From Fermentimonas sp. (GTDB lineage: Bacteria; Bacteroidota; Bacteroidia; Bacteroidales; Dysgonomonadaceae), in the NCBI GenBank assembly GCA_015478775.1, contig JADMKP010000012.1:124001-188000 (forward strand): a DNA stretch of 64,000 nucleotides, read 5' to 3'. The notes beneath the pieces are model-generated. The model searched no databases. It saw nothing but the letters and a program-made list of their open reading frames with translations, and was not told where the DNA came from. Each line of letters starts with the position of its first letter. Position 1 is the first letter of the stretch. Made by a program: the position numbers and the translations under genes. Positions 1 through 64,000 of this stretch are shown here, piece by piece.

Positions 1-11
1 CTTAATCAATA

Positions 12-47
12 CAAAAAATAGAGGGTGATTAAAAAAACCACCCTCTA
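12..47 (-). terminator. Terminator downstream of P5C dehydrogenase
   Basis: A perfect 9-bp stem, TAGAGGGTG (19-27) with CACCCTCTA (39-47), encloses an A-rich loop. Read on the minus strand the stem is followed by six T residues (positions 18-13). This is the layout of a Rho-independent terminator about 40 bp past the stop codon of the leftward dehydrogenase gene. Confidence 0.8.
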
Positions 48-85
48 CAATAACATTTTCAAAAATGATCATCAAATATTTAAGA

Positions 86-1717
86 TCATTCTTCTAGAAA
101 ATTTGGATACATATAGTCTGTTGCAGTAACAAATGTCTCCTTAATACATTGTGGGGAAACCCAGCGTAAAAGGTTTAAAACAGAACCGGCTTTATCATTT
201 GTGCCCGATCCACGTCCACCACCAAATGGTTGCTGGTCTACAACCGCACCAGTTGGCTTATCATTGATATAGAAGTTTCCCGCAGTATGCATTAGTCGCG
301 AAGTTAACTTCTCAATCATATATCTGTCTGAAGAGAAAATTGCACCTGTTAACGCATAGTCAGTAGAGCTATCAAGAATATCAAGTGTTTGTTCTATATC
401 TTTTGGTTCATATACATAAACTGTAAGAATCGGTCCAAATAATTCTTCCTTCATTGTTATATAGTCGGGTGTCTTTGCCTGAATTAGTGTTGGATGAATG
501 AAATATCCTGTCGACTTGTCATACGTGCCTCCACAAACTACTTCCGCATCGGGCGAAGCTTTTGCATCATCTATTGCTTTCGCTAGTTTGTCAAATGAGT
601 CCTCATCAATTACAGCATTAACAAAATTAGAGAAATCTTCAACAACACCGGTTTTAACCTTAGAAAGATCTTCTTTCACAAACTTCAATGTTTCTTCCCA
701 TATATTTGATGGAATAAATGCCCGTGATGCTGCAGAGCATTTTTGTCCCTGATATTCAAATGCACCACGTGTGATTGCTGTGGCAACCTGCTTTGCATCT
801 GCAGTTTCTTCAGCAAAGATATAATCCTTACCACCTGTCTCTCCAACTATACGCGGATATGACTTGTATTTAGATATATTCTTACCAATTGTTCCCCACA
901 TACTATTAAAAACAGCCGTTGAGCCGGTGAAATGCAGCCCTGCAAAATCACGATGATTAAAAATAACCTCAGTGGCTTCTCTTCCGCCAACATAAACAAG
1001 GTTAATAACGCCATCGGGAAGTCCAGCTTCTTTAAGTACTTTCATAATTAGATAAGCTGAATATATAGCTGTCTTAGAAGGTTTCCATACTATCGTATTC
1101 CCCATCAAAGCAGGAGCACCCCCCAAATTAGCAGCGATGGAAGTGAAATTAAACGGAGAAAGAGCAAATATAAATCCTTCAAGAGGGCGCCAAACCATTC
1201 TATTCCATACCCCGGGCGAAGAGTTTGGTTGCATTTTATAAATCTCCATCATGTTCTTTACATTATAGCGATAGAAGTCTATAAGTTCACATACAGCATC
1301 AATTTCAGATTGAAAGGCATTTTTAGACTGTCCAATCATAGTTACTGCATTAAAATCCGAACGATAAGGACCAGCTATTAGGTCGGCGGCTTTTAAGAAT
1401 ATAGCAGCTCGGCTTTCCCAACTCATTGCCTCCCAAGCAGGTTTTGCTTTCAAAGCAGCATCAATAGCCATTTTTACATGACTATTGTCACCTTGATGAT
1501 AATGACCTAAAAGTTGCTGATGATTGTGTGGAGGTCTAATATCTCTCTTGTCATTTGTACGTACCTCTTTCCCATCAATAATCATAGGAATATCCACTTC
1601 TCCTTTATTAAGCTCAGCTAATTTCTGCTTTAAAGATACTCTCTCTGCAGTTCCCGGAGCATAACTCAATATTGGTTCATTTTTAATATCCGGTAATTTA
1701 TAAACACCTTTAGGCAT
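86..1717 (-). CDS. pruA: L-glutamate gamma-semialdehyde (1-pyrroline-5-carboxylate) dehydrogenase
   Basis: NAD-dependent oxidation of glutamate semialdehyde to glutamate, second step of proline catabolism. The protein (543 aa) has the aldehyde dehydrogenase fold of the RocA/PutA C-terminal class: ALSPFNFTSIAANL, NTIVWKPS (cofactor site), FTGSTAVF, GETGGKD (general-base Glu) and GQKCSAASR with the catalytic Cys at residue 327. The C-terminal PFGGGRGSGTNDKAG motif is also typical. The frame stays open back to 1834, but that upstream Met lies inside a -7 promoter box, so I choose the Met at 1717 (MPKGVYKLPDI), which is about where family members begin. Its divergent neighbour is proline dehydrogenase, so the two steps are separate proteins here and not one fused PutA. 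Confidence 0.95.
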   Translation of the reverse strand: MPKGVYKLPDIKNEPILSYAPGTAERVSLKQKLAELNKGEVDIPMIIDGKEVRTNDKRDIRPPHNHQQLLGHYHQGDNSHVKMAIDAALKAKPAWEAMSWESRAAIFLKAADLIAGPYRSDFNAVTMIGQSKNAFQSEIDAVCELIDFYRYNVKNMMEIYKMQPNSSPGVWNRMVWRPLEGFIFALSPFNFTSIAANLGGAPALMGNTIVWKPSKTAIYSAYLIMKVLKEAGLPDGVINLVYVGGREATEVIFNHRDFAGLHFTGSTAVFNSMWGTIGKNISKYKSYPRIVGETGGKDYIFAEETADAKQVATAITRGAFEYQGQKCSAASRAFIPSNIWEETLKFVKEDLSKVKTGVVEDFSNFVNAVIDEDSFDKLAKAIDDAKASPDAEVVCGGTYDKSTGYFIHPTLIQAKTPDYITMKEELFGPILTVYVYEPKDIEQTLDILDSSTDYALTGAIFSSDRYMIEKLTSRLMHTAGNFYINDKPTGAVVDQQPFGGGRGSGTNDKAGSVLNLLRWVSPQCIKETFVTATDYMYPNFLEE

Positions 1718-1830
1718 AGTTATTATTTTTTTTAGGTTATAATTTTTCCCTCTTAAGTAATCATTGGCCGGAACTATTAATTTAACAATTATGGCATATT
1801 GATTAATGAGATAAAACGATCCGATTTGCT

Positions 1831-1865
1831 CCACAAATATACAAAAAATATATCTATATTTGTGG
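1831..1865. promoter_or_regulatory. Symmetric divergent promoter region, pruA/putA
   Basis: A perfect 11-bp inverted repeat, CCACAAATATA (1831-1841) and TATATTTGTGG (1855-1865), is separated by 13 bp. Each arm contains a Bacteroidota -7 box, TATATTTG: minus strand at 1841-1834 for pruA and plus strand at 1855-1862 for putA. The putA ATG follows the plus box by about 30 bp. No clear -33 TTTG at the usual 19-21 bp spacing is visible on either side, so activator help is possible. The repeat could also be an operator that controls both genes together. Confidence 0.65.
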
Positions 1866-1893
1866 AATCTTAATACTTCTTTAACAGAATCAA

Positions 1894-3096
1894 ATGCAAA
1901 CTATAAAAACTGCTCAGGTAGATTTCTATAATACCAAATTAGCCTTTAGCGATCAATCTAACAATGCCTTGTATGAAGCTTATCAGCTTTTTAAAATAAT
2001 GAATAATAAGCGATTGGTTGAGATAGGTGAAAAACTTGTTAATATTGCTTTTGCAATTAAACTCCCAATAAAACCTATTATTCGTAACACAATATACAAG
2101 CATTTTGTAGGTGGAACTTCTATAACAGATTGTGGTAAAACAATTGAACGTTTAGCTAAAAGAAATGTAGGTTCAATTCTTGATTATGCACTAGAAGGTG
2201 AAGAGTCTGAAGAGCTTTTTGAAGCTACATGCAGAGAAATAATACGAACCATAGAGTATGCTAATAAAAGTAAGAATGTGCCATTTAGTGCCTTTAAAAT
2301 TACAGGAATAGCTAGTTTAGACTTACTCACAAAAGTATGTTCAAATTCTCCGCTTACTGTTAATGAGTCTAAGAGATTCAGAGCAGTAGAAGATAGGGTG
2401 GAAGCTATATTTAAAAGAGGTTATGAATTAGGTGTTCCAGTGTTAATTGATTCAGAACAAACATGGATTCAACCTATTTTGGATGATATAGTTCTGAAAG
2501 AAATGGTCAAATTCAATAAAGAAAAAGCTATTGTTCAAAATACATATCAAATGTATAGACACGACGCTCTGGAGAGGCTAAAAAAGCATCATCGCTTGTC
2601 AATTGAAAATGGGTTTAAGTTTGGACTAAAAATAGTTCGTGGTGCTTATATGGAAACAGAGCGTGAGCGTGCAAATGAGTTAGGTTATCCTTCACCAATA
2701 CAACCCAATAAAGCAGCAACGGACAGAGACTTTGATGACTCAATAATTTATATGATTGAAAACCATAATACAATAGACTTTATGGTTGCTACACATAACG
2801 AGCATAGTTCCATGCTATTAACCCAACTTATCGATGAAAATGGTATAGATAGAAATTATCCGGGAATATACTTCTCACAGCTTTACGGTATGAGCGATCA
2901 TATAACATATAACCTTGCAGAAAATGGATACAATGTTGTTAAGTATCTTCCATATGGAGAAATCAAAACAATGATGCCCTATCTGTTTCGTAGAGCAAGA
3001 GAGAATAGCTCAATTAAAGGACAAACCAGTCGTGAGTTACAACTGATTAAAAGCGAAAGAAACCGTAGAAAAAAAGAAAAACAGGGAAGTAAATAA
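1894..3096 (+). CDS. putA: Proline dehydrogenase
   Basis: FAD-dependent oxidation of proline to 1-pyrroline-5-carboxylate. This is a single-domain 400-aa TIM-barrel enzyme. Visible family motifs are KIVRGAYME (barrel strand around the flavin), ATHNEHS, FSQLYGMSDH, KYLPYGE and, near the C-terminus, YLFRRARENSS, whose paired Arg residues bind the proline carboxylate. Its divergent partner pruA carries out the next step; electrons would go to the membrane quinone pool. The stop codon directly abuts the stop codon of korB on the other strand (no spacer), so no separate terminator fits between them. Confidence 0.93.
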   Translation: MQTIKTAQVDFYNTKLAFSDQSNNALYEAYQLFKIMNNKRLVEIGEKLVNIAFAIKLPIKPIIRNTIYKHFVGGTSITDCGKTIERLAKRNVGSILDYALEGEESEELFEATCREIIRTIEYANKSKNVPFSAFKITGIASLDLLTKVCSNSPLTVNESKRFRAVEDRVEAIFKRGYELGVPVLIDSEQTWIQPILDDIVLKEMVKFNKEKAIVQNTYQMYRHDALERLKKHHRLSIENGFKFGLKIVRGAYMETERERANELGYPSPIQPNKAATDRDFDDSIIYMIENHNTIDFMVATHNEHSSMLLTQLIDENGIDRNYPGIYFSQLYGMSDHITYNLAENGYNVVKYLPYGEIKTMMPYLFRRARENSSIKGQTSRELQLIKSERNRRKKEKQGSK

Positions 3097-4155
3097 TTAC
3101 TTTACCTCCCAAATGTTTGATTGACTGAGTAAGAAATCTGTGAAAGATCTCTTTGGCATTTTTTCTTGTACTTCAGCAATTTGTTTTTCATAATCGCTCT
3201 CATAAGTAGGAGCTTCAACACTACGAATCACTCCAAGTGCAACCGGAAGCCCGTCGCTTGTATCCATAAGAGCTAATTTCAAATGAAGCGTACTGTCATA
3301 TGTTTTGCAATCATGCACAAGTACATCATCAATTGTATATCCATCCTCTCCAATTGTAACAACTTTCAAATTCCATCCATCAAGTACAATACCCTTATTT
3401 TCATCCTTTCCAAAAATCATCTTTTCACCATGTTTTAGAACTACAGTATTGTCTGCTTTCCATGTCCTATCCGTAATCTTGTCATGAATGCCATCATTAA
3501 AAATTACACAGTTCTGGAGAATTTCAACAACCGATGTTCCTTTATGTTTTGCTGCCTCAATAAGAGTGTCAACTTGATTTTTCATGTCCACATCAAGTGC
3601 ACGACCAAAAAAAGTTCCTCTTGCACCAAATGTTAGTTCAGCAGGTCTAAATGGTTCCTCTACAGTGCCATATGGCGATGATTTGGATACAAAGCCACGT
3701 TCAGACGTAGGAGAGTACTGTCCCTTTGTTAAACCATATATCTTATTATTAAAAAGTAGAATGTTTAAATCAACATTTCTTCTAATAGTATGAATAAAAT
3801 GATTACCCCCAATAGCAAGTGAGTCCCCATCGCCAGTTGCTACCCACACACTTAAGTTTGGATTAGCCACTTTTACACCTGTCGCAATAGCATTTGCTCT
3901 ACCATGAATACTATGAAATCCATATGTATTCATGTAATATGGTAAACGCGATGAGCAACCAATACCCGAAATTACAGCAGTATTGCAAGGCTCAACATTT
4001 AGTTCTGCAAGAGCTTTTTGCAAACAGGTTAAAATGGCATAATCGCCACAACCCGGACACCAACGTATTGGGTTAGGACTCTTAAAATCTTTGGGGAGAT
4101 ATTTTTGATACTTTAAATCTTTTATATCAATATTTTTATTTTCTATAATACTCAT
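3097..4155 (-). CDS. korB: 2-oxoacid:ferredoxin oxidoreductase beta subunit (KorB-like)
   Basis: Thiamine-diphosphate-binding subunit of the enzyme interconverting 2-oxoglutarate and succinyl-CoA with ferredoxin. The 352-aa protein has RWCPGCGDYAIL near residue 32, GIGCSSR, the HGRANAIATGVK segment and the TPP/Mg motif GDGDSLAIGGNH followed by NILLFNNKIYGLTKGQYSPTS. It lies one base downstream of korA, in the same operon. Beta subunits of 2-oxoacid oxidoreductases are alike; 2-oxoglutarate is favoured over pyruvate by the two-subunit fused-alpha architecture and the Bacteroidota context. Confidence 0.88.
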   Translation of the reverse strand: MSIIENKNIDIKDLKYQKYLPKDFKSPNPIRWCPGCGDYAILTCLQKALAELNVEPCNTAVISGIGCSSRLPYYMNTYGFHSIHGRANAIATGVKVANPNLSVWVATGDGDSLAIGGNHFIHTIRRNVDLNILLFNNKIYGLTKGQYSPTSERGFVSKSSPYGTVEEPFRPAELTFGARGTFFGRALDVDMKNQVDTLIEAAKHKGTSVVEILQNCVIFNDGIHDKITDRTWKADNTVVLKHGEKMIFGKDENKGIVLDGWNLKVVTIGEDGYTIDDVLVHDCKTYDSTLHLKLALMDTSDGLPVALGVIRSVEAPTYESDYEKQIAEVQEKMPKRSFTDFLLSQSNIWEVK

Positions 4156-4156
4156 T

Positions 4157-6022
4157 TTATTGTTCCTCCATTATTTTACTGAACTCTTCAACTAATTCAC
4201 TCACTTTAAATGGTTGACCTTCAACTCTGTTAAATGATATAATGTTTGTTAGATCTTGAAATTTACCGCTTAGATATGCAGCAAACTGCCCACTATTTTG
4301 TTCCGCAACAATAATTCTATTATAGCTTTTAAGCAAATTATGAGTGTTTCTTGGCAGTGGTGAAATATGTCTGAATTGTGCCAGTGCAACTTTTTTGCCA
4401 TTGTCGTGAAGGTGAAGCATTGTTTCCAGCAAATGTCCATATGTTCCTCCCCACCCAACAATTAGGGTATCAGCATCTTCATCTCCCAACACCTTCTGTT
4501 CAGGAATAAAATCAGCTATATTTTCAATTTTCTGTTTACGAATATCAACCATATATTGGTGATTTTCAGGATTAGATGAAATTACACCTGTAAATCTATC
4601 TTTCTCTAATCCACCAATCCTATGCATATAGTTAGCTGTTCCTGGAATACCCCAATAGCGTACTAAAGATCTTTCATCTCTTAGAAAAGGTTTCCAATCC
4701 TCTGCATTGTCTTTGAATTTGTCTTCAACATATGGTGCAATTATCTGTGGGTAATCGTTCATATTAGGTATCTTCCAAGCGGATGATCCATTTGCAATAT
4801 ATCCATCAGTAAGAAGAATAACCGGGGTCATATGCTCAATAGCTAGTTTAGAAGCCTCAAAAGCGCTTTCAAAACAGTCTATAGGAGTGGTTGCTGCAAT
4901 TACAACAAGCGGGCTCTCTCCGTTTCTACCATATAAAGCTTGATTTAAATCGGTCTGCTCACTTTTTGTAGGCATGCCTGTTGAAGGACCACTTCTTTGT
5001 ACATCAATTACCACAAGTGGAAGTTCAGTCATAACAGCTAAGCCCAGTGCTTCACTTTTTAATGAAAGGCCCGGACCAGAAGTGGAAGTTGCAGCTAAGC
5101 AGCCGGCAAAACTAGCACCAATGGCAGAAGTTATACCTGCAATTTCATCTTCCATCTGCAATGCTTTAACACCAAAATCTTTTCTCTTAGTTAGCTCCTG
5201 TAGTATGTCTGTTGCCGGAGTAATGGGATAAGAACCTAGAAACAGTTTAATCCCTGCTTTCTCTGCTGCAGCTATTAGTCCATATGCCGTAGCAGTATTG
5301 CCATTTACATCCATATAAAAGCCTTTACCCGATTCTACTACATCAATTTTGTAAGTAGTAGCAGTAAGTTGCAAATTATCCCCATAATTGTAACCATCTG
5401 TTAAAGCTTTTATATTAGCTTCGATCAACTTTGGCTTTCGCGCAAATTTTTGTTCCAGTAATTTGTCGGCAATTTCCATTGGCCGATTAAATAACCAACA
5501 TACAATACCTAGGGCAAACATGTTTTTACTTCTAAGGATATCCTTATTCTCAAGACCCGAATCATCAAGTGATGCTTTCGTAAGCGAAGTTATTGGAACT
5601 CCTAATTGCTGTACGTGCTCAAGATTGAGTTCTGTAAATGGATCTTCTGTATTAAATTTAGCCTTATCCAGATCTCTTTTCTTAAATGCGTCGATATCAA
5701 AAATGACAATAGAATCTTTTTTAAGGTATTGAGCATTAACCTTTAATGCCGAGGGATTCATAGCGATAAGAACATCTGTTTTATCACCCGAATTATAAAC
5801 ATCTTTTGCTCCAATCCTTACCTGAAAACCCGACACACCATGTAGTGAGCCTTGAGGCGCCCGAATTTCGGCAGGAAAATCAGGGAATGTTGATATTTCA
5901 TTTCCAAAAATTGCCGATAGTGTAGAGAACAACGTTCCCGACAGTTGCATCCCATCACCGGAATCACCTGAGAAACGTACTGTTACCTGCTTAATGTCTG
6001 TTACAACTCTATTTATTGACAT
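4157..6022 (-). CDS. korA: 2-oxoacid:ferredoxin oxidoreductase, fused gamma-alpha subunit (KorA-like)
   Basis: This 621-aa subunit carries an N-terminal gamma domain (about residues 10-190; RFSGDSGDGMQLSG at the start) fused to an alpha pyrimidine-binding domain (from about 245; LGSYPITPATDIL) and a C-terminal transketolase-like domain. The fusion is normal for KorA and is not a frameshift artefact. TGMPTKSEQTDLNQALYGR is a typical family segment. No KorC or KorD genes adjoin; electrons would pass to ferredoxin. It is the first gene of the korA-korB pair, with a promoter just upstream. Confidence 0.9.
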   Translation of the reverse strand: MSINRVVTDIKQVTVRFSGDSGDGMQLSGTLFSTLSAIFGNEISTFPDFPAEIRAPQGSLHGVSGFQVRIGAKDVYNSGDKTDVLIAMNPSALKVNAQYLKKDSIVIFDIDAFKKRDLDKAKFNTEDPFTELNLEHVQQLGVPITSLTKASLDDSGLENKDILRSKNMFALGIVCWLFNRPMEIADKLLEQKFARKPKLIEANIKALTDGYNYGDNLQLTATTYKIDVVESGKGFYMDVNGNTATAYGLIAAAEKAGIKLFLGSYPITPATDILQELTKRKDFGVKALQMEDEIAGITSAIGASFAGCLAATSTSGPGLSLKSEALGLAVMTELPLVVIDVQRSGPSTGMPTKSEQTDLNQALYGRNGESPLVVIAATTPIDCFESAFEASKLAIEHMTPVILLTDGYIANGSSAWKIPNMNDYPQIIAPYVEDKFKDNAEDWKPFLRDERSLVRYWGIPGTANYMHRIGGLEKDRFTGVISSNPENHQYMVDIRKQKIENIADFIPEQKVLGDEDADTLIVGWGGTYGHLLETMLHLHDNGKKVALAQFRHISPLPRNTHNLLKSYNRIIVAEQNSGQFAAYLSGKFQDLTNIISFNRVEGQPFKVSELVEEFSKIMEEQ

Positions 6023-6156
6023 AATGTTATGTAGTTGTTGTTTAAACTGTCTATAATAATAAAATCCTTACCTAAAATAATCTCCTACCGTCCCTAATTG
6101 GACAGGATAGATGAGTTAAATAAAAAAAGTGTGGATAAACATATACTTATTAGGTG

Positions 6157-6188
6157 CAAAGTAATAAAAGAGTTAGGTATAAACCAAA
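6157..6188 (-). promoter_or_regulatory. Promoter for korAB
   Basis: On the minus strand a TTTG (6188-6185) is followed after 20 bp by TTACTTTG (6164-6157), one mismatch from TAnnTTTG. The spacing matches Bacteroidota sigma-A promoters. The leader to the korA ATG would be about 130 nt. The -33 element lies directly after the murA stop codon. Confidence 0.5.
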
Positions 6189-6189
6189 T

Positions 6190-7494
6190 TTAATTCCTTT
6201 CGATAGATGCACCTAATGCGTTTAGTCTCTCTTCAATATGTTGGTATCCTCTATCAATTTGATCTATATTATGAATTACACTTTTACCTTCAGCGCACAT
6301 TGCTGCAATCAATAAAGAAATTCCTGCACGAATGTCAGGCGAAGTCATAGTCATCCCTCTTAACCTTAAACGATTGCCTTGTCCTATAACCACTGCCCGG
6401 TGTGGGTCGCATAATATAATCTGTGCACCCATGTCAATAAGCTTATCCACAAAGAACAATCTGCTCTCAAACATTTTCTGATGTATAAGCACACTACCAT
6501 TGGCCTTTGTAGCCACAACCAGCATCACACTTAGCAGGTCGGGTGTCAGTCCAGGCCATGGTGCATCTGCCAATGTGAGTATCGATCCATCCATAAAAGA
6601 TTCAATATTGTACTCATCATGACGAGGGATATACAAATCATCACCTCTTTGTTCAATTGTAATTCCCATTTTTCTGAAACTTTCAGGTATAATTCCAAGA
6701 TTTACAACAGAAGTATCTTTAATAGTAAGCTCAGATGAGGTCATAGCCGCCATTCCAATAAAACTTCCCGTTTCAATCATATCAGGCAAAAGTCGATGTT
6801 CACAACCAGATAATTCAATTACTCCTTTGACTATAAGTTTATTAGATCCAATTCCATCAATCTTTGCGCCCATTCTAACGAGCATTCTGCTAAGTTGCTC
6901 AACATAAGGTTCACAAGCCGCATTATATATAATTGTTTCTCCTTCTGCTAACACAGCTGCCATTAATAAATTAGCAGTACCAGTAACCGATGCTTCATCT
7001 AGAAGAATATATGTCCCTTTTAGTTGTTTGGCCGAGAGCTTAAAAATTTGCTTATACTCATCAATAATAAGCTCAGCCCCCAGCTTCATTATACTATTAA
7101 AGTGAGTGTCGAGGCGGCGGCGACCAATCTTATCACCTCCAGGTTTGGGTACTACAACTTCACCAAATCGTGCCAATAATGGGCCAACAATCATAATTGA
7201 ACCTCTTAAAGCGGCACTTTTTTGTCTAAAATCTTCGGTGCCAGTATATTCCAGATCTATGCTTTCTGCCCTAAAAGAATAGCTATCTATAGAGATTTTT
7301 TTTACCTCAACACCAATATCGCCCAATAGCTCTATAAGCTTGTTCACATCAAGGATATCAGGAATATTATTAATAACAACCTCTTCTTTTGTAAGTAAAG
7401 TTGCGCATATAACCTGTAAAGCCTCATTTTTTGCCCCTTGTGGTGTGATGCTCCCTTTTAGTGTGTGACCACCTTCAATTATAAATGATGACAT
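6190..7494 (-). CDS. murA: UDP-N-acetylglucosamine 1-carboxyvinyltransferase
   Basis: First committed step of peptidoglycan synthesis: enolpyruvyl transfer from PEP to UDP-GlcNAc in the cytoplasm. The protein (434 aa) starts with the typical GGHTLKGSITPQGAKNEAL segment (the Lys and Asn are conserved catalytic residues), with RGSIMIVGPLLARFGE and PDIRAG further on. In the active-site loop, where most bacteria have PGGC, this protein has PGGDKIGRRRLD: Asp121 (codon 7134-7132) replaces the fosfomycin-sensitive Cys. It lies 10 bp after murB, probably in one transcript. Confidence 0.96.
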   Translation of the reverse strand: MSSFIIEGGHTLKGSITPQGAKNEALQVICATLLTKEEVVINNIPDILDVNKLIELLGDIGVEVKKISIDSYSFRAESIDLEYTGTEDFRQKSAALRGSIMIVGPLLARFGEVVVPKPGGDKIGRRRLDTHFNSIMKLGAELIIDEYKQIFKLSAKQLKGTYILLDEASVTGTANLLMAAVLAEGETIIYNAACEPYVEQLSRMLVRMGAKIDGIGSNKLIVKGVIELSGCEHRLLPDMIETGSFIGMAAMTSSELTIKDTSVVNLGIIPESFRKMGITIEQRGDDLYIPRHDEYNIESFMDGSILTLADAPWPGLTPDLLSVMLVVATKANGSVLIHQKMFESRLFFVDKLIDMGAQIILCDPHRAVVIGQGNRLRLRGMTMTSPDIRAGISLLIAAMCAEGKSVIHNIDQIDRGYQHIEERLNALGASIERN

Positions 7495-7504
7495 GTGCTT
7501 AAAT

Positions 7505-8503
7505 TTAATAAATCCATACTTCGGGTTCCAGTTTTATATCAAACTGCTTCAGTACTTCTTGCTGAATCTCACTTGCAAAATCTGAAATATCTTTTCCGTT
7601 ATTCGTTCCATAGTTCACAATTACCAATGCATGATGTTCATATGTGCCCACCATTCCTGTCCTTTTTCCTTTGAATCCTGCTTTTTCAATAAGAAAGGCA
7701 GCAGAGGTCTTGAATTTGTTATCACCGATGTTATAAATTGGAGCATCTAAAACGGTTTTCTGAAGAGAGTTTTTTTCATCTTCAGTTAGTATCGGGTTTT
7801 TAAAAAAACTGCCTGCATTGGGTAATGTTTTTGTGTCAGGTAATTTTCTTGTCCTAATTTTCACTATTGCATCCCTCACCTGTTTAATTGTAGGTGATTC
7901 AATATCAGTTAATTCGCGACTAAGATCTATATACTTTTCTTTATATGTAAAAGACTTAGACAATTTAAATACTACTGATGTAATGATATAACGGTTGGTC
8001 CGTTTAAATATGCTATTGCGATATCCAAACTCACATTCACTATTAGTGAATTCTATATATTCACCCGTTTGAAGGTCAACGGTCTTTACCAAAATAATTG
8101 TGTCTTTGGCCTCCGACCCGTAGGCGCCAATATTTTGTATCGGACTTGCTCCTACTGAGCTGGGTATGAGTGAGAGATTCTCAAGACCTGCATATCCTTT
8201 TGATACACAATCTTCAACCATCATGTCCCATTCTACGCCTGCACCTGCCTCAATAATCACGGAGCTGTCATCCTCTGAAACGATTTTTATTTCTTGCATT
8301 CCTGGTTTTATAACCAGACCATCAAAATCTTTGGTGAAAAATAGATTGTTGCCGCCACCAAGAACTAATTTCTTTTCTTTTGAGTACGTTTTCAATAGCT
8401 CCGAAAGCTCTTCTTGAGTTTCTGGTTCACAAAATAGCATTGCTATTGCTTTTGTGTTAAATGAGTTATAGTTTTGTAGTTGTATATTGTTAAGAACTTT
8501 CAA
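7505..8503 (-). CDS. murB: UDP-N-acetylenolpyruvoylglucosamine reductase
   Basis: FAD- and NADPH-dependent reduction of the enolpyruvyl group to give UDP-MurNAc, directly after MurA. The 332-aa length and organisation match the E. coli-like type I enzyme. Motifs seen are LVLGGGNNLFFT (flavin binding), SLIPSSVGASPIQNIGAYG, ECEFGYRNSIFK, and PNAGSFFKNP, which carries the conserved Ser general acid. It lies upstream of murA with a 10-bp gap, so two consecutive cell-wall steps are transcribed together. Confidence 0.96.
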   Translation of the reverse strand: MKVLNNIQLQNYNSFNTKAIAMLFCEPETQEELSELLKTYSKEKKLVLGGGNNLFFTKDFDGLVIKPGMQEIKIVSEDDSSVIIEAGAGVEWDMMVEDCVSKGYAGLENLSLIPSSVGASPIQNIGAYGSEAKDTIILVKTVDLQTGEYIEFTNSECEFGYRNSIFKRTNRYIITSVVFKLSKSFTYKEKYIDLSRELTDIESPTIKQVRDAIVKIRTRKLPDTKTLPNAGSFFKNPILTEDEKNSLQKTVLDAPIYNIGDNKFKTSAAFLIEKAGFKGKRTGMVGTYEHHALVIVNYGTNNGKDISDFASEIQQEVLKQFDIKLEPEVWIY

Positions 8504-8556
8504 TTTTATATTTCAGTTTTTATATTTGTAGCTATATGATTACTTATGCCTGATTT

Positions 8557-9291
8557 TCAACCTCTATAAATAAGGAAAACCGTTGGCTTCTTATTTAAAT
8601 CGGGAAGCTTACCTTTCCATGCCTTGATACTCTTTGTAACTATCTGCTCATCTTCACAAGAAATATTTGTAGCGATACAAAGTTGTGTCTGTGGTTTACA
8701 GTGTTGTAGAATATCCTCTGCAAGTTTATGATTGCGATAAGGTGTTTCAATAAAAAGCTGTGTCTGATTTTCTTTATAAGAACGAGCCTCCAGGTGTTTT
8801 AGTTTACTCACTCTTTCGTTAGAATCGATAGGTAAATAGCCCTCAAATGCAAAGCTCTGACCATTAAAACCCGATGCCATAATTGCCATAAGAATAGATG
8901 ATGGTCCCACCAAAGGCATAACCTTGTAACCTCTCTGCTGAGCTATAGCTACAACATCTGCTCCTGGGTCTGCAACACCAGGACATCCAGCTTCAGACAT
9001 AACTCCAATACTCACTCCTGATTTCATAGGATTAAGGAAATCCGATATATCCTTTTGCTCGGTATGCTTATTCAACTCATAAAATGTAAGTGAGTCGATA
9101 TCAATATCTGGATCGCATTTTTTCAGAAAGCGCCTTGCTGTTCTAATATTTTCGACAATAAAGAATTTTAATTCAGATACTATACCTTTATTGTAATTGG
9201 GAATTACCTGTTCAACTGGGGTCTCCCCCAACAACACGGGAATTAAGTAAAGTACAGGATTTGCCATTTCTGTATTCGAGCTTTGTTTCAT
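8557..9291 (-). CDS. RsmI-like SAM-dependent methyltransferase (tetrapyrrole methylase fold)
   Basis: The 244-aa protein has the fold of RsmI, the 16S rRNA C1402 2'-O-methyltransferase. Motifs: LYLIPVLLGE at the N-terminus, FFIVENIRTARRFLK, MSEAGCPGVADPGADVV, VMPLVGPSSILMAIMASGFNGQ and QLFIETPYRN. The N-terminus departs from standard RsmI (LYLVATPIGN), as in the second, RsmI-related paralogue common in Bacteroidota, so I do not assign the symbol. An internal Met at residue 9 (MANPVLYLI) is an equally good start. Confidence 0.75.
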   Translation of the reverse strand: MKQSSNTEMANPVLYLIPVLLGETPVEQVIPNYNKGIVSELKFFIVENIRTARRFLKKCDPDIDIDSLTFYELNKHTEQKDISDFLNPMKSGVSIGVMSEAGCPGVADPGADVVAIAQQRGYKVMPLVGPSSILMAIMASGFNGQSFAFEGYLPIDSNERVSKLKHLEARSYKENQTQLFIETPYRNHKLAEDILQHCKPQTQLCIATNISCEDEQIVTKSIKAWKGKLPDLNKKPTVFLIYRG

Positions 9292-9357
9292 TAAAATTAG
9301 GTTTATACCTTCACAAAAAAGACAAATTCAGTGAAGTTTTAAACATTGTGTCTGTTG

Positions 9358-10185
9358 TTATTTTTTTGTAGTAGCAATAACTCCTCTGAAATAGCCAATT
9401 GATTCTGCAATACCCTGAAGTGGGTCTTTCATATTTCTTTCATGCTCAAGACTGCACACACCGGTATATTCTACTTCTCGAAGCATATTTACAAATGCAG
9501 GTATATCTATGATTCCCCGACCAATCTCAACTGAATATCCTTGTTTTGTAGCTCCTGTTACATCCTTAATATGAATGTCAAAAACACGTGTATGGTACTT
9601 TTTTAGATCTTCAACTGGATCTTTACCATTTCGTGTGTCATGTCCAATATCTAAACACATACCAATACGTGGGTCTAAATCTTTAACATTTTCCCATACG
9701 TCATCAGCATCCGGATAGAGTTCAATGTCGGGCCCATGCAAATGTATTGCATAATGAAAATTATATTCCTTGACTTTCTCATCAATATATGGCAAAAGCT
9801 CATAATTGGGTACTCCCACAATTAGTTCTACGCCAACTCGCTTAGCATATTCAAAAGCATTATCAACTTCTTCTTTAGAGCGCATATAAATTGGACCCAC
9901 TGCATAACCAGTTACACCTTTAGATTTTAGTTTGTTATGGAAGTCAGCCATTTCCTGATCACTGCTATTTATAGGAAGATGAAAGTCTTTAATACATAAA
10001 TACTTAACATCGCACTTTTCCATCATTTCAAGCGTTTGGTCAAGGTTGAAGTTCACAAAACTATACCCAGCAATACCCACATTAAACTTTTCAGACACAT
10101 CTGGTGCCGGCTGTGGATTAGGTCGTTCTTGTGCCGTAATAAACATCGAGAACAGTAGTCCTATTAGAAAGAGACTTTTTTTCAT
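9358..10185 (-). CDS. Exported sugar phosphate isomerase/epimerase-like TIM-barrel protein
   Basis: The 275-aa protein begins with a signal peptide (MKKSLFLIGLLFSMFITAQ). The rest has the xylose-isomerase-like/AP-endonuclease-2 barrel: FNLDQTLEMMEKCDVKYL, HLHGPDIEL, GMCLDIGHDTRNG, VFDIHIKDVTG and CSLEHERNM supply the His/Asp/Glu metal ligands expected for the fold. Exported members are common in Bacteroidota carbohydrate regions, usually with unknown substrates. It is divergent from the rRNA methyltransferase gene and does not sit in a clear pathway here. Confidence 0.78.
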   Translation of the reverse strand: MKKSLFLIGLLFSMFITAQERPNPQPAPDVSEKFNVGIAGYSFVNFNLDQTLEMMEKCDVKYLCIKDFHLPINSSDQEMADFHNKLKSKGVTGYAVGPIYMRSKEEVDNAFEYAKRVGVELIVGVPNYELLPYIDEKVKEYNFHYAIHLHGPDIELYPDADDVWENVKDLDPRIGMCLDIGHDTRNGKDPVEDLKKYHTRVFDIHIKDVTGATKQGYSVEIGRGIIDIPAFVNMLREVEYTGVCSLEHERNMKDPLQGIAESIGYFRGVIATTKK

Positions 10186-10214
10186 GATTTTGTTTTATTA
10201 ATTTGACATTCTTA

Positions 10215-10222
10215 CAAAGGTA
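10215..10222 (-). promoter_or_regulatory. -7 box for the exported isomerase-like gene
   Basis: On the minus strand the sequence reads TACCTTTG, a match to TAnnTTTG, about 30 bp before the ATG at 10185. No -33 element is obvious. Confidence 0.45.
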
Positions 10223-10280
10223 ATATTTTTTAAGTTTGAAAACATTCTTGTTAGAACTCATATTTTACATTTAGGGTTAT

Positions 10281-10288
10281 TATCTTTG
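10281..10288 (+). promoter_or_regulatory. -7 box for the RsmF-like gene
   Basis: TATCTTTG matches TAnnTTTG and lies 20 bp before the ATG at 10308, giving a very short leader. A TTG at 10248-10250 is too far upstream (30 bp) to be a standard -33 element. Confidence 0.45.
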
Positions 10289-10307
10289 TTATAAAAAGTG
10301 GAGAAAA

Positions 10308-11720
10308 ATGAATTTACCTGCTGATTTTATTATATCAATTAATTCGCTACTGGGTGCCGAAGCAAACCCATTTTTAGTAGCATTAAAAGAAAATGCGCCA
10401 GTGAGTATAAGGCTTAATCCATTTAAAAAGAACCGTAACCCTTTAGAGTTTTTATCTCCTCCAGAACCGGTATTGTGGTCGAATAATGGATATTACCTTA
10501 AAGATCGCCCTTCCTTCACTTTCGACCCTCTTTTCCATTCAGGATATTATTATGTTCAAGAAGCATCTTCTATGTTTATAGAACATGTTGCAAAACAACT
10601 TTTTAGAGGTCCAGTAAAATGTCTCGATTTATGTGCTGCACCAGGCGGTAAATCAATTAGTTTGCTTTCGTCTTTGCCCAAGGGAAGCCTTTTAGTAAGC
10701 AACGAAATTATTCGTCAGCGTGCGAATATTCTTTCTGAGACTATGATGAAATTTGGCAACCCCAACTCTGTGGTTACAAATAACGACCCTAAAGACTTTA
10801 CTTCTCTTCCCAATTTTTTTGATGTGATATTAGTAGATGCTCCCTGTTCTGGTGAAGGAATGTTTAGAAAGGATGATGTTGCTATAAATGAATGGTCGGC
10901 TGAAAATGTTAGCATGTGCACAGCACGACAAAAAAACATTTTAAACGATGTTTGGACATCACTAAAAACAGGAGGTTTTTTAATATATAGCACTTGTACT
11001 TACAATATTTCAGAAAATGAAAATAACGCAATGTGGGCAAGTAGTGCATTGGAAGCTGAGTTTAAAGAAGTAGATGTAGATTTAGCTTGGGGCATTACAA
11101 AATCATATAATGACAAAGTTAAAGCATATCGATTTTTTCCTCATAAAACAAAAGGGGAGGGGTTATTTGTAACAATTATACAGAAAAATGGGGGTGATGA
11201 GGCTTCGCATCAATCCACTATAAATCATAAGAGTACTAAGAAAAATAAAAAGAACTTTTCTCCCCTTATTAAAGAGAGTTCGTATTATGAGGGATTGATA
11301 AACACTCCTTCTAACTATGATTATGTAGATTTTGAAAACCGAATTATTGCACTTCCCAAGGAGCACACCAGCATCTTTTTATTATTAAAAGAAAAACTTA
11401 AAGTTGTTTCTATGGGTATAGAGCTAGGCGAAAATAAAGGGAAAAATTTTATACCCTCTCATGCTCTTGCAGTGAGTAATGAATTAAACTTGAGTGCATT
11501 TACTAATTATGAATTGTCATATAATGATTCGATTGCATTTTTACGAAGCGAAGCGATATCCATTCCTGAAGCTCCAAAAGGTTTTATTTTACTCACATAT
11601 AAAAAAGAGCCTATAGGGTTAGTTAAAAATTTAACTAATCGTGCTAATAATTTATACCCAAACGCTTGGCGTATAAGAAGTGGATATATGCCTCAAAATC
11701 CAATATTCATCTTTAAATAA
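10308..11720 (+). CDS. RsmF/NOL1-Nop2-Sun-type rRNA (cytosine-5-)-methyltransferase
   Basis: SAM-dependent m5C methyltransferase acting on RNA, most likely 16S rRNA. The 470-aa protein has the SAM site CLDLCAAPGGKS, then DVILVDAPCSGEGMFRKDD and LIYSTCTYNISENE, which hold the two Cys residues of the family (nucleophile and release). The C-terminal third (about 290-470) is the accessory RNA-binding part seen in RsmF-like proteins. The histidine kinase gene follows after 15 bp and may be cotranscribed. Confidence 0.88.
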   Translation: MNLPADFIISINSLLGAEANPFLVALKENAPVSIRLNPFKKNRNPLEFLSPPEPVLWSNNGYYLKDRPSFTFDPLFHSGYYYVQEASSMFIEHVAKQLFRGPVKCLDLCAAPGGKSISLLSSLPKGSLLVSNEIIRQRANILSETMMKFGNPNSVVTNNDPKDFTSLPNFFDVILVDAPCSGEGMFRKDDVAINEWSAENVSMCTARQKNILNDVWTSLKTGGFLIYSTCTYNISENENNAMWASSALEAEFKEVDVDLAWGITKSYNDKVKAYRFFPHKTKGEGLFVTIIQKNGGDEASHQSTINHKSTKKNKKNFSPLIKESSYYEGLINTPSNYDYVDFENRIIALPKEHTSIFLLLKEKLKVVSMGIELGENKGKNFIPSHALAVSNELNLSAFTNYELSYNDSIAFLRSEAISIPEAPKGFILLTYKKEPIGLVKNLTNRANNLYPNAWRIRSGYMPQNPIFIFK

Positions 11721-11735
11721 AAGTTTAATTTTCAA

Positions 11736-12872
11736 ATGCATATAAGCAAAAGGCATCAACCCCTTACTCTCTTGTTCGTTATACTGGCAATGATAATAGC
11801 CCTGATATCATTAATAGTTTCTCATGTTTTGCTAAAAGAACTAGCCGAAGATGAACGAAAGAAAATTGAGATTTGGGCTCTTGCCACCGAGTCTATGATG
11901 TCAGAGAGTTTAGATGCAGAGCTTGTTTTGAATATATTGCAAAGTAATACCACTATTCCTATTATTTTATTTGATGAAGGAACAAAACGATTAGAGTCGC
12001 ACAACATTAAACTCCCTTCAGAAGGAATAAATCTGTTTCTACAGCGAAAGATGGAGTTATTTGAGCGTAAGCATGAGCCTATTATACTAAGTGATATGAA
12101 TCAGATACTATATTACGATGATTCATATACTCTTAAACAATTGCAAATTTATCCATATATTCAACTATTGGTTATTTCATTATTTTTTGTGCTAGCTTTT
12201 ATCGCACTAAGGCGTTCTCAACGAGCAGAACAAAATAGTGTTTGGGTGGGGTTGTCTAAAGAAACGGCACATCAGTTGGGTACCCCAATATCTTCATTAT
12301 TGGCTTGGGTTGAGTACTTGAAATTAAAAAATATAGACCCATTTATAGTAAATGAGCTCGATAAAGATGTGGAAAGGTTGCAAATGATAGTTGACAGATT
12401 CTCCAAAATAGGTTCTGAGCCAGAGCTTAAGCAGGTTATATTACAAGAATTTGTTAGAGAATCGTTCACCTATATTGAAAAAAGGGTTTCTGATAGGGTT
12501 AAGTTTAATTTTCAATTTCCAGAACAACCACTAAATGTGATGGTAAGTGATACGTTATTTGGGTGGGTAATTGAAAACATAATAAAGAATGGTGTTGATG
12601 CCATAAAAGGAGAAGGTGAAATATCCTGTTCAATCTCAGTCGACAAAAAACGTGTCTATATTGATATTTCGGATAACGGTAAGGGTATTCCAAAATCGAA
12701 GTTTAAATCTATTTTTTTGCCCGGATATACTACAAAGGAAAGAGGGTGGGGCTTAGGCTTATCATTAGTGAAGCGTATTGTTGAAGAAACACATAAGGGT
12801 GAGGTTTTTGTGAAGAGTTCAGAATTGGATAAAGGAACAACCTTTCAAATTCGACTAAAGCGAGTTTTTTAG
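11736..12872 (+). CDS. Orphan sensor histidine kinase
   Basis: Membrane-bound sensor kinase of 378 aa. One membrane segment lies near residues 12-32 and a second near 140-158, enclosing a short periplasmic domain of about 105 residues. The H-box is KETAHQLGTPISSLLAW (phosphoacceptor His), followed by N-box NIIKNGVDAI, G1 DNGKGIP and G2 GWGLGLSLVKRIVE. No response regulator lies nearby, so its partner is encoded elsewhere. The sequence gives no clue to the signal. Confidence 0.88.
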   Translation: MHISKRHQPLTLLFVILAMIIALISLIVSHVLLKELAEDERKKIEIWALATESMMSESLDAELVLNILQSNTTIPIILFDEGTKRLESHNIKLPSEGINLFLQRKMELFERKHEPIILSDMNQILYYDDSYTLKQLQIYPYIQLLVISLFFVLAFIALRRSQRAEQNSVWVGLSKETAHQLGTPISSLLAWVEYLKLKNIDPFIVNELDKDVERLQMIVDRFSKIGSEPELKQVILQEFVRESFTYIEKRVSDRVKFNFQFPEQPLNVMVSDTLFGWVIENIIKNGVDAIKGEGEISCSISVDKKRVYIDISDNGKGIPKSKFKSIFLPGYTTKERGWGLGLSLVKRIVEETHKGEVFVKSSELDKGTTFQIRLKRVF

Positions 12873-13204
12873 ATTTACTTAAAGGGTTTTATATACTTAC
12901 TTGACTTGAGCCTTGCTTTTTATTTAATACTTACTTTGCTCTTGTTTACATCTTTTATAACAGAGCAACATAAGAGCCAGGTATGAGCGAGCTAAGAACT
13001 TTGTACGGGTAAACCATTTATTCATCGTTCCGCGACCAATAGCTTTAAACGGCATTTGAAGTTGCAAAGTTATCAAATCTGAAGTAAACAATCTAGAATA
13101 TGCTATAAAGCAATGAATATTTGAAAAATAAGGATTAATTAATTTGTGGAACTCTTTTTCAATTCTTATATTTGCGTGAATTTTTGTTTTCATAATAGTG
13201 ATAA
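12873..13204. other. Intergenic region with hairpin and possible minus-strand small ORF
   Basis: This 332-bp gap ends with the promoter of the downstream coiled-coil gene (13143-13174). Its middle, about 12930-13060, is less AT-rich than its flanks. It holds a hairpin, TTGCTC/GAGCAA with TGTT/AACA inside and one bulged T (12936-12968). On the minus strand a 43-codon frame (13055-12924, starting MPFKAIGRGT and ending KRCKQEQSKY) overlaps the hairpin. I recognise neither the peptide nor an RNA family. It could be a small protein, a structured RNA or a decayed element. Confidence 0.3.
13143..13174 (+). promoter_or_regulatory. Promoter for the coiled-coil gene-zapA pair
   Basis: TTTG (13143-13146), a 20-bp spacer and TATATTTG (13167-13174) match both elements and the spacing of the Bacteroidota housekeeping promoter. 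The ATG of the first gene is 31 bp downstream of the -7 box. Confidence 0.75.
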
Positions 13205-13495
13205 ATGACTGACGAAAATAATAAGCTTCTTGTTGATTTAGAGGTGCGCATTAAACAGGTTTTGTTTTTATGCGATTCTTTAAAGGAGGAGAACATTAGG
13301 TTAAAATCTGAAGTTACAACAAGGCAAAAGCAATTAGACCTGGCAGTAAGAGATTTACACCAATTGAAAACAAAATATGATGGTTTGAAGACTGCCAGAA
13401 CAATAACGGCCGCATCGGTGGACGTTGATACTGCAAAATTGAAACTATCAAGACTGGTGCGAGAAGTAGACAAGTGCATAAATTTATTAAAATAG
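13205..13495 (+). CDS. Small coiled-coil protein upstream of ZapA (ZapB-like role possible)
   Basis: This 96-aa protein is almost entirely helical and heptad-patterned (DLEVRIKQVLFLCDSLKEEN onward) and ends in DKCINLLK. It has no membrane segment or catalytic motif. It lies 18 bp before zapA under a shared promoter. Coupling to zapA suggests a partner of the Z-ring protein, comparable in kind to ZapB. That role is inferred from position and coiled-coil content only. Confidence 0.7.
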   Translation: MTDENNKLLVDLEVRIKQVLFLCDSLKEENIRLKSEVTTRQKQLDLAVRDLHQLKTKYDGLKTARTITAASVDVDTAKLKLSRLVREVDKCINLLK

Positions 13496-13513
13496 ATTTT
13501 AAAAATTTATGTT

Positions 13514-13816
13514 ATGGGAGACGAAAAGTTTTTATTGACATTAGAGATTGCTGGAAGAAAGTATCCTTTAAAGATAAATAGATCTGAAGAAGAGGCTTTC
13601 AGAGCTGCTGAAAAAAAGATAAATATAAAGATAAACCAATACCGGGTTGCCTTAGGTGGAGAAAAGTCCATCTTGACAACTCAAGATTTCGTGGCTATGA
13701 CAGCCATCCAGGCATTGGCAGAGAATTTTACACTCGGTGATAAGAATAATACGAAACCCTTTGAAGATAAAATTGATTCATTAATTAGTGAGCTCGATAA
13801 TTATCTGAAGACTTGA
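13514..13816 (+). CDS. zapA: Cell division protein ZapA
   Basis: Cytoplasmic protein that binds FtsZ and bundles its filaments at the division site. At 100 aa it has the usual ZapA length. The N-terminal beta segment LTLEIAGRKYPLKINRSEEE and AFRAAEKKINIKI are characteristic, followed by QDFVAMTAIQALAENF and a C-terminal helical dimerisation region. It follows the small coiled-coil gene by 18 bp and precedes the structured spacer before RNase Y. Confidence 0.88.
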   Translation: MGDEKFLLTLEIAGRKYPLKINRSEEEAFRAAEKKINIKINQYRVALGGEKSILTTQDFVAMTAIQALAENFTLGDKNNTKPFEDKIDSLISELDNYLKT

Positions 13817-13820
13817 ACTT

Positions 13821-13906
13821 TTCTCAATATTTGTTTGAGAACAGATATACGCACCTTTTACTTTCATCCCTAATTATAGGTATGTTAGTTACAGGTGTTT
13901 TTTTTT
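13821..13906 (+). ncRNA. Structured RNA element or terminator between zapA and rny
   Basis: Five bases after the zapA stop there is a perfect 7-bp hairpin, TTCTCAA (13821-13827) and TTGAGAA (13835-13841). It is followed by a second domain: an outer CACCT (13852-13856)/AGGTG (13893-13897) stem around an inner CCTA/TAGG hairpin (13869-13880), then nine T residues (13898-13906). The second part alone would be a multi-branched terminator. The whole could be a short 3'-end-derived RNA. In E. coli the 6S RNA gene lies next to zapA, but this element is shorter than usual 6S RNA and I cannot assign it to that family. Confidence 0.45.
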
Positions 13907-14006
13907 AATATATGTATATATAATAAATATAGTAAACTTCTCTGAAGTAATTAAAATAATATTAGTTTTCAGAGCTGTGTGTTTTAATCAATTAATTACA
14001 AGCAAT

Positions 14007-15536
14007 ATGAATATAGTAATAGGAATTATTGGTCTTATCATCGGAGCATTTGTTTCGTGGTATATGACTGGTAAGGCTGCTAATTCGCGGGCTCAGAAGA
14101 TTATGAGTGACGCGGATAAAGACGCAGAGGTAATAAAGAAAAAGATCATACTGGAAGCAAAAGAGGAAACGCTTGAGCTTAAAAATGAAGCAGAAAAGCA
14201 AATCAATTCACGTACAGCTAAGATTCAATCTAATGAGAATAGGCTAAAACAAAGAGAGGTAAGTCTTAATCAAAAACAAGAGGAGCTAAATAAAAAGAGC
14301 ACTGAAGTAGAAGAGGTTAAATCTAATTTAGCAAATCAGCAGGAGTTTTTAGATAAAAAAGCAACAGAGCTTGAGCGCTTACACAAACAGTCTGTTGAAA
14401 AACTCGAGACTATATCAGGTTTATCAGCCGATGAAGCTAGAGAAAGACTTGTTGATTCTTTAAAAGATGAAGCAAAAAGTGATGCACAGTCGTTTATCAA
14501 TGAAATAATGGATGAGGCAAAAATGACTGCAAATAAGGAGGCGAAGCGAATTGTTATACAGTCTATTCAAAGAGTTGCAACAGAAACTTCAATAGAGAAT
14601 GCAATTACAGTATTTCATATTGAATCGGATGAGATAAAGGGTAGAATTATTGGACGTGAAGGTCGCAATATACGTGCTTTGGAAGCAGCCACAGGAGTAG
14701 AAATTGTTGTTGACGATACACCGGAAGCAATTGTAATATCAGGATTCGATCCGGTTAGACGCGAAATTGCCCGTTTGTCACTTCATCAACTTGTTGCTGA
14801 TGGTCGTATTCACCCGGCACGTATCGAAGAGGTTGTTTCTAAAGTGAAGAAACAGATTGAAGATGAAATAGTAGAAACTGGTAAACGAACTGTTATAGAT
14901 TTGGGTATACATGGCTTACACCCAGAGTTGGTTCGTATTGTAGGTAAAATGAAATATCGCTCATCTTACGGTCAAAACTTGCTTCAGCACTCTCGCGAAA
15001 CAGCCAATCTTTGTGCCGTCATGGCATCTGAGCTTGGATTGAATCCTAAAAAAGCAAAAAGAGCTGGGTTGTTGCATGATATTGGAAAAGTGCCTGATGA
15101 TGAGCCGGAACTTCCACACGCTATTCTTGGTATGAAGCTTGCTGAGAAGTATAAAGAGAAACCCGATATTTGTAATGCAATTGGTGCCCATCATGATGAG
15201 GTGGAAATGACAACTCTGCTGGCTCCAATTATTCAGGTATGTGACGCAATTTCAGGAGCTCGCCCCGGTGCTCGTAGAGAAATTGTTGAGGCTTATATTA
15301 AGAGATTAAACGATCTTGAAAATTTAGCTCTTTCTTATCCTGGTGTAGTGAAAACTTATGCCATTCAGGCAGGTCGTGAGCTTAGGGTGATAGTGGGTGC
15401 TGATAAGATTGATGATCAGGATACCGAAAAGCTATCTGATGAAATAGCACGTAAGATACAAACTGAAATGACCTATCCTGGGCAGGTTAAAATTACTGTT
15501 ATTCGTGAAACTAGAGCTGTTAGCTACGCAAAGTAA
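14007..15536 (+). CDS. rny: Ribonuclease Y
   Basis: Membrane-anchored endoribonuclease that initiates mRNA decay. The 509-aa protein has an N-terminal membrane helix ([18 protein letters not shown]), a long charged coiled coil (about 30-190), a KH domain with [15 protein letters not shown], and an HD domain with QHSRETANL and [13 protein letters not shown] choose the Met at 14007 (MNIVIGIIG), directly ahead of the anchor; an upstream Met at 13977 would add ten residues without family support. It ends just before a strong terminator. Confidence 0.94.
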
Positions 15537-15557
15537 CATAAAATTGCGATATATAAT

Positions 15558-15581
15558 AAAAGGAGCCCTGGAGCTCCTTTT
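15558..15581. terminator. Bidirectional terminator between rny and the GH57 gene
   Basis: A perfect 9-bp stem, AAAAGGAGC (15558-15566) and GCTCCTTTT (15573-15581), has a 6-nt loop CCTGGA and is followed by T-rich sequence. Because A and T runs flank both sides, it can end both the rightward rny and the leftward GH57 transcripts. Confidence 0.85.
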
Positions 15582-15614
15582 ATTGTTTTATATACATTTA
15601 GATAAAAGCTGATG

Positions 15615-16973
15615 TTATTTTTCACTGTTTTTTAATAGATTTTTTAGAACATCACTTTTTACGGTTTTTTCAATTAAAAGCTCTTCGTTGGAGCCGATTA
15701 CTTTTCTTAATTCTTTCTGCAATTGTTTAATCTCATGTTCTTGATTATGAATGGTTGTTAGCAAAGCATTTAACTCTTCATTATCAACAGTATCAGGGTA
15801 CTGATCTTTTACTCGTCCTATGAAATCGCTGAGTACATTCATATAGTTGTTAAAAGCATCGTATGGCGACATATACGGACTGAAATTACTATGTCCGCTA
15901 CCGAAATGTTTGGTTGACATATAATAAAAGTGGTCGCTCGATTGTAGGTATAACCAATCCTGTTTTAATCTTCTGTCTGAGCATAGTCTTACGCGCTCTC
16001 CAATCTCATAAAGTGATTTTAAAGCACTTTGTTGAAGTTTGTTTCCTAACCAGGCACTTACATCGCGTTCCTCGTCAGACCATGAGATATTGTTGGGAAC
16101 AACCATTTCTCCTATGGGTTTTTTATTATCCAACTCTTCACTAGGTGTCGAAAATCCTATTCCTTTTTCAAAAGCAAAACGTGGCAAAGCTTTCATGAAT
16201 TCAAAAATACCTGTATGGGAAGGTTGCATATTTCCCAAAACCTCATAATTAATAAAAATATTAAATACCTCTTCTTCGGGTGGTGTATCAGCAATCCATT
16301 TAACAAACTTCTCGGCTGTTAAAGGATATTCATTCCAGCTGTAATTTGAAAATCGATATGCGAGGTCATCACTGAAACGGCTATTCTTAAGCAATAACTT
16401 CATATTGGGTTGAGATGAAGCCTTGTATACATAATTGGGACTTTTCCATCCAAGTATATGCTTAGCTCCTTCTGTAATCATTTTGCTATACCCCATTTCA
16501 TAAACCATTTCAGCAATATCATCTGAGTAAATCAACTCGGTATTTCGTAATACTGTTGGTTTTTGCCCAAATAACAAATTAATTCTTTCGGAATGATGCT
16601 CAACTTGTTTACGAAACTCCACCGGATCGAATAAACTTGACAATGAGTGTGCATACGTCTCGGTCAGAAATTCTACATTACCGGTTTTGCTCAATTCTCT
16701 GAAACCATCAATTACCTCAGGGGCATAAATTTCCATTTGCTCAAGAGCTACCCCAGATATAGAAAATGCCACTTTAAATTTTCCCTTATACTGGTTTACC
16801 AAATCAAGCAGCATTCGATTGGCAGGTATATAAGATCTTGCAGCTATCTGCTGCATTATATCTTCATTTGAATAATCATCATAATAGTAGTGGTCTTTTC
16901 CGATATTAAAAAAACGATATCTTTTTAATCTGAAAGGTTGATGGATTTGAAAATAAAAACAAATTGTCTTCAT
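15615..16973 (-). CDS. Glycoside hydrolase family 57 (alpha-amylase-like)
   Basis: Retaining alpha-glucanase of the GH57 class, predicted cytoplasmic because no signal peptide is seen. The 452-aa protein has region 1 as FYFQIHQPFRLKRY, region 2 GNVEFLTETYAHSL, and the segment VLRNTELIYSDD, which probably supplies the Glu nucleophile. ISGVALEQMEIY is also typical. The last 40-50 residues form a short coiled coil. It is third in a row with a GT4 glycosyltransferase (37 bp upstream) and a debranching enzyme, an arrangement for building and breaking glycogen-like alpha-glucan. Confidence 0.9.
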   Translation of the reverse strand: MKTICFYFQIHQPFRLKRYRFFNIGKDHYYYDDYSNEDIMQQIAARSYIPANRMLLDLVNQYKGKFKVAFSISGVALEQMEIYAPEVIDGFRELSKTGNVEFLTETYAHSLSSLFDPVEFRKQVEHHSERINLLFGQKPTVLRNTELIYSDDIAEMVYEMGYSKMITEGAKHILGWKSPNYVYKASSQPNMKLLLKNSRFSDDLAYRFSNYSWNEYPLTAEKFVKWIADTPPEEEVFNIFINYEVLGNMQPSHTGIFEFMKALPRFAFEKGIGFSTPSEELDNKKPIGEMVVPNNISWSDEERDVSAWLGNKLQQSALKSLYEIGERVRLCSDRRLKQDWLYLQSSDHFYYMSTKHFGSGHSNFSPYMSPYDAFNNYMNVLSDFIGRVKDQYPDTVDNEELNALLTTIHNQEHEIKQLQKELRKVIGSNEELLIEKTVKSDVLKNLLKNSEK

Positions 16974-17010
16974 ATTTATTATTGGGTTATATTAAACAAA
17001 TAAATAGTAT

Positions 17011-18267
17011 CTAAACTAAACTGTCGTATATCTTACGTACTTTTAAACCGGCATCTTCCCATTTTATATTATCAACTTCAATTTTGCCTTCTATCTTTAA
17101 ATGTTCTGCCATAGCAGGATATGTGCAAATAGAGTAGATTGCATCGGCCATTGCATCCACATCCCAATAATCCGTTTTGATTACATTATTGAGAATTTCT
17201 GAGCAGCCCGATTGATATGATATTATACTTGGAACATTACATTGCATGGCTTCGAGGGGAGATATTCCGAAAGGTTCAGATACAGATGGCATAACATATA
17301 CATCACTTGATTTGAGCATTTCGTAAACCTGTTTGCCTCTAAGGAAACCTGTGAAGTGAAACTTATGAGCTATTCCTCTGTTGGCAACAAGACGAATCAT
17401 CTTATCCATCATATCTCCACTGCCAGCCATAACAAATCGTATATGATCGGTTTTTTGTATAACTTGTGTTGCGGCATCAACAAAGAATTCCGGCCCTTTT
17501 TGCATTGTAATTCTCCCTAAGAAAGTAACTACCTTTTCTTTTACCCCTGAAATTCGTTCCATAGCTTCAATATCGTTGCTAAGAGGGTCAACAGCATTAT
17601 GTACAGTAGTAACTTTCCAGTGTGGTTGATGATAATTCTCAATCACTGTTTTACGTGTAAGATTACTAACACAGATAATATGATCGCAGTTGTCCATACC
17701 ATCTTTTTCGATTCCGTATACAACTGGGTTGGGTTTACCTCTGCTTCGGTCGAATTCTGTAGCATGAACATGAATAACCATTGGTTTTCCGGTAACACTT
17801 TTGGCGTGCAAACCAGCGGGGTAGGTTAGCCAGTCGTGTGAATGTATTACATCAAATTCATATTTACGAGCTATTACACCCGCAACTATAGAATAGTTAT
17901 TTGTTTCTTCTAGTATATTATTTGGATAGCGCCCCGAGAATTCAATACATCCCAGGTCATTAGTATTCATATAACTGAAATCGGCGTAGATATTATTTCT
18001 TAGTTCAAAGTATTCTTGTGGATCCATGTAATCTTCAAGCCTATCCCTCACCAAATCCATTGAAACATCTTTCCATACGACGGGAGTATTATTGGCTCCA
18101 ATTATTTTCATGAAGCTCTGATCTTCATCACCCCATGGTTTTGGAATAACAAAAATTGTTTCCATATCTTCCTGTTTCGACATTCCTTTTGTTAATCCAA
18201 AACTTGCCGTTCCAAGTCCCCCAAGAATATGTGGTGGAAATTCCCAACCAAACATCAATGCTTTCAT
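17011..18267 (-). CDS. GT4 family glycosyltransferase (glycogen synthase-like)
   Basis: GT-B glycosyltransferase of 418 aa, probably adding glucose to an alpha-1,4-glucan. MFGWEFPPHILGGLGTASFGL at the N-terminus resembles the KxGG-type start of starch/glycogen synthases, followed by VIHSHDWLTYPAG and VIHVHATEFDRSRG. The C-terminal nucleotide-sugar site is VTFLGRITMQKGPEFF with VMPSVSEPFGISPLEAM, which holds the retaining EX7E motif. It lies between the debranching enzyme and GH57 genes with short gaps (22 and 37 bp). The donor (UDP- or ADP-glucose) cannot be read from sequence. Confidence 0.86.
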   Translation of the reverse strand: MKALMFGWEFPPHILGGLGTASFGLTKGMSKQEDMETIFVIPKPWGDEDQSFMKIIGANNTPVVWKDVSMDLVRDRLEDYMDPQEYFELRNNIYADFSYMNTNDLGCIEFSGRYPNNILEETNNYSIVAGVIARKYEFDVIHSHDWLTYPAGLHAKSVTGKPMVIHVHATEFDRSRGKPNPVVYGIEKDGMDNCDHIICVSNLTRKTVIENYHQPHWKVTTVHNAVDPLSNDIEAMERISGVKEKVVTFLGRITMQKGPEFFVDAATQVIQKTDHIRFVMAGSGDMMDKMIRLVANRGIAHKFHFTGFLRGKQVYEMLKSSDVYVMPSVSEPFGISPLEAMQCNVPSIISYQSGCSEILNNVIKTDYWDVDAMADAIYSICTYPAMAEHLKIEGKIEVDNIKWEDAGLKVRKIYDSLV

Positions 18268-18289
18268 CTGTATTTATTTAGATAATTAT

Positions 18290-20254
18290 CTATTTCTTAA
18301 TATCAACATTCTCAATACTGTAAGAGTTTATTATTTTTTTTGCCCTCAATAATTCTGCCACGCTCATTGCAAAAGAGTATCCGCCATGGGCAATAAATGG
18401 GGGATTAGAATCATAGAACTCAGAAATGGACCCAATACAATCATTTTGTAATTCGCCTTCCATATTCACAATTATACGTTCTGCCAATGCTAATCCGCTA
18501 AGTTGAAAAAGTTTCAAATAAGCTTCTATATAAGCTCCAAATAACCAGGGAAATGCCATTCCATTGAAATAAGCAAATTTTTTATCGTTTTCAGAACCAC
18601 TATAATGGGGACGAAATTTATCGCTTTTTGGAGTTAAAGAACGTAATCCACAATTAGCAAGCAGCTCTTTTGTAATGAAATCTAAAACTGATTTCTTTTG
18701 TCTTTTTCCAAGTGGAGAATATGGCAGTGAAACTGCAAAAATCATATTTGGGCGTACATTCAAATCTCTGTAATTGCCATCAATATAGTCATACAGGTAG
18801 CCGGCTTCGTTCATGAACTTGCCAACAAATGACTTACATGCAGTTTCAGCAGTATTACCGATGCTAACTGAGAGTTCTTTATTTCCTTTTTCTTTTGCTA
18901 TCTCCTCTGCAAACTTTAGAGCGTTGTACCATAAAGCATTAAACTCTACCAGATAACCCGATCTGGGTATTACGGGATGACCATCGATAACAGAATTCAT
19001 CCAACTAGCAGGGCTATCTTTTCCATTAGTGGTTAATAATGCATCTTCTTTATGAAAATATAAATTTGGATGTTTATCATCTATTATATAATTAACGATA
19101 TCAAATAGCAAGTCGCTATATTTCTCTATAAATTTATCTTTAAATTCAATATGATATTGTTGTAGTGCCCATACAACCCATAAAAGTACGTCAGGATCAT
19201 TTATTTGTTTTATATAACCCTTTGTGTTCTTGCCAGTCATAAAGTTTTTGAGATACGGAATTGAGCTGTCCATAATTTTTTCATAATCATCGGGCTTTCC
19301 AACAGCGAGTGTACATCCGGGAAGCGAGATAAATTGATCGCGAGCTCTCACTTTAAACCATGGATAACCGGCTAATAAATAATTTTCTCCATTACTAGGG
19401 ATATAATAAAACTGATGACTAGAATTCTTGAGGCAGTTATAGAAATTAGACCGTGGAGTTCGCTTAGTTTTTTCGATGTTAAACTCATTTGCCAAATTAG
19501 AAGTATCAACTAAAATATCACCTGCCGAGAATATTATCTCCTCATTCTTATATATTGTCATCTCAAAACTGCCTGGCACATACAGGTCTTCGCTATAAGT
19601 ATCGCCACTTTGAAGATCTTGAAGGTATTCAATATCACGATACCAGTCGGGATGATACATAAATTCTGGCTCTTTGTTGAATTGCATAAAGAGCTCGGGA
19701 TATCCACTATACATGCAGGTGGATATACCATTCTCGACATTACGATATGATTTATCTACTTGATCATTCTCTATTGTTAGTTGTGATGCTTTACGGAATG
19801 CCAAAAAAGGTTTAAATCTAATCTTAGTAGGTGAGTGAGCGTCGATGAGAGTATATTTTATCATTATCCTATTTTCTTTAGATGAAAACAAAATCTCTTT
19901 AGAAAGAATTACACCACCAACCCGATAAATTGTTTTTGGTATGCTGTCGCTATTAAATTCACGAATATATTTATGCCCTTTGGGACTGTAATTGTCGCCG
20001 GCAAATCTATGGATTCCTAAATTGAATTCTGCCCCGTGTTGAATAACTGTTTCGTCAAAGGATGATAAGATTAGATGATTTTCGTCATCAAGAAAAGGTA
20101 CTGGCATAACCAAAAGACCTTGGTACTTTGTAGTATTACAACCAGATATGGATGTGTTTTGATAAGCTCCTTTTCTATTAGTTCTTAGTACATTTCTGTA
20201 TAAAGAATATTCGAGGTTGATCATTAGATCTCTATTGAATTTCAGATAACTCAT
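18290..20254 (-). CDS. Glycogen debranching enzyme (amylo-alpha-1,6-glucosidase type)
   Basis: The 654-aa protein has an N-terminal beta-rich domain typical of bacterial/archaeal debranching enzymes (about 10-260; NRKGAYQNTSISGCNTTKYQG and HRFAGDNYSPKGHKYI) and a C-terminal (alpha/alpha)6 barrel of the GH133/GH15 type (about 290-640). Barrel motifs are AGYPWFKVRARDQFISLPG, PASWMNSVIDGHPVIPR, LVEFNALWYNALKF and AYFNGMAFPWLFGAYI. It should cleave alpha-1,6 branches of glycogen. It is first of the three-gene leftward cassette. Confidence 0.9.
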   Translation of the reverse strand: MSYLKFNRDLMINLEYSLYRNVLRTNRKGAYQNTSISGCNTTKYQGLLVMPVPFLDDENHLILSSFDETVIQHGAEFNLGIHRFAGDNYSPKGHKYIREFNSDSIPKTIYRVGGVILSKEILFSSKENRIMIKYTLIDAHSPTKIRFKPFLAFRKASQLTIENDQVDKSYRNVENGISTCMYSGYPELFMQFNKEPEFMYHPDWYRDIEYLQDLQSGDTYSEDLYVPGSFEMTIYKNEEIIFSAGDILVDTSNLANEFNIEKTKRTPRSNFYNCLKNSSHQFYYIPSNGENYLLAGYPWFKVRARDQFISLPGCTLAVGKPDDYEKIMDSSIPYLKNFMTGKNTKGYIKQINDPDVLLWVVWALQQYHIEFKDKFIEKYSDLLFDIVNYIIDDKHPNLYFHKEDALLTTNGKDSPASWMNSVIDGHPVIPRSGYLVEFNALWYNALKFAEEIAKEKGNKELSVSIGNTAETACKSFVGKFMNEAGYLYDYIDGNYRDLNVRPNMIFAVSLPYSPLGKRQKKSVLDFITKELLANCGLRSLTPKSDKFRPHYSGSENDKKFAYFNGMAFPWLFGAYIEAYLKLFQLSGLALAERIIVNMEGELQNDCIGSISEFYDSNPPFIAHGGYSFAMSVAELLRAKKIINSYSIENVDIKK

Positions 20255-20342
20255 CTTTTGGTAGTTTAAAGTTTATGTGAGTTGTATTAATTAATTCGAA
20301 AGATAATAAAATTGAAATTATAGAACAAATAAAAAAAAGAAT

Positions 20343-20350
20343 TAAATTTG
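20343..20350 (+). promoter_or_regulatory. -7 box for the first rhomboid gene
   Basis: TAAATTTG matches TAnnTTTG about 48 bp before the ATG at 20399. The nearest TTG upstream (20312-20314) is 28 bp away, longer than standard. Confidence 0.4.
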
Positions 20351-20398
20351 TTATTCTATGTATTTATATACTTCTATTAATTGTATTAATATCCACAT

Positions 20399-21097
20399 AT
20401 GGAAAGCGCTGTCTTAAATAGGTTAGAGAAGAAAAGGATAAAGTTGGCAATGATACCATCTTTGTTGGTTTTGGCTTTAATATGGTTAGCTTTTGTAATA
20501 GATCATACTGCTGTTTTTGGAAGTGAATTTTCGAAACTAGGCATATACCCGGGAGTTATAAAGGGACTTAGAGGAATATTTTTTTCTCCGTTGTTGCACT
20601 CCTCATTTTCACATCTTTGGTCAAACACACTTCCATTATTAATACAGATTTGGCTTCTGTTTTATTTTTATAGAAATATAGCATTTCCCACATTTATTTA
20701 TTTATGGTTGTTGAGTGGTATTATTACTTGGATAATTGGAAGGAACTCATATCATATTGGTGCGAGTGGTTTAGTGTTTGCACTTTTGTTTTTTCTTTTT
20801 TTTAGTGGTGTTTTAAGAAGGTATATTCCTTTAATAGCTGTTTCACTTGTTGTGGCATTTATCTATGGTAGTACAGTATGGAGCATATTCCCAATAGCAG
20901 AATTGGTTGATGTTAACATCTCGTGGGAAGGTCATCTTTCGGGTGCACTAAGCGGATTGATTATTGCTTTAATTTTCAGAAAACAGGGTCCACAACGTCC
21001 GGTAAAAATATGGGTTGAAGAAAATGAAGAAAATGAAGAAAATGAAGAAAATGAGGATGTTGAGAATGCAGAAGCTGTTATAGATGATAACTTATAA
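20399..21097 (+). CDS. Rhomboid family intramembrane serine protease
   Basis: Six-segment membrane protein of 232 aa. Rhomboid landmarks: HSSFSHLWSNTLPLL (conserved His/Asn loop region), HIGASGLVFALLF carrying the catalytic Ser of GxSG, and WEGHLSGALSGLII carrying the catalytic His. The C-terminal tail is cytosolic and very acidic, with four EEN repeats encoded by a perfect 9-bp tandem repeat. A second rhomboid-type protein lies at 39603-40259. Substrates are unknown. Confidence 0.9.
   Translation: MESAVLNRLEKKRIKLAMIPSLLVLALIWLAFVIDHTAVFGSEFSKLGIYPGVIKGLRGIFFSPLLHSSFSHLWSNTLPLLIQIWLLFYFYRNIAFPTFIYLWLLSGIITWIIGRNSYHIGASGLVFALLFFLFFSGVLRRYIPLIAVSLVVAFIYGSTVWSIFPIAELVDVNISWEGHLSGALSGLIIALIFRKQGPQRPVKIWVEENEENEENEENEDVENAEAVIDDNL
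21017..21052 (+). repeat. 9-bp tandem repeat within the rhomboid gene tail
   Basis: Four perfect copies of GAAGAAAAT encode Glu-Glu-Asn units near the C-terminus of the rhomboid protease. Copy-number change would alter tail length by three residues per unit without shifting the frame. Confidence 0.9.
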
Positions 21098-21175
21098 AAA
21101 GATGCATTAAAAAGTACATAGGTTGCAGTAGTAGAAGAATTGCATTAATATAGTCTAGTTTGCTTTATTTTTTTA

Positions 21176-21183
21176 TATTTTTG
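21176..21183 (+). promoter_or_regulatory. -7 box for ddh
   Basis: TATTTTTG matches TAnnTTTG 62 bp before the diaminopimelate dehydrogenase start. No upstream element has standard spacing. Confidence 0.4.
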
Positions 21184-21244
21184 TGAGGGTTACCTGTATT
21201 ATCAATATATAATTATTACGAATTTAATTTCAAAAAATGATTTT

Positions 21245-22144
21245 ATGCAGTATAAAATAAAAGCAGCAATTGTAGGATATGGCAATATTGGCAAGTATGT
21301 ATTGGAATCTCTAGAAACAGCTCCCGATTTTGAAGTCGTGGGAATTGTAAGACGCGATGCATCAAATATATCGACGGAACTAAAAAATTACAAGGTAGTA
21401 ACTACTATTTCTGAACTCGAAAATATAGATGTTGCATTCTTAACAGCCCCTACACGAAGTGTAGAATCATTTGCTATAGATTGTCTTAAACTAGGAATAA
21501 ACACAGTTGACAGTTTCGATATACACTCCAAAATTTTAGAACTACGCGAATCGCTAAACAGTGTGGCTAAAGAATATAATGCAGTTTCAATAGTAGCTGC
21601 GGGATGGGACCCCGGTAGTGATTCGATAATACGCACACTTCTTGAAGCTTTAGCTCCCAAAGGTATAACATATACTAATTTCGGTCCAGGAATGAGCATG
21701 GGGCACACTGTTGCAGTGAAGGCTGTTAAAGGTGTTAAAAATGCCCTTTCGATGACAATACCTACTGGAACGGGTGTACATCGAAGGATGGTTTATATTG
21801 AGGTTGAGGAAGGCTTTAATTTTCAGTCGGTATCAAAATCAATTAAAGAGGACGAATATTTTGTTCATGATGATACGCATGTATTTCAAGTAGATGATGT
21901 TGATTTGCTAAAAGATATGGGACATGGCGTACTAATGGAAAGGAAGGGTGTTTCGGGGAAAACACAAAATCAGTTATTCACCTTTGATATGCGAATTAAT
22001 AATCCTGCTTTAACAGCTCAGGTGCTTGTAAGTGCTGCACGTGCAACTATGAAACAGCAGCCGGGAGCATATACGTTAATTGAAATTCCAGTAGTTGATC
22101 TTCTCCCTGGGGAAAAAGAATATTGGATCAAAAAGCTGGTTTAG
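21245..22144 (+). CDS. ddh: Meso-diaminopimelate D-dehydrogenase
   Basis: NADPH-dependent one-step conversion between tetrahydrodipicolinate and meso-diaminopimelate, for lysine and peptidoglycan synthesis. The 299-aa protein has the nucleotide-binding start AIVGYGNIGKYVLESL, followed by TAPTRSVESFA, AAGWDPGSDSIIRTL, NFGPGMSMGHTVAVKAVKGV and PTGTGVHRRMVYIEVE, all typical of this dehydrogenase. It precedes lgt by 44 bp. Confidence 0.95.
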   Translation: MQYKIKAAIVGYGNIGKYVLESLETAPDFEVVGIVRRDASNISTELKNYKVVTTISELENIDVAFLTAPTRSVESFAIDCLKLGINTVDSFDIHSKILELRESLNSVAKEYNAVSIVAAGWDPGSDSIIRTLLEALAPKGITYTNFGPGMSMGHTVAVKAVKGVKNALSMTIPTGTGVHRRMVYIEVEEGFNFQSVSKSIKEDEYFVHDDTHVFQVDDVDLLKDMGHGVLMERKGVSGKTQNQLFTFDMRINNPALTAQVLVSAARATMKQQPGAYTLIEIPVVDLLPGEKEYWIKKLV

Positions 22145-22162
22145 AAGTTGCTACTTTTTCAC

Positions 22163-22170
22163 TATCTTTG
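22163..22170 (+). promoter_or_regulatory. -7 box for lgt
   Basis: TATCTTTG lies in the 44-bp ddh-lgt gap, 18 bp before the lgt ATG. It could give lgt its own promoter in addition to readthrough from ddh. Confidence 0.4.
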
Positions 22171-22188
22171 TAAAAAATATTAATTCAT

Positions 22189-23085
22189 ATGGATACACTA
22201 CTCTCAGTAACCTGGAATGTAGACCCCACATTATTTACTATACTTGGTCGTGAGATACGCTGGTACGGACTGTTTTGGGTAATAGGTCTTATCGTAGCCG
22301 TAAACATCGTACAAAAAATATATAAGAAAGAAGATCTGCCCGAGAAATGGTTCGACTCTCTTTTTGTATATATGATAGTGGGTATAATTGTTGGGGCAAG
22401 ACTGGGGCATTGTCTTTTTTATGAACCAGAATATTATTTGGCACATCCCTTTGAGATGCTTAAGGTTTGGGAAGGCGGGCTTGCCAGCCATGGTGGTGTA
22501 ATAGGAATTCTTATAGCTGTATGGTTATATTCTCGTAAAATAACAAAGCAAAGCATGTTGTGGACATTGGATAGGGTAATGGTTCCTACCGGATTTACTG
22601 CAGCAATGATACGCTTTGGTAATCTTATGAATCACGAAATATATGGTGGTCCAACAGATCAACCGTGGGGATTTAGATTTGTTGATAATCTGTATCAATG
22701 GATGAATGGCGCAGAACCTATATATACTGATCCATCGCATCCTACACAAATTTATGAAGCTCTTGCATATTTGATTGTTTTTGCCATAACTATGTATATG
22801 TATTGGAATACTAGTGCTAAAGATAGGAAGGGACTTATCACAGGGGTTGGAATTATAATAATTTTTCTTTTCCGCTTCTTTGTGGAATTTGTTAAAAATG
22901 TACAGGTTGATGAGGAGTATTCTATGATTGAATCGACTGGATTAAATATTGGTCAGTGGTTGAGCATACCTTTTGTAATCTGGGGATTATGGCTCATTAT
23001 AAATGGATTAAGAAAACCAGCCGTTGTGGCAGATACGCCTAAACAATCACAAATGTTTAAACCTAAACAAAAAAAGAAAAAGTAA
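22189..23085 (+). CDS. lgt: Prolipoprotein diacylglyceryl transferase
   Basis: Inner-membrane enzyme that attaches diacylglycerol to the lipobox Cys of prolipoproteins. The 298-aa protein has about seven membrane segments. Signature motifs are IRWYGLFWVIGL, GARLGHCLFYEP, EGGLASHGGVIGILIAV, RFGNLMNHEIYG (the Lgt signature) and HPTQIYEALAY. The C-terminal tail is lysine-rich. Lipoproteins elsewhere in this window (SusD, the GH2 enzyme, an L,D-transpeptidase) would be its substrates. Confidence 0.96.
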   Translation: MDTLLSVTWNVDPTLFTILGREIRWYGLFWVIGLIVAVNIVQKIYKKEDLPEKWFDSLFVYMIVGIIVGARLGHCLFYEPEYYLAHPFEMLKVWEGGLASHGGVIGILIAVWLYSRKITKQSMLWTLDRVMVPTGFTAAMIRFGNLMNHEIYGGPTDQPWGFRFVDNLYQWMNGAEPIYTDPSHPTQIYEALAYLIVFAITMYMYWNTSAKDRKGLITGVGIIIIFLFRFFVEFVKNVQVDEEYSMIESTGLNIGQWLSIPFVIWGLWLIINGLRKPAVVADTPKQSQMFKPKQKKKK

Positions 23086-23131
23086 TCTAAGTGTACTTAT
23101 TCTAGAAACCTATTACTGATAACTGCATAAT

Positions 23132-24367
23132 ATGTATAAACCTTTTGAAATTACCAGCAATTTCTATTATGTTGGTGTGAACGATAGAACTAAGCATCTT
23201 TTCGAGAGTATGTGGCCTTTGCCTCATGGAGTTTCATATAACTCATATATTATTGATGACAAAAAAACAGCATTAATCGATACTGTTGATATATGTTATT
23301 CGGATGTTTTTTTTAGAAAAATTACTTCATTACTAGGAGATAAACCAATCGACTATCTAGTAGTTAATCATATGGAGCCCGATCACTCTGGGTCTATTGA
23401 ACTGTTAGTCTCCAGATATCCCAATATACAGATAGTGGGAAATAAACGTTCGGTTGACATGCTCAACGGTTACTATGGGATTACACAAAATGTAATTCAA
23501 ATTGAAGATTTAGAAGAGCTGAATTTAGGTAAATATACTTTGCAGTTTTACATGACACCAATGGTGCATTGGCCGGAGACAATGATGACCTATGTAAAAG
23601 AAAATAGAGTTATTTTTAGTGGTGATGCTTTTGGAACATTTGGTACAATAGATGGAGGCAAATTGGATACTCAGTTGAGAACAGAGAAGTATCGCGACGA
23701 AATGATAAGATACTATTCAAATATTGTAGGTAAATTTGGCTCTCCGGTGCAAACTGCTTTAAAGAAGCTTTCGGGTGTAGAGATAGATATTATTTGTTCT
23801 ACACACGGACCGGTATGGACTAAGGAAGGAAGTGCTGCTGAAGTTGTGAGTTTATACGACAAGCTTAGCAGATATGATGCGGATAATGGTCTGGTTATCG
23901 CTTATGGCAGTATGTATGGACACACTGAAGAACTTGCTGAAACTATCGCTTATGCAGCTGCAGAGAATGGTCTAAAAGATATTGTTATGCATAATGTTGC
24001 CAAAAGTCATGTTTCTGATATAATTAGAGATGTATTTAAATACAAGGGCTTAATAATTGGATCACCCACATACAATAACAAGTTATATCCCGAAGTAGAA
24101 AGTTTAGTGTCCTCCCTTCAAAATCGCAATATTAAGGATAGACTATTTGGTTGTTTTGGTGGCTTTACATGGTCTGATGCATCAGCAAAGAATTTGTTGT
24201 CCTTTGCCAATGAAATGGAGTTTGATTTAATTGCAGATCCAGTGGTTATTAGACAAGGAATGTTGAGCAATGTGCAGGATGCAGCTCATAACTTGGGTAA
24301 AATTATGGCAGGGAAACTTTTGAATACAGAAATAAATAAAATAGAATTAACAATAAAAGAATTATGA
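23132..24367 (+). CDS. A-type flavodiiron protein (FprA family)
   Basis: Cytoplasmic oxygen or nitric oxide reductase of anaerobes. The 411-aa protein has an N-terminal metallo-beta-lactamase-like diiron domain with [12 protein letters not shown] (the HxExDH ligands), [24 protein letters not shown] and CSTHGPVW. The C-terminal flavodoxin domain (from about 250) has [14 protein letters not shown] and [18 protein letters not shown]. No extra rubredoxin domain is fused. The stop codon overlaps the nagB start by 4 nt (ATGA). Confidence 0.94.
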
Positions 24368-25176
24368 GACTTATTATTCAACCTGAAGCCAATATGATGG
24401 CACAGTGGGCTGCGAATTATATAGCAGCAAAAATAAATAATGCTAAACCTACTGCAACTAATCCTTTTGTTTTAGGTTTGCCCACAGGGTCTACACCCTT
24501 AAAAACATACAAAGCCTTAATTAAATTATATGAAACAGGGCAGGTGTCTTTTGAGAATGTGGTAACATTTAATATGGATGAATATATTGGCTTAAATTCA
24601 GATCATCCTCAAAGTTATCACACATTTATGTGGAATAACTTTTTTAATCATATTGATATTAAAAAAAATAATGTGCACATTTTAGATGGTATGGCAGCAG
24701 ATCCTATAGCAGAATGTGAAGCATACGAAAAATCAATGAAAGATGTTGGAGGCATCGATTTGTTTCTCGGTGGAATAGGTTCTGATGGACATATTGCTTT
24801 TAATGAGCCTGGATCTTCATTATCATCAAGAACAAGAATTAAGACATTAACTACAGAAACAGTAATAGCCAATTCAAGGTTTTTTGATAATGATGTTAAT
24901 AAAGTTCCTAAAACTGCATTAACAGTGGGTGTAGGTACAATACTAGATGCCAAAGAAGTGCTTATATTAGTAAATGGACACAACAAAGCACGCGCCTTAT
25001 ATCATGCAGTAGAAGGAGCTATTAATCAAATGTGGACTATAAGTGCACTGCAAATGCATGAAAAAGGAATTATAATATGCGATTATGATGCTTGTAGCGA
25101 ATTGAAGGTAGGAACATATAAATACTTCCTGGATATTGAGCATGAAAACTTAGATCCTGAAGCTCTACTGAAATAA
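24364..25176 (+). CDS. nagB: Glucosamine-6-phosphate deaminase
   Basis: Converts glucosamine-6-phosphate to fructose-6-phosphate and ammonia. At 270 aa it has normal length. Motifs are [14 protein letters not shown] (phosphate binding), FNMDEYIGL (catalytic Asp), [21 protein letters not shown] (His and Glu of the proton relay) and [15 protein letters not shown]. It is translationally coupled to the flavodiiron gene. It would provide the entry to glycolysis for amino sugars, such as those released by the PUL at 46-62 kb. Confidence 0.96.
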
Positions 25177-25200
25177 TTTGTAAATTATATAAAAATAAAG

Positions 25201-25231
25201 GAGTGTGAACTAATAATTCACACTCTTTTTT
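25201..25231 (+). terminator. Terminator after nagB
   Basis: A perfect 9-bp stem, GAGTGTGAA (25201-25209) and TTCACACTC (25217-25225), has a 7-nt loop and is followed by six T residues: a standard Rho-independent terminator. Confidence 0.9.
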
Positions 25232-25357
25232 GCGTCATACGATACCACCTTAACGTTTATCTTTTATATTTAACAGCGATATTGATGATTATACTGAACA
25301 ACCAGTGAAGTGATTTGTTCACAAATTATAGTCACAGATTATATCTTAATATTCAAG

Positions 25358-25909
25358 ATGAAAGCTCTTTATATATTAAATATCCTTTTTTTTCTTCTAT
25401 CTGCTTTTAATGTTTCATATGCAGGTAATTATATTTTGATTAATAATACCGGTACTTTGATTAATAATATCGGTACTGAAACTAGTACGAAAGTAAAAGT
25501 AATGGACTTTAATGAGTTTGAGCCGCTCTTACATCAAGAAATGGATACAGTATATGTTATTAATTTTTGGGCCACCTGGTGCGGTCCATGTATTAAAGAA
25601 ATCCCCTATTTCGAGCAATTGGGCGTAAAGTACCAAGAAAGTAACCTTAAAGTTATTATGGTTAGTTTGGATATGCCCAATCAAATCGAGTCTAAGCTTA
25701 TTCCATTTATTGAAAAGAACAATATGAAAAATGAAATTATCCTTTTGGATGATCCCGATTTCAATAGCTGGATTCCACGTGTTAATAACGAGTGGACCGG
25801 TGCTATACCTGCTACTCTAATATATAGTAATAGTTTTAGAGAGTTTTATGCTAAAGAGCTTACGTTTACTGAATTGGAAGAAATTGTGAAACCGTTATTA
25901 TCCAATTAA
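25358..25909 (+). CDS. Exported TlpA-like thioredoxin-fold protein
   Basis: Periplasmic thiol-disulfide protein of 183 aa. A signal peptide (MKALYILNILFFLLSAFNVSYA) precedes a thioredoxin domain with VINFWATWCGPCIKEIPYFE holding the redox-active CGPC pair. The family cis-Pro region is GAIPATLIY. The frame is open further upstream to 25310, but the Met at 25358 directly starts the signal peptide. It lies 19 bp before a second exported thioredoxin-fold gene. Confidence 0.88.
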   Translation: MKALYILNILFFLLSAFNVSYAGNYILINNTGTLINNIGTETSTKVKVMDFNEFEPLLHQEMDTVYVINFWATWCGPCIKEIPYFEQLGVKYQESNLKVIMVSLDMPNQIESKLIPFIEKNNMKNEIILLDDPDFNSWIPRVNNEWTGAIPATLIYSNSFREFYAKELTFTELEEIVKPLLSN

Positions 25910-25928
25910 CATTTAAAAAACCATAAAG

Positions 25929-26534
25929 ATGAAAAGACAATTATTGATTTTCACACTATTTGCATTAAGTGCAATAACATTAAGTGCACAACCTATATCG
26001 GTGGGGAGTGTGGCTCCCGATTTCGCCTTAAAAAATATAGATGGCTCTACTATTTCGCTATCTGATTATTCAAATGAAAAAGGAGTCATGGTTATTTTTT
26101 CATGCAATCCATGCCCTTATGTGATTGCTTATGAAGATAGAATTATAGATTTGCATAATAGATATGCTGCTCAAGGATTTCCATTAGTATTAATCAATCC
26201 GAACGATGCAGATAAGCAGCCAGTTGATTCTATGGATGAAATGAGAGTAAGGGCAGAGGAGAAAAATTATCCTTTCCCATATCTAAAAGATGTTGACCAA
26301 AGTATTTATAAAGCCTATGGTGCAACAAGAACCCCCGAAATCTTTTTACTGAAAAACAATGGAGATGGAAGTTTTGTTGTTGCTTATACAGGCACAGTTG
26401 ACGACAACTACAAAGATGCATCAGCTGTCAATGTTTCATATGCTTCAAACGCGGTAAATGCATTATTACAAGGAGAAGAACCTAATCCAACATCAACAGT
26501 TGCGATAGGTTGTTCGATAGTTGCAAAGAATTAG
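25929..26534 (+). CDS. Exported redoxin/thioredoxin-family protein
   Basis: The 201-aa protein has a signal peptide (MKRQLLIFTLFALSAITLSA) and an AhpC/TSA-redoxin-like domain: GSVAPDFALKNIDG, MVIFSCNPCPYVIAYEDR (two Cys in CNPC, in place of the usual CNHC) and TPEIFLLKN. Members of this group often follow a TlpA-like gene, as here. The C-terminus has an extra Cys (AIGCSIVAKN). A disulfide or peroxide role in the periplasm is likely, but the reaction is not certain. Confidence 0.82.
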   Translation: MKRQLLIFTLFALSAITLSAQPISVGSVAPDFALKNIDGSTISLSDYSNEKGVMVIFSCNPCPYVIAYEDRIIDLHNRYAAQGFPLVLINPNDADKQPVDSMDEMRVRAEEKNYPFPYLKDVDQSIYKAYGATRTPEIFLLKNNGDGSFVVAYTGTVDDNYKDASAVNVSYASNAVNALLQGEEPNPTSTVAIGCSIVAKN

Positions 26535-26580
26535 TGTTTTAGGATTATCTAATCGCAGAATACTCTTGCGATAAAAAGGG

Positions 26581-26623
26581 ATCCGTCAGACCAAGTTCCA
26601 TTTGGAGCAATGGCCTGACGGAT
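26581..26623. terminator. Bidirectional terminator hairpin
   Basis: ATCCGTCAG (26581-26589) pairs with CTGACGGAT (26615-26623), with extra CCAA/TTGG pairing inside. On the minus strand the stem is followed by CCC and five T residues, so it fits the end of the leftward acetyltransferase transcript. On the plus strand it follows the redoxin gene. A smaller hairpin, ATCGCA/TGCGAT, lies just left of it (26552-26572). Confidence 0.75.
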
Positions 26624-26648
26624 TATTATTTATATCATCAAATTAAAA

Positions 26649-26930
26649 TTAGTAAACTACATCTTTAAAACCCTCGGGATCTCTTTTAAACTTAACATCT
26701 ATATAGGGGCAACTAGGTTTAACTTTATACCCTTTTTCACGAGCAAATTTAACCATCTCATCAAACAGTCTGCCGGCTATACCTTGACCTTCAAGTTCAG
26801 AGCGGACACCTGTATGTATTGCATCCAATACATTTTCTGATATTATAAAATCAAGTTCTGCAACCTGCCTGCCATCTTTTTCGATAAAAAAACTTCCTTT
26901 GTTATCGTCTAACCTTTTTTGAATTTCCAT
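26649..26930 (-). CDS. Small GNAT-family acetyltransferase
   Basis: A 93-aa single-domain acetyltransferase of the short YidJ/NATD1-like type. Motif A, VRSELEGQGIAGRLFDEMV, contains the Q/RxxGxG/A acetyl-CoA loop, followed by AREKGYKVKPSCPYIDVKF with a conserved Cys-Pro. The N-terminal FFIEKDGRQVAELDF strand pair is typical. The substrate is unknown. It faces the redoxin gene convergently across a shared terminator. Confidence 0.85.
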   Translation of the reverse strand: MEIQKRLDDNKGSFFIEKDGRQVAELDFIISENVLDAIHTGVRSELEGQGIAGRLFDEMVKFAREKGYKVKPSCPYIDVKFKRDPEGFKDVVY

Positions 26931-27105
26931 AATCTATAATTTTTATATTTATTCAAAAGCTCAATATTACATTATTTACAAACAAAGACATTTATGATTT
27001 GTAAAAATCTAATGAATAGGCTCTTTTCATATTTTAAAACATCACTTCAATGTATTTTGTTCTCTTTATGATAGTTATATGGTGAAAAGAGAGATAAAAG
27101 TGATT

Positions 27106-27113
27106 ATATTTGC
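27106..27113 (+). promoter_or_regulatory. -7 box for the esterase gene
   Basis: TATATTTG lies 27 bp before the ATG at 27141, a perfect match to TAnnTTTG. No -33 element is visible at normal spacing. Confidence 0.5.
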
Positions 27114-27140
27114 CGTTAGAATACAATAACTATAATTTTT

Positions 27141-27962
27141 ATGAAACGTTTTAACTTAGCTTTCTTTTTAATACTCTTTTTTATAAACACTGCTCATCCT
27201 GCTAAAGTAGATACATTGAGTGTGTATAGCACAAGTATGGATAAGGAAATTAAGAGTGTGATTGTTAAACCCGAATCTTACAAAGGGGACAAATCACTGC
27301 CTGTACTTTACCTTCTTCATGGGTACAGTGATAGTTATAATGGATGGATTAAAAAAACTACTTCTTTGAAAGAGCTAGCCGATATTCATGAAATGTTTAT
27401 TGTATGTCCCGATGGCGGGTTTGATAGCTGGTATTGGGATAGCCCTATCGATCCTAGTTATCAATATGAAACATTTATATCTGAAGAGCTGATAAAATGG
27501 ATAGATAATAATTATAATACAATTGCTTCGCGAGAGGGACGTGCAATAACTGGATTAAGCATGGGTGGACATGGTGGATTATATCTAGGATTCAGAAATC
27601 AAGATGTATTTGGTGCCTGTGGTAGTATGAGTGGTGGAGTAGATATCAGACCATTTCCTAACAACTGGGGTATGAAAAAATATATAGGCGAACAATCAGA
27701 AAATCCAGATAACTGGAATAATTATACTGTAATGGGCATGCTTCACTTACTTAAACCAGGCGATTTAAGCATTATAATTGATTGTGGAAAGGATGATTTT
27801 TTCTACGAAGTAAACGAGGCACTTCATCGTGAATTATTATATCGTAATATACCACATGATTATATTATACGTCCCGGGGTACATAATTGGGATTATTGGG
27901 CAAATGCTATTAAATTCCAGCTGCTATTTTTTAATGAGTTTTTCACCTCCCATAATCAGTGA
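27141..27962 (+). CDS. Exported esterase D-like alpha/beta hydrolase
   Basis: Secreted or periplasmic carboxyl esterase of 273 aa with an N-terminal signal peptide (MKRFNLAFFLILFFINTAHP). The alpha/beta hydrolase core shows LPVLYLLHGYSDSYNGW (oxyanion side), AITGLSMGGHGGLYLG with the nucleophile Ser, IDCGKDDFFYE with the acid Asp, and PGVHNWDYW with the catalytic His. The family includes acetyl-xylan and feruloyl esterases; the substrate cannot be told from sequence. Confidence 0.88.
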   Translation: MKRFNLAFFLILFFINTAHPAKVDTLSVYSTSMDKEIKSVIVKPESYKGDKSLPVLYLLHGYSDSYNGWIKKTTSLKELADIHEMFIVCPDGGFDSWYWDSPIDPSYQYETFISEELIKWIDNNYNTIASREGRAITGLSMGGHGGLYLGFRNQDVFGACGSMSGGVDIRPFPNNWGMKKYIGEQSENPDNWNNYTVMGMLHLLKPGDLSIIIDCGKDDFFYEVNEALHRELLYRNIPHDYIIRPGVHNWDYWANAIKFQLLFFNEFFTSHNQ

Positions 27963-28036
27963 TTAAATTTTAATTACATACATTTCAAGAAAATGCTAAA
28001 CTTAAATTACTGAATTTTAATATAAGATAATAAGAA

Positions 28037-31000
28037 TTATACAGTTTCAACTTTACCCGACTTTACATAATATATGAAACCTTCAACATTTGTGTATCCC
28101 ATCTCGGTTATACTTTTCATATATCGTTTTACCTGATATTTGTATTTTGTTTCTTCGCTGTCACCAAATTTGTAATCCACTACAATAACTCTGTCTTCAC
28201 CAATCATTACACGGTCGGGCCTACTTATCCCACTTCCGGGATGTAAAACTACTGCTTCGTTTAAGACAGTATAATTCCCTCTGTACCATTCTATAACTTC
28301 GGGTTTTGTGAGATAACCTTCAATCTCGCTAATAATTATATCTCTATTATCTTCTTTTATTTCACCTTCCGATATTTTTCTATTCACTGCTACCGGGATA
28401 TCTTCGAGCTTCTCGATATTACTGACAATATCGTGCATCATATTTCCATAGTCTCGACTACCATCATCACTAAAAAAGCCAATTGAATTGAGTTTCAGTT
28501 GAAGTCGATTATCAAATGGCTGAGAGTGCCATTTGCCGGATTTATATGTGCTAGATACATGTGAGTCAGTTTTTCTATCATGTTTATCGGGGCTCCCTAA
28601 TTCTAAAATCGATGCACCATCAATTTCTTTTAAGTTTTCTCCCGAAAGAGTAGGAGCATTGATTATACCTCTTTCTAAAAGAATAGCTACATCACTAATG
28701 TTATCACCCTTTCCTGGTTTAGGAGCAAATATAATGAGACGGTGTTTAGCGCGAGTAAAAGCTACGTATAGCAAATTTAGATTATCTATCAATGTTAGCT
28801 TCTTTTCGTTTAAATAATCATCTCTAAAAATTGTATCAACCAACCTCTTCGAGTATTTCAGAGGAATAACATTGAGATCGTTAAATGGTGCAACATTGGG
28901 CTTGCACCAGATAATATTATTGCTGGGGCCAATTTCAAACTTCCAGTTGACAAAAGGCATAATTACTGCGCCAAATCCTAAGCCTTTTGATTTGTGAATG
29001 GTGATTAATCTTATTGCATCTTGATCTTCTGGTGAGAACAGAGTTTTATCTTTACCTTTATCATCCCACCAATCGATAAAAGCATTAATATCGGCAGATT
29101 TATCAACACTAAATTTAAGGGCGATATCTAGAAAAGCCTGTATATATGCATTTTCTTTTTCTTCGAGACTTTCAACTGACACTGTAATAAATCTTTCTAT
29201 CATGTCATAAAAAGGCAACGCGCTCAGTTCATTTAAAAGATGCTTTATGTCGTCAGGGAAATCTCTGTTCCACTCTTCACGGTAGGCCAGCAATGCTTCG
29301 TTGGGAGTACATTTTGCTTTGAATCGATAAAATTCATAAATTGCCATCATACGTAATCTCTCATCGTCTGGGCTGCGTAAATATCTCATAATAGAGATAA
29401 TAGTAATTACACTCTGTGCGCTACCAATTAATAGCGCCTCATTAGAGATTATGTCATATCTATAACGAGACTGAGGATGTTCATCGCTATACTCAAGTAA
29501 TGCCTCTGCAACCTCCACAGCTTCTCTGTTAGATCTAACCACTACAGCAATATCCTTAAGTGAGAAACCCTGATCTTGCAGAGATTCAATTTCTAATGGA
29601 AGCCTTCTTAGTGCCTCATCCTTCCATTCGTTATCTTTATCTAAGAATGTGACTTTTACATGCCCTCTACTATCACTTTTTCTCTCAGGTATATATTGAT
29701 ACAAATCGCCGTATGCATTTGCTATCTGATTATTTTCATCATCGTTGGCAATTGCATTATAATCGTTTTGCAATATGGCAGCTGCCGACTTGAAGAATGT
29801 ATTATTAAACTCCACAATTTTGGCATCGCTTCGCCAATTAGTATCTAAAAGATGCTTCTCTAAATATTCTTTAGGGAAATCCACATCCACTTGCTCTTCT
29901 AATAATCGCCAATCGGAATTTCTAAACCTATAAATACTCTGCTTTACATCACCCACAATAAGATTGAAATTACCAGATGCCAAACTCTCCTCAATTAATG
30001 GTTTAAAGTTATCCCACTGCATTCGTGAAGTGTCTTGAAACTCATCAATCATATAATTTGTAATTCTTGTACCGGTTTTTTCATATATAAATGGAGAGTC
30101 GGAACCTGCAATTATATCATTTAAAAGCTCTGTAGTATCAGAAATAAACAAAACATTATTTTCTTGTTGCAGTTTTTGCAACCTTTTCTTTATATCATTC
30201 AGAATCCCTAATGCATAATAATTTTGTAGGATAGCTTTTGAGCTATTGTAGTTTATATTATTCTCATAAAGATCAATAACCAGTTTAACACAATCGTTCA
30301 GTCCTGCTTTATATGCATTTTCCATCTTTCCAATAATATCAGCAGATGTCTTTTTGATATACCATGATTCGATATTGTCGGGGAAACTAAGAAATGTTTT
30401 TGTCATATCAGGCACACCACCTTTTGCAATAACATCAAATTTACAAAACTGTGATTTGCTTCCTCCTCTAAAGTCCTCAGGCAGTAAATCGTTGTTACTC
30501 ATGATTGCAACAGCCCGTTCACCCACTTCTTTAAGTTCCGACTCATACCCTCTTACTATTCTCATAAGCATCTGCTTATAATTCTCTAGATGTGCTTTAT
30601 CTTGAATGGTAGTCTGCTCATCATCAGTTAGCGACTTATATGTTTCATTAAACAGTTCACCTCCAAGCTGCAAAACCTCTCTTTCAACTCTCCAACTCTT
30701 ACCCTCTTCAATGCTATTTTGCATAAACCTCAAAAGCCATTCTGTGAGAGCTTTATTATTTGGATCGTCAAGTTCAGAAAGCATAAGATCAACAGTCTCC
30801 ATTAAAAGTGCACTATGGTCAACTTCAACATTATAGCCACCTGCAAGTCCCATCTCGCGAGTAAACGCACGCATGGTTTGCTGAAAGAATCTGTCTATTG
30901 TACTTATAGAAAAGGAGGAATAATCATGAAGTATTGTTTCTAATAAGTTTTTAGATATTGTTCTGATATATTTTTCATCTAAACCGAACTTCTCAATTAA

Positions 31001-31240
31001 TCCACTTAGAAATTCAGATTCAGATCCCGATGCAAGTTTAAAAAGTTCATCAATAATTCTCGACTTCATCTCATCTGTAGCCTTATTTGTAAAGGTAACA
31101 GCCAATATGTGCTTATGGTTATTAGGTTTAGAAAAGAGCAAATTCAGGTACTCTCTCGTAAGACGATGTGTTTTACCAGACCCTGCAGATGCTTTTATTA
31201 TATGCAACGATGCATTTTCAGATGATACGTGATTTAACAT
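28037..31240 (-). CDS. AddA/RecB-like UvrD-family helicase-nuclease
   Basis: ATP-dependent DNA end-processing enzyme of 1067 aa. Walker A is IIKASAGSGKTHRLTREYL, followed by the Q/Ia region ILAVTFTNKATDEMKSRI, the DExx box NYMIDEFQDTSRMQWDNF, VGDVKQSIYRFR, ITIHKSKGLGF and LLYVAFTRAKHRL. The C-terminus carries a PD-(D/E)xK nuclease: RPDRVMIGEDRVIVVDYKFG. This is AddA-type architecture. No addB gene adjoins within the window. The start overlaps the end of the SUI1 gene by 23 nt, so the two are cotranscribed. Confidence 0.88.
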   Translation of the reverse strand: MLNHVSSENASLHIIKASAGSGKTHRLTREYLNLLFSKPNNHKHILAVTFTNKATDEMKSRIIDELFKLASGSESEFLSGLIEKFGLDEKYIRTISKNLLETILHDYSSFSISTIDRFFQQTMRAFTREMGLAGGYNVEVDHSALLMETVDLMLSELDDPNNKALTEWLLRFMQNSIEEGKSWRVEREVLQLGGELFNETYKSLTDDEQTTIQDKAHLENYKQMLMRIVRGYESELKEVGERAVAIMSNNDLLPEDFRGGSKSQFCKFDVIAKGGVPDMTKTFLSFPDNIESWYIKKTSADIIGKMENAYKAGLNDCVKLVIDLYENNINYNSSKAILQNYYALGILNDIKKRLQKLQQENNVLFISDTTELLNDIIAGSDSPFIYEKTGTRITNYMIDEFQDTSRMQWDNFKPLIEESLASGNFNLIVGDVKQSIYRFRNSDWRLLEEQVDVDFPKEYLEKHLLDTNWRSDAKIVEFNNTFFKSAAAILQNDYNAIANDDENNQIANAYGDLYQYIPERKSDSRGHVKVTFLDKDNEWKDEALRRLPLEIESLQDQGFSLKDIAVVVRSNREAVEVAEALLEYSDEHPQSRYRYDIISNEALLIGSAQSVITIISIMRYLRSPDDERLRMMAIYEFYRFKAKCTPNEALLAYREEWNRDFPDDIKHLLNELSALPFYDMIERFITVSVESLEEKENAYIQAFLDIALKFSVDKSADINAFIDWWDDKGKDKTLFSPEDQDAIRLITIHKSKGLGFGAVIMPFVNWKFEIGPSNNIIWCKPNVAPFNDLNVIPLKYSKRLVDTIFRDDYLNEKKLTLIDNLNLLYVAFTRAKHRLIIFAPKPGKGDNISDVAILLERGIINAPTLSGENLKEIDGASILELGSPDKHDRKTDSHVSSTYKSGKWHSQPFDNRLQLKLNSIGFFSDDGSRDYGNMMHDIVSNIEKLEDIPVAVNRKISEGEIKEDNRDIIISEIEGYLTKPEVIEWYRGNYTVLNEAVVLHPGSGISRPDRVMIGEDRVIVVDYKFGDSEETKYKYQVKRYMKSITEMGYTNVEGFIYYVKSGKVETV

Positions 31241-31556
31241 ACCCCTCTTTTTGTAAAATATCCAGAACTTTGTTGCGATGATCTCCTTGAATTATTATAT
31301 CACCATCTTTTGTTGAACCTCCTACACCACATTTAGTTTTAAGCAGTTTTCCTAAAGTAATAAGATCTTCTTCATTGCCACTGAATCCTGTAATAAGTGT
31401 AACCGATTTTCCTTTCCTGTTTCTTTTATCTAGACTAATGCGTAACTGTTGTTTACCTTCGGCTAAGGTTTCAATATTATTATCGCTATCATCATTAAAG
31501 TGATAATCAGGATTTGTAGAATATACTATATCCAGTTTTTTTTTCCAATCATTCAT
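31218..31556 (-). CDS. SUI1/eIF1-like translation factor (YciH family)
   Basis: Bacterial homologue of eukaryotic initiation factor 1, 112 aa. The C-terminal SUI1 domain has RISLDKRNRKGKSVTLITGF, then LKTKCGVGGSTKDGDIIIQG and the final helix VLDILQKEGY. The N-terminal 40 residues are variable, as in bacterial members. It probably influences start-site selection. Its 3' end overlaps the helicase-nuclease start by 23 nt. Confidence 0.92.
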   Translation of the reverse strand: MNDWKKKLDIVYSTNPDYHFNDDSDNNIETLAEGKQQLRISLDKRNRKGKSVTLITGFSGNEEDLITLGKLLKTKCGVGGSTKDGDIIIQGDHRNKVLDILQKEGYVKSRII

Positions 31557-31646
31557 AATTACCCCGTTTTTTTCTATTGCTTTTCTGTAATTATTCTACT
31601 CTAAATATGCTTATCTTATCTAATAGAGACATAATCATTATTAAAA

Positions 31647-31654
31647 CAAAGATA
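31647..31654 (-). promoter_or_regulatory. -7 box for SUI1-helicase operon
   Basis: The minus strand reads TATCTTTG, a perfect TAnnTTTG match, about 90 bp before the SUI1 ATG. Confidence 0.45.
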
Positions 31655-31739
31655 AGTTTTTTTAGGTATAGATTAAATTAAAATGTAACCATCTCCAAAA
31701 AAATATGTAATTTAGTGATTCCAATAAAAAATAGTAATT

Positions 31740-33407
31740 ATGACCGAAACTGTTAAAGTACATTGTTTAAATACAGATGAATATAAAGACATACCAATTG
31801 GCTCATCATTAGTTGACCTTATAGATCTGATTGGTGTGAAATCAAATTATCTCATCGCAAATGCTAAAGTCAATAATAAAACAGAATCACTATCATATAG
31901 AGTTTATAGACCCAAAACCGTGGAGTTCGTAAACCTTTCAAACTCATCTGCAATGCGTACATATGTGCGTTCACTCTGTTTCATTCTAGCCAAAGCAGTA
32001 GATGATATTTTACCTCATGCCAAGATGTATATTGAACATGCAGTTTCTCGAGGATATTATTTTCAGATAGAGTCTGATGTACCGGTTGGTATACCCGAAC
32101 TAGATGCGGTGCGCAATCGTATGAAAGAAATTGTGGATGCCGATATACCATTTGTTCAAGTTGAAGAAGAGACTGTTAAGGTTGTAAAGCTATTTAAGGA
32201 GTTGGGGATGGAAGATAAAGCTGCTCTACTCGAAACCTCAGATTTATTATATTCAAGATACTCTAAATTAGAAGAATATATAGATTATTTTTATGGATGC
32301 CTTACTCCTTCTACAGGTTATATTACAATGTTTGACATTAAGCCTCATAATGGAGGTTTTTTATTACGAGTTCCAAACCGTCATAATCCTATAGAATTAG
32401 AACCCGAAGTATATCAAGAAAAACTATTGAATATATATAGAGAGCATTTGAATTTCTTGAAAATTATTGAACTTGATAACGTGGGCGATCTTAATACGGC
32501 TATCAAAGAAGACAAAGTTTACGAAGTAATTCAGGTGGCAGAGGCGTACCAGTCGATGCAAATAAATGATATTGCAAGCGATATCGCAAAAAGATTTAAG
32601 GATGGTGTGAGAGTTGTTTTCATATCTGGTCCTTCTTCTTCTGGCAAAACTACCTTTCGCAAAAGACTGGAAGTGCAATTAAGAGTAAATCTTTTAAAAC
32701 CTGTAGGCATTTCGTTAGACGATTATTTTATAGATAGAGATAAAACTCCTTTAGACGAACATGGAGAAAAAGACTATGAATCTCTTTATGCGCTTAACTT
32801 AGAGCTATTTGAGGATCATATGCTTAAACTTATGAAAGGTGAGAAGGTGGAGCTCCCATTTTATAATTTCGTATCAGGAATGAGTGAATACCGTGGCAAC
32901 TTCCTGAAGATGGACGAAAATAGCATCTTAATAGTAGAGGGAATACATGGATTGAATCCAGAATTAACTTCACATATTCCTACCGAAAATAAATTTCTCA
33001 TATATGTATCGGCACTAACAACAATTTCGCTCGACGATCATAACTGGATTCCGGCATCAGATAATAGGCTTATACGTCGCATTGTTAGAGATTACACATA
33101 CAGAGGATACTCAGCGCAACAAACAATTTCACGTTGGGATAGTGTAAGACGTGGTGAGGATAAATGGATATTCCCATTTCAAGAAAATGCTGATGTGATG
33201 TTCAACTCAGCTATGATATATGAGTTGGCGGCAATCAGGCAACATATAGAACCTATTTTAATGCAGGTTCCACGCACAGTGCCCGAATATTCAGAAGCAT
33301 ATCGCTTATTAAAATTCCTTAGCTACTTCAATCATATCACCGACCGTGAACTCCCGCCTACATCACTATTAAGAGAGTTTTTAGGAGGTAGTAGTTTCAG
33401 GTATTAG
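31740..33407 (+). CDS. TGS-domain nucleoside kinase (uridine kinase-like)
   Basis: The 555-aa protein combines an N-terminal TGS-like ubiquitin fold (about 1-65), a threonyl-tRNA-synthetase-like second-additional-domain region (about 70-250; YVRSLCFILAKAVDDILPHA) and a C-terminal P-loop kinase. The kinase has VVFISGPSSSGKTTFRKRL (Walker A), ISLDDYFIDRDKTP and ILIVEGIHGLNPEL, as in uridine/phosphoribulokinase-like enzymes. It is probably a cytosolic nucleoside kinase; the TGS part hints at RNA or nucleotide sensing. Confidence 0.85.
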   Translation: MTETVKVHCLNTDEYKDIPIGSSLVDLIDLIGVKSNYLIANAKVNNKTESLSYRVYRPKTVEFVNLSNSSAMRTYVRSLCFILAKAVDDILPHAKMYIEHAVSRGYYFQIESDVPVGIPELDAVRNRMKEIVDADIPFVQVEEETVKVVKLFKELGMEDKAALLETSDLLYSRYSKLEEYIDYFYGCLTPSTGYITMFDIKPHNGGFLLRVPNRHNPIELEPEVYQEKLLNIYREHLNFLKIIELDNVGDLNTAIKEDKVYEVIQVAEAYQSMQINDIASDIAKRFKDGVRVVFISGPSSSGKTTFRKRLEVQLRVNLLKPVGISLDDYFIDRDKTPLDEHGEKDYESLYALNLELFEDHMLKLMKGEKVELPFYNFVSGMSEYRGNFLKMDENSILIVEGIHGLNPELTSHIPTENKFLIYVSALTTISLDDHNWIPASDNRLIRRIVRDYTYRGYSAQQTISRWDSVRRGEDKWIFPFQENADVMFNSAMIYELAAIRQHIEPILMQVPRTVPEYSEAYRLLKFLSYFNHITDRELPPTSLLREFLGGSSFRY

Positions 33408-33440
33408 CATTTTCATATACTTGTAATTTCATATACAAGC

Positions 33441-33485
33441 AACATCAGATTTAAAATTGATGTTATAAAAAGTGATGTTTTTATA
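33441..33485 (+). other. Tandem hairpins before mnmE
   Basis: AACATCA (33441-33447) pairs with TGATGTT (33458-33464). Directly after it TATAAAAA (33464-33471) pairs with TTTTTATA (33478-33485). The second stem is AT-only but its 3' arm is T-rich. They could end the nucleoside kinase transcript or act in the mnmE leader, whose start codon is 30 bp downstream. Confidence 0.45.
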
Positions 33486-33514
33486 TATAGAATACTTTAA
33501 AAGAGAAAGAAAAA

Positions 33515-34906
33515 TTGATCAAAAATGATATTATTTGTGCCATATCCACACCTCCTGGTATGGGGGCACTAGCCATTATACGCTTGTCAGGTACAGGTTC
33601 CATTTCATTAACAGATAAAATCTTTAAATCGGTTAGTGGTAAAAAGCTGTCCGATGCTCAGCGTAATACAGTTCATTTTGGACGAGTTTTTGATAAAGAG
33701 GAAATTCTAGATGAAGTCTTAGTTACAGTATTTCATGCACCTCATTCTTTTACTGGAGAAGAAAGTGTAGAAATCTCATGTCACGGTTCAGTTTACATTC
33801 AACAGAAGCTTTTAGAGCTATTTCTTTCAATAGGATCACGATTAGCTCATGCAGGGGAATTCACACAACGCGCTTTTAAAAATGGAAAGTTCGATTTGAG
33901 CCAAGCCGAGGCTGTCGCCGACCTCATAGCATCAGAATCAAAAGCCTCGCATCGTGTGGCAATGAATCAGATGCGTGGAGGTTTTGCTAAAAAGCTAGCC
34001 CTGCTACGCGATAAATTATTGCATTTTGCCTCACTTATTGAGCTGGAACTCGATTTCTCTGAAGAAGATGTTGAGTTTGCAAACAGAAATCATCTTTTTG
34101 ATCTTACAATCGATATCGAAAAGGAGATAGAGATACTTGCGGACTCATTCAGAATGGGAAATGCCATAAAGAGTGGTATTCCTGTTGCAATTATTGGAGA
34201 AACTAATGTGGGTAAATCAACCCTCTTAAACTTACTGCTTAACGAAGATAAAGCAATCGTAAGTGATATTCATGGCACCACACGAGATGTTATCGAAGAT
34301 GTTGTAAATATAAACGGTGTAACATTTAGGTTTATAGATACAGCAGGTATCAGGCAGACCAGCGATCTGATAGAAACTATGGGTATTGAGCGTACATATC
34401 AAAAAATAGAACAGGCCTCAATAATTATATGGATGATTGATTTAACAACTTCAATTGATAAAATAGAGTTGCTGGCATCACAAATTTATCATAAACTTCA
34501 AGATAAGAATCTTATTATACTGTTTAATAAGGCAGACTTAATATCTGAAGATCAACAGGAAGAGTTTAAGTTTTTGCTCCCTGATCTTGAGGCTTCTAGG
34601 TTATTTATATCGGCAAAGCAACAAAATAACACCAATCAACTTCAAGAACTTTTGGTTAATACAGCATCAATACCAACAATTGGCGAAGATGATGTTATCG
34701 TTACAAATATGCGTCATTATGAAGCTTTAAAAAAGGCATTAGAGGCTATCATAAGAGTTAAAGAGGGACTCGAGCTTGAAATCACTCACGATTTTCTGGC
34801 TCAGGATATACGTGAGTGTATGTTTTATCTTGGTGAGATTACAGGGCAAATATCTACTGATGAAATACTTGGTAACATATTTAGTAAGTTTTGTATCGGA
34901 AAATAG
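33515..34906 (+). CDS. mnmE: tRNA modification GTPase MnmE
   Basis: GTPase that works with MnmG to place the 5-aminomethyl-type group on wobble U34 of tRNAs. The 463-aa protein has the N-terminal folate-binding domain (ICAISTPPGMGALAIIRLSG), GEFTQRAFKNGKFDLSQAEA, then G1 GETNVGKSTLLN, G2 region GTTRDVIED, G3 DTAGIR, G4 NKAD and the C-terminal CIGK motif with the catalytic Cys. The start must be the TTG at 33515, because it begins the conserved NDIICAIS segment and no in-frame ATG precedes it; the ATG at 33525 is out of frame. An A/G-rich stretch precedes the TTG. Confidence 0.95.
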   Translation: MIKNDIICAISTPPGMGALAIIRLSGTGSISLTDKIFKSVSGKKLSDAQRNTVHFGRVFDKEEILDEVLVTVFHAPHSFTGEESVEISCHGSVYIQQKLLELFLSIGSRLAHAGEFTQRAFKNGKFDLSQAEAVADLIASESKASHRVAMNQMRGGFAKKLALLRDKLLHFASLIELELDFSEEDVEFANRNHLFDLTIDIEKEIEILADSFRMGNAIKSGIPVAIIGETNVGKSTLLNLLLNEDKAIVSDIHGTTRDVIEDVVNINGVTFRFIDTAGIRQTSDLIETMGIERTYQKIEQASIIIWMIDLTTSIDKIELLASQIYHKLQDKNLIILFNKADLISEDQQEEFKFLLPDLEASRLFISAKQQNNTNQLQELLVNTASIPTIGEDDVIVTNMRHYEALKKALEAIIRVKEGLELEITHDFLAQDIRECMFYLGEITGQISTDEILGNIFSKFCIGK

Positions 34907-34918
34907 CCTCTCGAAAGT

Positions 34919-36010
34919 ATGAAGAGATTATTTCTTATATTATCCATATTTTTAATAAATCAATTATATGCTCAAACAGGATATAGCAACGATAGTCCTG
35001 TTAATGCATTGCACGATTATCCAAAAGGGATTTCAGAAGTAATCTTTTCAATGACTAACGATTTTCCTAATAACACTCAACTATCTATTGCTATTATTGA
35101 AAATAATAAGACTAGTTTTTATGGTATTATAAAAACAAACGATACAATAAAACCAATCAAAAATCAGAACAAAGTGTTTGAAATTGGTTCTATTACTAAA
35201 ATCTTCACTTCAAATATATTGGCGTCATTTGTAGAGGATGATAAAATTAAACTAACAGACCCAATTAATTCTTATTTTCCTTTCAACTTCAATAATAGCA
35301 CAATAATAACGTTTAAGGATTTAGCTAATCACACTTCAGGATTAAGTAGACTGCCCGAAAATTTGGATTTAAGTAATGGAATTAATCCATATAAGAATTA
35401 TGGAAAAAGACAATTAGAGGAATATCTAAAAAATCACTTAAATTTAGAAAATGGAATAAAGAAATCATACTCCTATTCAAATTTAGGTACAGGTTTATTA
35501 GGCTACACGCTTGGGTTAGTGGAGAATACTAGTATTCAGGAATTAATTCAAAGGCTCGTTTTTGATAAGTACAAAATGTGCAATTCTTATACAAAACCTA
35601 ATAGTTTAGATAGCATAATTGTGAAAGGGCAAAATTCTAAAGGAGAAATAGCATCTAATTGGGATTGGGATGTTTTGTTTGGAGCAGGGGGAGCATTGTC
35701 TACAACTGAAGACTTAGCTAAGTTTGCGGCTGCACAATTTAATCCCATTAATACAGAACTTGCATTAACAAAAATACCTACTTTCACTATCAATGAAAAT
35801 ATGAAAATAGGGTTGGGTTGGCATATCTTAAAATCTAATAAAGGAGAGGATGTTTTTGTGCATAATGGGGGAACAGGGGGTTATTCATCTTCCATTGCAA
35901 TAAATATTGATGAAAAAAAAGCAGTAATTATTTTATCAAACCTCTCGGGTTTTCATGAAAAAATGGGAACCATTGAGAAATTGTGTTTACATTTACATAG
36001 TAATAATTAA
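34919..36010 (+). CDS. Exported serine hydrolase, class C beta-lactamase/PBP-like fold
   Basis: The 363-aa protein has a signal peptide (MKRLFLILSIFLINQLYAQ). The catalytic motifs of the AmpC/DD-peptidase-like fold are present: FEIGSITKIF (SxxK), SYSNLGTGLLGY (YxN) and VHNGGTGGYSS (HxG, the KTG equivalent). It could be a peptidase, esterase or beta-lactamase; the HNGG form is more usual for serine hydrolases than for AmpC. It lies 12 bp after mnmE and may be cotranscribed with it. Confidence 0.87.
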   Translation: MKRLFLILSIFLINQLYAQTGYSNDSPVNALHDYPKGISEVIFSMTNDFPNNTQLSIAIIENNKTSFYGIIKTNDTIKPIKNQNKVFEIGSITKIFTSNILASFVEDDKIKLTDPINSYFPFNFNNSTIITFKDLANHTSGLSRLPENLDLSNGINPYKNYGKRQLEEYLKNHLNLENGIKKSYSYSNLGTGLLGYTLGLVENTSIQELIQRLVFDKYKMCNSYTKPNSLDSIIVKGQNSKGEIASNWDWDVLFGAGGALSTTEDLAKFAAAQFNPINTELALTKIPTFTINENMKIGLGWHILKSNKGEDVFVHNGGTGGYSSSIAINIDEKKAVIILSNLSGFHEKMGTIEKLCLHLHSNN

Positions 36011-36045
36011 GATAGTATTCCTTTTAATCCCTAACCATTTAAAAT

Positions 36046-37305
36046 ATGAAAAGCAGGATACAAGAAAATATTTTTAACTCAGAATATCTTGAATTGCTAT
36101 ACAGAGCTGACAAAAAAGGATTTGAAAAAGCATTCTTAGAAATTTACCCCGAAATTTCTGATCAAAAGATTTCTGACTTCTGGAAAACCCGATTAGAATA
36201 TGAAAATAAGAAGGAGGTTTCAGTTAATACCAGTAAAGCCGAAATACTATTTCTACTTTCTGCATGTGCTATAGCTGGTTTTCTTATGCAAATTCCACAC
36301 ATATTTGGACTTAATTTTAATGATGAAATATTTTATCAAAAGAATATAGCCATTATAATATTACTTGGACTATCAATATATGCTTTTATTACAAAAGCTA
36401 CAATCAAGCCTAAACATATATTTATTACCGTTTTCGTATTTATTATTTCTGCTGTTTATATAAATATGCTTCCATCAGATAGAAATAGTGATTCGGTTTT
36501 ATTGGTTTTTATCCATTTGCCCCTTATGCTTTGGTGTCTTTATGGTCTTGTGTTTATCGACTTTGATAGCTCCAATAAATTAAAAAGAATAGATTACATT
36601 AAATACAATGGTGAATTAGCTATCATGGTAGCCATAATTTTAATAGCAGGATTCATATTAACAGCAGTAACACTCGGATTGTTTTCCGCGATAGATTTGA
36701 ATATTGAGCGTTTTTATTTGGATTATATCGTTATGACCGGGTTAGTTTCCATACCTATTGTAGCAACATATATCATTCGTAAATACCCGTATGTGGCCAA
36801 TAAAATAGCACCAATAATAGCAAATATATTTAGTCCTCTGGTTCTGATAACTTTAATAGTTTACCTTATTTTTATTTTAAAAACCGATAAAGACCCATAT
36901 AACGATAGAGAGTTTTTAATTATCTTCAATCTCATGCTTTTGGGTGTCACCTCAATTGTAGTGTTTTCAATTTCAGGAACATCCATAAATAAGAGACAAA
37001 GATTTAATGAGCAAATTCTTTTAGTACTTACATTTATTACTCTTATCATAGATATAATAGCAGTTTCTGCAATAATTTATAGACTAGGTGAGTATGGATT
37101 CACTCCTAATAGAACAGCAGTTCTAGGTTCAAATTTATTGATTTTCGGAAACTTACTTCTGATAATGATCGATTTATATAAAGTGAATTTTAAAGATAAA
37201 GAAATTAAACAAGTTGAACTTACCATAGCCAAATATTTACCAGCATATGGCATATGGACAGTTTTTATAGTATTTATATTACCTTGGTTATTCGGGCTGA
37301 AATAA
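36046..37305 (+). CDS. Polytopic membrane protein, DUF4153-like
   Basis: This 419-aa protein has a soluble N-terminus of about 70 residues followed by roughly ten hydrophobic segments (for example ILFLLSACAIAGFLMQIPHI, AIMVAIILIAGFILTAVTLG, LLVLTFITLIIDIIAVSAII). The layout and the YNDREFL...RLGEYGFTPNR region resemble DUF4153 proteins, whose function is unknown. It lies 35 bp after the serine hydrolase, probably in the same operon. Confidence 0.7.
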   Translation: MKSRIQENIFNSEYLELLYRADKKGFEKAFLEIYPEISDQKISDFWKTRLEYENKKEVSVNTSKAEILFLLSACAIAGFLMQIPHIFGLNFNDEIFYQKNIAIIILLGLSIYAFITKATIKPKHIFITVFVFIISAVYINMLPSDRNSDSVLLVFIHLPLMLWCLYGLVFIDFDSSNKLKRIDYIKYNGELAIMVAIILIAGFILTAVTLGLFSAIDLNIERFYLDYIVMTGLVSIPIVATYIIRKYPYVANKIAPIIANIFSPLVLITLIVYLIFILKTDKDPYNDREFLIIFNLMLLGVTSIVVFSISGTSINKRQRFNEQILLVLTFITLIIDIIAVSAIIYRLGEYGFTPNRTAVLGSNLLIFGNLLLIMIDLYKVNFKDKEIKQVELTIAKYLPAYGIWTVFIVFILPWLFGLK

Positions 37306-37419
37306 TCACAAACAGTTTCAAATGAAATGTATAAGATTGCATAGATAGTTGCCAATGGGTAATTTCAACTCCACGTGTCATCTTGAATTTTCCACTTAAG
37401 GAGCTTGGTTATAAACAAC

Positions 37420-37848
37420 TCATTTTTCCAAGTACCCCTTCATCCCTTTCAATATATCTCTCCAACCCACTCTAAAGCTAGCTTCGGAGAAATATTTGCT
37501 GTTCTCATCTGCTACTTCTTCAAGATTGTTGTGGGTTAGAATAACTTTAGTTGAATTTTTATCCGGAATCAGTTCCCATGTTAATATGGAGGTACCAGCA
37601 CTATATCCGGGATATTCCCACGTATGCACAAGTTTTTTGTTTGGTATAACTTCAAGTATTTTAAATAAATGACGAAAATTGTGTTCTCCGTCTTCATCAG
37701 TTATAGAAACAATGAAATCGTATATCTCTCCCTCTTTTGCTTCAAAGTTTGAAATATTGAAATACCACTTTTTCATTTCCTCAGGCTCCGTTATTGCCTT
37801 CCAAACATTTTCAACCGAATTATTTATATTTATTTCCTTTTGCAGCAT
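37420..37848 (-). CDS. SRPBCC/AHSA1-like small protein
   Basis: A 142-aa START-like fold protein. Its N-terminus, ININNSVENVWKAITEPEEMKKWY, is the standard opening of Aha1/AHSA1-type polyketide-cyclase-like domains, followed by LVHTWEYPGYSAG, STKVILTHNNL and the C-terminal helix SFRVGWRDILKGMKGYLEK. A ligand-binding pocket is expected, but the ligand is unknown. It is convergent with the DUF4153-like gene. Confidence 0.85.
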   Translation of the reverse strand: MLQKEININNSVENVWKAITEPEEMKKWYFNISNFEAKEGEIYDFIVSITDEDGEHNFRHLFKILEVIPNKKLVHTWEYPGYSAGTSILTWELIPDKNSTKVILTHNNLEEVADENSKYFSEASFRVGWRDILKGMKGYLEK

Positions 37849-37893
37849 AATGTTATGGTTATTTTATTAGACAATATAAATTGAATAATTAAT

Positions 37894-39414
37894 TTAAAGA
37901 AGTTCTGAAATATTCTTTAGTTTCTTTACAGCCGGAGCGTTCAACACATCACCATTTATATCAAACCTTGAGCCATGACAAGGGCAATCCCATGATTTCT
38001 CTGCCTGGTTCCAGTTTACAGTGCAATAGAGGTGAGTGCAATCACTTTGTAATATATGGCTTACACCTCCAGCATCTTTATAAACAGCAAGCGTATCTCC
38101 TTCATATTTAACAACCTTCCCTTGGTCGTTTTTAAGTTCAGCTAATGATACTATCTTACTAACAGCTAATTTATCTACTACCATATGCTTAATAACACTA
38201 CCTGCTTCTGTTATAATATTATTAAGTCCCGCCATAGGCTTCACACGTGATGGAGAAAAAAGATCTTGGTAATCGCTGCTCCCTGTGGAAATAATATCGC
38301 TAATAGTTTTTGCAGCAAGAGTGCCAAATATCATACCGTTGCCGCTATATCCGGTGGCACAGTAAACATTATCGGGACTACCGGGCAGGTGTCCAATATA
38401 TGGAAGTCCGTCTGCTGGTTCGTAAAATTGCGAGGACCATCTGTATGCAATAGATTCTATATCAAAATGCATGCCCAGATAGCTCTCTAACCTTTCAAAA
38501 CTATCTGTGGTATTATCAACATCGCCAGTTTTATGATCTTCGCCACCGGCAATTAAATAGTCTTCGCCATCTATGTTGTGCGTACGGTAATAATGGTATG
38601 GCTCAAACATGTCATAACCAAGAGCTTCTGGGTAATTGCCACTTCTCAGCTTAACTGCCATAACATAGCTTCGGTATGGTGCGTTTCTGAAATGCATAAT
38701 ATTTCTGCCTGGTGGTATATGGGTAGCGTAAACTAAATGTTTGCTTATAATATTTCCTTTAGTTGTTGTTGCAACTATATCATCCCCTTCTTTATCAACA
38801 GATGTAACTCTGCAATCTTCAAGAAATAATCCCCCTAAGTTGATAAACTCTTTTAGTAATATCCTTAAGTACTTTAAAGGATGAAACTGAGCCTGATTAG
38901 GTATCTCAACAACCCTCACGGAGGGTATTCCAAATGGATTATTATCTACTTCAAATGTATCGAGTCCCACTTGACGGTGCCCTTCAAGTATTTGTTCAAG
39001 CTCCTCATCCTGAGATTCATCTAGTGAGAATAAATATCCAGGGCGTGTAGAATAATCGCAGTAAATCTGATAGGTATTAATATTATCTTTAATTATGTCG
39101 TGCACCTCCATAGCTCCATTTGCAAGTAGCTTGGCAGATTCCAGACCAAAGTCTTTTATTACTTGAAAGTATGGAGTATCAAAGAAAGTGTTTAAGTGTG
39201 CAGTTGTTCCGCCGGATGTTCCGAAGCCCATATTGTTGGCCTCTACGAGTATACTGTTTATACCTTTTTTCTGAAGCATCAATGCGCATGTGATTCCTGT
39301 AATTCCGGCACCTACAATTACAACTTCTTTATTGGGAGTTACATCTGTTTGTGCTTGCCCGTAATGCTTAATTTCGGACTGCCATATGCTTTCTAACTGA
39401 CCGTCTCTTTCCAT
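37894..39414 (-). CDS. FAD-dependent oxidoreductase with C-terminal Rieske domain
   Basis: The 506-aa protein starts with a Rossmann FAD site (EVVIVGAGITGITCALMLQK) of the glycine oxidase/DAO type, with GTSGGTTAHLN and, further on, SPDNVYCATGYSGNGM. The last about 90 residues form a Rieske [2Fe-2S] domain: CTH (first ligand pair), 15 residues, then CPCH (second pair), with GSRFDINGDVLNAPA after it. The fusion suggests that electrons from amine/deamination chemistry flow to or from the cluster. The substrate is not evident. A distinct domain boundary lies near residue 410. Confidence 0.9.
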   Translation of the reverse strand: MERDGQLESIWQSEIKHYGQAQTDVTPNKEVVIVGAGITGITCALMLQKKGINSILVEANNMGFGTSGGTTAHLNTFFDTPYFQVIKDFGLESAKLLANGAMEVHDIIKDNINTYQIYCDYSTRPGYLFSLDESQDEELEQILEGHRQVGLDTFEVDNNPFGIPSVRVVEIPNQAQFHPLKYLRILLKEFINLGGLFLEDCRVTSVDKEGDDIVATTTKGNIISKHLVYATHIPPGRNIMHFRNAPYRSYVMAVKLRSGNYPEALGYDMFEPYHYYRTHNIDGEDYLIAGGEDHKTGDVDNTTDSFERLESYLGMHFDIESIAYRWSSQFYEPADGLPYIGHLPGSPDNVYCATGYSGNGMIFGTLAAKTISDIISTGSSDYQDLFSPSRVKPMAGLNNIITEAGSVIKHMVVDKLAVSKIVSLAELKNDQGKVVKYEGDTLAVYKDAGGVSHILQSDCTHLYCTVNWNQAEKSWDCPCHGSRFDINGDVLNAPAVKKLKNISELL

Positions 39415-39602
39415 ATCAATACCGGTTTTAGTTGTTAATACATAAGATCATAAGTGTATACCTATGAGCTTAAAACCGTAAGTGATTGGTATTTGTTCAC
39501 AGCTTCAGGTATTTATATTTATTAAAGGCGACAAATATTATATTCAATTATTATAAACTTAAGTTAGATTATATCAAGCTTGGGCAAACGAAATACTGTT
39601 TT

Positions 39603-40259
39603 CTAAAAACCAAAATAGAAGATATCAGAAATGGAGTTTATCCTGATTTGACCTATGAATGAATTTATAAGATTGATATCTGCAAAAATGAAGAAAACGG
39701 CTATAGTGAAGATGATGCCATAAATACTACCTGTAATATGTGCAGAGTGATTAATGCCACCAACTTGCTTTTTATCTAAAGATATAGAAATTAATATAAA
39801 TATGATTCCAAATAAAAATGCGGGCAACATAATAGGTATAAACAATATACCCATGTAATTCATTGGGTTAATGAGCACATAGGCAAAAATTATGGCAGAT
39901 ACTGCTCCTGATGCGCCTAGGCTGTAATATGAAGCATTATCTTTTTTCTTGAAATAAGTTGGAATAATTGAAACAAGCAAAGCTGAAAGGTATAGGAGGA
40001 TAAATAAAACAGAACCTGTAGTTTGTCCTAAAACCGATTTAAAAGTACGTTCAATTTCAGGTCCAAAGAAGTATAAAGTAAACATGTTAAAGATAAGGTG
40101 AGTATAATCGGCATGCACAACTCCGTATGAAAATAATCTATACCCATTGCCCTGCTTCACAGCTGGTGGATGAAAAATGAGCCTGCTCATTAATTCGTTG
40201 TCTTTAAATGCTCTAATGGAAATAAGGGAAGTTATAACAATGATGATGATTGTAATCAT
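39603..40259 (-). CDS. Rhomboid-fold membrane protein
   Basis: The 218-aa protein has six membrane segments. Landmarks are YGVVHADYTHLIFNMFTLYFFG (His and Asn of the oxyanion side), YSLGASGAVSAIIFAYVL (catalytic GASG Ser) and NHSAHITGSIYGII (candidate catalytic His in segment six). It is shorter than the first rhomboid and lacks the acidic tail. It lies 19 bp after the L,D-transpeptidase gene upstream, so coregulation with envelope genes is likely. Confidence 0.86.
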   Translation of the reverse strand: MITIIIIVITSLISIRAFKDNELMSRLIFHPPAVKQGNGYRLFSYGVVHADYTHLIFNMFTLYFFGPEIERTFKSVLGQTTGSVLFILLYLSALLVSIIPTYFKKKDNASYYSLGASGAVSAIIFAYVLINPMNYMGILFIPIMLPAFLFGIIFILISISLDKKQVGGINHSAHITGSIYGIIFTIAVFFIFADINLINSFIGQIRINSISDIFYFGF

Positions 40260-40278
40260 GTGTCTTTCAATTCACTTG

Positions 40279-40962
40279 TTAAAGAACTGTGGTTAATGCA
40301 TAATACTCAGGCTTGTCGGCATAAATAAAAATAAGCGATCCATCCTTTATGGTGTTAATGATTGGTTTGTTAAGCTCTTGTGGTAGAGCTGGACAACCAA
40401 AACTTCTACCTAATCTACCTGTTGATTTAATGAACGCTTCATTGCAATAATCGGCACCGTGAATCACAACCGCACGTGGACGTGCTAGGTCGTTTATCCC
40501 TTTCTCAAGACCATCTAGTCTGAGCGAATATCCATTCCCCCCATTATATGTCTCGGCAGTTCTGTAAAAGCCCAAAGAACTTTGGTATGATCCGTTTTTG
40601 TTAGAAAATGAAGTAGCATAATTACCTCCACTATTGCGTCCATGCGCCACATGAGTAACGTAAAGAACCTCTTTTTTTGAAAGATCCAAAACGTACATCC
40701 TTTTTTCTGTAGAAGGTAAATTAAAATCGATGATTGTGAGGAGGTTATTCTTATTGTTATTTAACTTTTTATAACCCACATAGGCCGCTTCAAAGGCATT
40801 AAAGTCTATTAATCCCTTCAAATTCATCAATTCATATATTAGTTCCGTTTCATTTGTTAACCGTTCACTCATAGATAAGCTTTTCTTAGGTGAATCGTTT
40901 CCTATAGGGAATGTTAGCGCTGATAATAAAATGAAAGCGATGGAAAATATTGTAGTTCGCAT
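40279..40962 (-). CDS. Murein L,D-transpeptidase catalytic-domain family protein
   Basis: Exported 227-aa protein (signal peptide MRTTIFSIAFILLSALTFP). The catalytic part has RAVVIHGADYCNEAFIK and GRLGRSFGCPALP, with the conserved His and the nucleophile Cys of the YkuD-like active site in this subfamily. It probably crosslinks or trims peptidoglycan stem peptides in the periplasm. Its paralogue at 41016-42026 lies 53 bp upstream but belongs to the standard YkuD type. Confidence 0.87.
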   Translation of the reverse strand: MRTTIFSIAFILLSALTFPIGNDSPKKSLSMSERLTNETELIYELMNLKGLIDFNAFEAAYVGYKKLNNNKNNLLTIIDFNLPSTEKRMYVLDLSKKEVLYVTHVAHGRNSGGNYATSFSNKNGSYQSSLGFYRTAETYNGGNGYSLRLDGLEKGINDLARPRAVVIHGADYCNEAFIKSTGRLGRSFGCPALPQELNKPIINTIKDGSLIFIYADKPEYYALTTVL

Positions 40963-41015
40963 AATTATATTCAGAAGATTTTCTCCAAATATAATAATTT
41001 TGAATTACAAAAAAG

Positions 41016-42026
41016 TTAATCAATTACAACCACAACTGTCTCTTTAACAGTTGCCCAGTCGTAAATAAACTCTGAGTGCGAAGAAGCATTTCTAACACAC
41101 ATATGCGAGCGTGGTATTGTGCCCAGGGTAGGACTCCATTCAATTATACTTTGTCGAGGATACTGCACGGGCACGCCATGTATATACCCTCCATTAGTAA
41201 ACCGGGATGCAAATGGAGCATAACCCGCCAACTCACTCGATCCATCTTTGGTGTAATACATCTTCTGCTTCTGTTCTTGAACAGCAAATACACCAACTGG
41301 TGTTTCAAGTGCATAGGGTGGGTTGTGAACACCCGTTGTGGCTGGATTCATACTTAATATATACCATCCATCTTCTCTTTTCTCAATTACGGCAATATTC
41401 TGATTTGTAACGTCCACCACAGCTACTTTATTTATGCTAATGGTATCACCCCACTTGACAAGGTATCTTTGTGGTAATAAAAACTCCCCCTCAAATGAAA
41501 CTCCCGATACTTTAACCATTTCAGTTGTGTCACTATCTAAAATTTTAACCAACCATCCATCTCTTCCATAGCGTGTAAGGGTGGTGTCGATATCTGAAGT
41601 GTATAGGGGAACCGACTGGTATCGTTCTACTCCATATTGATCTGACACTCGTTTATATTCGTTTCTCACAAAATCGGCTACTGTGGGTGCTTCGCCATTC
41701 ATGTTTTTGTAATTGCTAAATATAGCCCAGTTACCACCTTTTGCAACTTCATTATCTATGTGTGCAAGCTTCTCTTTTATTTTATCCCACTGAAAAGTTC
41801 TAACAGTATCGTTGTATGGGTACTCATCATCAAGTAGATAGTTTTCATACTGGATGTCTTTATTGAGTGTTATATCATTTGCTGTTAAACTTCTCTTTTC
41901 TTCTTTTGGTTGAAAAATGGAATCAATTACTTCTATTATATCCTTATTATTATCATCAGATTGTTTGGTATTACACCCAAATGTAATTAAAAGTGTAATC
42001 AGGTAAAATATAGGCGCTCTCTTCAT
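41016..42026 (-). CDS. L,D-transpeptidase (YkuD domain) lipoprotein
   Basis: A 336-aa periplasmic lipoprotein: MKRAPIFYLITLLITFGC has a lipobox Cys at residue 18. The YkuD domain is C-terminal (about 205-336) with ALETPVGVFAV, GGYIHGVPVQYPR and the active-site RSHMCVRN, a variant of S/T-HGChN in which Gly is replaced by Met. The middle part is a Bacteroidota-type N-terminal domain of unknown role. It is first in a leftward run with the second transpeptidase and the rhomboid protein. Confidence 0.87.
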   Translation of the reverse strand: MKRAPIFYLITLLITFGCNTKQSDDNNKDIIEVIDSIFQPKEEKRSLTANDITLNKDIQYENYLLDDEYPYNDTVRTFQWDKIKEKLAHIDNEVAKGGNWAIFSNYKNMNGEAPTVADFVRNEYKRVSDQYGVERYQSVPLYTSDIDTTLTRYGRDGWLVKILDSDTTEMVKVSGVSFEGEFLLPQRYLVKWGDTISINKVAVVDVTNQNIAVIEKREDGWYILSMNPATTGVHNPPYALETPVGVFAVQEQKQKMYYTKDGSSELAGYAPFASRFTNGGYIHGVPVQYPRQSIIEWSPTLGTIPRSHMCVRNASSHSEFIYDWATVKETVVVVID

Positions 42027-42035
42027 ATATATTGC

Positions 42036-42070
42036 TTTGGTTGTCTACTATTTGGTTTTGGTTGTCTACT
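42036..42070. repeat. Direct repeat upstream of the L,D-transpeptidase gene
   Basis: TTTGGTTGTCTACT occurs twice, at 42036-42049 and 42057-42070, exactly 21 bp apart (two helical turns), starting 10 bp upstream of the transpeptidase ATG. The placement suggests a leader or operator element. Confidence 0.7.
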
Positions 42071-42216
42071 TTATTTAAATGTTAAAACGTGATTTCAAAC
42101 GGAAAGTTCATTTACTTGAATGAGATTGTAGTTTGTATCTTGTTTGCTCCGTGCTTTCTTCTTACCTCGTTCGTACCAAGTCTTATTAAACTCCCTTTAT
42201 ATACAGAGTTGATTAG

Positions 42217-42254
42217 GAGTTGGTAGGTAGTTGGTCATGAGTTGGTAGGTAGTT
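42217..42254. repeat. 16-bp direct repeat in the transpeptidase-ATPase gap
   Basis: GAGTTGGTAGGTAGTT occurs at 42217-42232 and again at 42239-42254, a period of 22 bp. It is in the middle of the 360-bp divergent gap (42027-42386), which otherwise holds the repeat at 42036-42070, the dyad at 42320-42337 and the ATPase -7 box. The repeats are not part of a CRISPR array. Confidence 0.75.
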
Positions 42255-42319
42255 AGTGTTAACAAAAACACGTCCATACAATTTAATCTATTAGGAAGTT
42301 ATTTTTAGAATATACAACG

Positions 42320-42337
42320 GTGTCGCTTGAGTGACAC
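42320..42337 (+). promoter_or_regulatory. Dyad operator, site 1, before the P-type ATPase gene
   Basis: GTGTCGCTTGAGTGACAC is an 18-bp imperfect palindrome. Its core TGTCG-CTTGAG-TGACA (42321-42336) has the 5-6-5 geometry of CRP/FNR-family sites. It begins 37 bp before the -7 box, the same distance as site 2 at 44264. Its centre would lie near -40 to -42 from the transcription start, as for a class II activator. Confidence 0.7.
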
Positions 42338-42357
42338 ATAAGCTATTTCACTATCCT

Positions 42358-42365
42358 TACCTTTG
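42358..42365 (+). promoter_or_regulatory. -7 box for the P-type ATPase gene
   Basis: TACCTTTG matches TAnnTTTG and lies 21 bp before the ATG at 42387. There is no TTTG at the usual -33 position; the dyad at 42320-42337 occupies that side, consistent with activation. Confidence 0.6.
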
Positions 42366-42386
42366 TCAATATAAAATTAGAACTAT

Positions 42387-44237
42387 ATGCAAAGATTTAT
42401 ATTTAGAAATAAAAACAGGATTACGCTTTTAAGTGCGATTTTAATTGTCACAGCCTACATCAGCAAATGGGCTGCAGGAAATAATGAGGTGTTTACTTTG
42501 GCCTTAATCATTGCATCAATTATAGGAGCAATACCAATTGCACTGCAGGCATATCAGGCATTAAGGGTAAAGGTGGTAAGTATTGATGTACTGGTCACAA
42601 TAGCAGTTATAGGCGCATTTTTGATTCAAAATTATGAAGAGTCGGCAATTGTAACTTTCCTCTTTTTATTTGGTGCTTATCTCGAACAACGCACATTAAA
42701 CAAAACTCGTTCTGCAATTAAAGAGCTAACTGAAATGGCCCCCGAGAGTGCATTTAAACAAATGCCAAATGGAGAGTTCGAAATGGTTGATGTGGATGAT
42801 GTTGATGAGGGCGATATGCTGCAAGTAAGAACCGGTGCCAAAGTGCCTGTAGATGGTACTGTGGTTTTTGGTGAAGGCTATATCAATGAGGCTAGTATCA
42901 CCGGAGAGTCTCTTCCTGTTCAAAAGCAAAAGGATTCTAAGGTGTTTGCTGGAACTATACTCGAGAATGGAACAATTCACATTTTGACGGATAAAGTGGG
43001 CGAGGATACAACCTTTGGAAGAATTATTGAACTGGTGGAGGAGGCACAAGACTCGAAGTCGGAGGCCGAGCGATTTATAGATAGATTCTCAAAATATTAT
43101 ACTCCTGCGGTGCTTCTTTTGGCATTTGTAGTGTGGGTTTTTACTCAGAATGTTGAGCTTGCAATAACAATATTGGTGCTTGGGTGCCCTGGTGCATTGG
43201 TTATTGGTGTGCCTGTATCAAACGTGGCGGGTATTGGCAATGGTGCTAAAAATGGTGTATTGCTAAAAGGTAGCGAGGTTATAACCGATTTTAGCAATGT
43301 ACACACAATTGTATTTGACAAAACCGGTACTCTAACTGTTGGGAATCCATCGGTTTCTGAAACTATTCATTATACCAATAATAGTGATGTGCTTGGTTAT
43401 TTGGCGAGTATAGAGCGTGAATCCGACCATCCTCTTGCAAAAGCAGTTATTAATGAGATAGGGGATAATACTTTTTCTGTTGTTGAAAATACTGAGGTTG
43501 TAAAAGGTGGTGGTATTGTGGCTTATGTAAATGGTAGCAGAATAGCCGTTGGTAACGTAGCTTTAATGGAGAGAGAAAATGTTGAGTTAAGCGATGAGGC
43601 TTTAAAAGATATTAAAAGGTTAGTGAGTGGGGGTAATTCTCTCGTACTAACTTCAATGGATGGCAAGCTGCAGCTCTTGATGGGCGTGCGTGATCAAATT
43701 CGCCCCCGTGTGAAGGAAGACCTATTGAAGCTGAAGAGAATGGGTGTTAAGGAGTTGGTTATGCTTTCGGGCGACAATCAGGGCACCGTTGATGTAGTGA
43801 GTAGTGAGATTGGCATGACAAAAGCTTTTGGAAATATGTTGCCTGAGGATAAATCGGCTTACATTAAAAAGCTAAAGGATGAAGGTAAGATTGTTGCTTT
43901 TGTTGGTGATGGTGTGAACGACAGCCCCTCGCTTGCTCATGCCGATATTGGTATTGCAATGGGTAGCGGCACGGATGTGGCAATTGAAACTTCGGATGTG
44001 GTGTTGATGAACTCAGATTTTAATCACCTCACTCATGCATTGGGATTGGTAAAAGCAACTGCAGGAAATATGAAGCAGAATATTGTAATTGCAGTGGGTG
44101 TAGTACTTATTTTATTTACAGGTTTGCTATTTAGCGAATGGGTTAATATGTCAATTGGCATGCTGGTTCACGAGCTTAGTATACTTGTGGTTATACTCAA
44201 TGGGATGAGATTAACGCGTTTTAAATCAAGAGGATAA
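42387..44237 (+). CDS. Heavy-metal P1B-type ATPase with a CPG motif
   Basis: ATP-driven metal exporter of 616 aa with no N-terminal metal-binding domain. The order is two helical hairpins, the actuator loop with TGESLPV, the metal-site helix LGCPGALVIGVPVS (CPG at residues 267-269), the phosphorylation motif DKTGT (Asp311), the nucleotide-binding ESDHPLAKAV (a variant of the SEHPL site) and VAFVGDGVNDSPSLAHADIG. The last helix carries MLVHELSILVVILNGMRL. The usual CPC, SPC or TPC is replaced by CPG, so the metal class is unclear. The next gene encodes an HMA-domain protein under a matching operator. Confidence 0.92.
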   Translation: MQRFIFRNKNRITLLSAILIVTAYISKWAAGNNEVFTLALIIASIIGAIPIALQAYQALRVKVVSIDVLVTIAVIGAFLIQNYEESAIVTFLFLFGAYLEQRTLNKTRSAIKELTEMAPESAFKQMPNGEFEMVDVDDVDEGDMLQVRTGAKVPVDGTVVFGEGYINEASITGESLPVQKQKDSKVFAGTILENGTIHILTDKVGEDTTFGRIIELVEEAQDSKSEAERFIDRFSKYYTPAVLLLAFVVWVFTQNVELAITILVLGCPGALVIGVPVSNVAGIGNGAKNGVLLKGSEVITDFSNVHTIVFDKTGTLTVGNPSVSETIHYTNNSDVLGYLASIERESDHPLAKAVINEIGDNTFSVVENTEVVKGGGIVAYVNGSRIAVGNVALMERENVELSDEALKDIKRLVSGGNSLVLTSMDGKLQLLMGVRDQIRPRVKEDLLKLKRMGVKELVMLSGDNQGTVDVVSSEIGMTKAFGNMLPEDKSAYIKKLKDEGKIVAFVGDGVNDSPSLAHADIGIAMGSGTDVAIETSDVVLMNSDFNHLTHALGLVKATAGNMKQNIVIAVGVVLILFTGLLFSEWVNMSIGMLVHELSILVVILNGMRLTRFKSRG

Positions 44238-44263
44238 GTTAATAATCTTGAAAACTGACAAGG

Positions 44264-44279
44264 TGTCTCTTAAGTGACA
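44264..44279 (+). promoter_or_regulatory. Dyad operator, site 2, before the HMA gene
   Basis: TGTCT-CTTAAG-TGACA differs from a perfect palindrome at one base and from site 1 (42321-42336) at two. It starts 37 bp upstream of the -7 box at 44301, exactly as site 1 does relative to its own -7 box. Confidence 0.72.
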
Positions 44280-44300
44280 GTTTAAGGTATAGTTTAAGGC

Positions 44301-44308
44301 TATATTTG
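44301..44308 (+). promoter_or_regulatory. -7 box for the HMA gene
   Basis: TATATTTG is a perfect TAnnTTTG match, about 45 bp before the ATG at 44353. It gives the HMA gene its own start in addition to readthrough from the ATPase. Confidence 0.65.
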
Positions 44309-44352
44309 TAGTAGAAATTAATAATAACAATTTAAAAAAAAGAGAATAAATT

Positions 44353-44604
44353 ATGAAAACAACAACAAATATGAAAACAGCAACAATACAATTAGAAACT
44401 TTAACGTGCCCATCATGTATACAGAAGATTGAGGGGGCAATGAAAAAATTAGATGGTGTTGATCAGGAAAGTGTAAACGTTATGTTCAACGCAAGTAGAG
44501 TAAAAGTAAATTTTGATGATGAGAAAGTATCAATTGATGAGATTGAGAAGGTTATCACAAGATTAGGCTATGGAGTAGAGAACTCGAAAGTGAAAGCAGC
44601 TTAA
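44353..44604 (+). CDS. HMA-domain metal-binding protein
   Basis: Small cytosolic 83-aa protein with a single heavy-metal-associated ferredoxin-like fold. The metal site is LTCPSCIQKIE (Cys19 and Cys22), followed by DGVDQESVNVMFNASRVKVNFD and a C-terminal RLGYGVENSK. It probably delivers metal to, or senses metal for, the upstream ATPase, which has no HMA domain of its own. An internal Met at residue 7 is another possible start. Confidence 0.88.
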   Translation: MKTTTNMKTATIQLETLTCPSCIQKIEGAMKKLDGVDQESVNVMFNASRVKVNFDDEKVSIDEIEKVITRLGYGVENSKVKAA

Positions 44605-44637
44605 TGCTTTAGATAGAACTTATTAGTAAATGTTATG

Positions 44638-44672
44638 AAACTGTTGCTCTTAATTGAGTGACAGTTTTTTTT
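44638..44672 (+). terminator. Terminator after the HMA gene
   Basis: AAACTGTTGCTC (44638-44649) pairs with GAGTGACAGTTT (44656-44667) through 12 pairs including two G-U wobbles. The loop is TTAATT, and a run of T continues to 44672. The 3' arm also resembles half of the dyad operators (AGTGACA). Confidence 0.75.
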
Positions 44673-44687
44673 ATGCTCAATTTTTGT

Positions 44688-44695
44688 TATTTTTG
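44688..44695 (+). promoter_or_regulatory. -7 box for the membrane-kinase fusion gene
   Basis: TATTTTTG matches TAnnTTTG just after the HMA terminator, 86 bp before the ATG at 44782. Confidence 0.45.
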
Positions 44696-44781
44696 CCTGT
44701 AATTATCCAAAAGGGTATTAGGTTAACATTTTCTGATTCCATCTATAAAGGTTGCAGGTTTTATCAAGTATTAAAGTGTAT

Positions 44782-46071
44782 ATGAATAAAGAAAAATTGG
44801 GTTTGCGTATTTCACTGCTTGTGCTAGGTATATTTATTGTAGCACATGGAGTAGCATTATCTATTAGGTCTGATTTGGGAACTAGTCCCATTTCCTCTAT
44901 GCCCTATGTGCTTAATCTTATTATACCCTATATCACTGTTGGAACATTTGCTATAATTGTGAACTCTCTGTTGGTGTTAATTCAGATTTTAATACTAAGA
45001 AGTAAAACGGGTTTCGACCAAATTATTCAACTACCTCTTACATTTTTGTTTGGATTTTTTATCGACGTAAATCTGTGGCTTACAAGTTCTCTTGTGTTGG
45101 ACAACTACATGTGGCAGCTTGTTACGGTTGTAGTTAGTTGCTTTGTGATGGCCTTTGGTATATTCCTGGAACTTAAAGCGGATGTGGGACTTCTTCCTGG
45201 TGAGGGTTTAACGCTTGTAATATCTCGTGCTTACGATAAGAATTTTGGTAAGACAAAAGTTGCTATTGATACTACGTTCGTAATTATGGCTATCAGTTTA
45301 GCTTTTATATTTCATGGCAGGCTGGAGGGTGTACGTGAGGGTACCGTTATGGCTGCCCTGTTTGTGGGTACAATTGCCAATTTCTATCAAAAGAGATTAT
45401 TATTTATTGATAAATACCTGAAACCTTCAATGGTTAGAGATTTTGTTTCGCTGCCCTATATGACTACCGATAATTATGTAATTACAATATCACGTCAGTA
45501 TGGTAGTGGTGGCCATGCCGTGGGAGAAGCAATTGCTAAGAAGCTTGGTATAGCTTTTTATGATAGTCAACTTATTGATTTAACTGCAATTGCTAGTGGT
45601 TTTACTCCCGAATATGTGGAAAAGCATGAGCAAAAACTACCAAACGGGCTACTAAACAAATTGTATAATAATAATTATGCATATGTGAATGAGGTAATTC
45701 CGCCTAATGATAAACTCTTTATTGCTCAAACGGGTGTAATAAGAAATATTGCAGCTCACGAATCGTGTGTAATAGTTGGGCGAGCGGCTAACTTTATTCT
45801 GAAAGGACATAAAAAATGTTTTAATGTATTTGTGCATGCAAACAAAGAATTCCGTAAGAACAGAGTTGTACTTAATTATAGAGTTGATGCTGCCGATGCC
45901 GAGAGGGTGATGGCTGTAAAGGATAAGGAGCGTGATAATTATAGTAAACATTATACCGGAAAACATTGGAACGACCTTAATGAGTATGACATGACAGTAG
46001 AGACTTCAAAGTTTGGAATTGAAGGAACGGCGGATATGATAATTGAGGCGAGCAAAATTACTATTGATTAA
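44782..46071 (+). CDS. YczE/YitT-like membrane domain fused to cytidylate-kinase-like domain
   Basis: The 429-aa protein has five or six N-terminal membrane segments (about 1-205) with GVALSIRSDLGTSPISSMPY and ELKADVGLLPGEGLTLVIS, typical of YczE-type membrane proteins. The C-terminal soluble domain (about 225-425) resembles the cytidylate-kinase-like P-loop family: ISRQYGSGGHAVGEAIAKKL, FYDSQLIDLTA, CVIVGRAANFIL and HANKEFRKNRV. I choose the ATG at 44782 over the TTG at 44752. The role is unknown; kinase activity coupled to a membrane transporter-like part is only a guess. Confidence 0.82.
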   Translation: MNKEKLGLRISLLVLGIFIVAHGVALSIRSDLGTSPISSMPYVLNLIIPYITVGTFAIIVNSLLVLIQILILRSKTGFDQIIQLPLTFLFGFFIDVNLWLTSSLVLDNYMWQLVTVVVSCFVMAFGIFLELKADVGLLPGEGLTLVISRAYDKNFGKTKVAIDTTFVIMAISLAFIFHGRLEGVREGTVMAALFVGTIANFYQKRLLFIDKYLKPSMVRDFVSLPYMTTDNYVITISRQYGSGGHAVGEAIAKKLGIAFYDSQLIDLTAIASGFTPEYVEKHEQKLPNGLLNKLYNNNYAYVNEVIPPNDKLFIAQTGVIRNIAAHESCVIVGRAANFILKGHKKCFNVFVHANKEFRKNRVVLNYRVDAADAERVMAVKDKERDNYSKHYTGKHWNDLNEYDMTVETSKFGIEGTADMIIEASKITID

Positions 46072-46110
46072 TTTCATTACTCAGACCTGATTACACTACT
46101 ATATATAGTT

Positions 46111-46335
46111 TTGCAACTAATTGCAACTGTGTTAAATATTAGATTTATTATCATTTATTTGTTGCAATTGTAAAAACTTTTATTACGTTTGTTGCATCTA
46201 TTTTACAACAAATTATAACAAATAAATAATAATTTATCTATTTCATGCTTCAATTAATATATAAAAGAAAGTATTTGTACTGTATAAACGAAAAATTTTT
46301 AACCAAGATAGTATTAATGTTGCATAATGTTGCAA
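46111..46335. promoter_or_regulatory. Array of TTGCA-core repeats in the susC leader
   Basis: The 353-bp gap before susC contains six copies of a TTGCA core: TTGCAAC at 46111 and 46121, GTTGCAA at 46161, GTTGCA at 46191, GTTGCA at 46319 and GTTGCAA at 46329. The first and last pairs are spaced exactly 10 bp, the middle pair 30 bp. TTGCAA is itself palindromic. The array is a candidate binding region for the LacI-type regulator at the end of the locus. No perfect TAnnTTTG box was found between the array and susC. Confidence 0.55.
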
Positions 46336-46424
46336 ACAATAATGGGTACATATGAAAGTAAAAAGTAAAAAACATTGAATTTATTTTGAAAATGCTAAAT
46401 AATAGAAATTTATAAAATTAAATT

Positions 46425-49400
46425 ATGAAAAGAATTATTTTAACAATGTTATTAATAACTAGTGTTTTGCTTGGATATGCGCAAACTAGATTATTAACTG
46501 GAAATGTGGTAGATAGCGATAATATCCCCTTGCCTGGTGTAAGTGTAATTGTAAAGGGAACAACTCACGGTACAGTTACGGATATAGACGGTAAATTTAG
46601 CTTGAATGTTGAAAATCCTAATTTAAATACTTTGGTATTCAGTTCAATTGGCTTGGTTACTGTTGAGCAACTGATAGGCAACACATCTGTATTTGAAATT
46701 GTCTTAATAGATGATCAAAAGATGCTTGATGAACTTGTGGTAGTTGGATATGGCACCATGAAGAAAGCAGTAGTGACTGGTGCTACTGTTCACGTAAGCG
46801 GAGATAATGTAATGAAGCAAAACCGCACCAATGTTATGGCGGCACTGCAAGGACAAATGCCTGGGGTGAATATTTCACAAAACTCTGGTATGCCGGGAGA
46901 AGGGTTTAATGTTGTTATTCGTGGAATGGGAACTATTAACTCTTATAGCCCTTTGTATGTAATAGACGGTATTCCCGGAGGTAATCCCTCTACAATTAAT
47001 CCTTCAGACATACAATCTATAGATGTTTTAAAAGATGCTGCTTCTGCAGCAATTTATGGATCTCGTGCTGCTAATGGGGTAATATTAATTACAACTCGTC
47101 AAGGCTCGGAAGGAAAAACAGTTATTTCATATGATGGTTATATAGGTTTTCAAAATGTAACTAAAAAACCTAACTTAGCTAATGCACAACAATATATTGA
47201 ACTTAATAATGAAGCACGAGTTGGTAGTGGCTTGTCTCCTTACAATTGGGAACAAAGAATTCCTGCACAGTACCAATCAATAACAAATGGTACTTGGAAT
47301 GGTACTAATTGGTTTGAAGAATTGATTAACACCAATGCACCTATTCAAAACCATGCTTTAAATGCTTCAGGAGGAAATAATAATTCAAATTATACGATGG
47401 GGGCAAGTTATTCAAAACAGGAAGGTGTATTAGGCAAGCCTGTTCCATTGAAAGATGAAAGATATACGGTGCGTGTTAATTCATCACATGTAGCTTTCAG
47501 GAAAGGTGATATGGAGGTACTAAAGATTGGAGAAAATCTATCTTTCAGCTACTCAGAAGGTCAGGGTATTGGTATCGGTGATCAATATTCCAACGATATC
47601 CGAAATGTATTAACTGTTACTCCGTTATTGCCAATGTATAACAATAATGGCGATCTGTATCTGGAAGCAGACAAAGTAGCTGATAACTGGACTCATTATG
47701 GTCCTGCGGGAAACCCAATTGCGACAATGGTGTATTCTCGTGGAAATAATATTACAAATAGATTTAATTTACGTTTTAATGCGTTTATAGAACTTCAACC
47801 AATTAAAAACCTGAGATACAGGAGTTTATTCGGATACGATTTTAGATCAAGTGCCGGTCGTAGTTATCAGCCAACAATTAATGTTGCATCTGATATCAGA
47901 CTTGTTGATAACGTGTCACAAAATGCAAATTCACAACAAGGTTGGAATTGGGAGAATACTATAAGTTATTCTACCATAATTGATGATAAGCATAATGTGG
48001 ATTTTCTTTTAGGCACTTCTTTAGAAAAATCGGGTATAGGGCAATCAATGAGTGCAAACAATCGTACCTCTTCATTCCCAGGACTGTGGGATTATGCTTG
48101 GTTGTCTAATACTGCTGCTACAACAGTAAATACCATTGTAAGCGGATCTCCATATGAACAATCGATGTTGCAATCTTTTTTTGGAAGAGCTAATTATAAT
48201 TATGAAGAAAAGTATTTAGCAACTTTAATCATGCGTGCTGATGGATCTTCAACTTTTGCACGTGGTAATAGATGGGGTGTTTTCCCTTCTGTGTCTGCAG
48301 GTTGGATTATTTCAAATGAACCTTTTATGGAATCAGCTTCTTCAATAATACAGCATTTGAAATTAAGAGGCAGCTGGGGACAAAATGGTAATAACCGTGT
48401 TAGTAATTTTCAGTATCTTGGAACTTTTACTCAAAACAAACATTATTATTTTGGTGATACAAAAGTAACCAGGACAACTGGAGCTTATAAAGATGTGGTA
48501 CCTAATCCTGATATTAAATGGGAAACTTCGGAACAGTTAAATATAGGTGTAGATGCTTATTTTCTAAAAAATAGATTAGCAGTTGCATTTGACTGGTATA
48601 ATAAAACAACAAAAGACTGGTTAGTTCGTGCACCTATTTTGGCATCTATTGGAACTGGCGCACCATATATAAATGGAGGGGACATCAAAAACACAGGCGT
48701 TGAGTTAGGAATTAACTGGAACGACCGTGTAAATAGAGATTTTAGCTATGGAGCCAACTTTAATTTTACATATAATAAAAACGAAGTTACCCATATTGCA
48801 AATGAAGAAGGAATTATAAATGGTAGTTCGGGAGTTCTTATGGCTACAACTGATATAATCAACCGTGTTCAAGTGGGTTATCCTATTGGTTATTTCTACG
48901 GTTACGAAACTGCCGGGATATTTCAAACTGCAGAAGAAGTAGCTGCTGCAAGTGCCAAACTTAATGATGCGCAACCGGGAGATGTGATTTTCGTAGATAG
49001 AAATAATGACGGAATAATTGACAATGATGATAAGACAATGATTGGAAACCCTAAACCCGATTTTTTAATGGGTATGAGTTTTAATATTGCTTATAAGAGT
49101 TTCGACTTTTCTGTAAATGCCACAGGTGCTTTCGGTCATCAAGTTATGAAAACTTATCGTCGTTGGGCTGACAGACCAGAAGAGAACTTTACTGTAGATG
49201 CCTATGATAGATGGACTGGTCCGGGGACTTCTAATAGAGTGCCAAGATTAACATTTAATCCTCACCCAAATCGTAATTATATCTCTGATTTGTATGTTGA
49301 AGATGCAGATTATATAAAAATACAGAATATTACATTGGGATATGATTTCGCAAATTTAATGCCCTCTCAGTCATTTTCTCAAATTCGTTTATTCTTGACA

Positions 49401-49544
49401 GCTCAAAATTTCTTTACTATAACCGGATATTCGGGCTTAGATCCGGAAGTAGGTTATGGACAAACTAGCTGGGCTTCGGGTATTGATATTGGTTTTTATC
49501 CAAGCGCCAAGACTCTAATATTAGGCCTCAATGTTAAATTTTAA
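46425..49544 (+). CDS. SusC/RagA-type TonB-dependent outer membrane transporter
   Basis: Outer-membrane glycan importer of 1039 aa. A signal peptide (MKRIILTMLLITSVLLGYAQ) precedes a carboxypeptidase-regulatory-like beta domain (LPGVSVIVKGTTHGTVTDI), the TonB-box region DELVVVGYGTMKKAVVTG, the plug (about 120-230; VIDGIPGGNPSTINPSDIQS, AAIYGSRAANGVILITT) and a 22-strand barrel ending in an aromatic-rich C-terminus (LILGLNVKF). It is paired with SusD 12 bp downstream. As first gene of the PUL it should import oligosaccharides across the outer membrane. Confidence 0.96.
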   Translation: MKRIILTMLLITSVLLGYAQTRLLTGNVVDSDNIPLPGVSVIVKGTTHGTVTDIDGKFSLNVENPNLNTLVFSSIGLVTVEQLIGNTSVFEIVLIDDQKMLDELVVVGYGTMKKAVVTGATVHVSGDNVMKQNRTNVMAALQGQMPGVNISQNSGMPGEGFNVVIRGMGTINSYSPLYVIDGIPGGNPSTINPSDIQSIDVLKDAASAAIYGSRAANGVILITTRQGSEGKTVISYDGYIGFQNVTKKPNLANAQQYIELNNEARVGSGLSPYNWEQRIPAQYQSITNGTWNGTNWFEELINTNAPIQNHALNASGGNNNSNYTMGASYSKQEGVLGKPVPLKDERYTVRVNSSHVAFRKGDMEVLKIGENLSFSYSEGQGIGIGDQYSNDIRNVLTVTPLLPMYNNNGDLYLEADKVADNWTHYGPAGNPIATMVYSRGNNITNRFNLRFNAFIELQPIKNLRYRSLFGYDFRSSAGRSYQPTINVASDIRLVDNVSQNANSQQGWNWENTISYSTIIDDKHNVDFLLGTSLEKSGIGQSMSANNRTSSFPGLWDYAWLSNTAATTVNTIVSGSPYEQSMLQSFFGRANYNYEEKYLATLIMRADGSSTFARGNRWGVFPSVSAGWIISNEPFMESASSIIQHLKLRGSWGQNGNNRVSNFQYLGTFTQNKHYYFGDTKVTRTTGAYKDVVPNPDIKWETSEQLNIGVDAYFLKNRLAVAFDWYNKTTKDWLVRAPILASIGTGAPYINGGDIKNTGVELGINWNDRVNRDFSYGANFNFTYNKNEVTHIANEEGIINGSSGVLMATTDIINRVQVGYPIGYFYGYETAGIFQTAEEVAAASAKLNDAQPGDVIFVDRNNDGIIDNDDKTMIGNPKPDFLMGMSFNIAYKSFDFSVNATGAFGHQVMKTYRRWADRPEENFTVDAYDRWTGPGTSNRVPRLTFNPHPNRNYISDLYVEDADYIKIQNITLGYDFANLMPSQSFSQIRLFLTAQNFFTITGYSGLDPEVGYGQTSWASGIDIGFYPSAKTLILGLNVKF

Positions 49545-49556
49545 TCGTTATAAATT

Positions 49557-51236
49557 ATGAAAAAAATAATATTATTAGTTGCAATTATCAGCTTAGTTTG
49601 GAGTTGCGAGGACTTTTTAGATAATAAAAATTACACCAAACAAGATGACAATAGTTTTCCATTGACAGTAGAGGAAGCAAATCAACTTGTGGTAGGGGTG
49701 TATAATACACTCAATGAAGAGATTAGTACATATGATAATTCACACTTTTTCTTTTATGAATTAGCCTCAGACGAACGGTTTGGTGGAGGTGGAACAGACA
49801 ATTTTAACTGGCAAGCTATTAGTAAATTGTTGAATTATGGACCTGACTTATTTGATGGTTTTTGGACAAATCGTTATCAGGGTATATTTAGAGCAAATGT
49901 TGCATTTGAAAAATTTGATAATATACCATGGGAAAACGATAAGCAAAAAAATACTGCTTATGGTGAGATGCATTTTTTCAGAGGCTATTATTACTTTACT
50001 TTAGTTCAGTTTTTTGAAAATGTGCCATTGGTTTTAACTTCTCTTTCAGGCAATAGCCCTCAGGCACCTGTAGATGATGTTTATGCACAAGCAGCATTTG
50101 ATTTGAAAAATGCCATCGAAATGTTGCCAAGTGAACCATATAGTACTGTAGAAAAGGGGCGTATAACTAAGTGGGCAGCTCAAGCTATCATGGCGCGTAT
50201 GTTTTTGTTTTACACAGGTTTTTATAATAAGACCGACATGCCTGTAGCTGGAGGTGAAAATATAACAAAAGCTCAAGTTGTTTCTTGGTTAGATGATTGT
50301 ATCGCAAATAGTGGTCACGACTTGGTTTCGGATTATCGTAACCTTTGGCCTTATACTAATCAATATACAGTAGAACACTACCATTATACTAAAGGACAAG
50401 GTCTTAAATGGGAGGGTGAAAGTAATAAAGAAGTTGTTTTTGCCACAAAAGCTGCTAATGGGTCGGGTTTTAGAAATGCACTTTGCTTGGCTTTCACAGT
50501 GCGTAGACCTCATGGTGAAAGTCTTTTCCCATTCCCATTTACACGTGGATACGGTGCAGGAACTATCAGTCCTGTTATGGTAGAACAATGGGAACAGTTA
50601 GAACCTACAGATATTCGTCGTTCAGCTTCCATTTGGAGTGCTGATGAATATCCAGGACAATACCAATGGGGTGGCGATAATCAAGCAGAAGAAACAGGTT
50701 TTTGGCAAAAGAAATATATGGGAATAGCATCAAGAACTGCGGATGGACAATATCAACACTCATACAATATACCTATGTTTGGTTTATCTGTTTCATCTGC
50801 GACATCTACAGGTGCATTTACCCAGGATTTGGTCCATATACGTTTTGCTGACGTTTTATTAATGCATTCAGAGTTAACAGAAACTGCAAATGGAATTAAT
50901 AGAGTACGTGCTCGTGCGGGATTAGATCCTGTTGGAGGTTATTCATTAACTGCACTTAAACAAGAACGCCGTTTTGAACTTTGCTTTGAAAATTCTCGAT
51001 TTAATGATATTAGGAGATGGGGTGATGCAGAAGTGCTTTTAGAAGGACAAATAGGTATTCCTGTAAAAACCACTAATTTGGATTCGGAAATAACACATCA
51101 GGTTGGATTTGGTGCCCGTTATCGTGCAACCAGAGGTTTCTGGCCCTTACCACAATCTGAGATCAGACTTTCAAATGACGTTCTTAAACAAAATGATGGC
51201 TGGGGCACATCAGAATCAGAATTCACAGGATTATAA
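49557..51236 (+). CDS. SusD/RagB-type surface glycan-binding lipoprotein
   Basis: Surface lipoprotein of 559 aa that caps the SusC barrel. The lipoprotein signal is MKKIILLVAIISLVWSC with Cys17. Family segments are EMHFFRGYYYFTLVQFFENVPLV (TPR-helical core) and ALKQERRFELCFENSRFNDIRRWG near the C-terminus. It lies 12 bp after susC. The glycan ligand is not identifiable from sequence. A large hairpin follows the gene. Confidence 0.95.
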   Translation: MKKIILLVAIISLVWSCEDFLDNKNYTKQDDNSFPLTVEEANQLVVGVYNTLNEEISTYDNSHFFFYELASDERFGGGGTDNFNWQAISKLLNYGPDLFDGFWTNRYQGIFRANVAFEKFDNIPWENDKQKNTAYGEMHFFRGYYYFTLVQFFENVPLVLTSLSGNSPQAPVDDVYAQAAFDLKNAIEMLPSEPYSTVEKGRITKWAAQAIMARMFLFYTGFYNKTDMPVAGGENITKAQVVSWLDDCIANSGHDLVSDYRNLWPYTNQYTVEHYHYTKGQGLKWEGESNKEVVFATKAANGSGFRNALCLAFTVRRPHGESLFPFPFTRGYGAGTISPVMVEQWEQLEPTDIRRSASIWSADEYPGQYQWGGDNQAEETGFWQKKYMGIASRTADGQYQHSYNIPMFGLSVSSATSTGAFTQDLVHIRFADVLLMHSELTETANGINRVRARAGLDPVGGYSLTALKQERRFELCFENSRFNDIRRWGDAEVLLEGQIGIPVKTTNLDSEITHQVGFGARYRATRGFWPLPQSEIRLSNDVLKQNDGWGTSESEFTGL

Positions 51237-51250
51237 ATTTTATAATGATC

Positions 51251-51298
51251 TTATTCTCTGATAATAAACAGTATTAAACATTTATTGTCAGAGAATAA
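51251..51298 (+). other. Long hairpin between susD and the phosphatase gene
   Basis: TTATTCTCTGA (51251-51261) pairs perfectly with TCAGAGAATAA (51288-51298). After one T-G wobble, AATAAA (51263-51268) pairs with TTTATT (51281-51286), giving an 18-bp stem and a 12-nt loop. No T-run follows on the plus strand, so it fits a transcript stabiliser or partial attenuator that keeps susCD mRNA above the enzyme genes. Confidence 0.7.
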
Positions 51299-51349
51299 CT
51301 CAATTAAAAAAAATAACAGTTATATTTAATAAATTATAAATTCAACAAT

Positions 51350-52489
51350 ATGAGAACAAAAATATTTTCTTCCCTGTTTTTATTTATATTCATTATCAGT
51401 TCAAGCTTTGGTCAACAAAAGACACATGAAGGAGTTGAATCTACTTATAAAAATCAAGATTTCTATGATGTTAATTCATACACACACAAATTCAAATCAA
51501 AAAGACCTAAGAATGTGATTTTGATGATTGGAGATGGTATGGGTGTTGCACAAGTATTTGCCGGAGCAACAGCAAATAAAGGAAAATTGAATTTAAATAA
51601 TTTTAAGCATGTTGGTTTCTCTAGAACTCAATCGGCAAACAGATTCGCTACCGACTCGGGTGCAGGTGGAACTGCTATTGCAACAGGCCACAAAACCAAT
51701 AACTCTTCTATAGGTATTGATACAGAAGGCAAACCAGGAACCTCTATGATTAAGATAGCTCAAAAAAATGGGCTGGCTACAGGTATCGTAGTTACCACTA
51801 GTATGCTTGATGCCACACCTGCTGTTTTTGTAGCAAATGTACCTCAAAGAAGTATGATGCCTGAAATTGCTGCTGAATTTGTTCAGTCTGGTGTTGATGT
51901 TTTTATTGGGGGAGGTATGGAACACTTTATTGATAGAGAAGATAAGCGTAATCTTTTAGATGAGCTGACTCAAAAGGGCTATCAGGTTTATGATGATATC
52001 AATTCTATAAAGAATGTTGAAAAAGGAAAGTTGGCAGGTTTTTTAAAAGAAGGCAGAATAAGTGAAAGAGGAAATCAACTAGAAGTTACTTCTGAGGTAG
52101 CTCTTAATATTCTTGACAACCATAAAAAGGGATTCTTTTTGATGATAGAAGCTTCGGAAATTGATGGTGGTGGACACGATAATGACATGCAATACACCGT
52201 TGAAGAAATGCTTGATTTTGATAAAACAATAGGAAGAGTATTAGAATTTGCTGAAAAAGATGGAGAGACGTTGGTAATTGTAACTGCTGATCATGAAACT
52301 GGAGGATTGACAATTACTAATGGAAATATGCAAACTGGAGAAGTTACCGGTCGTTTCTCAACAAGAGGTCATACAGGTGTAATGGTGCCAATATTTGCAT
52401 ACGGACCAGGTGCAGAGCATTTCACAGGCATTGATGAAAATACATCTTTTTACAATAAAATTATTAATGTAATGCGTTTTAAGAGATAA
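51350..52489 (+). CDS. Alkaline phosphatase
   Basis: Periplasmic phosphomonoesterase of 379 aa with a signal peptide (MRTKIFSSLFLFIFIISSSFG). The active site is visible as NVILMIGDGMGVAQ (metal-binding Asp), FATDSGAGGTAIATGHKTNN (nucleophile Ser in DSGAGGTA) and VTADHETGGLT (metal-binding His). It is short for the family but has all core motifs. It is inside the PUL, so it may remove phosphate from glycan fragments rather than serve phosphate scavenging. Confidence 0.93.
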   Translation: MRTKIFSSLFLFIFIISSSFGQQKTHEGVESTYKNQDFYDVNSYTHKFKSKRPKNVILMIGDGMGVAQVFAGATANKGKLNLNNFKHVGFSRTQSANRFATDSGAGGTAIATGHKTNNSSIGIDTEGKPGTSMIKIAQKNGLATGIVVTTSMLDATPAVFVANVPQRSMMPEIAAEFVQSGVDVFIGGGMEHFIDREDKRNLLDELTQKGYQVYDDINSIKNVEKGKLAGFLKEGRISERGNQLEVTSEVALNILDNHKKGFFLMIEASEIDGGGHDNDMQYTVEEMLDFDKTIGRVLEFAEKDGETLVIVTADHETGGLTITNGNMQTGEVTGRFSTRGHTGVMVPIFAYGPGAEHFTGIDENTSFYNKIINVMRFKR

Positions 52490-52508
52490 ATCTAATCTTT
52501 CATTTAAT

Positions 52509-55500
52509 ATGAGACAACAATATTTATGTAGAGTTTTGGCTATATTTTTAGGAGCATTAATGGCCATAAGTTGTGTGCCGAAAGAGGAGAACTACTCTAT
52601 GCAACTGACGGATTGGAAAATTGCTCCTACCATAACCGCCAAGACACCCGTCTTAAAAGCCATTGCAGTATCAGATGCTGATGAAGTAGTAAAAAATGCG
52701 GAATATTCCACTACAGATTGGATTAAGGCGGTTGCACCCGGAACAGTTTTAGGAAGTTTGGTTGACGAAGGTGTTTATGATTATTTGTTTGAACCAGATA
52801 ACGATGGAAAGATAAATGTTTTTTTTAATGATAATTTATCTAAAATACCTGAGGATGACTTTGATCATCAATGGTGGTATAGTACTGATTTTTCCATTCC
52901 TTCCAGTGAAGCAGGCAAAAGAATAACACTGACCTTTAAAGGTATAAGCTATTCTGGTGAAATCTACGTGAATGGAACAAAAGTTATAAACAAATACATA
53001 AATATTAGAGATGAGGACTTTCTTAAAAATGGTCCTACTCTGCTGGATCATAATGCCAGTGTTACCGATTTTGAAAGCGAAGGAGCTGGTAGTTTAATAG
53101 GTGTTACAGATTTTGAAGAGTATAAGTCGCAATTCATCGGTACAATGCGAACTTATGATATAGATATTTCCGATCTGGTAGAAACAGGCAAAGCTATAAA
53201 CAATATTAAAGTCAAAATAACCAAGCCTGAATATCGCGATGATTTAACATATTATTGGGTGGACTGGAATCCTAAGCCTGCAGACGCAATGATGGGTATT
53301 ACTGGTGGAGTTTTTCTGCAAACTTCAGGAAGCGCCCTATTGGCGAATCCTGCTGTTGTTTCGAAAGTTAGTATTGATCATAAGGAGGCTAATTTGAATT
53401 TGTATGTTGATGCCAGCAACTTTACTACTAAAGATGTAACTGGAAAACTGACGGCAGTCATAAAGGATTCCGATGGTAAAACTGTTGCTACTGTGACAAA
53501 AGAAGATGTGAATATCCCAGCGGATGCATATAACATGGAGATTGAATTAAGGGCAGATGACCATTCTGAATTGAGTCTTGATAATCCACAATTATGGTGG
53601 CCATATCTTTCTGGTGATCAACCTTTATATACTGTTGACTATGAATTTATAATAGATGGTGAAATAAGCGATAAGCTAAATCATCGTTTTGGTATAAGAG
53701 AAATAAGTTCTGAAGTGAATGTAGCATCTTATGCTAATAATTATGCGGATACTATTTCTGCAGGACATTTGTCTAACATGTTGCAAATCTATGTAAACCA
53801 CAGGCCAGTACTTCTAAAAGGTGGTGGATACTGTGCTTCTGACTTGTTTTTGCGTCACAACTTGAATACAAATGAAGCTGTAGTTGAATATGTAAAATAC
53901 ATGGGTATGAATATGATCCGTGACGAAGGTAAATTCTTCGATAATAATTTACTGGATCTAATGGATGAAAATGGTATTCTGCTAATGACAGGATGGTGTT
54001 GTTGTGACCGTTGGCAAAGTCCCGGCTCATTTTCAAAAGCAGAACGTTTTGTTGCTTTCGAATCATTGTATGCGCAGTTACGAAATGCCAGAGAACATCC
54101 ATGTATGTTTCTTTGGTTTAATGGAAGTGATGACCCACCAAGTATAGCTCGTCAAGGTATTAACGGACAGAATGTTGAGCAAAAATATTTTGAAATTGAA
54201 GCAGATCTAAGGTGGCTAGAGATAGGAGTTAATTCTAGTAGTGGTTCTTCTAAGGTTGGAACTCTCACAGGAGTTACCGGAGGTATGCACATGGATGCCA
54301 GCTATGATAGTCAGTCTCCTACATGGTATTATTCTGAGCCCAAAGGTACTTATGGTTTTATATCAGAAGGTGGCGGAGGAGGAAGTATACCTGTACAAGA
54401 AACAATGAGAAGAATATTACCAGAGGCAAATCTATGGCCATATAATTCAGAAGAAAACTATAATGTTTGGAACTATCATACAAGTAGAGGAAGCTTTAAT
54501 AATCTTGGTCAGCATGTAATGTTTATAGATGGCTCATATGGAGCATCTGCCTCTTTTGATGAATTTATTACAAGAGCACAGATATTTCAATATAATATTC
54601 AGAGAGCGCAGTATGAAGCAATTAACTATAATAGATATAAAAACACCACTGGTGTAATAAACTGGATGTTAAATAATGCATGGCCAGTAATGTTCTGGAA
54701 TCAGTTCGATTATTATATGAATCCAAACGGTACAACTTTCGGTGCCAGAAAAGGAAATGAACCGGTTCATATCATGTATAATGTTTTTAATAAAAGTGTA
54801 AACGTGATAAATAATACTTTTTTGTCATACAGCAGAGCGGAAGCTACTATGTCTGTATATGATATAGAAGGTAATCTGATAAATACTCCTCTTAAAAAAA
54901 CTATAGATATAGTAGCTGATGGTGTTTCGGAAGCAGTAGATTATGCAATCTCGGGAGAGAATAAAAGAAGTCCCAGAACTATCGGATTAATAAAAAATGC
55001 TTCGGGAAACTATGAGCCATTCCAGATTAACTACTTTGGAAATATAACTAATGCTCATGGTGTAATTGATCTATGGAACAATGAAGATATACAATCTTCA
55101 CTTGTTAAACCTACATCTGATGTTTACTTTATCCGTTTGCAATTGAATGATGCAGAGGGTAATATTATAAGTTTAAATTCTTACGCCGTACCAATGCGAA
55201 ATGATATTGCTGGAGCCAGTCATGCATGGAATAGGTCGGGTAATTTTCAGGTAGCAGATTTAACTCAACTTAATCAGCTTCCAGATGTGAATTTAGAAAT
55301 ATCTAATACAGCTAGTAAGAAAGTACACAATATGAATGTTATGACTTATAGTGTGAGTAATTCTACTGAAAATATTGCGTATGCAGTTGAATTGAAAGCT
55401 TATACAGATGGTGATCATAAAACACTTGTAAGTCCTGTTTTCTATCAAGATAATTTATTTACATTATTTCCAGGGGAAACTCGTAACATTGATATTTCAT

Positions 55501-56156
55501 ATAATAAATCCGACTTTGATGGAAATGTTTATGTAACTGTAAATTGTTATAACAACATTATTAAAGGAAGTGACTCACGAGCAGCAACTAATATCTATAA
55601 TGATGTTCCATTGGGTGGATCTAATAATATTGCCCGGGGAAAAGTTGTCACTGGAGGAACTAATAATAACAATATCACCACAATAAATACTGTGGCACTG
55701 AATAATGCAGAAAAAGGCAAAACATTTATCGACTCTGATATGTATTCTTACGCTACATTGACTAGTGAGGAAGCATCATTTGTTGTGGATTTGGAAAGCG
55801 TTCAAAGCTTCGATAGGATTATGTTAAGATGGAATAATACCAACAATTTGAGAGGACGTCCCGGTCATATTAAAATTGAAGTTAGTGAAGAAAATAATGT
55901 ATACGCCGAAGTGGCAAATTATGATAATAGTGGAATGGGTTCTATAATGACAAACATTATTTTACCTGTACAGGCAAGGGGGCGTTATGTTAAAATTATT
56001 CCTACTGGACTATTAGGAGTATCTCCTGCTGTAGGAATGACCGAAAGACAAAGTGCAGGTGGGGTTTTCGGGCAAAGTGCAAGCGGTATTGAGCAAGAAG
56101 ATGCTTCAAGTGCCTTTACTCTATCTGCAATAGAAATATATACATTTAAGAAATAG
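52509..56156 (+). CDS. GH2 lipoprotein, exo-beta-D-glucosaminidase-like, with C-terminal discoidin domain
   Basis: Envelope lipoprotein of 1215 aa (lipobox LMAISC, Cys22). The sandwich domain (about 60-270) is followed by an Ig-like domain, a TIM barrel (about 410-760), Ig-like domains and an F5/8 type C (discoidin, CBM32-like) domain at about 1060-1215. In the barrel, LWFNGSDDPPS (Asp541 the likely acid/base) and GFISEGGGGGSIP (Glu620 the likely nucleophile) resemble the GSD and SE sites of GH2 exo-beta-D-glucosaminidases rather than the NE site of beta-galactosidases. GH20 and an N-acetyltransferase-like protein follow. The substrate is inferred, probably a beta-linked glucosamine or a mannose-type residue. 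Confidence 0.85.
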   Translation: MRQQYLCRVLAIFLGALMAISCVPKEENYSMQLTDWKIAPTITAKTPVLKAIAVSDADEVVKNAEYSTTDWIKAVAPGTVLGSLVDEGVYDYLFEPDNDGKINVFFNDNLSKIPEDDFDHQWWYSTDFSIPSSEAGKRITLTFKGISYSGEIYVNGTKVINKYINIRDEDFLKNGPTLLDHNASVTDFESEGAGSLIGVTDFEEYKSQFIGTMRTYDIDISDLVETGKAINNIKVKITKPEYRDDLTYYWVDWNPKPADAMMGITGGVFLQTSGSALLANPAVVSKVSIDHKEANLNLYVDASNFTTKDVTGKLTAVIKDSDGKTVATVTKEDVNIPADAYNMEIELRADDHSELSLDNPQLWWPYLSGDQPLYTVDYEFIIDGEISDKLNHRFGIREISSEVNVASYANNYADTISAGHLSNMLQIYVNHRPVLLKGGGYCASDLFLRHNLNTNEAVVEYVKYMGMNMIRDEGKFFDNNLLDLMDENGILLMTGWCCCDRWQSPGSFSKAERFVAFESLYAQLRNAREHPCMFLWFNGSDDPPSIARQGINGQNVEQKYFEIEADLRWLEIGVNSSSGSSKVGTLTGVTGGMHMDASYDSQSPTWYYSEPKGTYGFISEGGGGGSIPVQETMRRILPEANLWPYNSEENYNVWNYHTSRGSFNNLGQHVMFIDGSYGASASFDEFITRAQIFQYNIQRAQYEAINYNRYKNTTGVINWMLNNAWPVMFWNQFDYYMNPNGTTFGARKGNEPVHIMYNVFNKSVNVINNTFLSYSRAEATMSVYDIEGNLINTPLKKTIDIVADGVSEAVDYAISGENKRSPRTIGLIKNASGNYEPFQINYFGNITNAHGVIDLWNNEDIQSSLVKPTSDVYFIRLQLNDAEGNIISLNSYAVPMRNDIAGASHAWNRSGNFQVADLTQLNQLPDVNLEISNTASKKVHNMNVMTYSVSNSTENIAYAVELKAYTDGDHKTLVSPVFYQDNLFTLFPGETRNIDISYNKSDFDGNVYVTVNCYNNIIKGSDSRAATNIYNDVPLGGSNNIARGKVVTGGTNNNNITTINTVALNNAEKGKTFIDSDMYSYATLTSEEASFVVDLESVQSFDRIMLRWNNTNNLRGRPGHIKIEVSEENNVYAEVANYDNSGMGSIMTNIILPVQARGRYVKIIPTGLLGVSPAVGMTERQSAGGVFGQSASGIEQEDASSAFTLSAIEIYTFKK

Positions 56157-56218
56157 TTGAAAAACTATATAAATTGTTCATGTACGACATAGAATGCTTA
56201 TTTTAAATGAGAATTAAT

Positions 56219-57322
56219 ATGAAAAAAATATTATTTATCCTTTTATGTTTGTTTTTTCTACATACCTCTTTTGGGCAAAGTCTTCCCATTCGAGGTTTAG
56301 CAATCAGTGCTCCAACTGTAAAAGGTTTGGATTCATTCGTGAAATTTATTGACGAGGAGCTAGCGCCTGCACATTTTAATATGCTGGTACTTCGCGTTGA
56401 TTGGAATTATAATTATAAAAGTCACCCCGAGCTTAAAGATGAGAATCCTCTTTCCAAAGAAGATGTAAAGAGAATTGTTGAGGTTTGCAAAAGACACAAT
56501 ATTAAAATCGCTCCTCAGATTAATCTTTTGGGACATCAGTCATGGGCCAACACAACTTATAGCTTATTAAGAGAGTATCCGGAGTTTGATGAAACTCCTC
56601 ATATAAATACTGAGACAGATTACGGTCCTTGGCCAAATGAAGTCGGGCTATACTGCAAAAGTTATTGTCCTCTACATCCTGAGGTTCATGAAGTAGTTTT
56701 TGCATTAGTGGATGAATTAATGGATGTTTTTGAGTCTGAATATTTTCATGCAGGTATGGATGAGGTGTTTTATATTGGAGATGATAATTGTCCAAGATGC
56801 AATGGTAGAGATAAAGCAGAACTTTTTGCGGGAGAGGTAACCAAAATCAATAATCATCTTGAAATGAAAGATAGAAGACTTATGATATGGGGAGATAGAT
56901 TGATAGATGGTAAAACAACTGGAGTGGGGCTTTGGGAAGGTAGTTATAATAATACCCATAGCGCAATTGACATGATACCAAAGAGTGTCTTTATTTGTGA
57001 TTGGCATTACAACCGGGCTGAATTAACTAGTGTTGGCTTTGCTATGAAAGGGTTTGATGTGGTTACTTCTCCTTGGAACAACCCAGAAGTAGCAGTTATT
57101 CAACTTCAGGATATGTTGGACTTTCGTAAACATTCTAATCCAGTTATGGCTAATCGTTTTAAAGGTATTATTGCTACTGTATGGTCAGGGGCTGAGTCTT
57201 TCTTGAGAGAATATTATAATCCGAAGACTTCAAATATAGACTCAGATGAAAATAATAATAGAGGCAGAGATGCTCGAACCGTGAAGTTATTGATTGAAGA
57301 GTTTAAAAAATTAAATAACTAA
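56219..57322 (+). CDS. GH20-type beta-N-acetylhexosaminidase-like protein
   Basis: Exported 367-aa TIM-barrel glycosidase (signal peptide MKKILFILLCLFFLHTSFGQ). The GH20 catalytic Asp-Glu pair is in YFHAGMDEVFYIG (Asp181-Glu182), where Glu donates the proton and Asp orients the acetamido group. IAPQINLLGHQSW and MIWGDRLIDG are typical barrel strands. The N-terminal zincin-like domain of many GH20 enzymes is absent. An upstream ATG at 56207 would add four residues; the one at 56219 starts the signal peptide directly. It should cleave terminal GlcNAc or GalNAc. Confidence 0.85.
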   Translation: MKKILFILLCLFFLHTSFGQSLPIRGLAISAPTVKGLDSFVKFIDEELAPAHFNMLVLRVDWNYNYKSHPELKDENPLSKEDVKRIVEVCKRHNIKIAPQINLLGHQSWANTTYSLLREYPEFDETPHINTETDYGPWPNEVGLYCKSYCPLHPEVHEVVFALVDELMDVFESEYFHAGMDEVFYIGDDNCPRCNGRDKAELFAGEVTKINNHLEMKDRRLMIWGDRLIDGKTTGVGLWEGSYNNTHSAIDMIPKSVFICDWHYNRAELTSVGFAMKGFDVVTSPWNNPEVAVIQLQDMLDFRKHSNPVMANRFKGIIATVWSGAESFLREYYNPKTSNIDSDENNNRGRDARTVKLLIEEFKKLNN

Positions 57323-57366
57323 AGTAATAATTTAGACGGATCATATCAAACCTTAAAGTTTGGATA

Positions 57367-58563
57367 ATGAGAGACTATGATTTCACTAAGCGTAACACAT
57401 CTATAGATATACTAAGAGCATTAACAATGGTGTTGATGATTTTTGTTAATGATTTATGGACTGTTAATGATGTTCCAAAATGGATGCAACACGCTAATAT
57501 GAATGAAGACTTTCTGGGGTTAGCAGATGTGGTTTTTCCACTTTTCCTTTTTGTTATGGGTATGTCTATACCATATGCCATTAAACGGAGGTTTAGTAAA
57601 GGATATTCAGAACTTAGCACCATAATACATATACTTACTAGAACATTTGCCTTGTTAATTATGGGTATATTTACTGTAAATACAGAAATAGGTTTCTCTC
57701 GAGATATGATTATAAATAGAGATTCTTTTCTAATACTTATGGTTGTGGGTTTCTTATTGATATGGAACTTATATCCTAAAACAGATAAGCAGATTCGTTA
57801 TTTATATGAAGTCCTAAAAATTATAGGAGTATTGTTACTTGTTTTTTTAGCGATTGTTTATCGCGATGAAAATGGTGAAGTCATGCAGGTTCGTTGGTGG
57901 GGTATACTTGGTTTAATTGGATGGGCTTATCTTGTATGCAGTTTGATTTATTTATTTGTACGTAATAAGATCTCTGTAATATTGGCTTTCTGGGTAGGAT
58001 TTGTAATATTGTGTTTGATAAAAAGTAGCAACATAATACCAAGAGAAAGCTTTATAAATAGCTTTATCAATATATTTCAATTAGGCACCGGAGCAAATGT
58101 ATCATTCACAATGGGAGGCATATTATTTTCGATGTTATTGGTTAAATATTGGGATTTATTGAATTATAAAAAAATATTATATTTTGTAACAATTGCATTG
58201 TTCCTTTTTTTATTGGCCGTTATTTCTAATAATTACTGGATTGTTTCAAAGAATGAAGCTACCTTACCATGGGTACTATATTGTTTGTCAATAGCAGTTG
58301 CAAGCTATGTTATTATTGATTATTTAGTTTATATAGGAAAGGCTTCATGGTTCACTTTAATTAAATCTGCTGGAACGGCAACTCTAACTTGTTACTTGGT
58401 GCCTTATGTACTGTACAGTTTGTTTTATGGAATAATTAATGCTTCATTTCCTGGATGGGTGATAAGTGGAGTACCAGGATTAATAAAGAGTGCAGTATTT
58501 GCTTTTTTATGTGTGGGAATTACAGCATTACTTGAACAAAATAAGATAAAAATAAAGGTTTGA
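57367..58563 (+). CDS. HGSNAT-like transmembrane N-acetyltransferase (DUF5009/DUF1624-like)
   Basis: Membrane protein of 398 aa with about ten segments. Its start, RNTSIDILRALTMVLMIFVN, and the following QHANMNEDFLGLADVVFPLFLFVMGMSI match the conserved opening of lysosomal heparan-alpha-glucosaminide N-acetyltransferase relatives. The His of QHAN appears to correspond to the conserved His reported as catalytic there. That enzyme uses cytosolic acetyl-CoA to acetylate terminal glucosamine on the other side of the membrane. It lies between GH20 and a ROK kinase. Activity on PUL oligosaccharides is inferred. Confidence 0.82.
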   Translation: MRDYDFTKRNTSIDILRALTMVLMIFVNDLWTVNDVPKWMQHANMNEDFLGLADVVFPLFLFVMGMSIPYAIKRRFSKGYSELSTIIHILTRTFALLIMGIFTVNTEIGFSRDMIINRDSFLILMVVGFLLIWNLYPKTDKQIRYLYEVLKIIGVLLLVFLAIVYRDENGEVMQVRWWGILGLIGWAYLVCSLIYLFVRNKISVILAFWVGFVILCLIKSSNIIPRESFINSFINIFQLGTGANVSFTMGGILFSMLLVKYWDLLNYKKILYFVTIALFLFLLAVISNNYWIVSKNEATLPWVLYCLSIAVASYVIIDYLVYIGKASWFTLIKSAGTATLTCYLVPYVLYSLFYGIINASFPGWVISGVPGLIKSAVFAFLCVGITALLEQNKIKIKV

Positions 58564-58615
58564 CTACAATTATATAAATTGTAAATCTATTAATTACTGA
58601 AAAATAATATATGAT

Positions 58616-59452
58616 ATGGAAAATATAATAGGCATTGATATGGGTGGTACTTCCATTATGGGAGGTTTAATAGAAGGTGATACGATAATTAAACATTTTA
58701 CAACTGAGACGAAAGCACAGGAAGGCGGGGAAGTTACTTTAAATCTACTTATAGAGGTTATTCGTCAATTAAAAAATAAGGATACCAAAGGTATTGGTAT
58801 AGGGGTACCCAGTGTTGTAGACCGAAATAAGGGAATTGTGTATAATGTTCAAAATATCAAAGATTGGGATGAAGTGTATTTAAAAGATATATTGGAAGCA
58901 GAATTTGACCTTCCTGTATTTATTGATAACGATGCCAATTGTTTTGCATATGGAGAGAAAATATTTGGGAAGGGCAAAGAGTTTAAAAATTTTGTGGGAA
59001 TAACCTTAGGAACTGGCGTGGGAGGTGGTATAATTCAAAATAATCATCTCTTGATTGATTCCAATTGCGGCTCCGGAGAATTCGGAGAAATCCCGTATTT
59101 AAATTCTGTTTTGGAGGATTATTGTGGTAGTAGTTTTTTTGTCAGAAATGCCAACATGTCGGGTTACGAGGTTGCATTAAAAGCTAAACAAGGAGACTTA
59201 GAAGCCGTAAGTGTTTATGAAGAATATGGATTACATTTATCAATGCTTGTTAAAATAATCTTGCTGATTATTGATCCAGAAGCTATTATATTTGGTGGCT
59301 CAATTGCTAAGTCTTTTAATCTTTTTGAAAAGTCTATGTTCGAAAATTTAAAGGATTTTCCTTATCCTAAATCAATTGATAAAATAAAGATAATGACTTC
59401 TGAATTACACGAAATTGGAATTTTAGGAGCTGGCGCTTTGTGTATTGATTAA
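58616..59452 (+). CDS. ROK-family sugar kinase
   Basis: Cytoplasmic 278-aa ROK protein. The phosphate-1 motif IIGIDMGGTSIMGGLIEG is intact, as are DNDANCFAYGEKIFG (catalytic Asp) and GITLGTGVGGGII. The usual ROK zinc site (CxCGxxGCxE) is absent; only SGEFGEIPYL and EDYCGSS remain in that region. It probably phosphorylates glucosamine, GlcNAc or a related hexose released by the PUL enzymes. A second ROK gene follows at 60604. Confidence 0.85.
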   Translation: MENIIGIDMGGTSIMGGLIEGDTIIKHFTTETKAQEGGEVTLNLLIEVIRQLKNKDTKGIGIGVPSVVDRNKGIVYNVQNIKDWDEVYLKDILEAEFDLPVFIDNDANCFAYGEKIFGKGKEFKNFVGITLGTGVGGGIIQNNHLLIDSNCGSGEFGEIPYLNSVLEDYCGSSFFVRNANMSGYEVALKAKQGDLEAVSVYEEYGLHLSMLVKIILLIIDPEAIIFGGSIAKSFNLFEKSMFENLKDFPYPKSIDKIKIMTSELHEIGILGAGALCID

Positions 59453-59455
59453 TTT

Positions 59456-59480
59456 AATTATTATCATTTAAATAATAATT
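59456..59480 (+). other. AT-only hairpin after the ROK kinase gene
   Basis: AATTATTAT (59456-59464) pairs with ATAATAATT (59472-59480) around a 7-nt loop. It is weak because it has no G-C pairs, and may be a minor 3'-end structure. Confidence 0.35.
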
Positions 59481-59565
59481 CCTTATATATTTGAACATTC
59501 CGTATGAAAATTTGTCATAAGATCCATATAATGTAATTAGTTAGTAATTATAAAAAGAATTTATT

Positions 59566-60441
59566 ATGAGATATGTATTGATTTGTTTCGCATTTTTGTT
59601 TGTCTTAAATATTAATGCTCAAGAGATACCTTACAAGCTAGAGGAGTTGACAGCAACCGATTTTGTTAAAGCTGTAGATAAAAGTTCAAAAACTGTAATC
59701 TTACCAATTGGAGTTTTTGAAAAGCATGGACCGCATATGCCTCTTGGTACCGATCTGTATACAGCAAGAGAGATTGCATTACGTTCAGCTGAAAAGGAAT
59801 ACACAGTTGTATTTCCTTGGTATTATTTTAGCCAGATAAATGAAGCACGTCATCAACCTGGAACAATAGCCTATTCTCCAGAACTTATATGGAATGTTTT
59901 ACAGGAAACATTAGATGAGCTAAACAGAAATGGTTTCGATAAAATAATTATAATTAACGGCCATGGGGGTAATAATTCATTTTTAAATTATTTTGGGATG
60001 TCTCAACTTTCTAAAAAAAGAGATTATTCACTATATTGTTATCAAGTATCCTATGATAGAGAAGTAATTGATAAAGCAGAGGCTTTGACACAGCATGATC
60101 CATATGATCAGCATGCTGGAAATAGAGAAACGTCTATAGTTAAAGCTATTGTGCCAGATTTAGTATTCCCTGAAAAAGCCGATCAACAATCAGGAGTTGA
60201 TTTAGATCGTTTAAACAATTTAAATCATGTATTTACAGGAATATGGTGGTATGCACAATATCCAAATCACTATTCAGGAGATGGTTCGAAAGCAAATAAA
60301 GAAGCAGGTGAACTAATTTTAAATAGTGTTGTGAATCAGTTTGTAAATACAATTAGAGAAATAAAAGAAGATAGAAATGTGACTGAACTTCAGGAACAAT
60401 TTTATAAAGAGGCTGAAAATCCATTAGATACCAAACAATAG
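59566..60441 (+). CDS. Exported creatininase-family amidohydrolase
   Basis: A 291-aa protein with a signal peptide (MRYVLICFAFLFVLNINAQ). Creatininase-family metal ligands are visible in VILPIGVFEKHGPHMPLGTD (Glu, His, Asp), IIINGHGGNNSFLNYF (His) and QHAGNRETSIVKA (Glu). The family cleaves cyclic or linear amide bonds. Family members with signal peptides inside PULs are not characterised to my knowledge. In this setting it might act on an amide-linked sugar modification. It lies between the two ROK genes. Confidence 0.83.
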   Translation: MRYVLICFAFLFVLNINAQEIPYKLEELTATDFVKAVDKSSKTVILPIGVFEKHGPHMPLGTDLYTAREIALRSAEKEYTVVFPWYYFSQINEARHQPGTIAYSPELIWNVLQETLDELNRNGFDKIIIINGHGGNNSFLNYFGMSQLSKKRDYSLYCYQVSYDREVIDKAEALTQHDPYDQHAGNRETSIVKAIVPDLVFPEKADQQSGVDLDRLNNLNHVFTGIWWYAQYPNHYSGDGSKANKEAGELILNSVVNQFVNTIREIKEDRNVTELQEQFYKEAENPLDTKQ

Positions 60442-60449
60442 GGTATCTA
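60425..60449 (+). other. Hairpin over the creatininase stop codon
   Basis: TAGATACC (60425-60432) pairs perfectly with GGTATCTA (60442-60449) and encloses the stop codon at 60439-60441. A second AT-only stem, TTATAAT/ATTATAA, follows at 60458-60480. No T-run follows the first stem, so termination would be weak or partial. Confidence 0.45.
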
Positions 60450-60550
60450 TAATAAGATTATAATGGTAATTTTATTATAAATGAGTTGTATTTAGATAAA
60501 CGGTTTATTAAGATAATGTTTGTACATAGTAGAAAACGGGTATAATATTG

Positions 60551-60558
60551 TATTTTTG
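60551..60558 (+). promoter_or_regulatory. -7 box for the second ROK gene
   Basis: TATTTTTG matches TAnnTTTG 45 bp before the ATG at 60604. It suggests separate expression of the second ROK protein together with the LacI gene. Confidence 0.45.
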
Positions 60559-60603
60559 TCTTTTATTATCACACTGTTAATGAGGAATTATTAAAATTTA
60601 TAT

Positions 60604-61467
60604 ATGATATTCAATCAAGCGAAGCTTTATGAAAATGTTATTGGTGTAATTTTCGGGGGAAAATATCTTCATGTCGGAAGATTAGAAAATGGAAGTATTA
60701 CTGAAATAACCAGAAAAGAAATTAATAATAGAGAATCTCAAGAAGTCATACTTAATGAAATAATTTCTACAATAAGAAAAGTTTATAATAACACGGTTGT
60801 TGCAATAGGAATAGGAGTGCCGAGTCTTGTAAACTTAAAGAAAGGAATTGTATTTAAACCAACAAATATACCGTCTTGGAGTAAAGTTCATTTAAAAGAT
60901 ATATTAGAGGAGAATTTTAAAGTGCCTATTTACGTTAATAATGATGCGAACTGTTTTGCATTGGGAGAAAAATACTTTGGGGTAGCAAAAGACTTTGAAA
61001 ACGTAGCAGGTATAACAATCGGTACTGGATTAGGGGTAGGCATTATTATTAACAGTAAACTCTATTCAGGCCGAAACTCTGGTGCGGGTGAATTTTGCTC
61101 AGTACCATATAAAGAATATGATTATGAATATTATTGCAGCTCTAAATACTTTGAAGAAAAATATGGATTGAAATACGACGTTTTAATTAATAGAGCTAGA
61201 AAAAAGGATAAAATTGCGTTGGCTATTTTCGAATTATTTGGTATTGATTTAGGCAATTTAATAAAAACTATAATTTATACTCTCGATCCCGATGCTTTAA
61301 TAATTGGAGGAAGGATTTCTGAAGCTTACGTGTATTTCAAAGAGTCTATGTTTAAAACTGTAAAGACATTTATTTATAAGACTTCTATAGATCATATTAA
61401 AATTCTTCAGTCGAAAGAGTCAGATATTTCAATATATGGTGCTGCGGCACTATGCTTTGAAGAATGA
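60604..61467 (+). CDS. ROK-like protein with degenerate phosphate-binding motif
   Basis: This 287-aa protein is a clear relative of the ROK kinase at 58616: GVPSLVNLKKGIVFKPTNI, NNDANCFALGEKYFG (catalytic Asp kept) and GITIGTGLGVGIIIN. But the N-terminal phosphate-1 motif reads VIGVIFGGKYLHVGRLENG, where the partner has GIDMGGTSIMGGL; the ATP-binding Asp and the Thr are lost. The zinc site is also missing. It is 9 bp before the LacI regulator, so it may be a sugar-sensing or regulatory subunit and not a kinase. That is inference. Confidence 0.8.
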   Translation: MIFNQAKLYENVIGVIFGGKYLHVGRLENGSITEITRKEINNRESQEVILNEIISTIRKVYNNTVVAIGIGVPSLVNLKKGIVFKPTNIPSWSKVHLKDILEENFKVPIYVNNDANCFALGEKYFGVAKDFENVAGITIGTGLGVGIIINSKLYSGRNSGAGEFCSVPYKEYDYEYYCSSKYFEEKYGLKYDVLINRARKKDKIALAIFELFGIDLGNLIKTIIYTLDPDALIIGGRISEAYVYFKESMFKTVKTFIYKTSIDHIKILQSKESDISIYGAAALCFEE

Positions 61468-61476
61468 AAATAAAAT

Positions 61477-62478
61477 ATGGCAAAAAAAGTTAGCATATAT
61501 GACATAGCAGATAGGCTGAAAATATCACCCTCTACAGTATCTCGTGCTTTGTCACGTAGTTCCTTAGTTAATGTACAAACAAAAATGCTTGTTTCTAAAA
61601 CAGCTGAGGAGATGGGGTACATTGACCATAAGACGCCGAGTAATGCTAATACTATTGCAATTATTGTACCTGAATTCAACAATTATTTTTACAGTGAAGT
61701 TATTTCTTCTATTCAAAACAGTATAAAAAACAAGTATCTTCTTTCAATTTACTGTTCTTTTAATTCTTTTAAAATTGAAAAAGAAATTGTTTCTAAAATG
61801 AATCCTGATCATATCAGATGTCTCATTATTTCTCAAAGCATGGATAGTGAAGATTCATCTCATATTAAAGATATTGAGAAAAAAGGGATACCTATAATTT
61901 TATTTAATCGAGTGAATTATAACTTCAATAGTCCAAAATTCTTAATAGATAATTATAGGGATTCATATTTATTGACTGAACATCTGCTTTCTTCTGGGTA
62001 TAATAAAATTGCTTTTGCTGCAAAACATTTTAATTGTCAAATTTATAAAGAAAGAGTTCAGGCTTATAAAGACGTACTAATTGAAAATAATATTGGTTTT
62101 AACCCTGATTATCTACTTTACAGCGAGTTAACATTAGATGATACTCATGATGTAATTTCACGATTTATAAATCTTAAATCACGTCCCGATGCCTTAATAC
62201 TCCCTACTTTCATTTCTGCATTGCAAGCTATTTCTATTGCTAAAATAAACAATATCTCTACACCCGAAGAAATGGCAATAGTTTCATTTGATGGAGATCC
62301 AGAATGTAGGTATTCATCTCCCTCTATTACAGGTATAGAACGACCTTGTACTGAGATAGGATCAAAAATAGGTCAATTATCATTAGAGATATGTGATAAT
62401 AAAATATATGATAAAAATACCACAAAAATTTTTCATTCTAACCTAATAATAAGAGGTTCATCACTATCTATATTCTGA
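61477..62478 (+). CDS. LacI-family transcriptional regulator
   Basis: The 333-aa protein has an N-terminal helix-turn-helix with hinge helix (SIYDIADRLKISPSTVSRALS) and a periplasmic-binding-protein-like effector domain (NTIAIIVPEFNNYFYSEVISS onward; RPDALILPTF, MAIVSFDGDPECRYSSPSIT). It ends the PUL and lies 9 bp after the ROK-like gene. It is the obvious local regulator of the locus; the TTGCA array before susC is a candidate target, not proven. Confidence 0.92.
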   Translation: MAKKVSIYDIADRLKISPSTVSRALSRSSLVNVQTKMLVSKTAEEMGYIDHKTPSNANTIAIIVPEFNNYFYSEVISSIQNSIKNKYLLSIYCSFNSFKIEKEIVSKMNPDHIRCLIISQSMDSEDSSHIKDIEKKGIPIILFNRVNYNFNSPKFLIDNYRDSYLLTEHLLSSGYNKIAFAAKHFNCQIYKERVQAYKDVLIENNIGFNPDYLLYSELTLDDTHDVISRFINLKSRPDALILPTFISALQAISIAKINNISTPEEMAIVSFDGDPECRYSSPSITGIERPCTEIGSKIGQLSLEICDNKIYDKNTTKIFHSNLIIRGSSLSIF

Positions 62479-62500
62479 AGATTTTTAATGATAAAATGGT

Positions 62501-62508
62501 TATCTTTG
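62501..62508 (+). promoter_or_regulatory. -7 box for the E1 alpha-E1 beta operon
   Basis: TATCTTTG is a perfect TAnnTTTG match just after the LacI gene. The leader to the ATG at 62604 would be about 90 nt. Confidence 0.5.
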
Positions 62509-62603
62509 CGAGATATTAAAAACTATTTATATAACTAAATGTTATATACACGATTGTAATTCACAGCTTATTATTATAAAACTAGTTCAAAATAAACAGA
62601 TAA

Positions 62604-63713
62604 ATGACTCAAAAAGATTTACCTGAGGTGTTTCATGATTTTAATCCAATTGAAGATAAAATGCTACGTATCATCGATGATGAAGGGAATGTTGTCAATA
62701 AAAGATTGATGCCCTCGTTAGATGATGAAACTATTATAGATGCTTATAAACAAATGCTTTATGAGAGGGTTGCCGATGAAATGGCTATATCTTATCAAAG
62801 ACAGGGCAGAATGTATACATTTACTCCTAATCTGGGGCAAGAAGCAATTCACATTGCAGCTGGTATGAATATTAGACACCAGGACTGGCTAGTTCCGGCT
62901 TTTCGCGAAATGGGTGTACTCCTTTCAAAAGGTGTTACAATGAAAGAGATGTTTCTTTTTTACTTGGGCAATGAGCACGGAGGCAGTTTTAAGAATGCTA
63001 ACAATACTCTACCCATAGCTATTTCTATTGGAACGCAGTTTCATCATGCTACAGGAATTGGGTATTCAGTAAAACAGCAGAAAAAAGATGAAGCTGTTTT
63101 TACTTTCATAGGTGATGGTGGCACTTCGGAAGGTGATTTTAGTGAATCACTTAATTTTGCGGGTGTATGGCAAGTGCCTGTAATATTTACCATTCAGAAT
63201 AATCAATATGCTATATCAGTTCCGGTTAAATCACAAACTAAGTCAATAAACCTTGCCGTAAAATCGGTTGCCTTCGGGATTCCGGGAATTAAGGTTGATG
63301 GTAACGATTTCTTCGCTATGTATCTTGCATACAAAACAGCAGCTGAGTATGCACTTGCCGGAAATGGTCCGGTGTTAATTGAGGCATTTACTTACAGACT
63401 AGGTGCTCATACCACTTCTGACGATCCTTCTAAGTATAGAAAAAAAGAGGAGGAAGAAGAATGGGCGTTGGTTGATCCTTTACTTCGTTTAGAGAAGTAT
63501 ATGAGAGTAAATAATCTTTGGAATTTAGATGTTGAGGCGTTGAGGGAAAAGTATAAAAAAGATGTTGATGCTCAGTTTAATGATGCAGAGAAGAATAAAA
63601 AATATCCGATCGATGATATATTCAACTATATGTATAGCGATATGCCGCAAGATCTTTTGAGACAAAAAGCTGAATATGAACAATTTTTAAGCTGGAAGGA
63701 GAATAGGAAATGA
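62604..63713 (+). CDS. 2-oxoacid dehydrogenase E1 alpha subunit (pyruvate dehydrogenase-like)
   Basis: Thiamine-diphosphate-dependent decarboxylase subunit, 369 aa. Motifs are [20 protein letters not shown], the TPP motif [18 protein letters not shown] ending in NNQYAIS, and [16 protein letters not shown] (the phosphorylation-loop equivalent). The ~40-residue N-terminal extension resembles the alpha subunit of the heterotetrameric pyruvate or branched-chain type; pyruvate is slightly favoured. It overlaps the beta gene by 4 nt (ATGA). Confidence 0.9.
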
Positions 63714-64000
63714 GTGTTATGACAATGGTGAAGGCGATTAACAATGCGCTGGATATTAAGCTTAATGAAGATAAAAGTATAGTTGTATACGGTGAGGATG
63801 TTGGGGTTGAAGGCGGCGTGTTTCGTGTAACAGAAGGTTTGCAAAAAAAATATGGTGTTGAAAGAGTATTTGATTCACCTTTAGCGGAGTCGGGAATTGT
63901 GGGAACTGCATTGGGTATGGCTATATCGGGACTTAGGCCTATTGTGGAACTTCAATTTGATGGTTTTACTTATCCTGCATTTAATCAGATTGCATCAAAT
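63710..64000 (+). CDS. 2-oxoacid dehydrogenase E1 beta subunit, partial
   Basis: The first 97 codons are present and the gene runs off the window edge. [54 protein letters not shown] and [20 protein letters not shown] are the standard opening of the E1 beta transketolase-like pyrimidine domain. The ATG overlaps the alpha-subunit stop (ATGA), so translation is coupled. E2 and E3 genes would lie beyond the window. Confidence 0.93.

Follow-up and report, generated by a model that had tools for sequence, protein, structure and literature searches.

We propose that two dyads in the 64-kb window (the whole stretch of 64,000 nucleotides analysed here) are operators of CRP-A, a paralogue of the hcp regulator HcpR with an altered operator, which would activate the three promoters of a metal regulon from the class II position; on comparative grounds we hold this reading to be highly probable. 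The putative operator, its spacing, its predicted targets and its co-inheritance with the regulator are each demonstrated by comparison of related sequences. The promoters have a common layout, TGTCNC-N4-GNGACA followed by 21 nt and a -7 box and lacking a -33 element, and they stand before genes for a P1B-type ATPase, an HMA-domain protein and a DUF6448 protein. The features concerned are listed below.

42321..42336, forward strand: putative operator dyad TGTCGCTTGAGTGACA of the ATPase promoter; same-offset dyads occur in related ATPase promoters
42358..42365, forward strand: -7 box TACCTTTG of the ATPase promoter, 37 bp from the dyad start, an offset kept genus-wide
42387..44237, forward strand: P1B-type ATPase, 616 aa, with CPGALVIG (presumed TM4) and HELS near the C-terminus (TIGR01525, 542 bits; Pfam)
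44238..44242, forward strand: GTTAA element 26 bp before the HMA dyad, read from the sequence
44264..44279, forward strand: putative operator dyad TGTCTCTTAAGTGACA of the HMA promoter; same-offset dyads precede HMA in L034, L037 and L041
44301..44308, forward strand: -7 box TATATTTG of the HMA promoter, 37 bp from the dyad start
44353..44604, forward strand: HMA-domain protein, 83 aa, with an ETLTCPSC motif (CxxC = CPSC) (PF00403, 49.1 bits, over the cut-off)
G000:C7:453585-454391, elsewhere in the same genome: CRP-A, a CRP/FNR gene divergent from a DUF6448 gene

Operator sites in the window, the genome and the genus

The initial annotation had placed both dyads 37 bp before a TAnnTTTG box, in promoters without a normal -33 TTTG; the coordinates are confirmed, and no TTTG is present 17-22 bp upstream of either -7 box. 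Six of the eight base pairs of TGTCGCTTGAGTGACA and seven of the eight of TGTCTCTTAAGTGACA are complementary, and the two are the only TGTC-N8-GACA words in the window. The chance rate of this word is 0.91 counts per window (300 first-order Markov resamplings), but as the word is its own reverse complement each site is counted twice, and the true expectation is about 0.5 per window; a dyad with a box at the 37-bp offset arose in 0/300 first-order Markov resamplings. Another dyad match from a loose scan, at 44648, was rejected as an operator on reading, being part of a terminator-like hairpin with a T run after the HMA gene.

The window's genome (G000, 2.9 Mb) was scanned with a composite pattern comprising the dyad, 21 nt and TAnnTTTG, with at most one mismatch allowed and the reversed pattern as the control. 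Three matches were obtained, all of them exact, against none for the control; the strict pattern TGTCNCNNNNGNGACA was likewise found in three places, and its control in none. The third site, TGTCACCTGGGTGACA, is located at G000:C7:453553, between the DUF6448 gene and the divergent CRP-A gene, and CRP-A is the only one of the three CRP/FNR genes in this genome with a strict site beside it. The ATPase and HMA genes had been thought to form a two-promoter regulon under one activator: common control is supported, and the number of promoters has to be revised, since the genome holds three composite sites.

The search of related genomes that had been suggested as a check finds the dyad at the same distance. 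Composites with at most one mismatch occur in 25 of the 39 genomes sampled from the genus, namely in all 23 that have CRP-A (called present above 340 bits) and in 2/16 that lack it; the latter are G078, where a shortened DUF6448 frame lies behind the site, and G088, whose match has one mismatch. Altogether the 39 genomes give 42 such matches versus three for the control pattern. Among the 33 exact matches, 20 are placed at DUF6448 (one of these targets being the shortened frame of G078), seven at the ATPase (one a remnant, in G058), four at HMA and two at a small ORF that is the head of an HMA-ATPase operon, while the nine one-mismatch rows comprise three DUF6448 promoters (G058, G068 and G081) and six without placement. 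In G057 the composite is found at the ATPase, and the DUF6448 promoter is not visible because the CRP-A gene starts at the contig end. Counting each strict dyad in both orientations gives 71 unique oriented cases, and TAnnTTTG lies within 114 nt downstream of 34 of them, always at +37; in L075 and L082, whose dyads face DUF6448, a one-letter variant of the box occupies this position. The TGTCNC-N4-GNGACA words of L125, L126, L127, L129, L131 and L132, situated at ribosomal-protein genes or inside frames, are attributed to chance, as none is on the composite list.

An ATPase match of at least 73% identity is found in nine genus genomes, one of which (G074) has a partial match. CRP-A is present in 9/9 of them versus 14/30 of the other genomes (Fisher p 0.004). 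As CRP-A thus occurs without an ATPase of this kind in 14 genus genomes, the regulon appears to be centred on DUF6448, with the pump as an extension. In the 20 genus loci L136-L155 (linked gene 63-99% identical), CRP-A is divergent from DUF6448 in 18, and a strict dyad is present in 17 of those, L155 being the one without; L141 has the dyad and begins after CRP-A, and L148 begins inside DUF6448. The public MAG contig L152 carries the full series, one element after another: HMA, ATPase, dyad, CRP-A, dyad and DUF6448. In the 60 loci outside the genus (L156-L215), CRP-A adjoins DUF6448 in none (a CRP match in L195, weak at 35%, lies about 4 kb off), and a strict TGTC dyad at the DUF6448 gene is found in 0/60, a few of these loci holding little upstream DNA. 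DUF6448, HMA and ATPase genes occur together in four of the 60 (L205, L208, L209 and L212). The sole strict TGTC match in this set is in L184, about 5 kb from DUF6448.

The promoter geometry is also that of hcp promoters. Among 13 hcp-labelled rows, 12 have a TGTA-N8-TACA dyad that begins 37 bp ahead of TAnnTTTG (the exception is L237); in the underlying list of HcpR-type sites (from 40 loci, only those with TGTA-N8-TACA) the presence of hcp or of a box at 37 was the ground for admission, which inflates the overall 20/21 at +37 and makes 12/13 the fairer figure. Since HcpR-type sites share the 37-bp offset, the layout of HcpR promoters is retained at the CRP-A promoters, with different operator letters. 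A set of 36 CRP-A promoters, chosen for a box-like word at +37 and hence a test of the GTTAA place and the -33 slot and not of the offset, has GTTAA starting at -26 relative to the dyad in 23 cases, at -27 in one, at -25 in one, at -16 in two and at -15 in one, and the rest lack it. When similar promoters are removed, GTTAA stands at -26 in 15/27 (the reversed word TTAAC is found there once), and TTTG occupies the -33 slot in 0/27. The ATPase promoter of the window has no GTTAA at -26. In hcp promoters GTTAA is seen at -15 in 6/13 rows and at -25 in one, and we infer that the two main places, -26 and -15, about one helical turn apart, would suit a contact with the RNA polymerase alpha subunit. 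The assignment of the dyads to a CRP/FNR activator at the class II position, originally made from their geometry, is now strongly supported: the dyad tracks CRP-A, sits in the divergent promoter region of CRP-A and has its offset from the box in common with HcpR-type sites at hcp, the class II position itself being a prediction counted from the -7 box.

CRP-A and its kinship with HcpR

CRP-A belongs to the CRP/FNR superfamily, with PF00027 (33.3 bits) and PF13545 (47 bits) both over the cut-off, and the solved structures that match it best are 1o5l (E 6.8e-26) and 9day (E 6.3e-24). In a tree of 63 CRP/FNR proteins the 23 distinct CRP-A sequences, 22 from genus genomes and one from L152, form one clade with support of 100/100; CRP-A and the HcpR rows of the family, whose genes adjoin hcp in family loci, join at 100/100 as a group of 33 rows in all, and the branching order within is less certain (92/70). 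All 23 CRP-A sequences have 17-57 residues before a conserved CPL motif, containing 4-12 His, versus a short N-terminus with 0-1 His in 10/10 HcpR paralogues; this extension is variable in both length and sequence, with 17 residues in L087. At the position of CRP Glu181 there is Gln in 23/23 CRP-A and Pro in 10/10 HcpR rows. The rows were first sorted by residue 181, and the independent checks are the tree and the His extension, which give the same grouping.

HcpR is described in the available text of PMC12750200 as a haem and NO sensor with Met68 as a haem ligand and Pro89 and Pro100 as pocket residues, His149 being neither conserved nor essential; the Bacteroides thetaiotaomicron HcpR is reported to bind haem and to be required for hcp transcription (PMC13370916, in the portion available). 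When HcpR residue numbers are mapped onto CRP-A by eye, via the alignment of structural relatives, the counterparts of Met68, Pro89, Pro100, R180 and R185 are invariant in 23/23 CRP-A sequences, whose His149 equivalent is Gln (23/23) and whose Met145 equivalent is Thr or Ser. In CRP-A the Met68 counterpart is Met111. The Met68 equivalent is also present in 26/30 order-level relatives, and its conservation therefore does not single out CRP-A.

Residue 181 bears on operator specificity: Pro181 is tied to GTAACnnnnGTTAC, and the HcpR of P. gingivalis has Gln181 and a different motif (PMC1274295, in the text available). The order-level set consists of 30 loci, including the CRP-A locus of the window's genome, 13 of them without a palindrome passing the rule. 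Ten of the 15 Pro181 rows with a palindrome begin TGTA, and L228, L236, L239, L244 and L245 begin otherwise; in L236 and L244, both with Pro181, the best upstream palindrome begins TGTC. The correlation of Pro or Gln at 181 with the operator has a single origin in the CRP-A clade.

CRP-A thus shares with HcpR/HcpR2, the hcp activator of Bacteroides, Porphyromonas and Thermotogales, its clade, Met68, a 16-bp dyad at the 37-bp offset and a divergent gene arrangement. It differs in the His-rich extension, in Gln for Pro181, in TGTCNC for TGTAAC and in its metal and DUF6448 targets instead of hcp, and it occurs where no hcp was found. Specifically, no hcp is detected in G000 at E <= 1e-50, nor was an HcpR orthologue found there, and hcp was not found in four of nine genomes tested: G000, G066, G074 (73% complete) and G081 (86% complete). 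As no hcp was found in those genomes, CRP-A is no replacement for HcpR in them. CRP-A is neither classed as an hcp regulator, its gene facing DUF6448 and not hcp, nor as HcpR2, its operator being GTCNCnnnnGNGAC with Gln181 (23/23) and not GTAACnnnnGTTAC with Pro181. A parallel in the DNA-binding part is the P. gingivalis HcpR (PG1053), which shares with CRP-A the R-Q-S-L-A-R-S recognition helix, as seen in PDB chain 9day, and, according to the accessible part of PMC1274295, has Gln181 and a motif unlike GTAAC; unlike CRP-A, it controls hcp. Chain 9day is taken to be the P. gingivalis HcpR on the strength of its stretch RAEMVGPSG, which agrees with the Met68 primers given in the available text of PMC12750200.

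The predicted target genes

P1B-4 ATPases carry the signature SPC together with HEG-S/T. The ATPases of the window type resemble them in an HE-x-S near the C-terminus (HEGST in L044) and differ in that CPGALVI[GS] replaces SPC and an HMA protein is the partner; the window's ATPase, with CPG instead of SPC in TM4, is accordingly not assigned to P1B-4. CPGALVI[GS] is present in 12/12 such ATPases and HE[LAI]S in 10, the tails of L042 and L208 lying outside the printed part. ATPases of this type occur in 2/296 phylum-wide genomes, G000 included (E <= 1e-125, at most four candidates scored per genome), and the CPG-type P1B pump looks rare in the phylum. The HMA protein does not reach the cut-offs of the NCBIfam CopZ models.

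The DUF6448 protein matches PF20046 at 186.6 bits (cut-off 27). HCDS[YF]DGP directly follows an Ala in 49/49 aligned members, with Ala, Val, Thr or Ser at -3, a count that is partly built in, as the 49 proteins were chosen from 80 loci with AHCDS[YF]DG as one of two scan patterns. The junction resembles an AxA-type signal-peptidase site, and judged from the residues the mature protein would start with His-Cys-Asp; the genus members inspected also have a short, His-containing C-terminal tail. Nickel superoxide dismutase has the N-terminus HCDLPCG (PMC5722923, in the part available), of which DUF6448 has His1 and Cys2 and no Cys6, so that the likeness is a resemblance only. Fold searches with DUF6448 gave no clear match of any kind, and the name DUF6448 had no match in the literature searched.

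In the 60 outside loci, genes within 3 kb of DUF6448 include NorB in three (L172, L181 and L193), hemerythrin in four and Hcp in one. A NO-related gene is found in 15/60 within 3 kb versus 4/60 beyond 5 kb, a contrast that is biased and only a hint, because the seeds were drawn from the same neighbourhoods, including broad ones (cupin, COX1-like). Rrf2 genes near DUF6448 are seen in the far zone only, in two loci.

Mechanism, signal and competing readings

It is proposed that CRP-A, bound near -41.5, would recruit RNA polymerase in the class II manner and thereby replace the -33 contact. The operator change from TGTAAC to TGTCNC would have taken place together with the Pro-to-Gln exchange at 181, which would yield a paralogue without cross-talk to HcpR. 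The signal may be nitrosative stress received via haem on the Met68 equivalent, and metal on the His-rich extension perhaps tunes the response. Once switched on, CRP-A would direct the synthesis of the metal pump, its chaperone and the secreted His/Cys protein, a set that could clear metal, e.g. zinc, freed by NO; NO releases protein-bound zinc, and Salmonella is protected against NO by zinc exporters (PMC6094482, in its available text). An extended version makes CRP-A a two-input activator, with haem or NO acting via the HcpR core and metal via the His-rich extension: a duplicated HcpR, freed by Pro181Gln and the TGTA to TGTC change, would couple nitrosative stress to export by the CPG pump and HMA protein and to a DUF6448 protein with a new nickel- or copper-hook N-terminus. 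This version is speculative and, taken as a whole, rather doubtful.

For one group of anaerobic Bacteroidota the analysis defines a regulator together with its operator, its set of targets and the geometry of its promoters, and it provides the DUF6448 family with a regulatory and genomic setting. HcpR and CRP-A make up a natural duplicate pair in which the specificity residue and an operator base differ and the promoter layout is constant. If the NO input is true, transcription would link nitrosative stress with the export of metal, a notion whose other footing is the NO-driven zinc release of Salmonella (PMC6094482, same portion). A His-rich CRP/FNR regulator with a metal pump in Proteiniphilum had no match in the literature searched, and novelty is claimed against that literature only.

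As to the signal, the proposal has a serious rival in metal, acting either by itself or in addition to NO, which is suggested by the His-rich extension and the metal-handling targets. The initial annotation had tentatively favoured a redox or nitrosative-stress sensor over a metal repressor; the kinship of the regulator to HcpR fits the former part, and the extension allows a metal input. In its pure form the rival holds that CRP-A is a metal sensor which has lost the haem function of HcpR and is switched on by metal on the extension, a stretch of 17-57 residues with 4-12 His. The extension distinguishes every CRP-A sequence from the HcpR paralogues, and the predicted products of the regulon comprise a metal pump, an HMA protein and a secreted protein that has an N-terminal HCD and a His-containing tail; there is also a precedent of a kind in FlpA and FlpB of Lactococcus lactis, lactic acid bacterial CRP/FNR regulators from a different phylum, FlpA being counted under metal homeostasis (PMC3616900, in the part available) and FlpA/FlpB being linked to zinc by the title of a reference in PMC6196286. 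Against a pure metal sensor stand the invariance of the Met68, Pro89 and Pro100 equivalents, the variable length and sequence of the extension, which shrinks to 17 residues in L087, and, as a lead, the NorB, hemerythrin and Hcp genes within 3 kb of DUF6448 in the distant loci. We regard a pure metal sensor as possible, though on the improbable side.

The dyads might be sites for another protein (Rrf2, AraC-type, ArsR or another CRP/FNR member), the tie to CRP-A being one of neighbourhood alone, and an AraC-type gene is indeed close to DUF6448 in 40/60 loci outside the genus, and an Rrf2 gene precedes DUF6448 in L061. This is very unlikely in view of the composites, which follow CRP-A genome by genome, including at ATPase loci on other contigs, and are not seen at DUF6448 in the 60 outside loci (a few with little upstream DNA); moreover, the offset is the same as that of HcpR-type sites, and the other two CRP/FNR genes of G000 have no strict site nearby. 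It is extremely improbable that the dyads are chance palindromes, or remnants of one duplicated promoter, of no regulatory meaning. A lone TGTC-N8-GACA dyad is cheap, at roughly one per two windows, but the fixed 21-nt spacing, its recurrence in 25/39 genomes and the 42 matches versus three for the control refute chance by comparison, and a duplicated promoter is at odds with the sequences around the sites, in which the flanks differ and the dyad, the spacing and the box are kept.

Promoter layout and the upstream GTTAA element

A TGTA-N8-TACA motif starting 37 bp before TAnnTTTG is common to Bacteroidales promoters of hcp, the gene activated by the haem-based NO sensor HcpR (L088, L089, L091-L094, L132, L134, L135, L216, L223, L240), with locus L237 as an exception; this motif and offset are perhaps a general layout of HcpR sites. 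CRP-A is the HcpR paralogue proposed as the activator at the dyads; in 23 of 36 promoters with its putative operator, GTTAA precedes the dyad by 26 bp, as it does here:

Window 44238-44242: GTTAA of the HMA promoter

Three other occurrences in CRP-A promoters lie at -15/-16, about one helical turn from -26, and six hcp promoters carry GTTAA at -15.

Operators, regulators and incomplete targets

Two related genomes, G078 and G058, carry an exact operator and -7 box before an incomplete gene:

L130:2554-2873 (G078): shortened DUF6448 frame
L128:2689-3146 (G058): ATPase remnant

These incomplete targets suggest that the system has been lost or that the assembly is faulty. At 40 of 60 loci from outside the genus (L158, L160-L162, L164 and others), a gene for an AraC-type regulator with a hydrophobic N-terminal part lies close to DUF6448 on the same strand, and the DUF6448 family there thus seems to be under a regulator other than that of the genus. 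The window's genome has a second CRP/FNR gene:

L031:1-2070 (G000:C8): CRP/FNR gene, divergent from genes that by reading resemble nrfH and nrfA

The strict dyad TGTCNC-N4-GNGACA was not found near it.

Encoded proteins and the HMA gene 3' end

The DUF6448 protein of the window's genome (G000:C7:452833-453444 = L013:781-1392) and 49 DUF6448 proteins from L136-L215 have an AxA-type signal-peptide site followed directly by HCDS[YF]DGP. This stretch is reminiscent of Ni-SOD, whose nickel hook reads HCDLPCG, although Cys6 is absent; a short His-containing tail forms the C-terminal end in genus members as well. The P1B ATPase (window 42387-44237) belongs to a group in which CPGALVI[GS] replaces CPC or SPC (also L042, L043, L152, L205, L208, L209, L212), with HE-x-S near the C-terminus where that part was shown; its genes adjoin HMA and/or DUF6448. 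Two operons with HMA and ATPase genes begin, behind the operator, with a 98-99 aa protein matching no Pfam family above cut-off:

L053:10617-10916: operon-head protein
L054:11270-11566: operon-head protein

The HMA gene is followed by a hairpin:

Window about 44638-44672: hairpin, then a T run, 3' of the HMA gene

A third dyad match from a loose scan was false, as the hairpin arm TGACAGTT mimics half of the dyad. By reading, similar hairpins occur in L035, L036 and L041.
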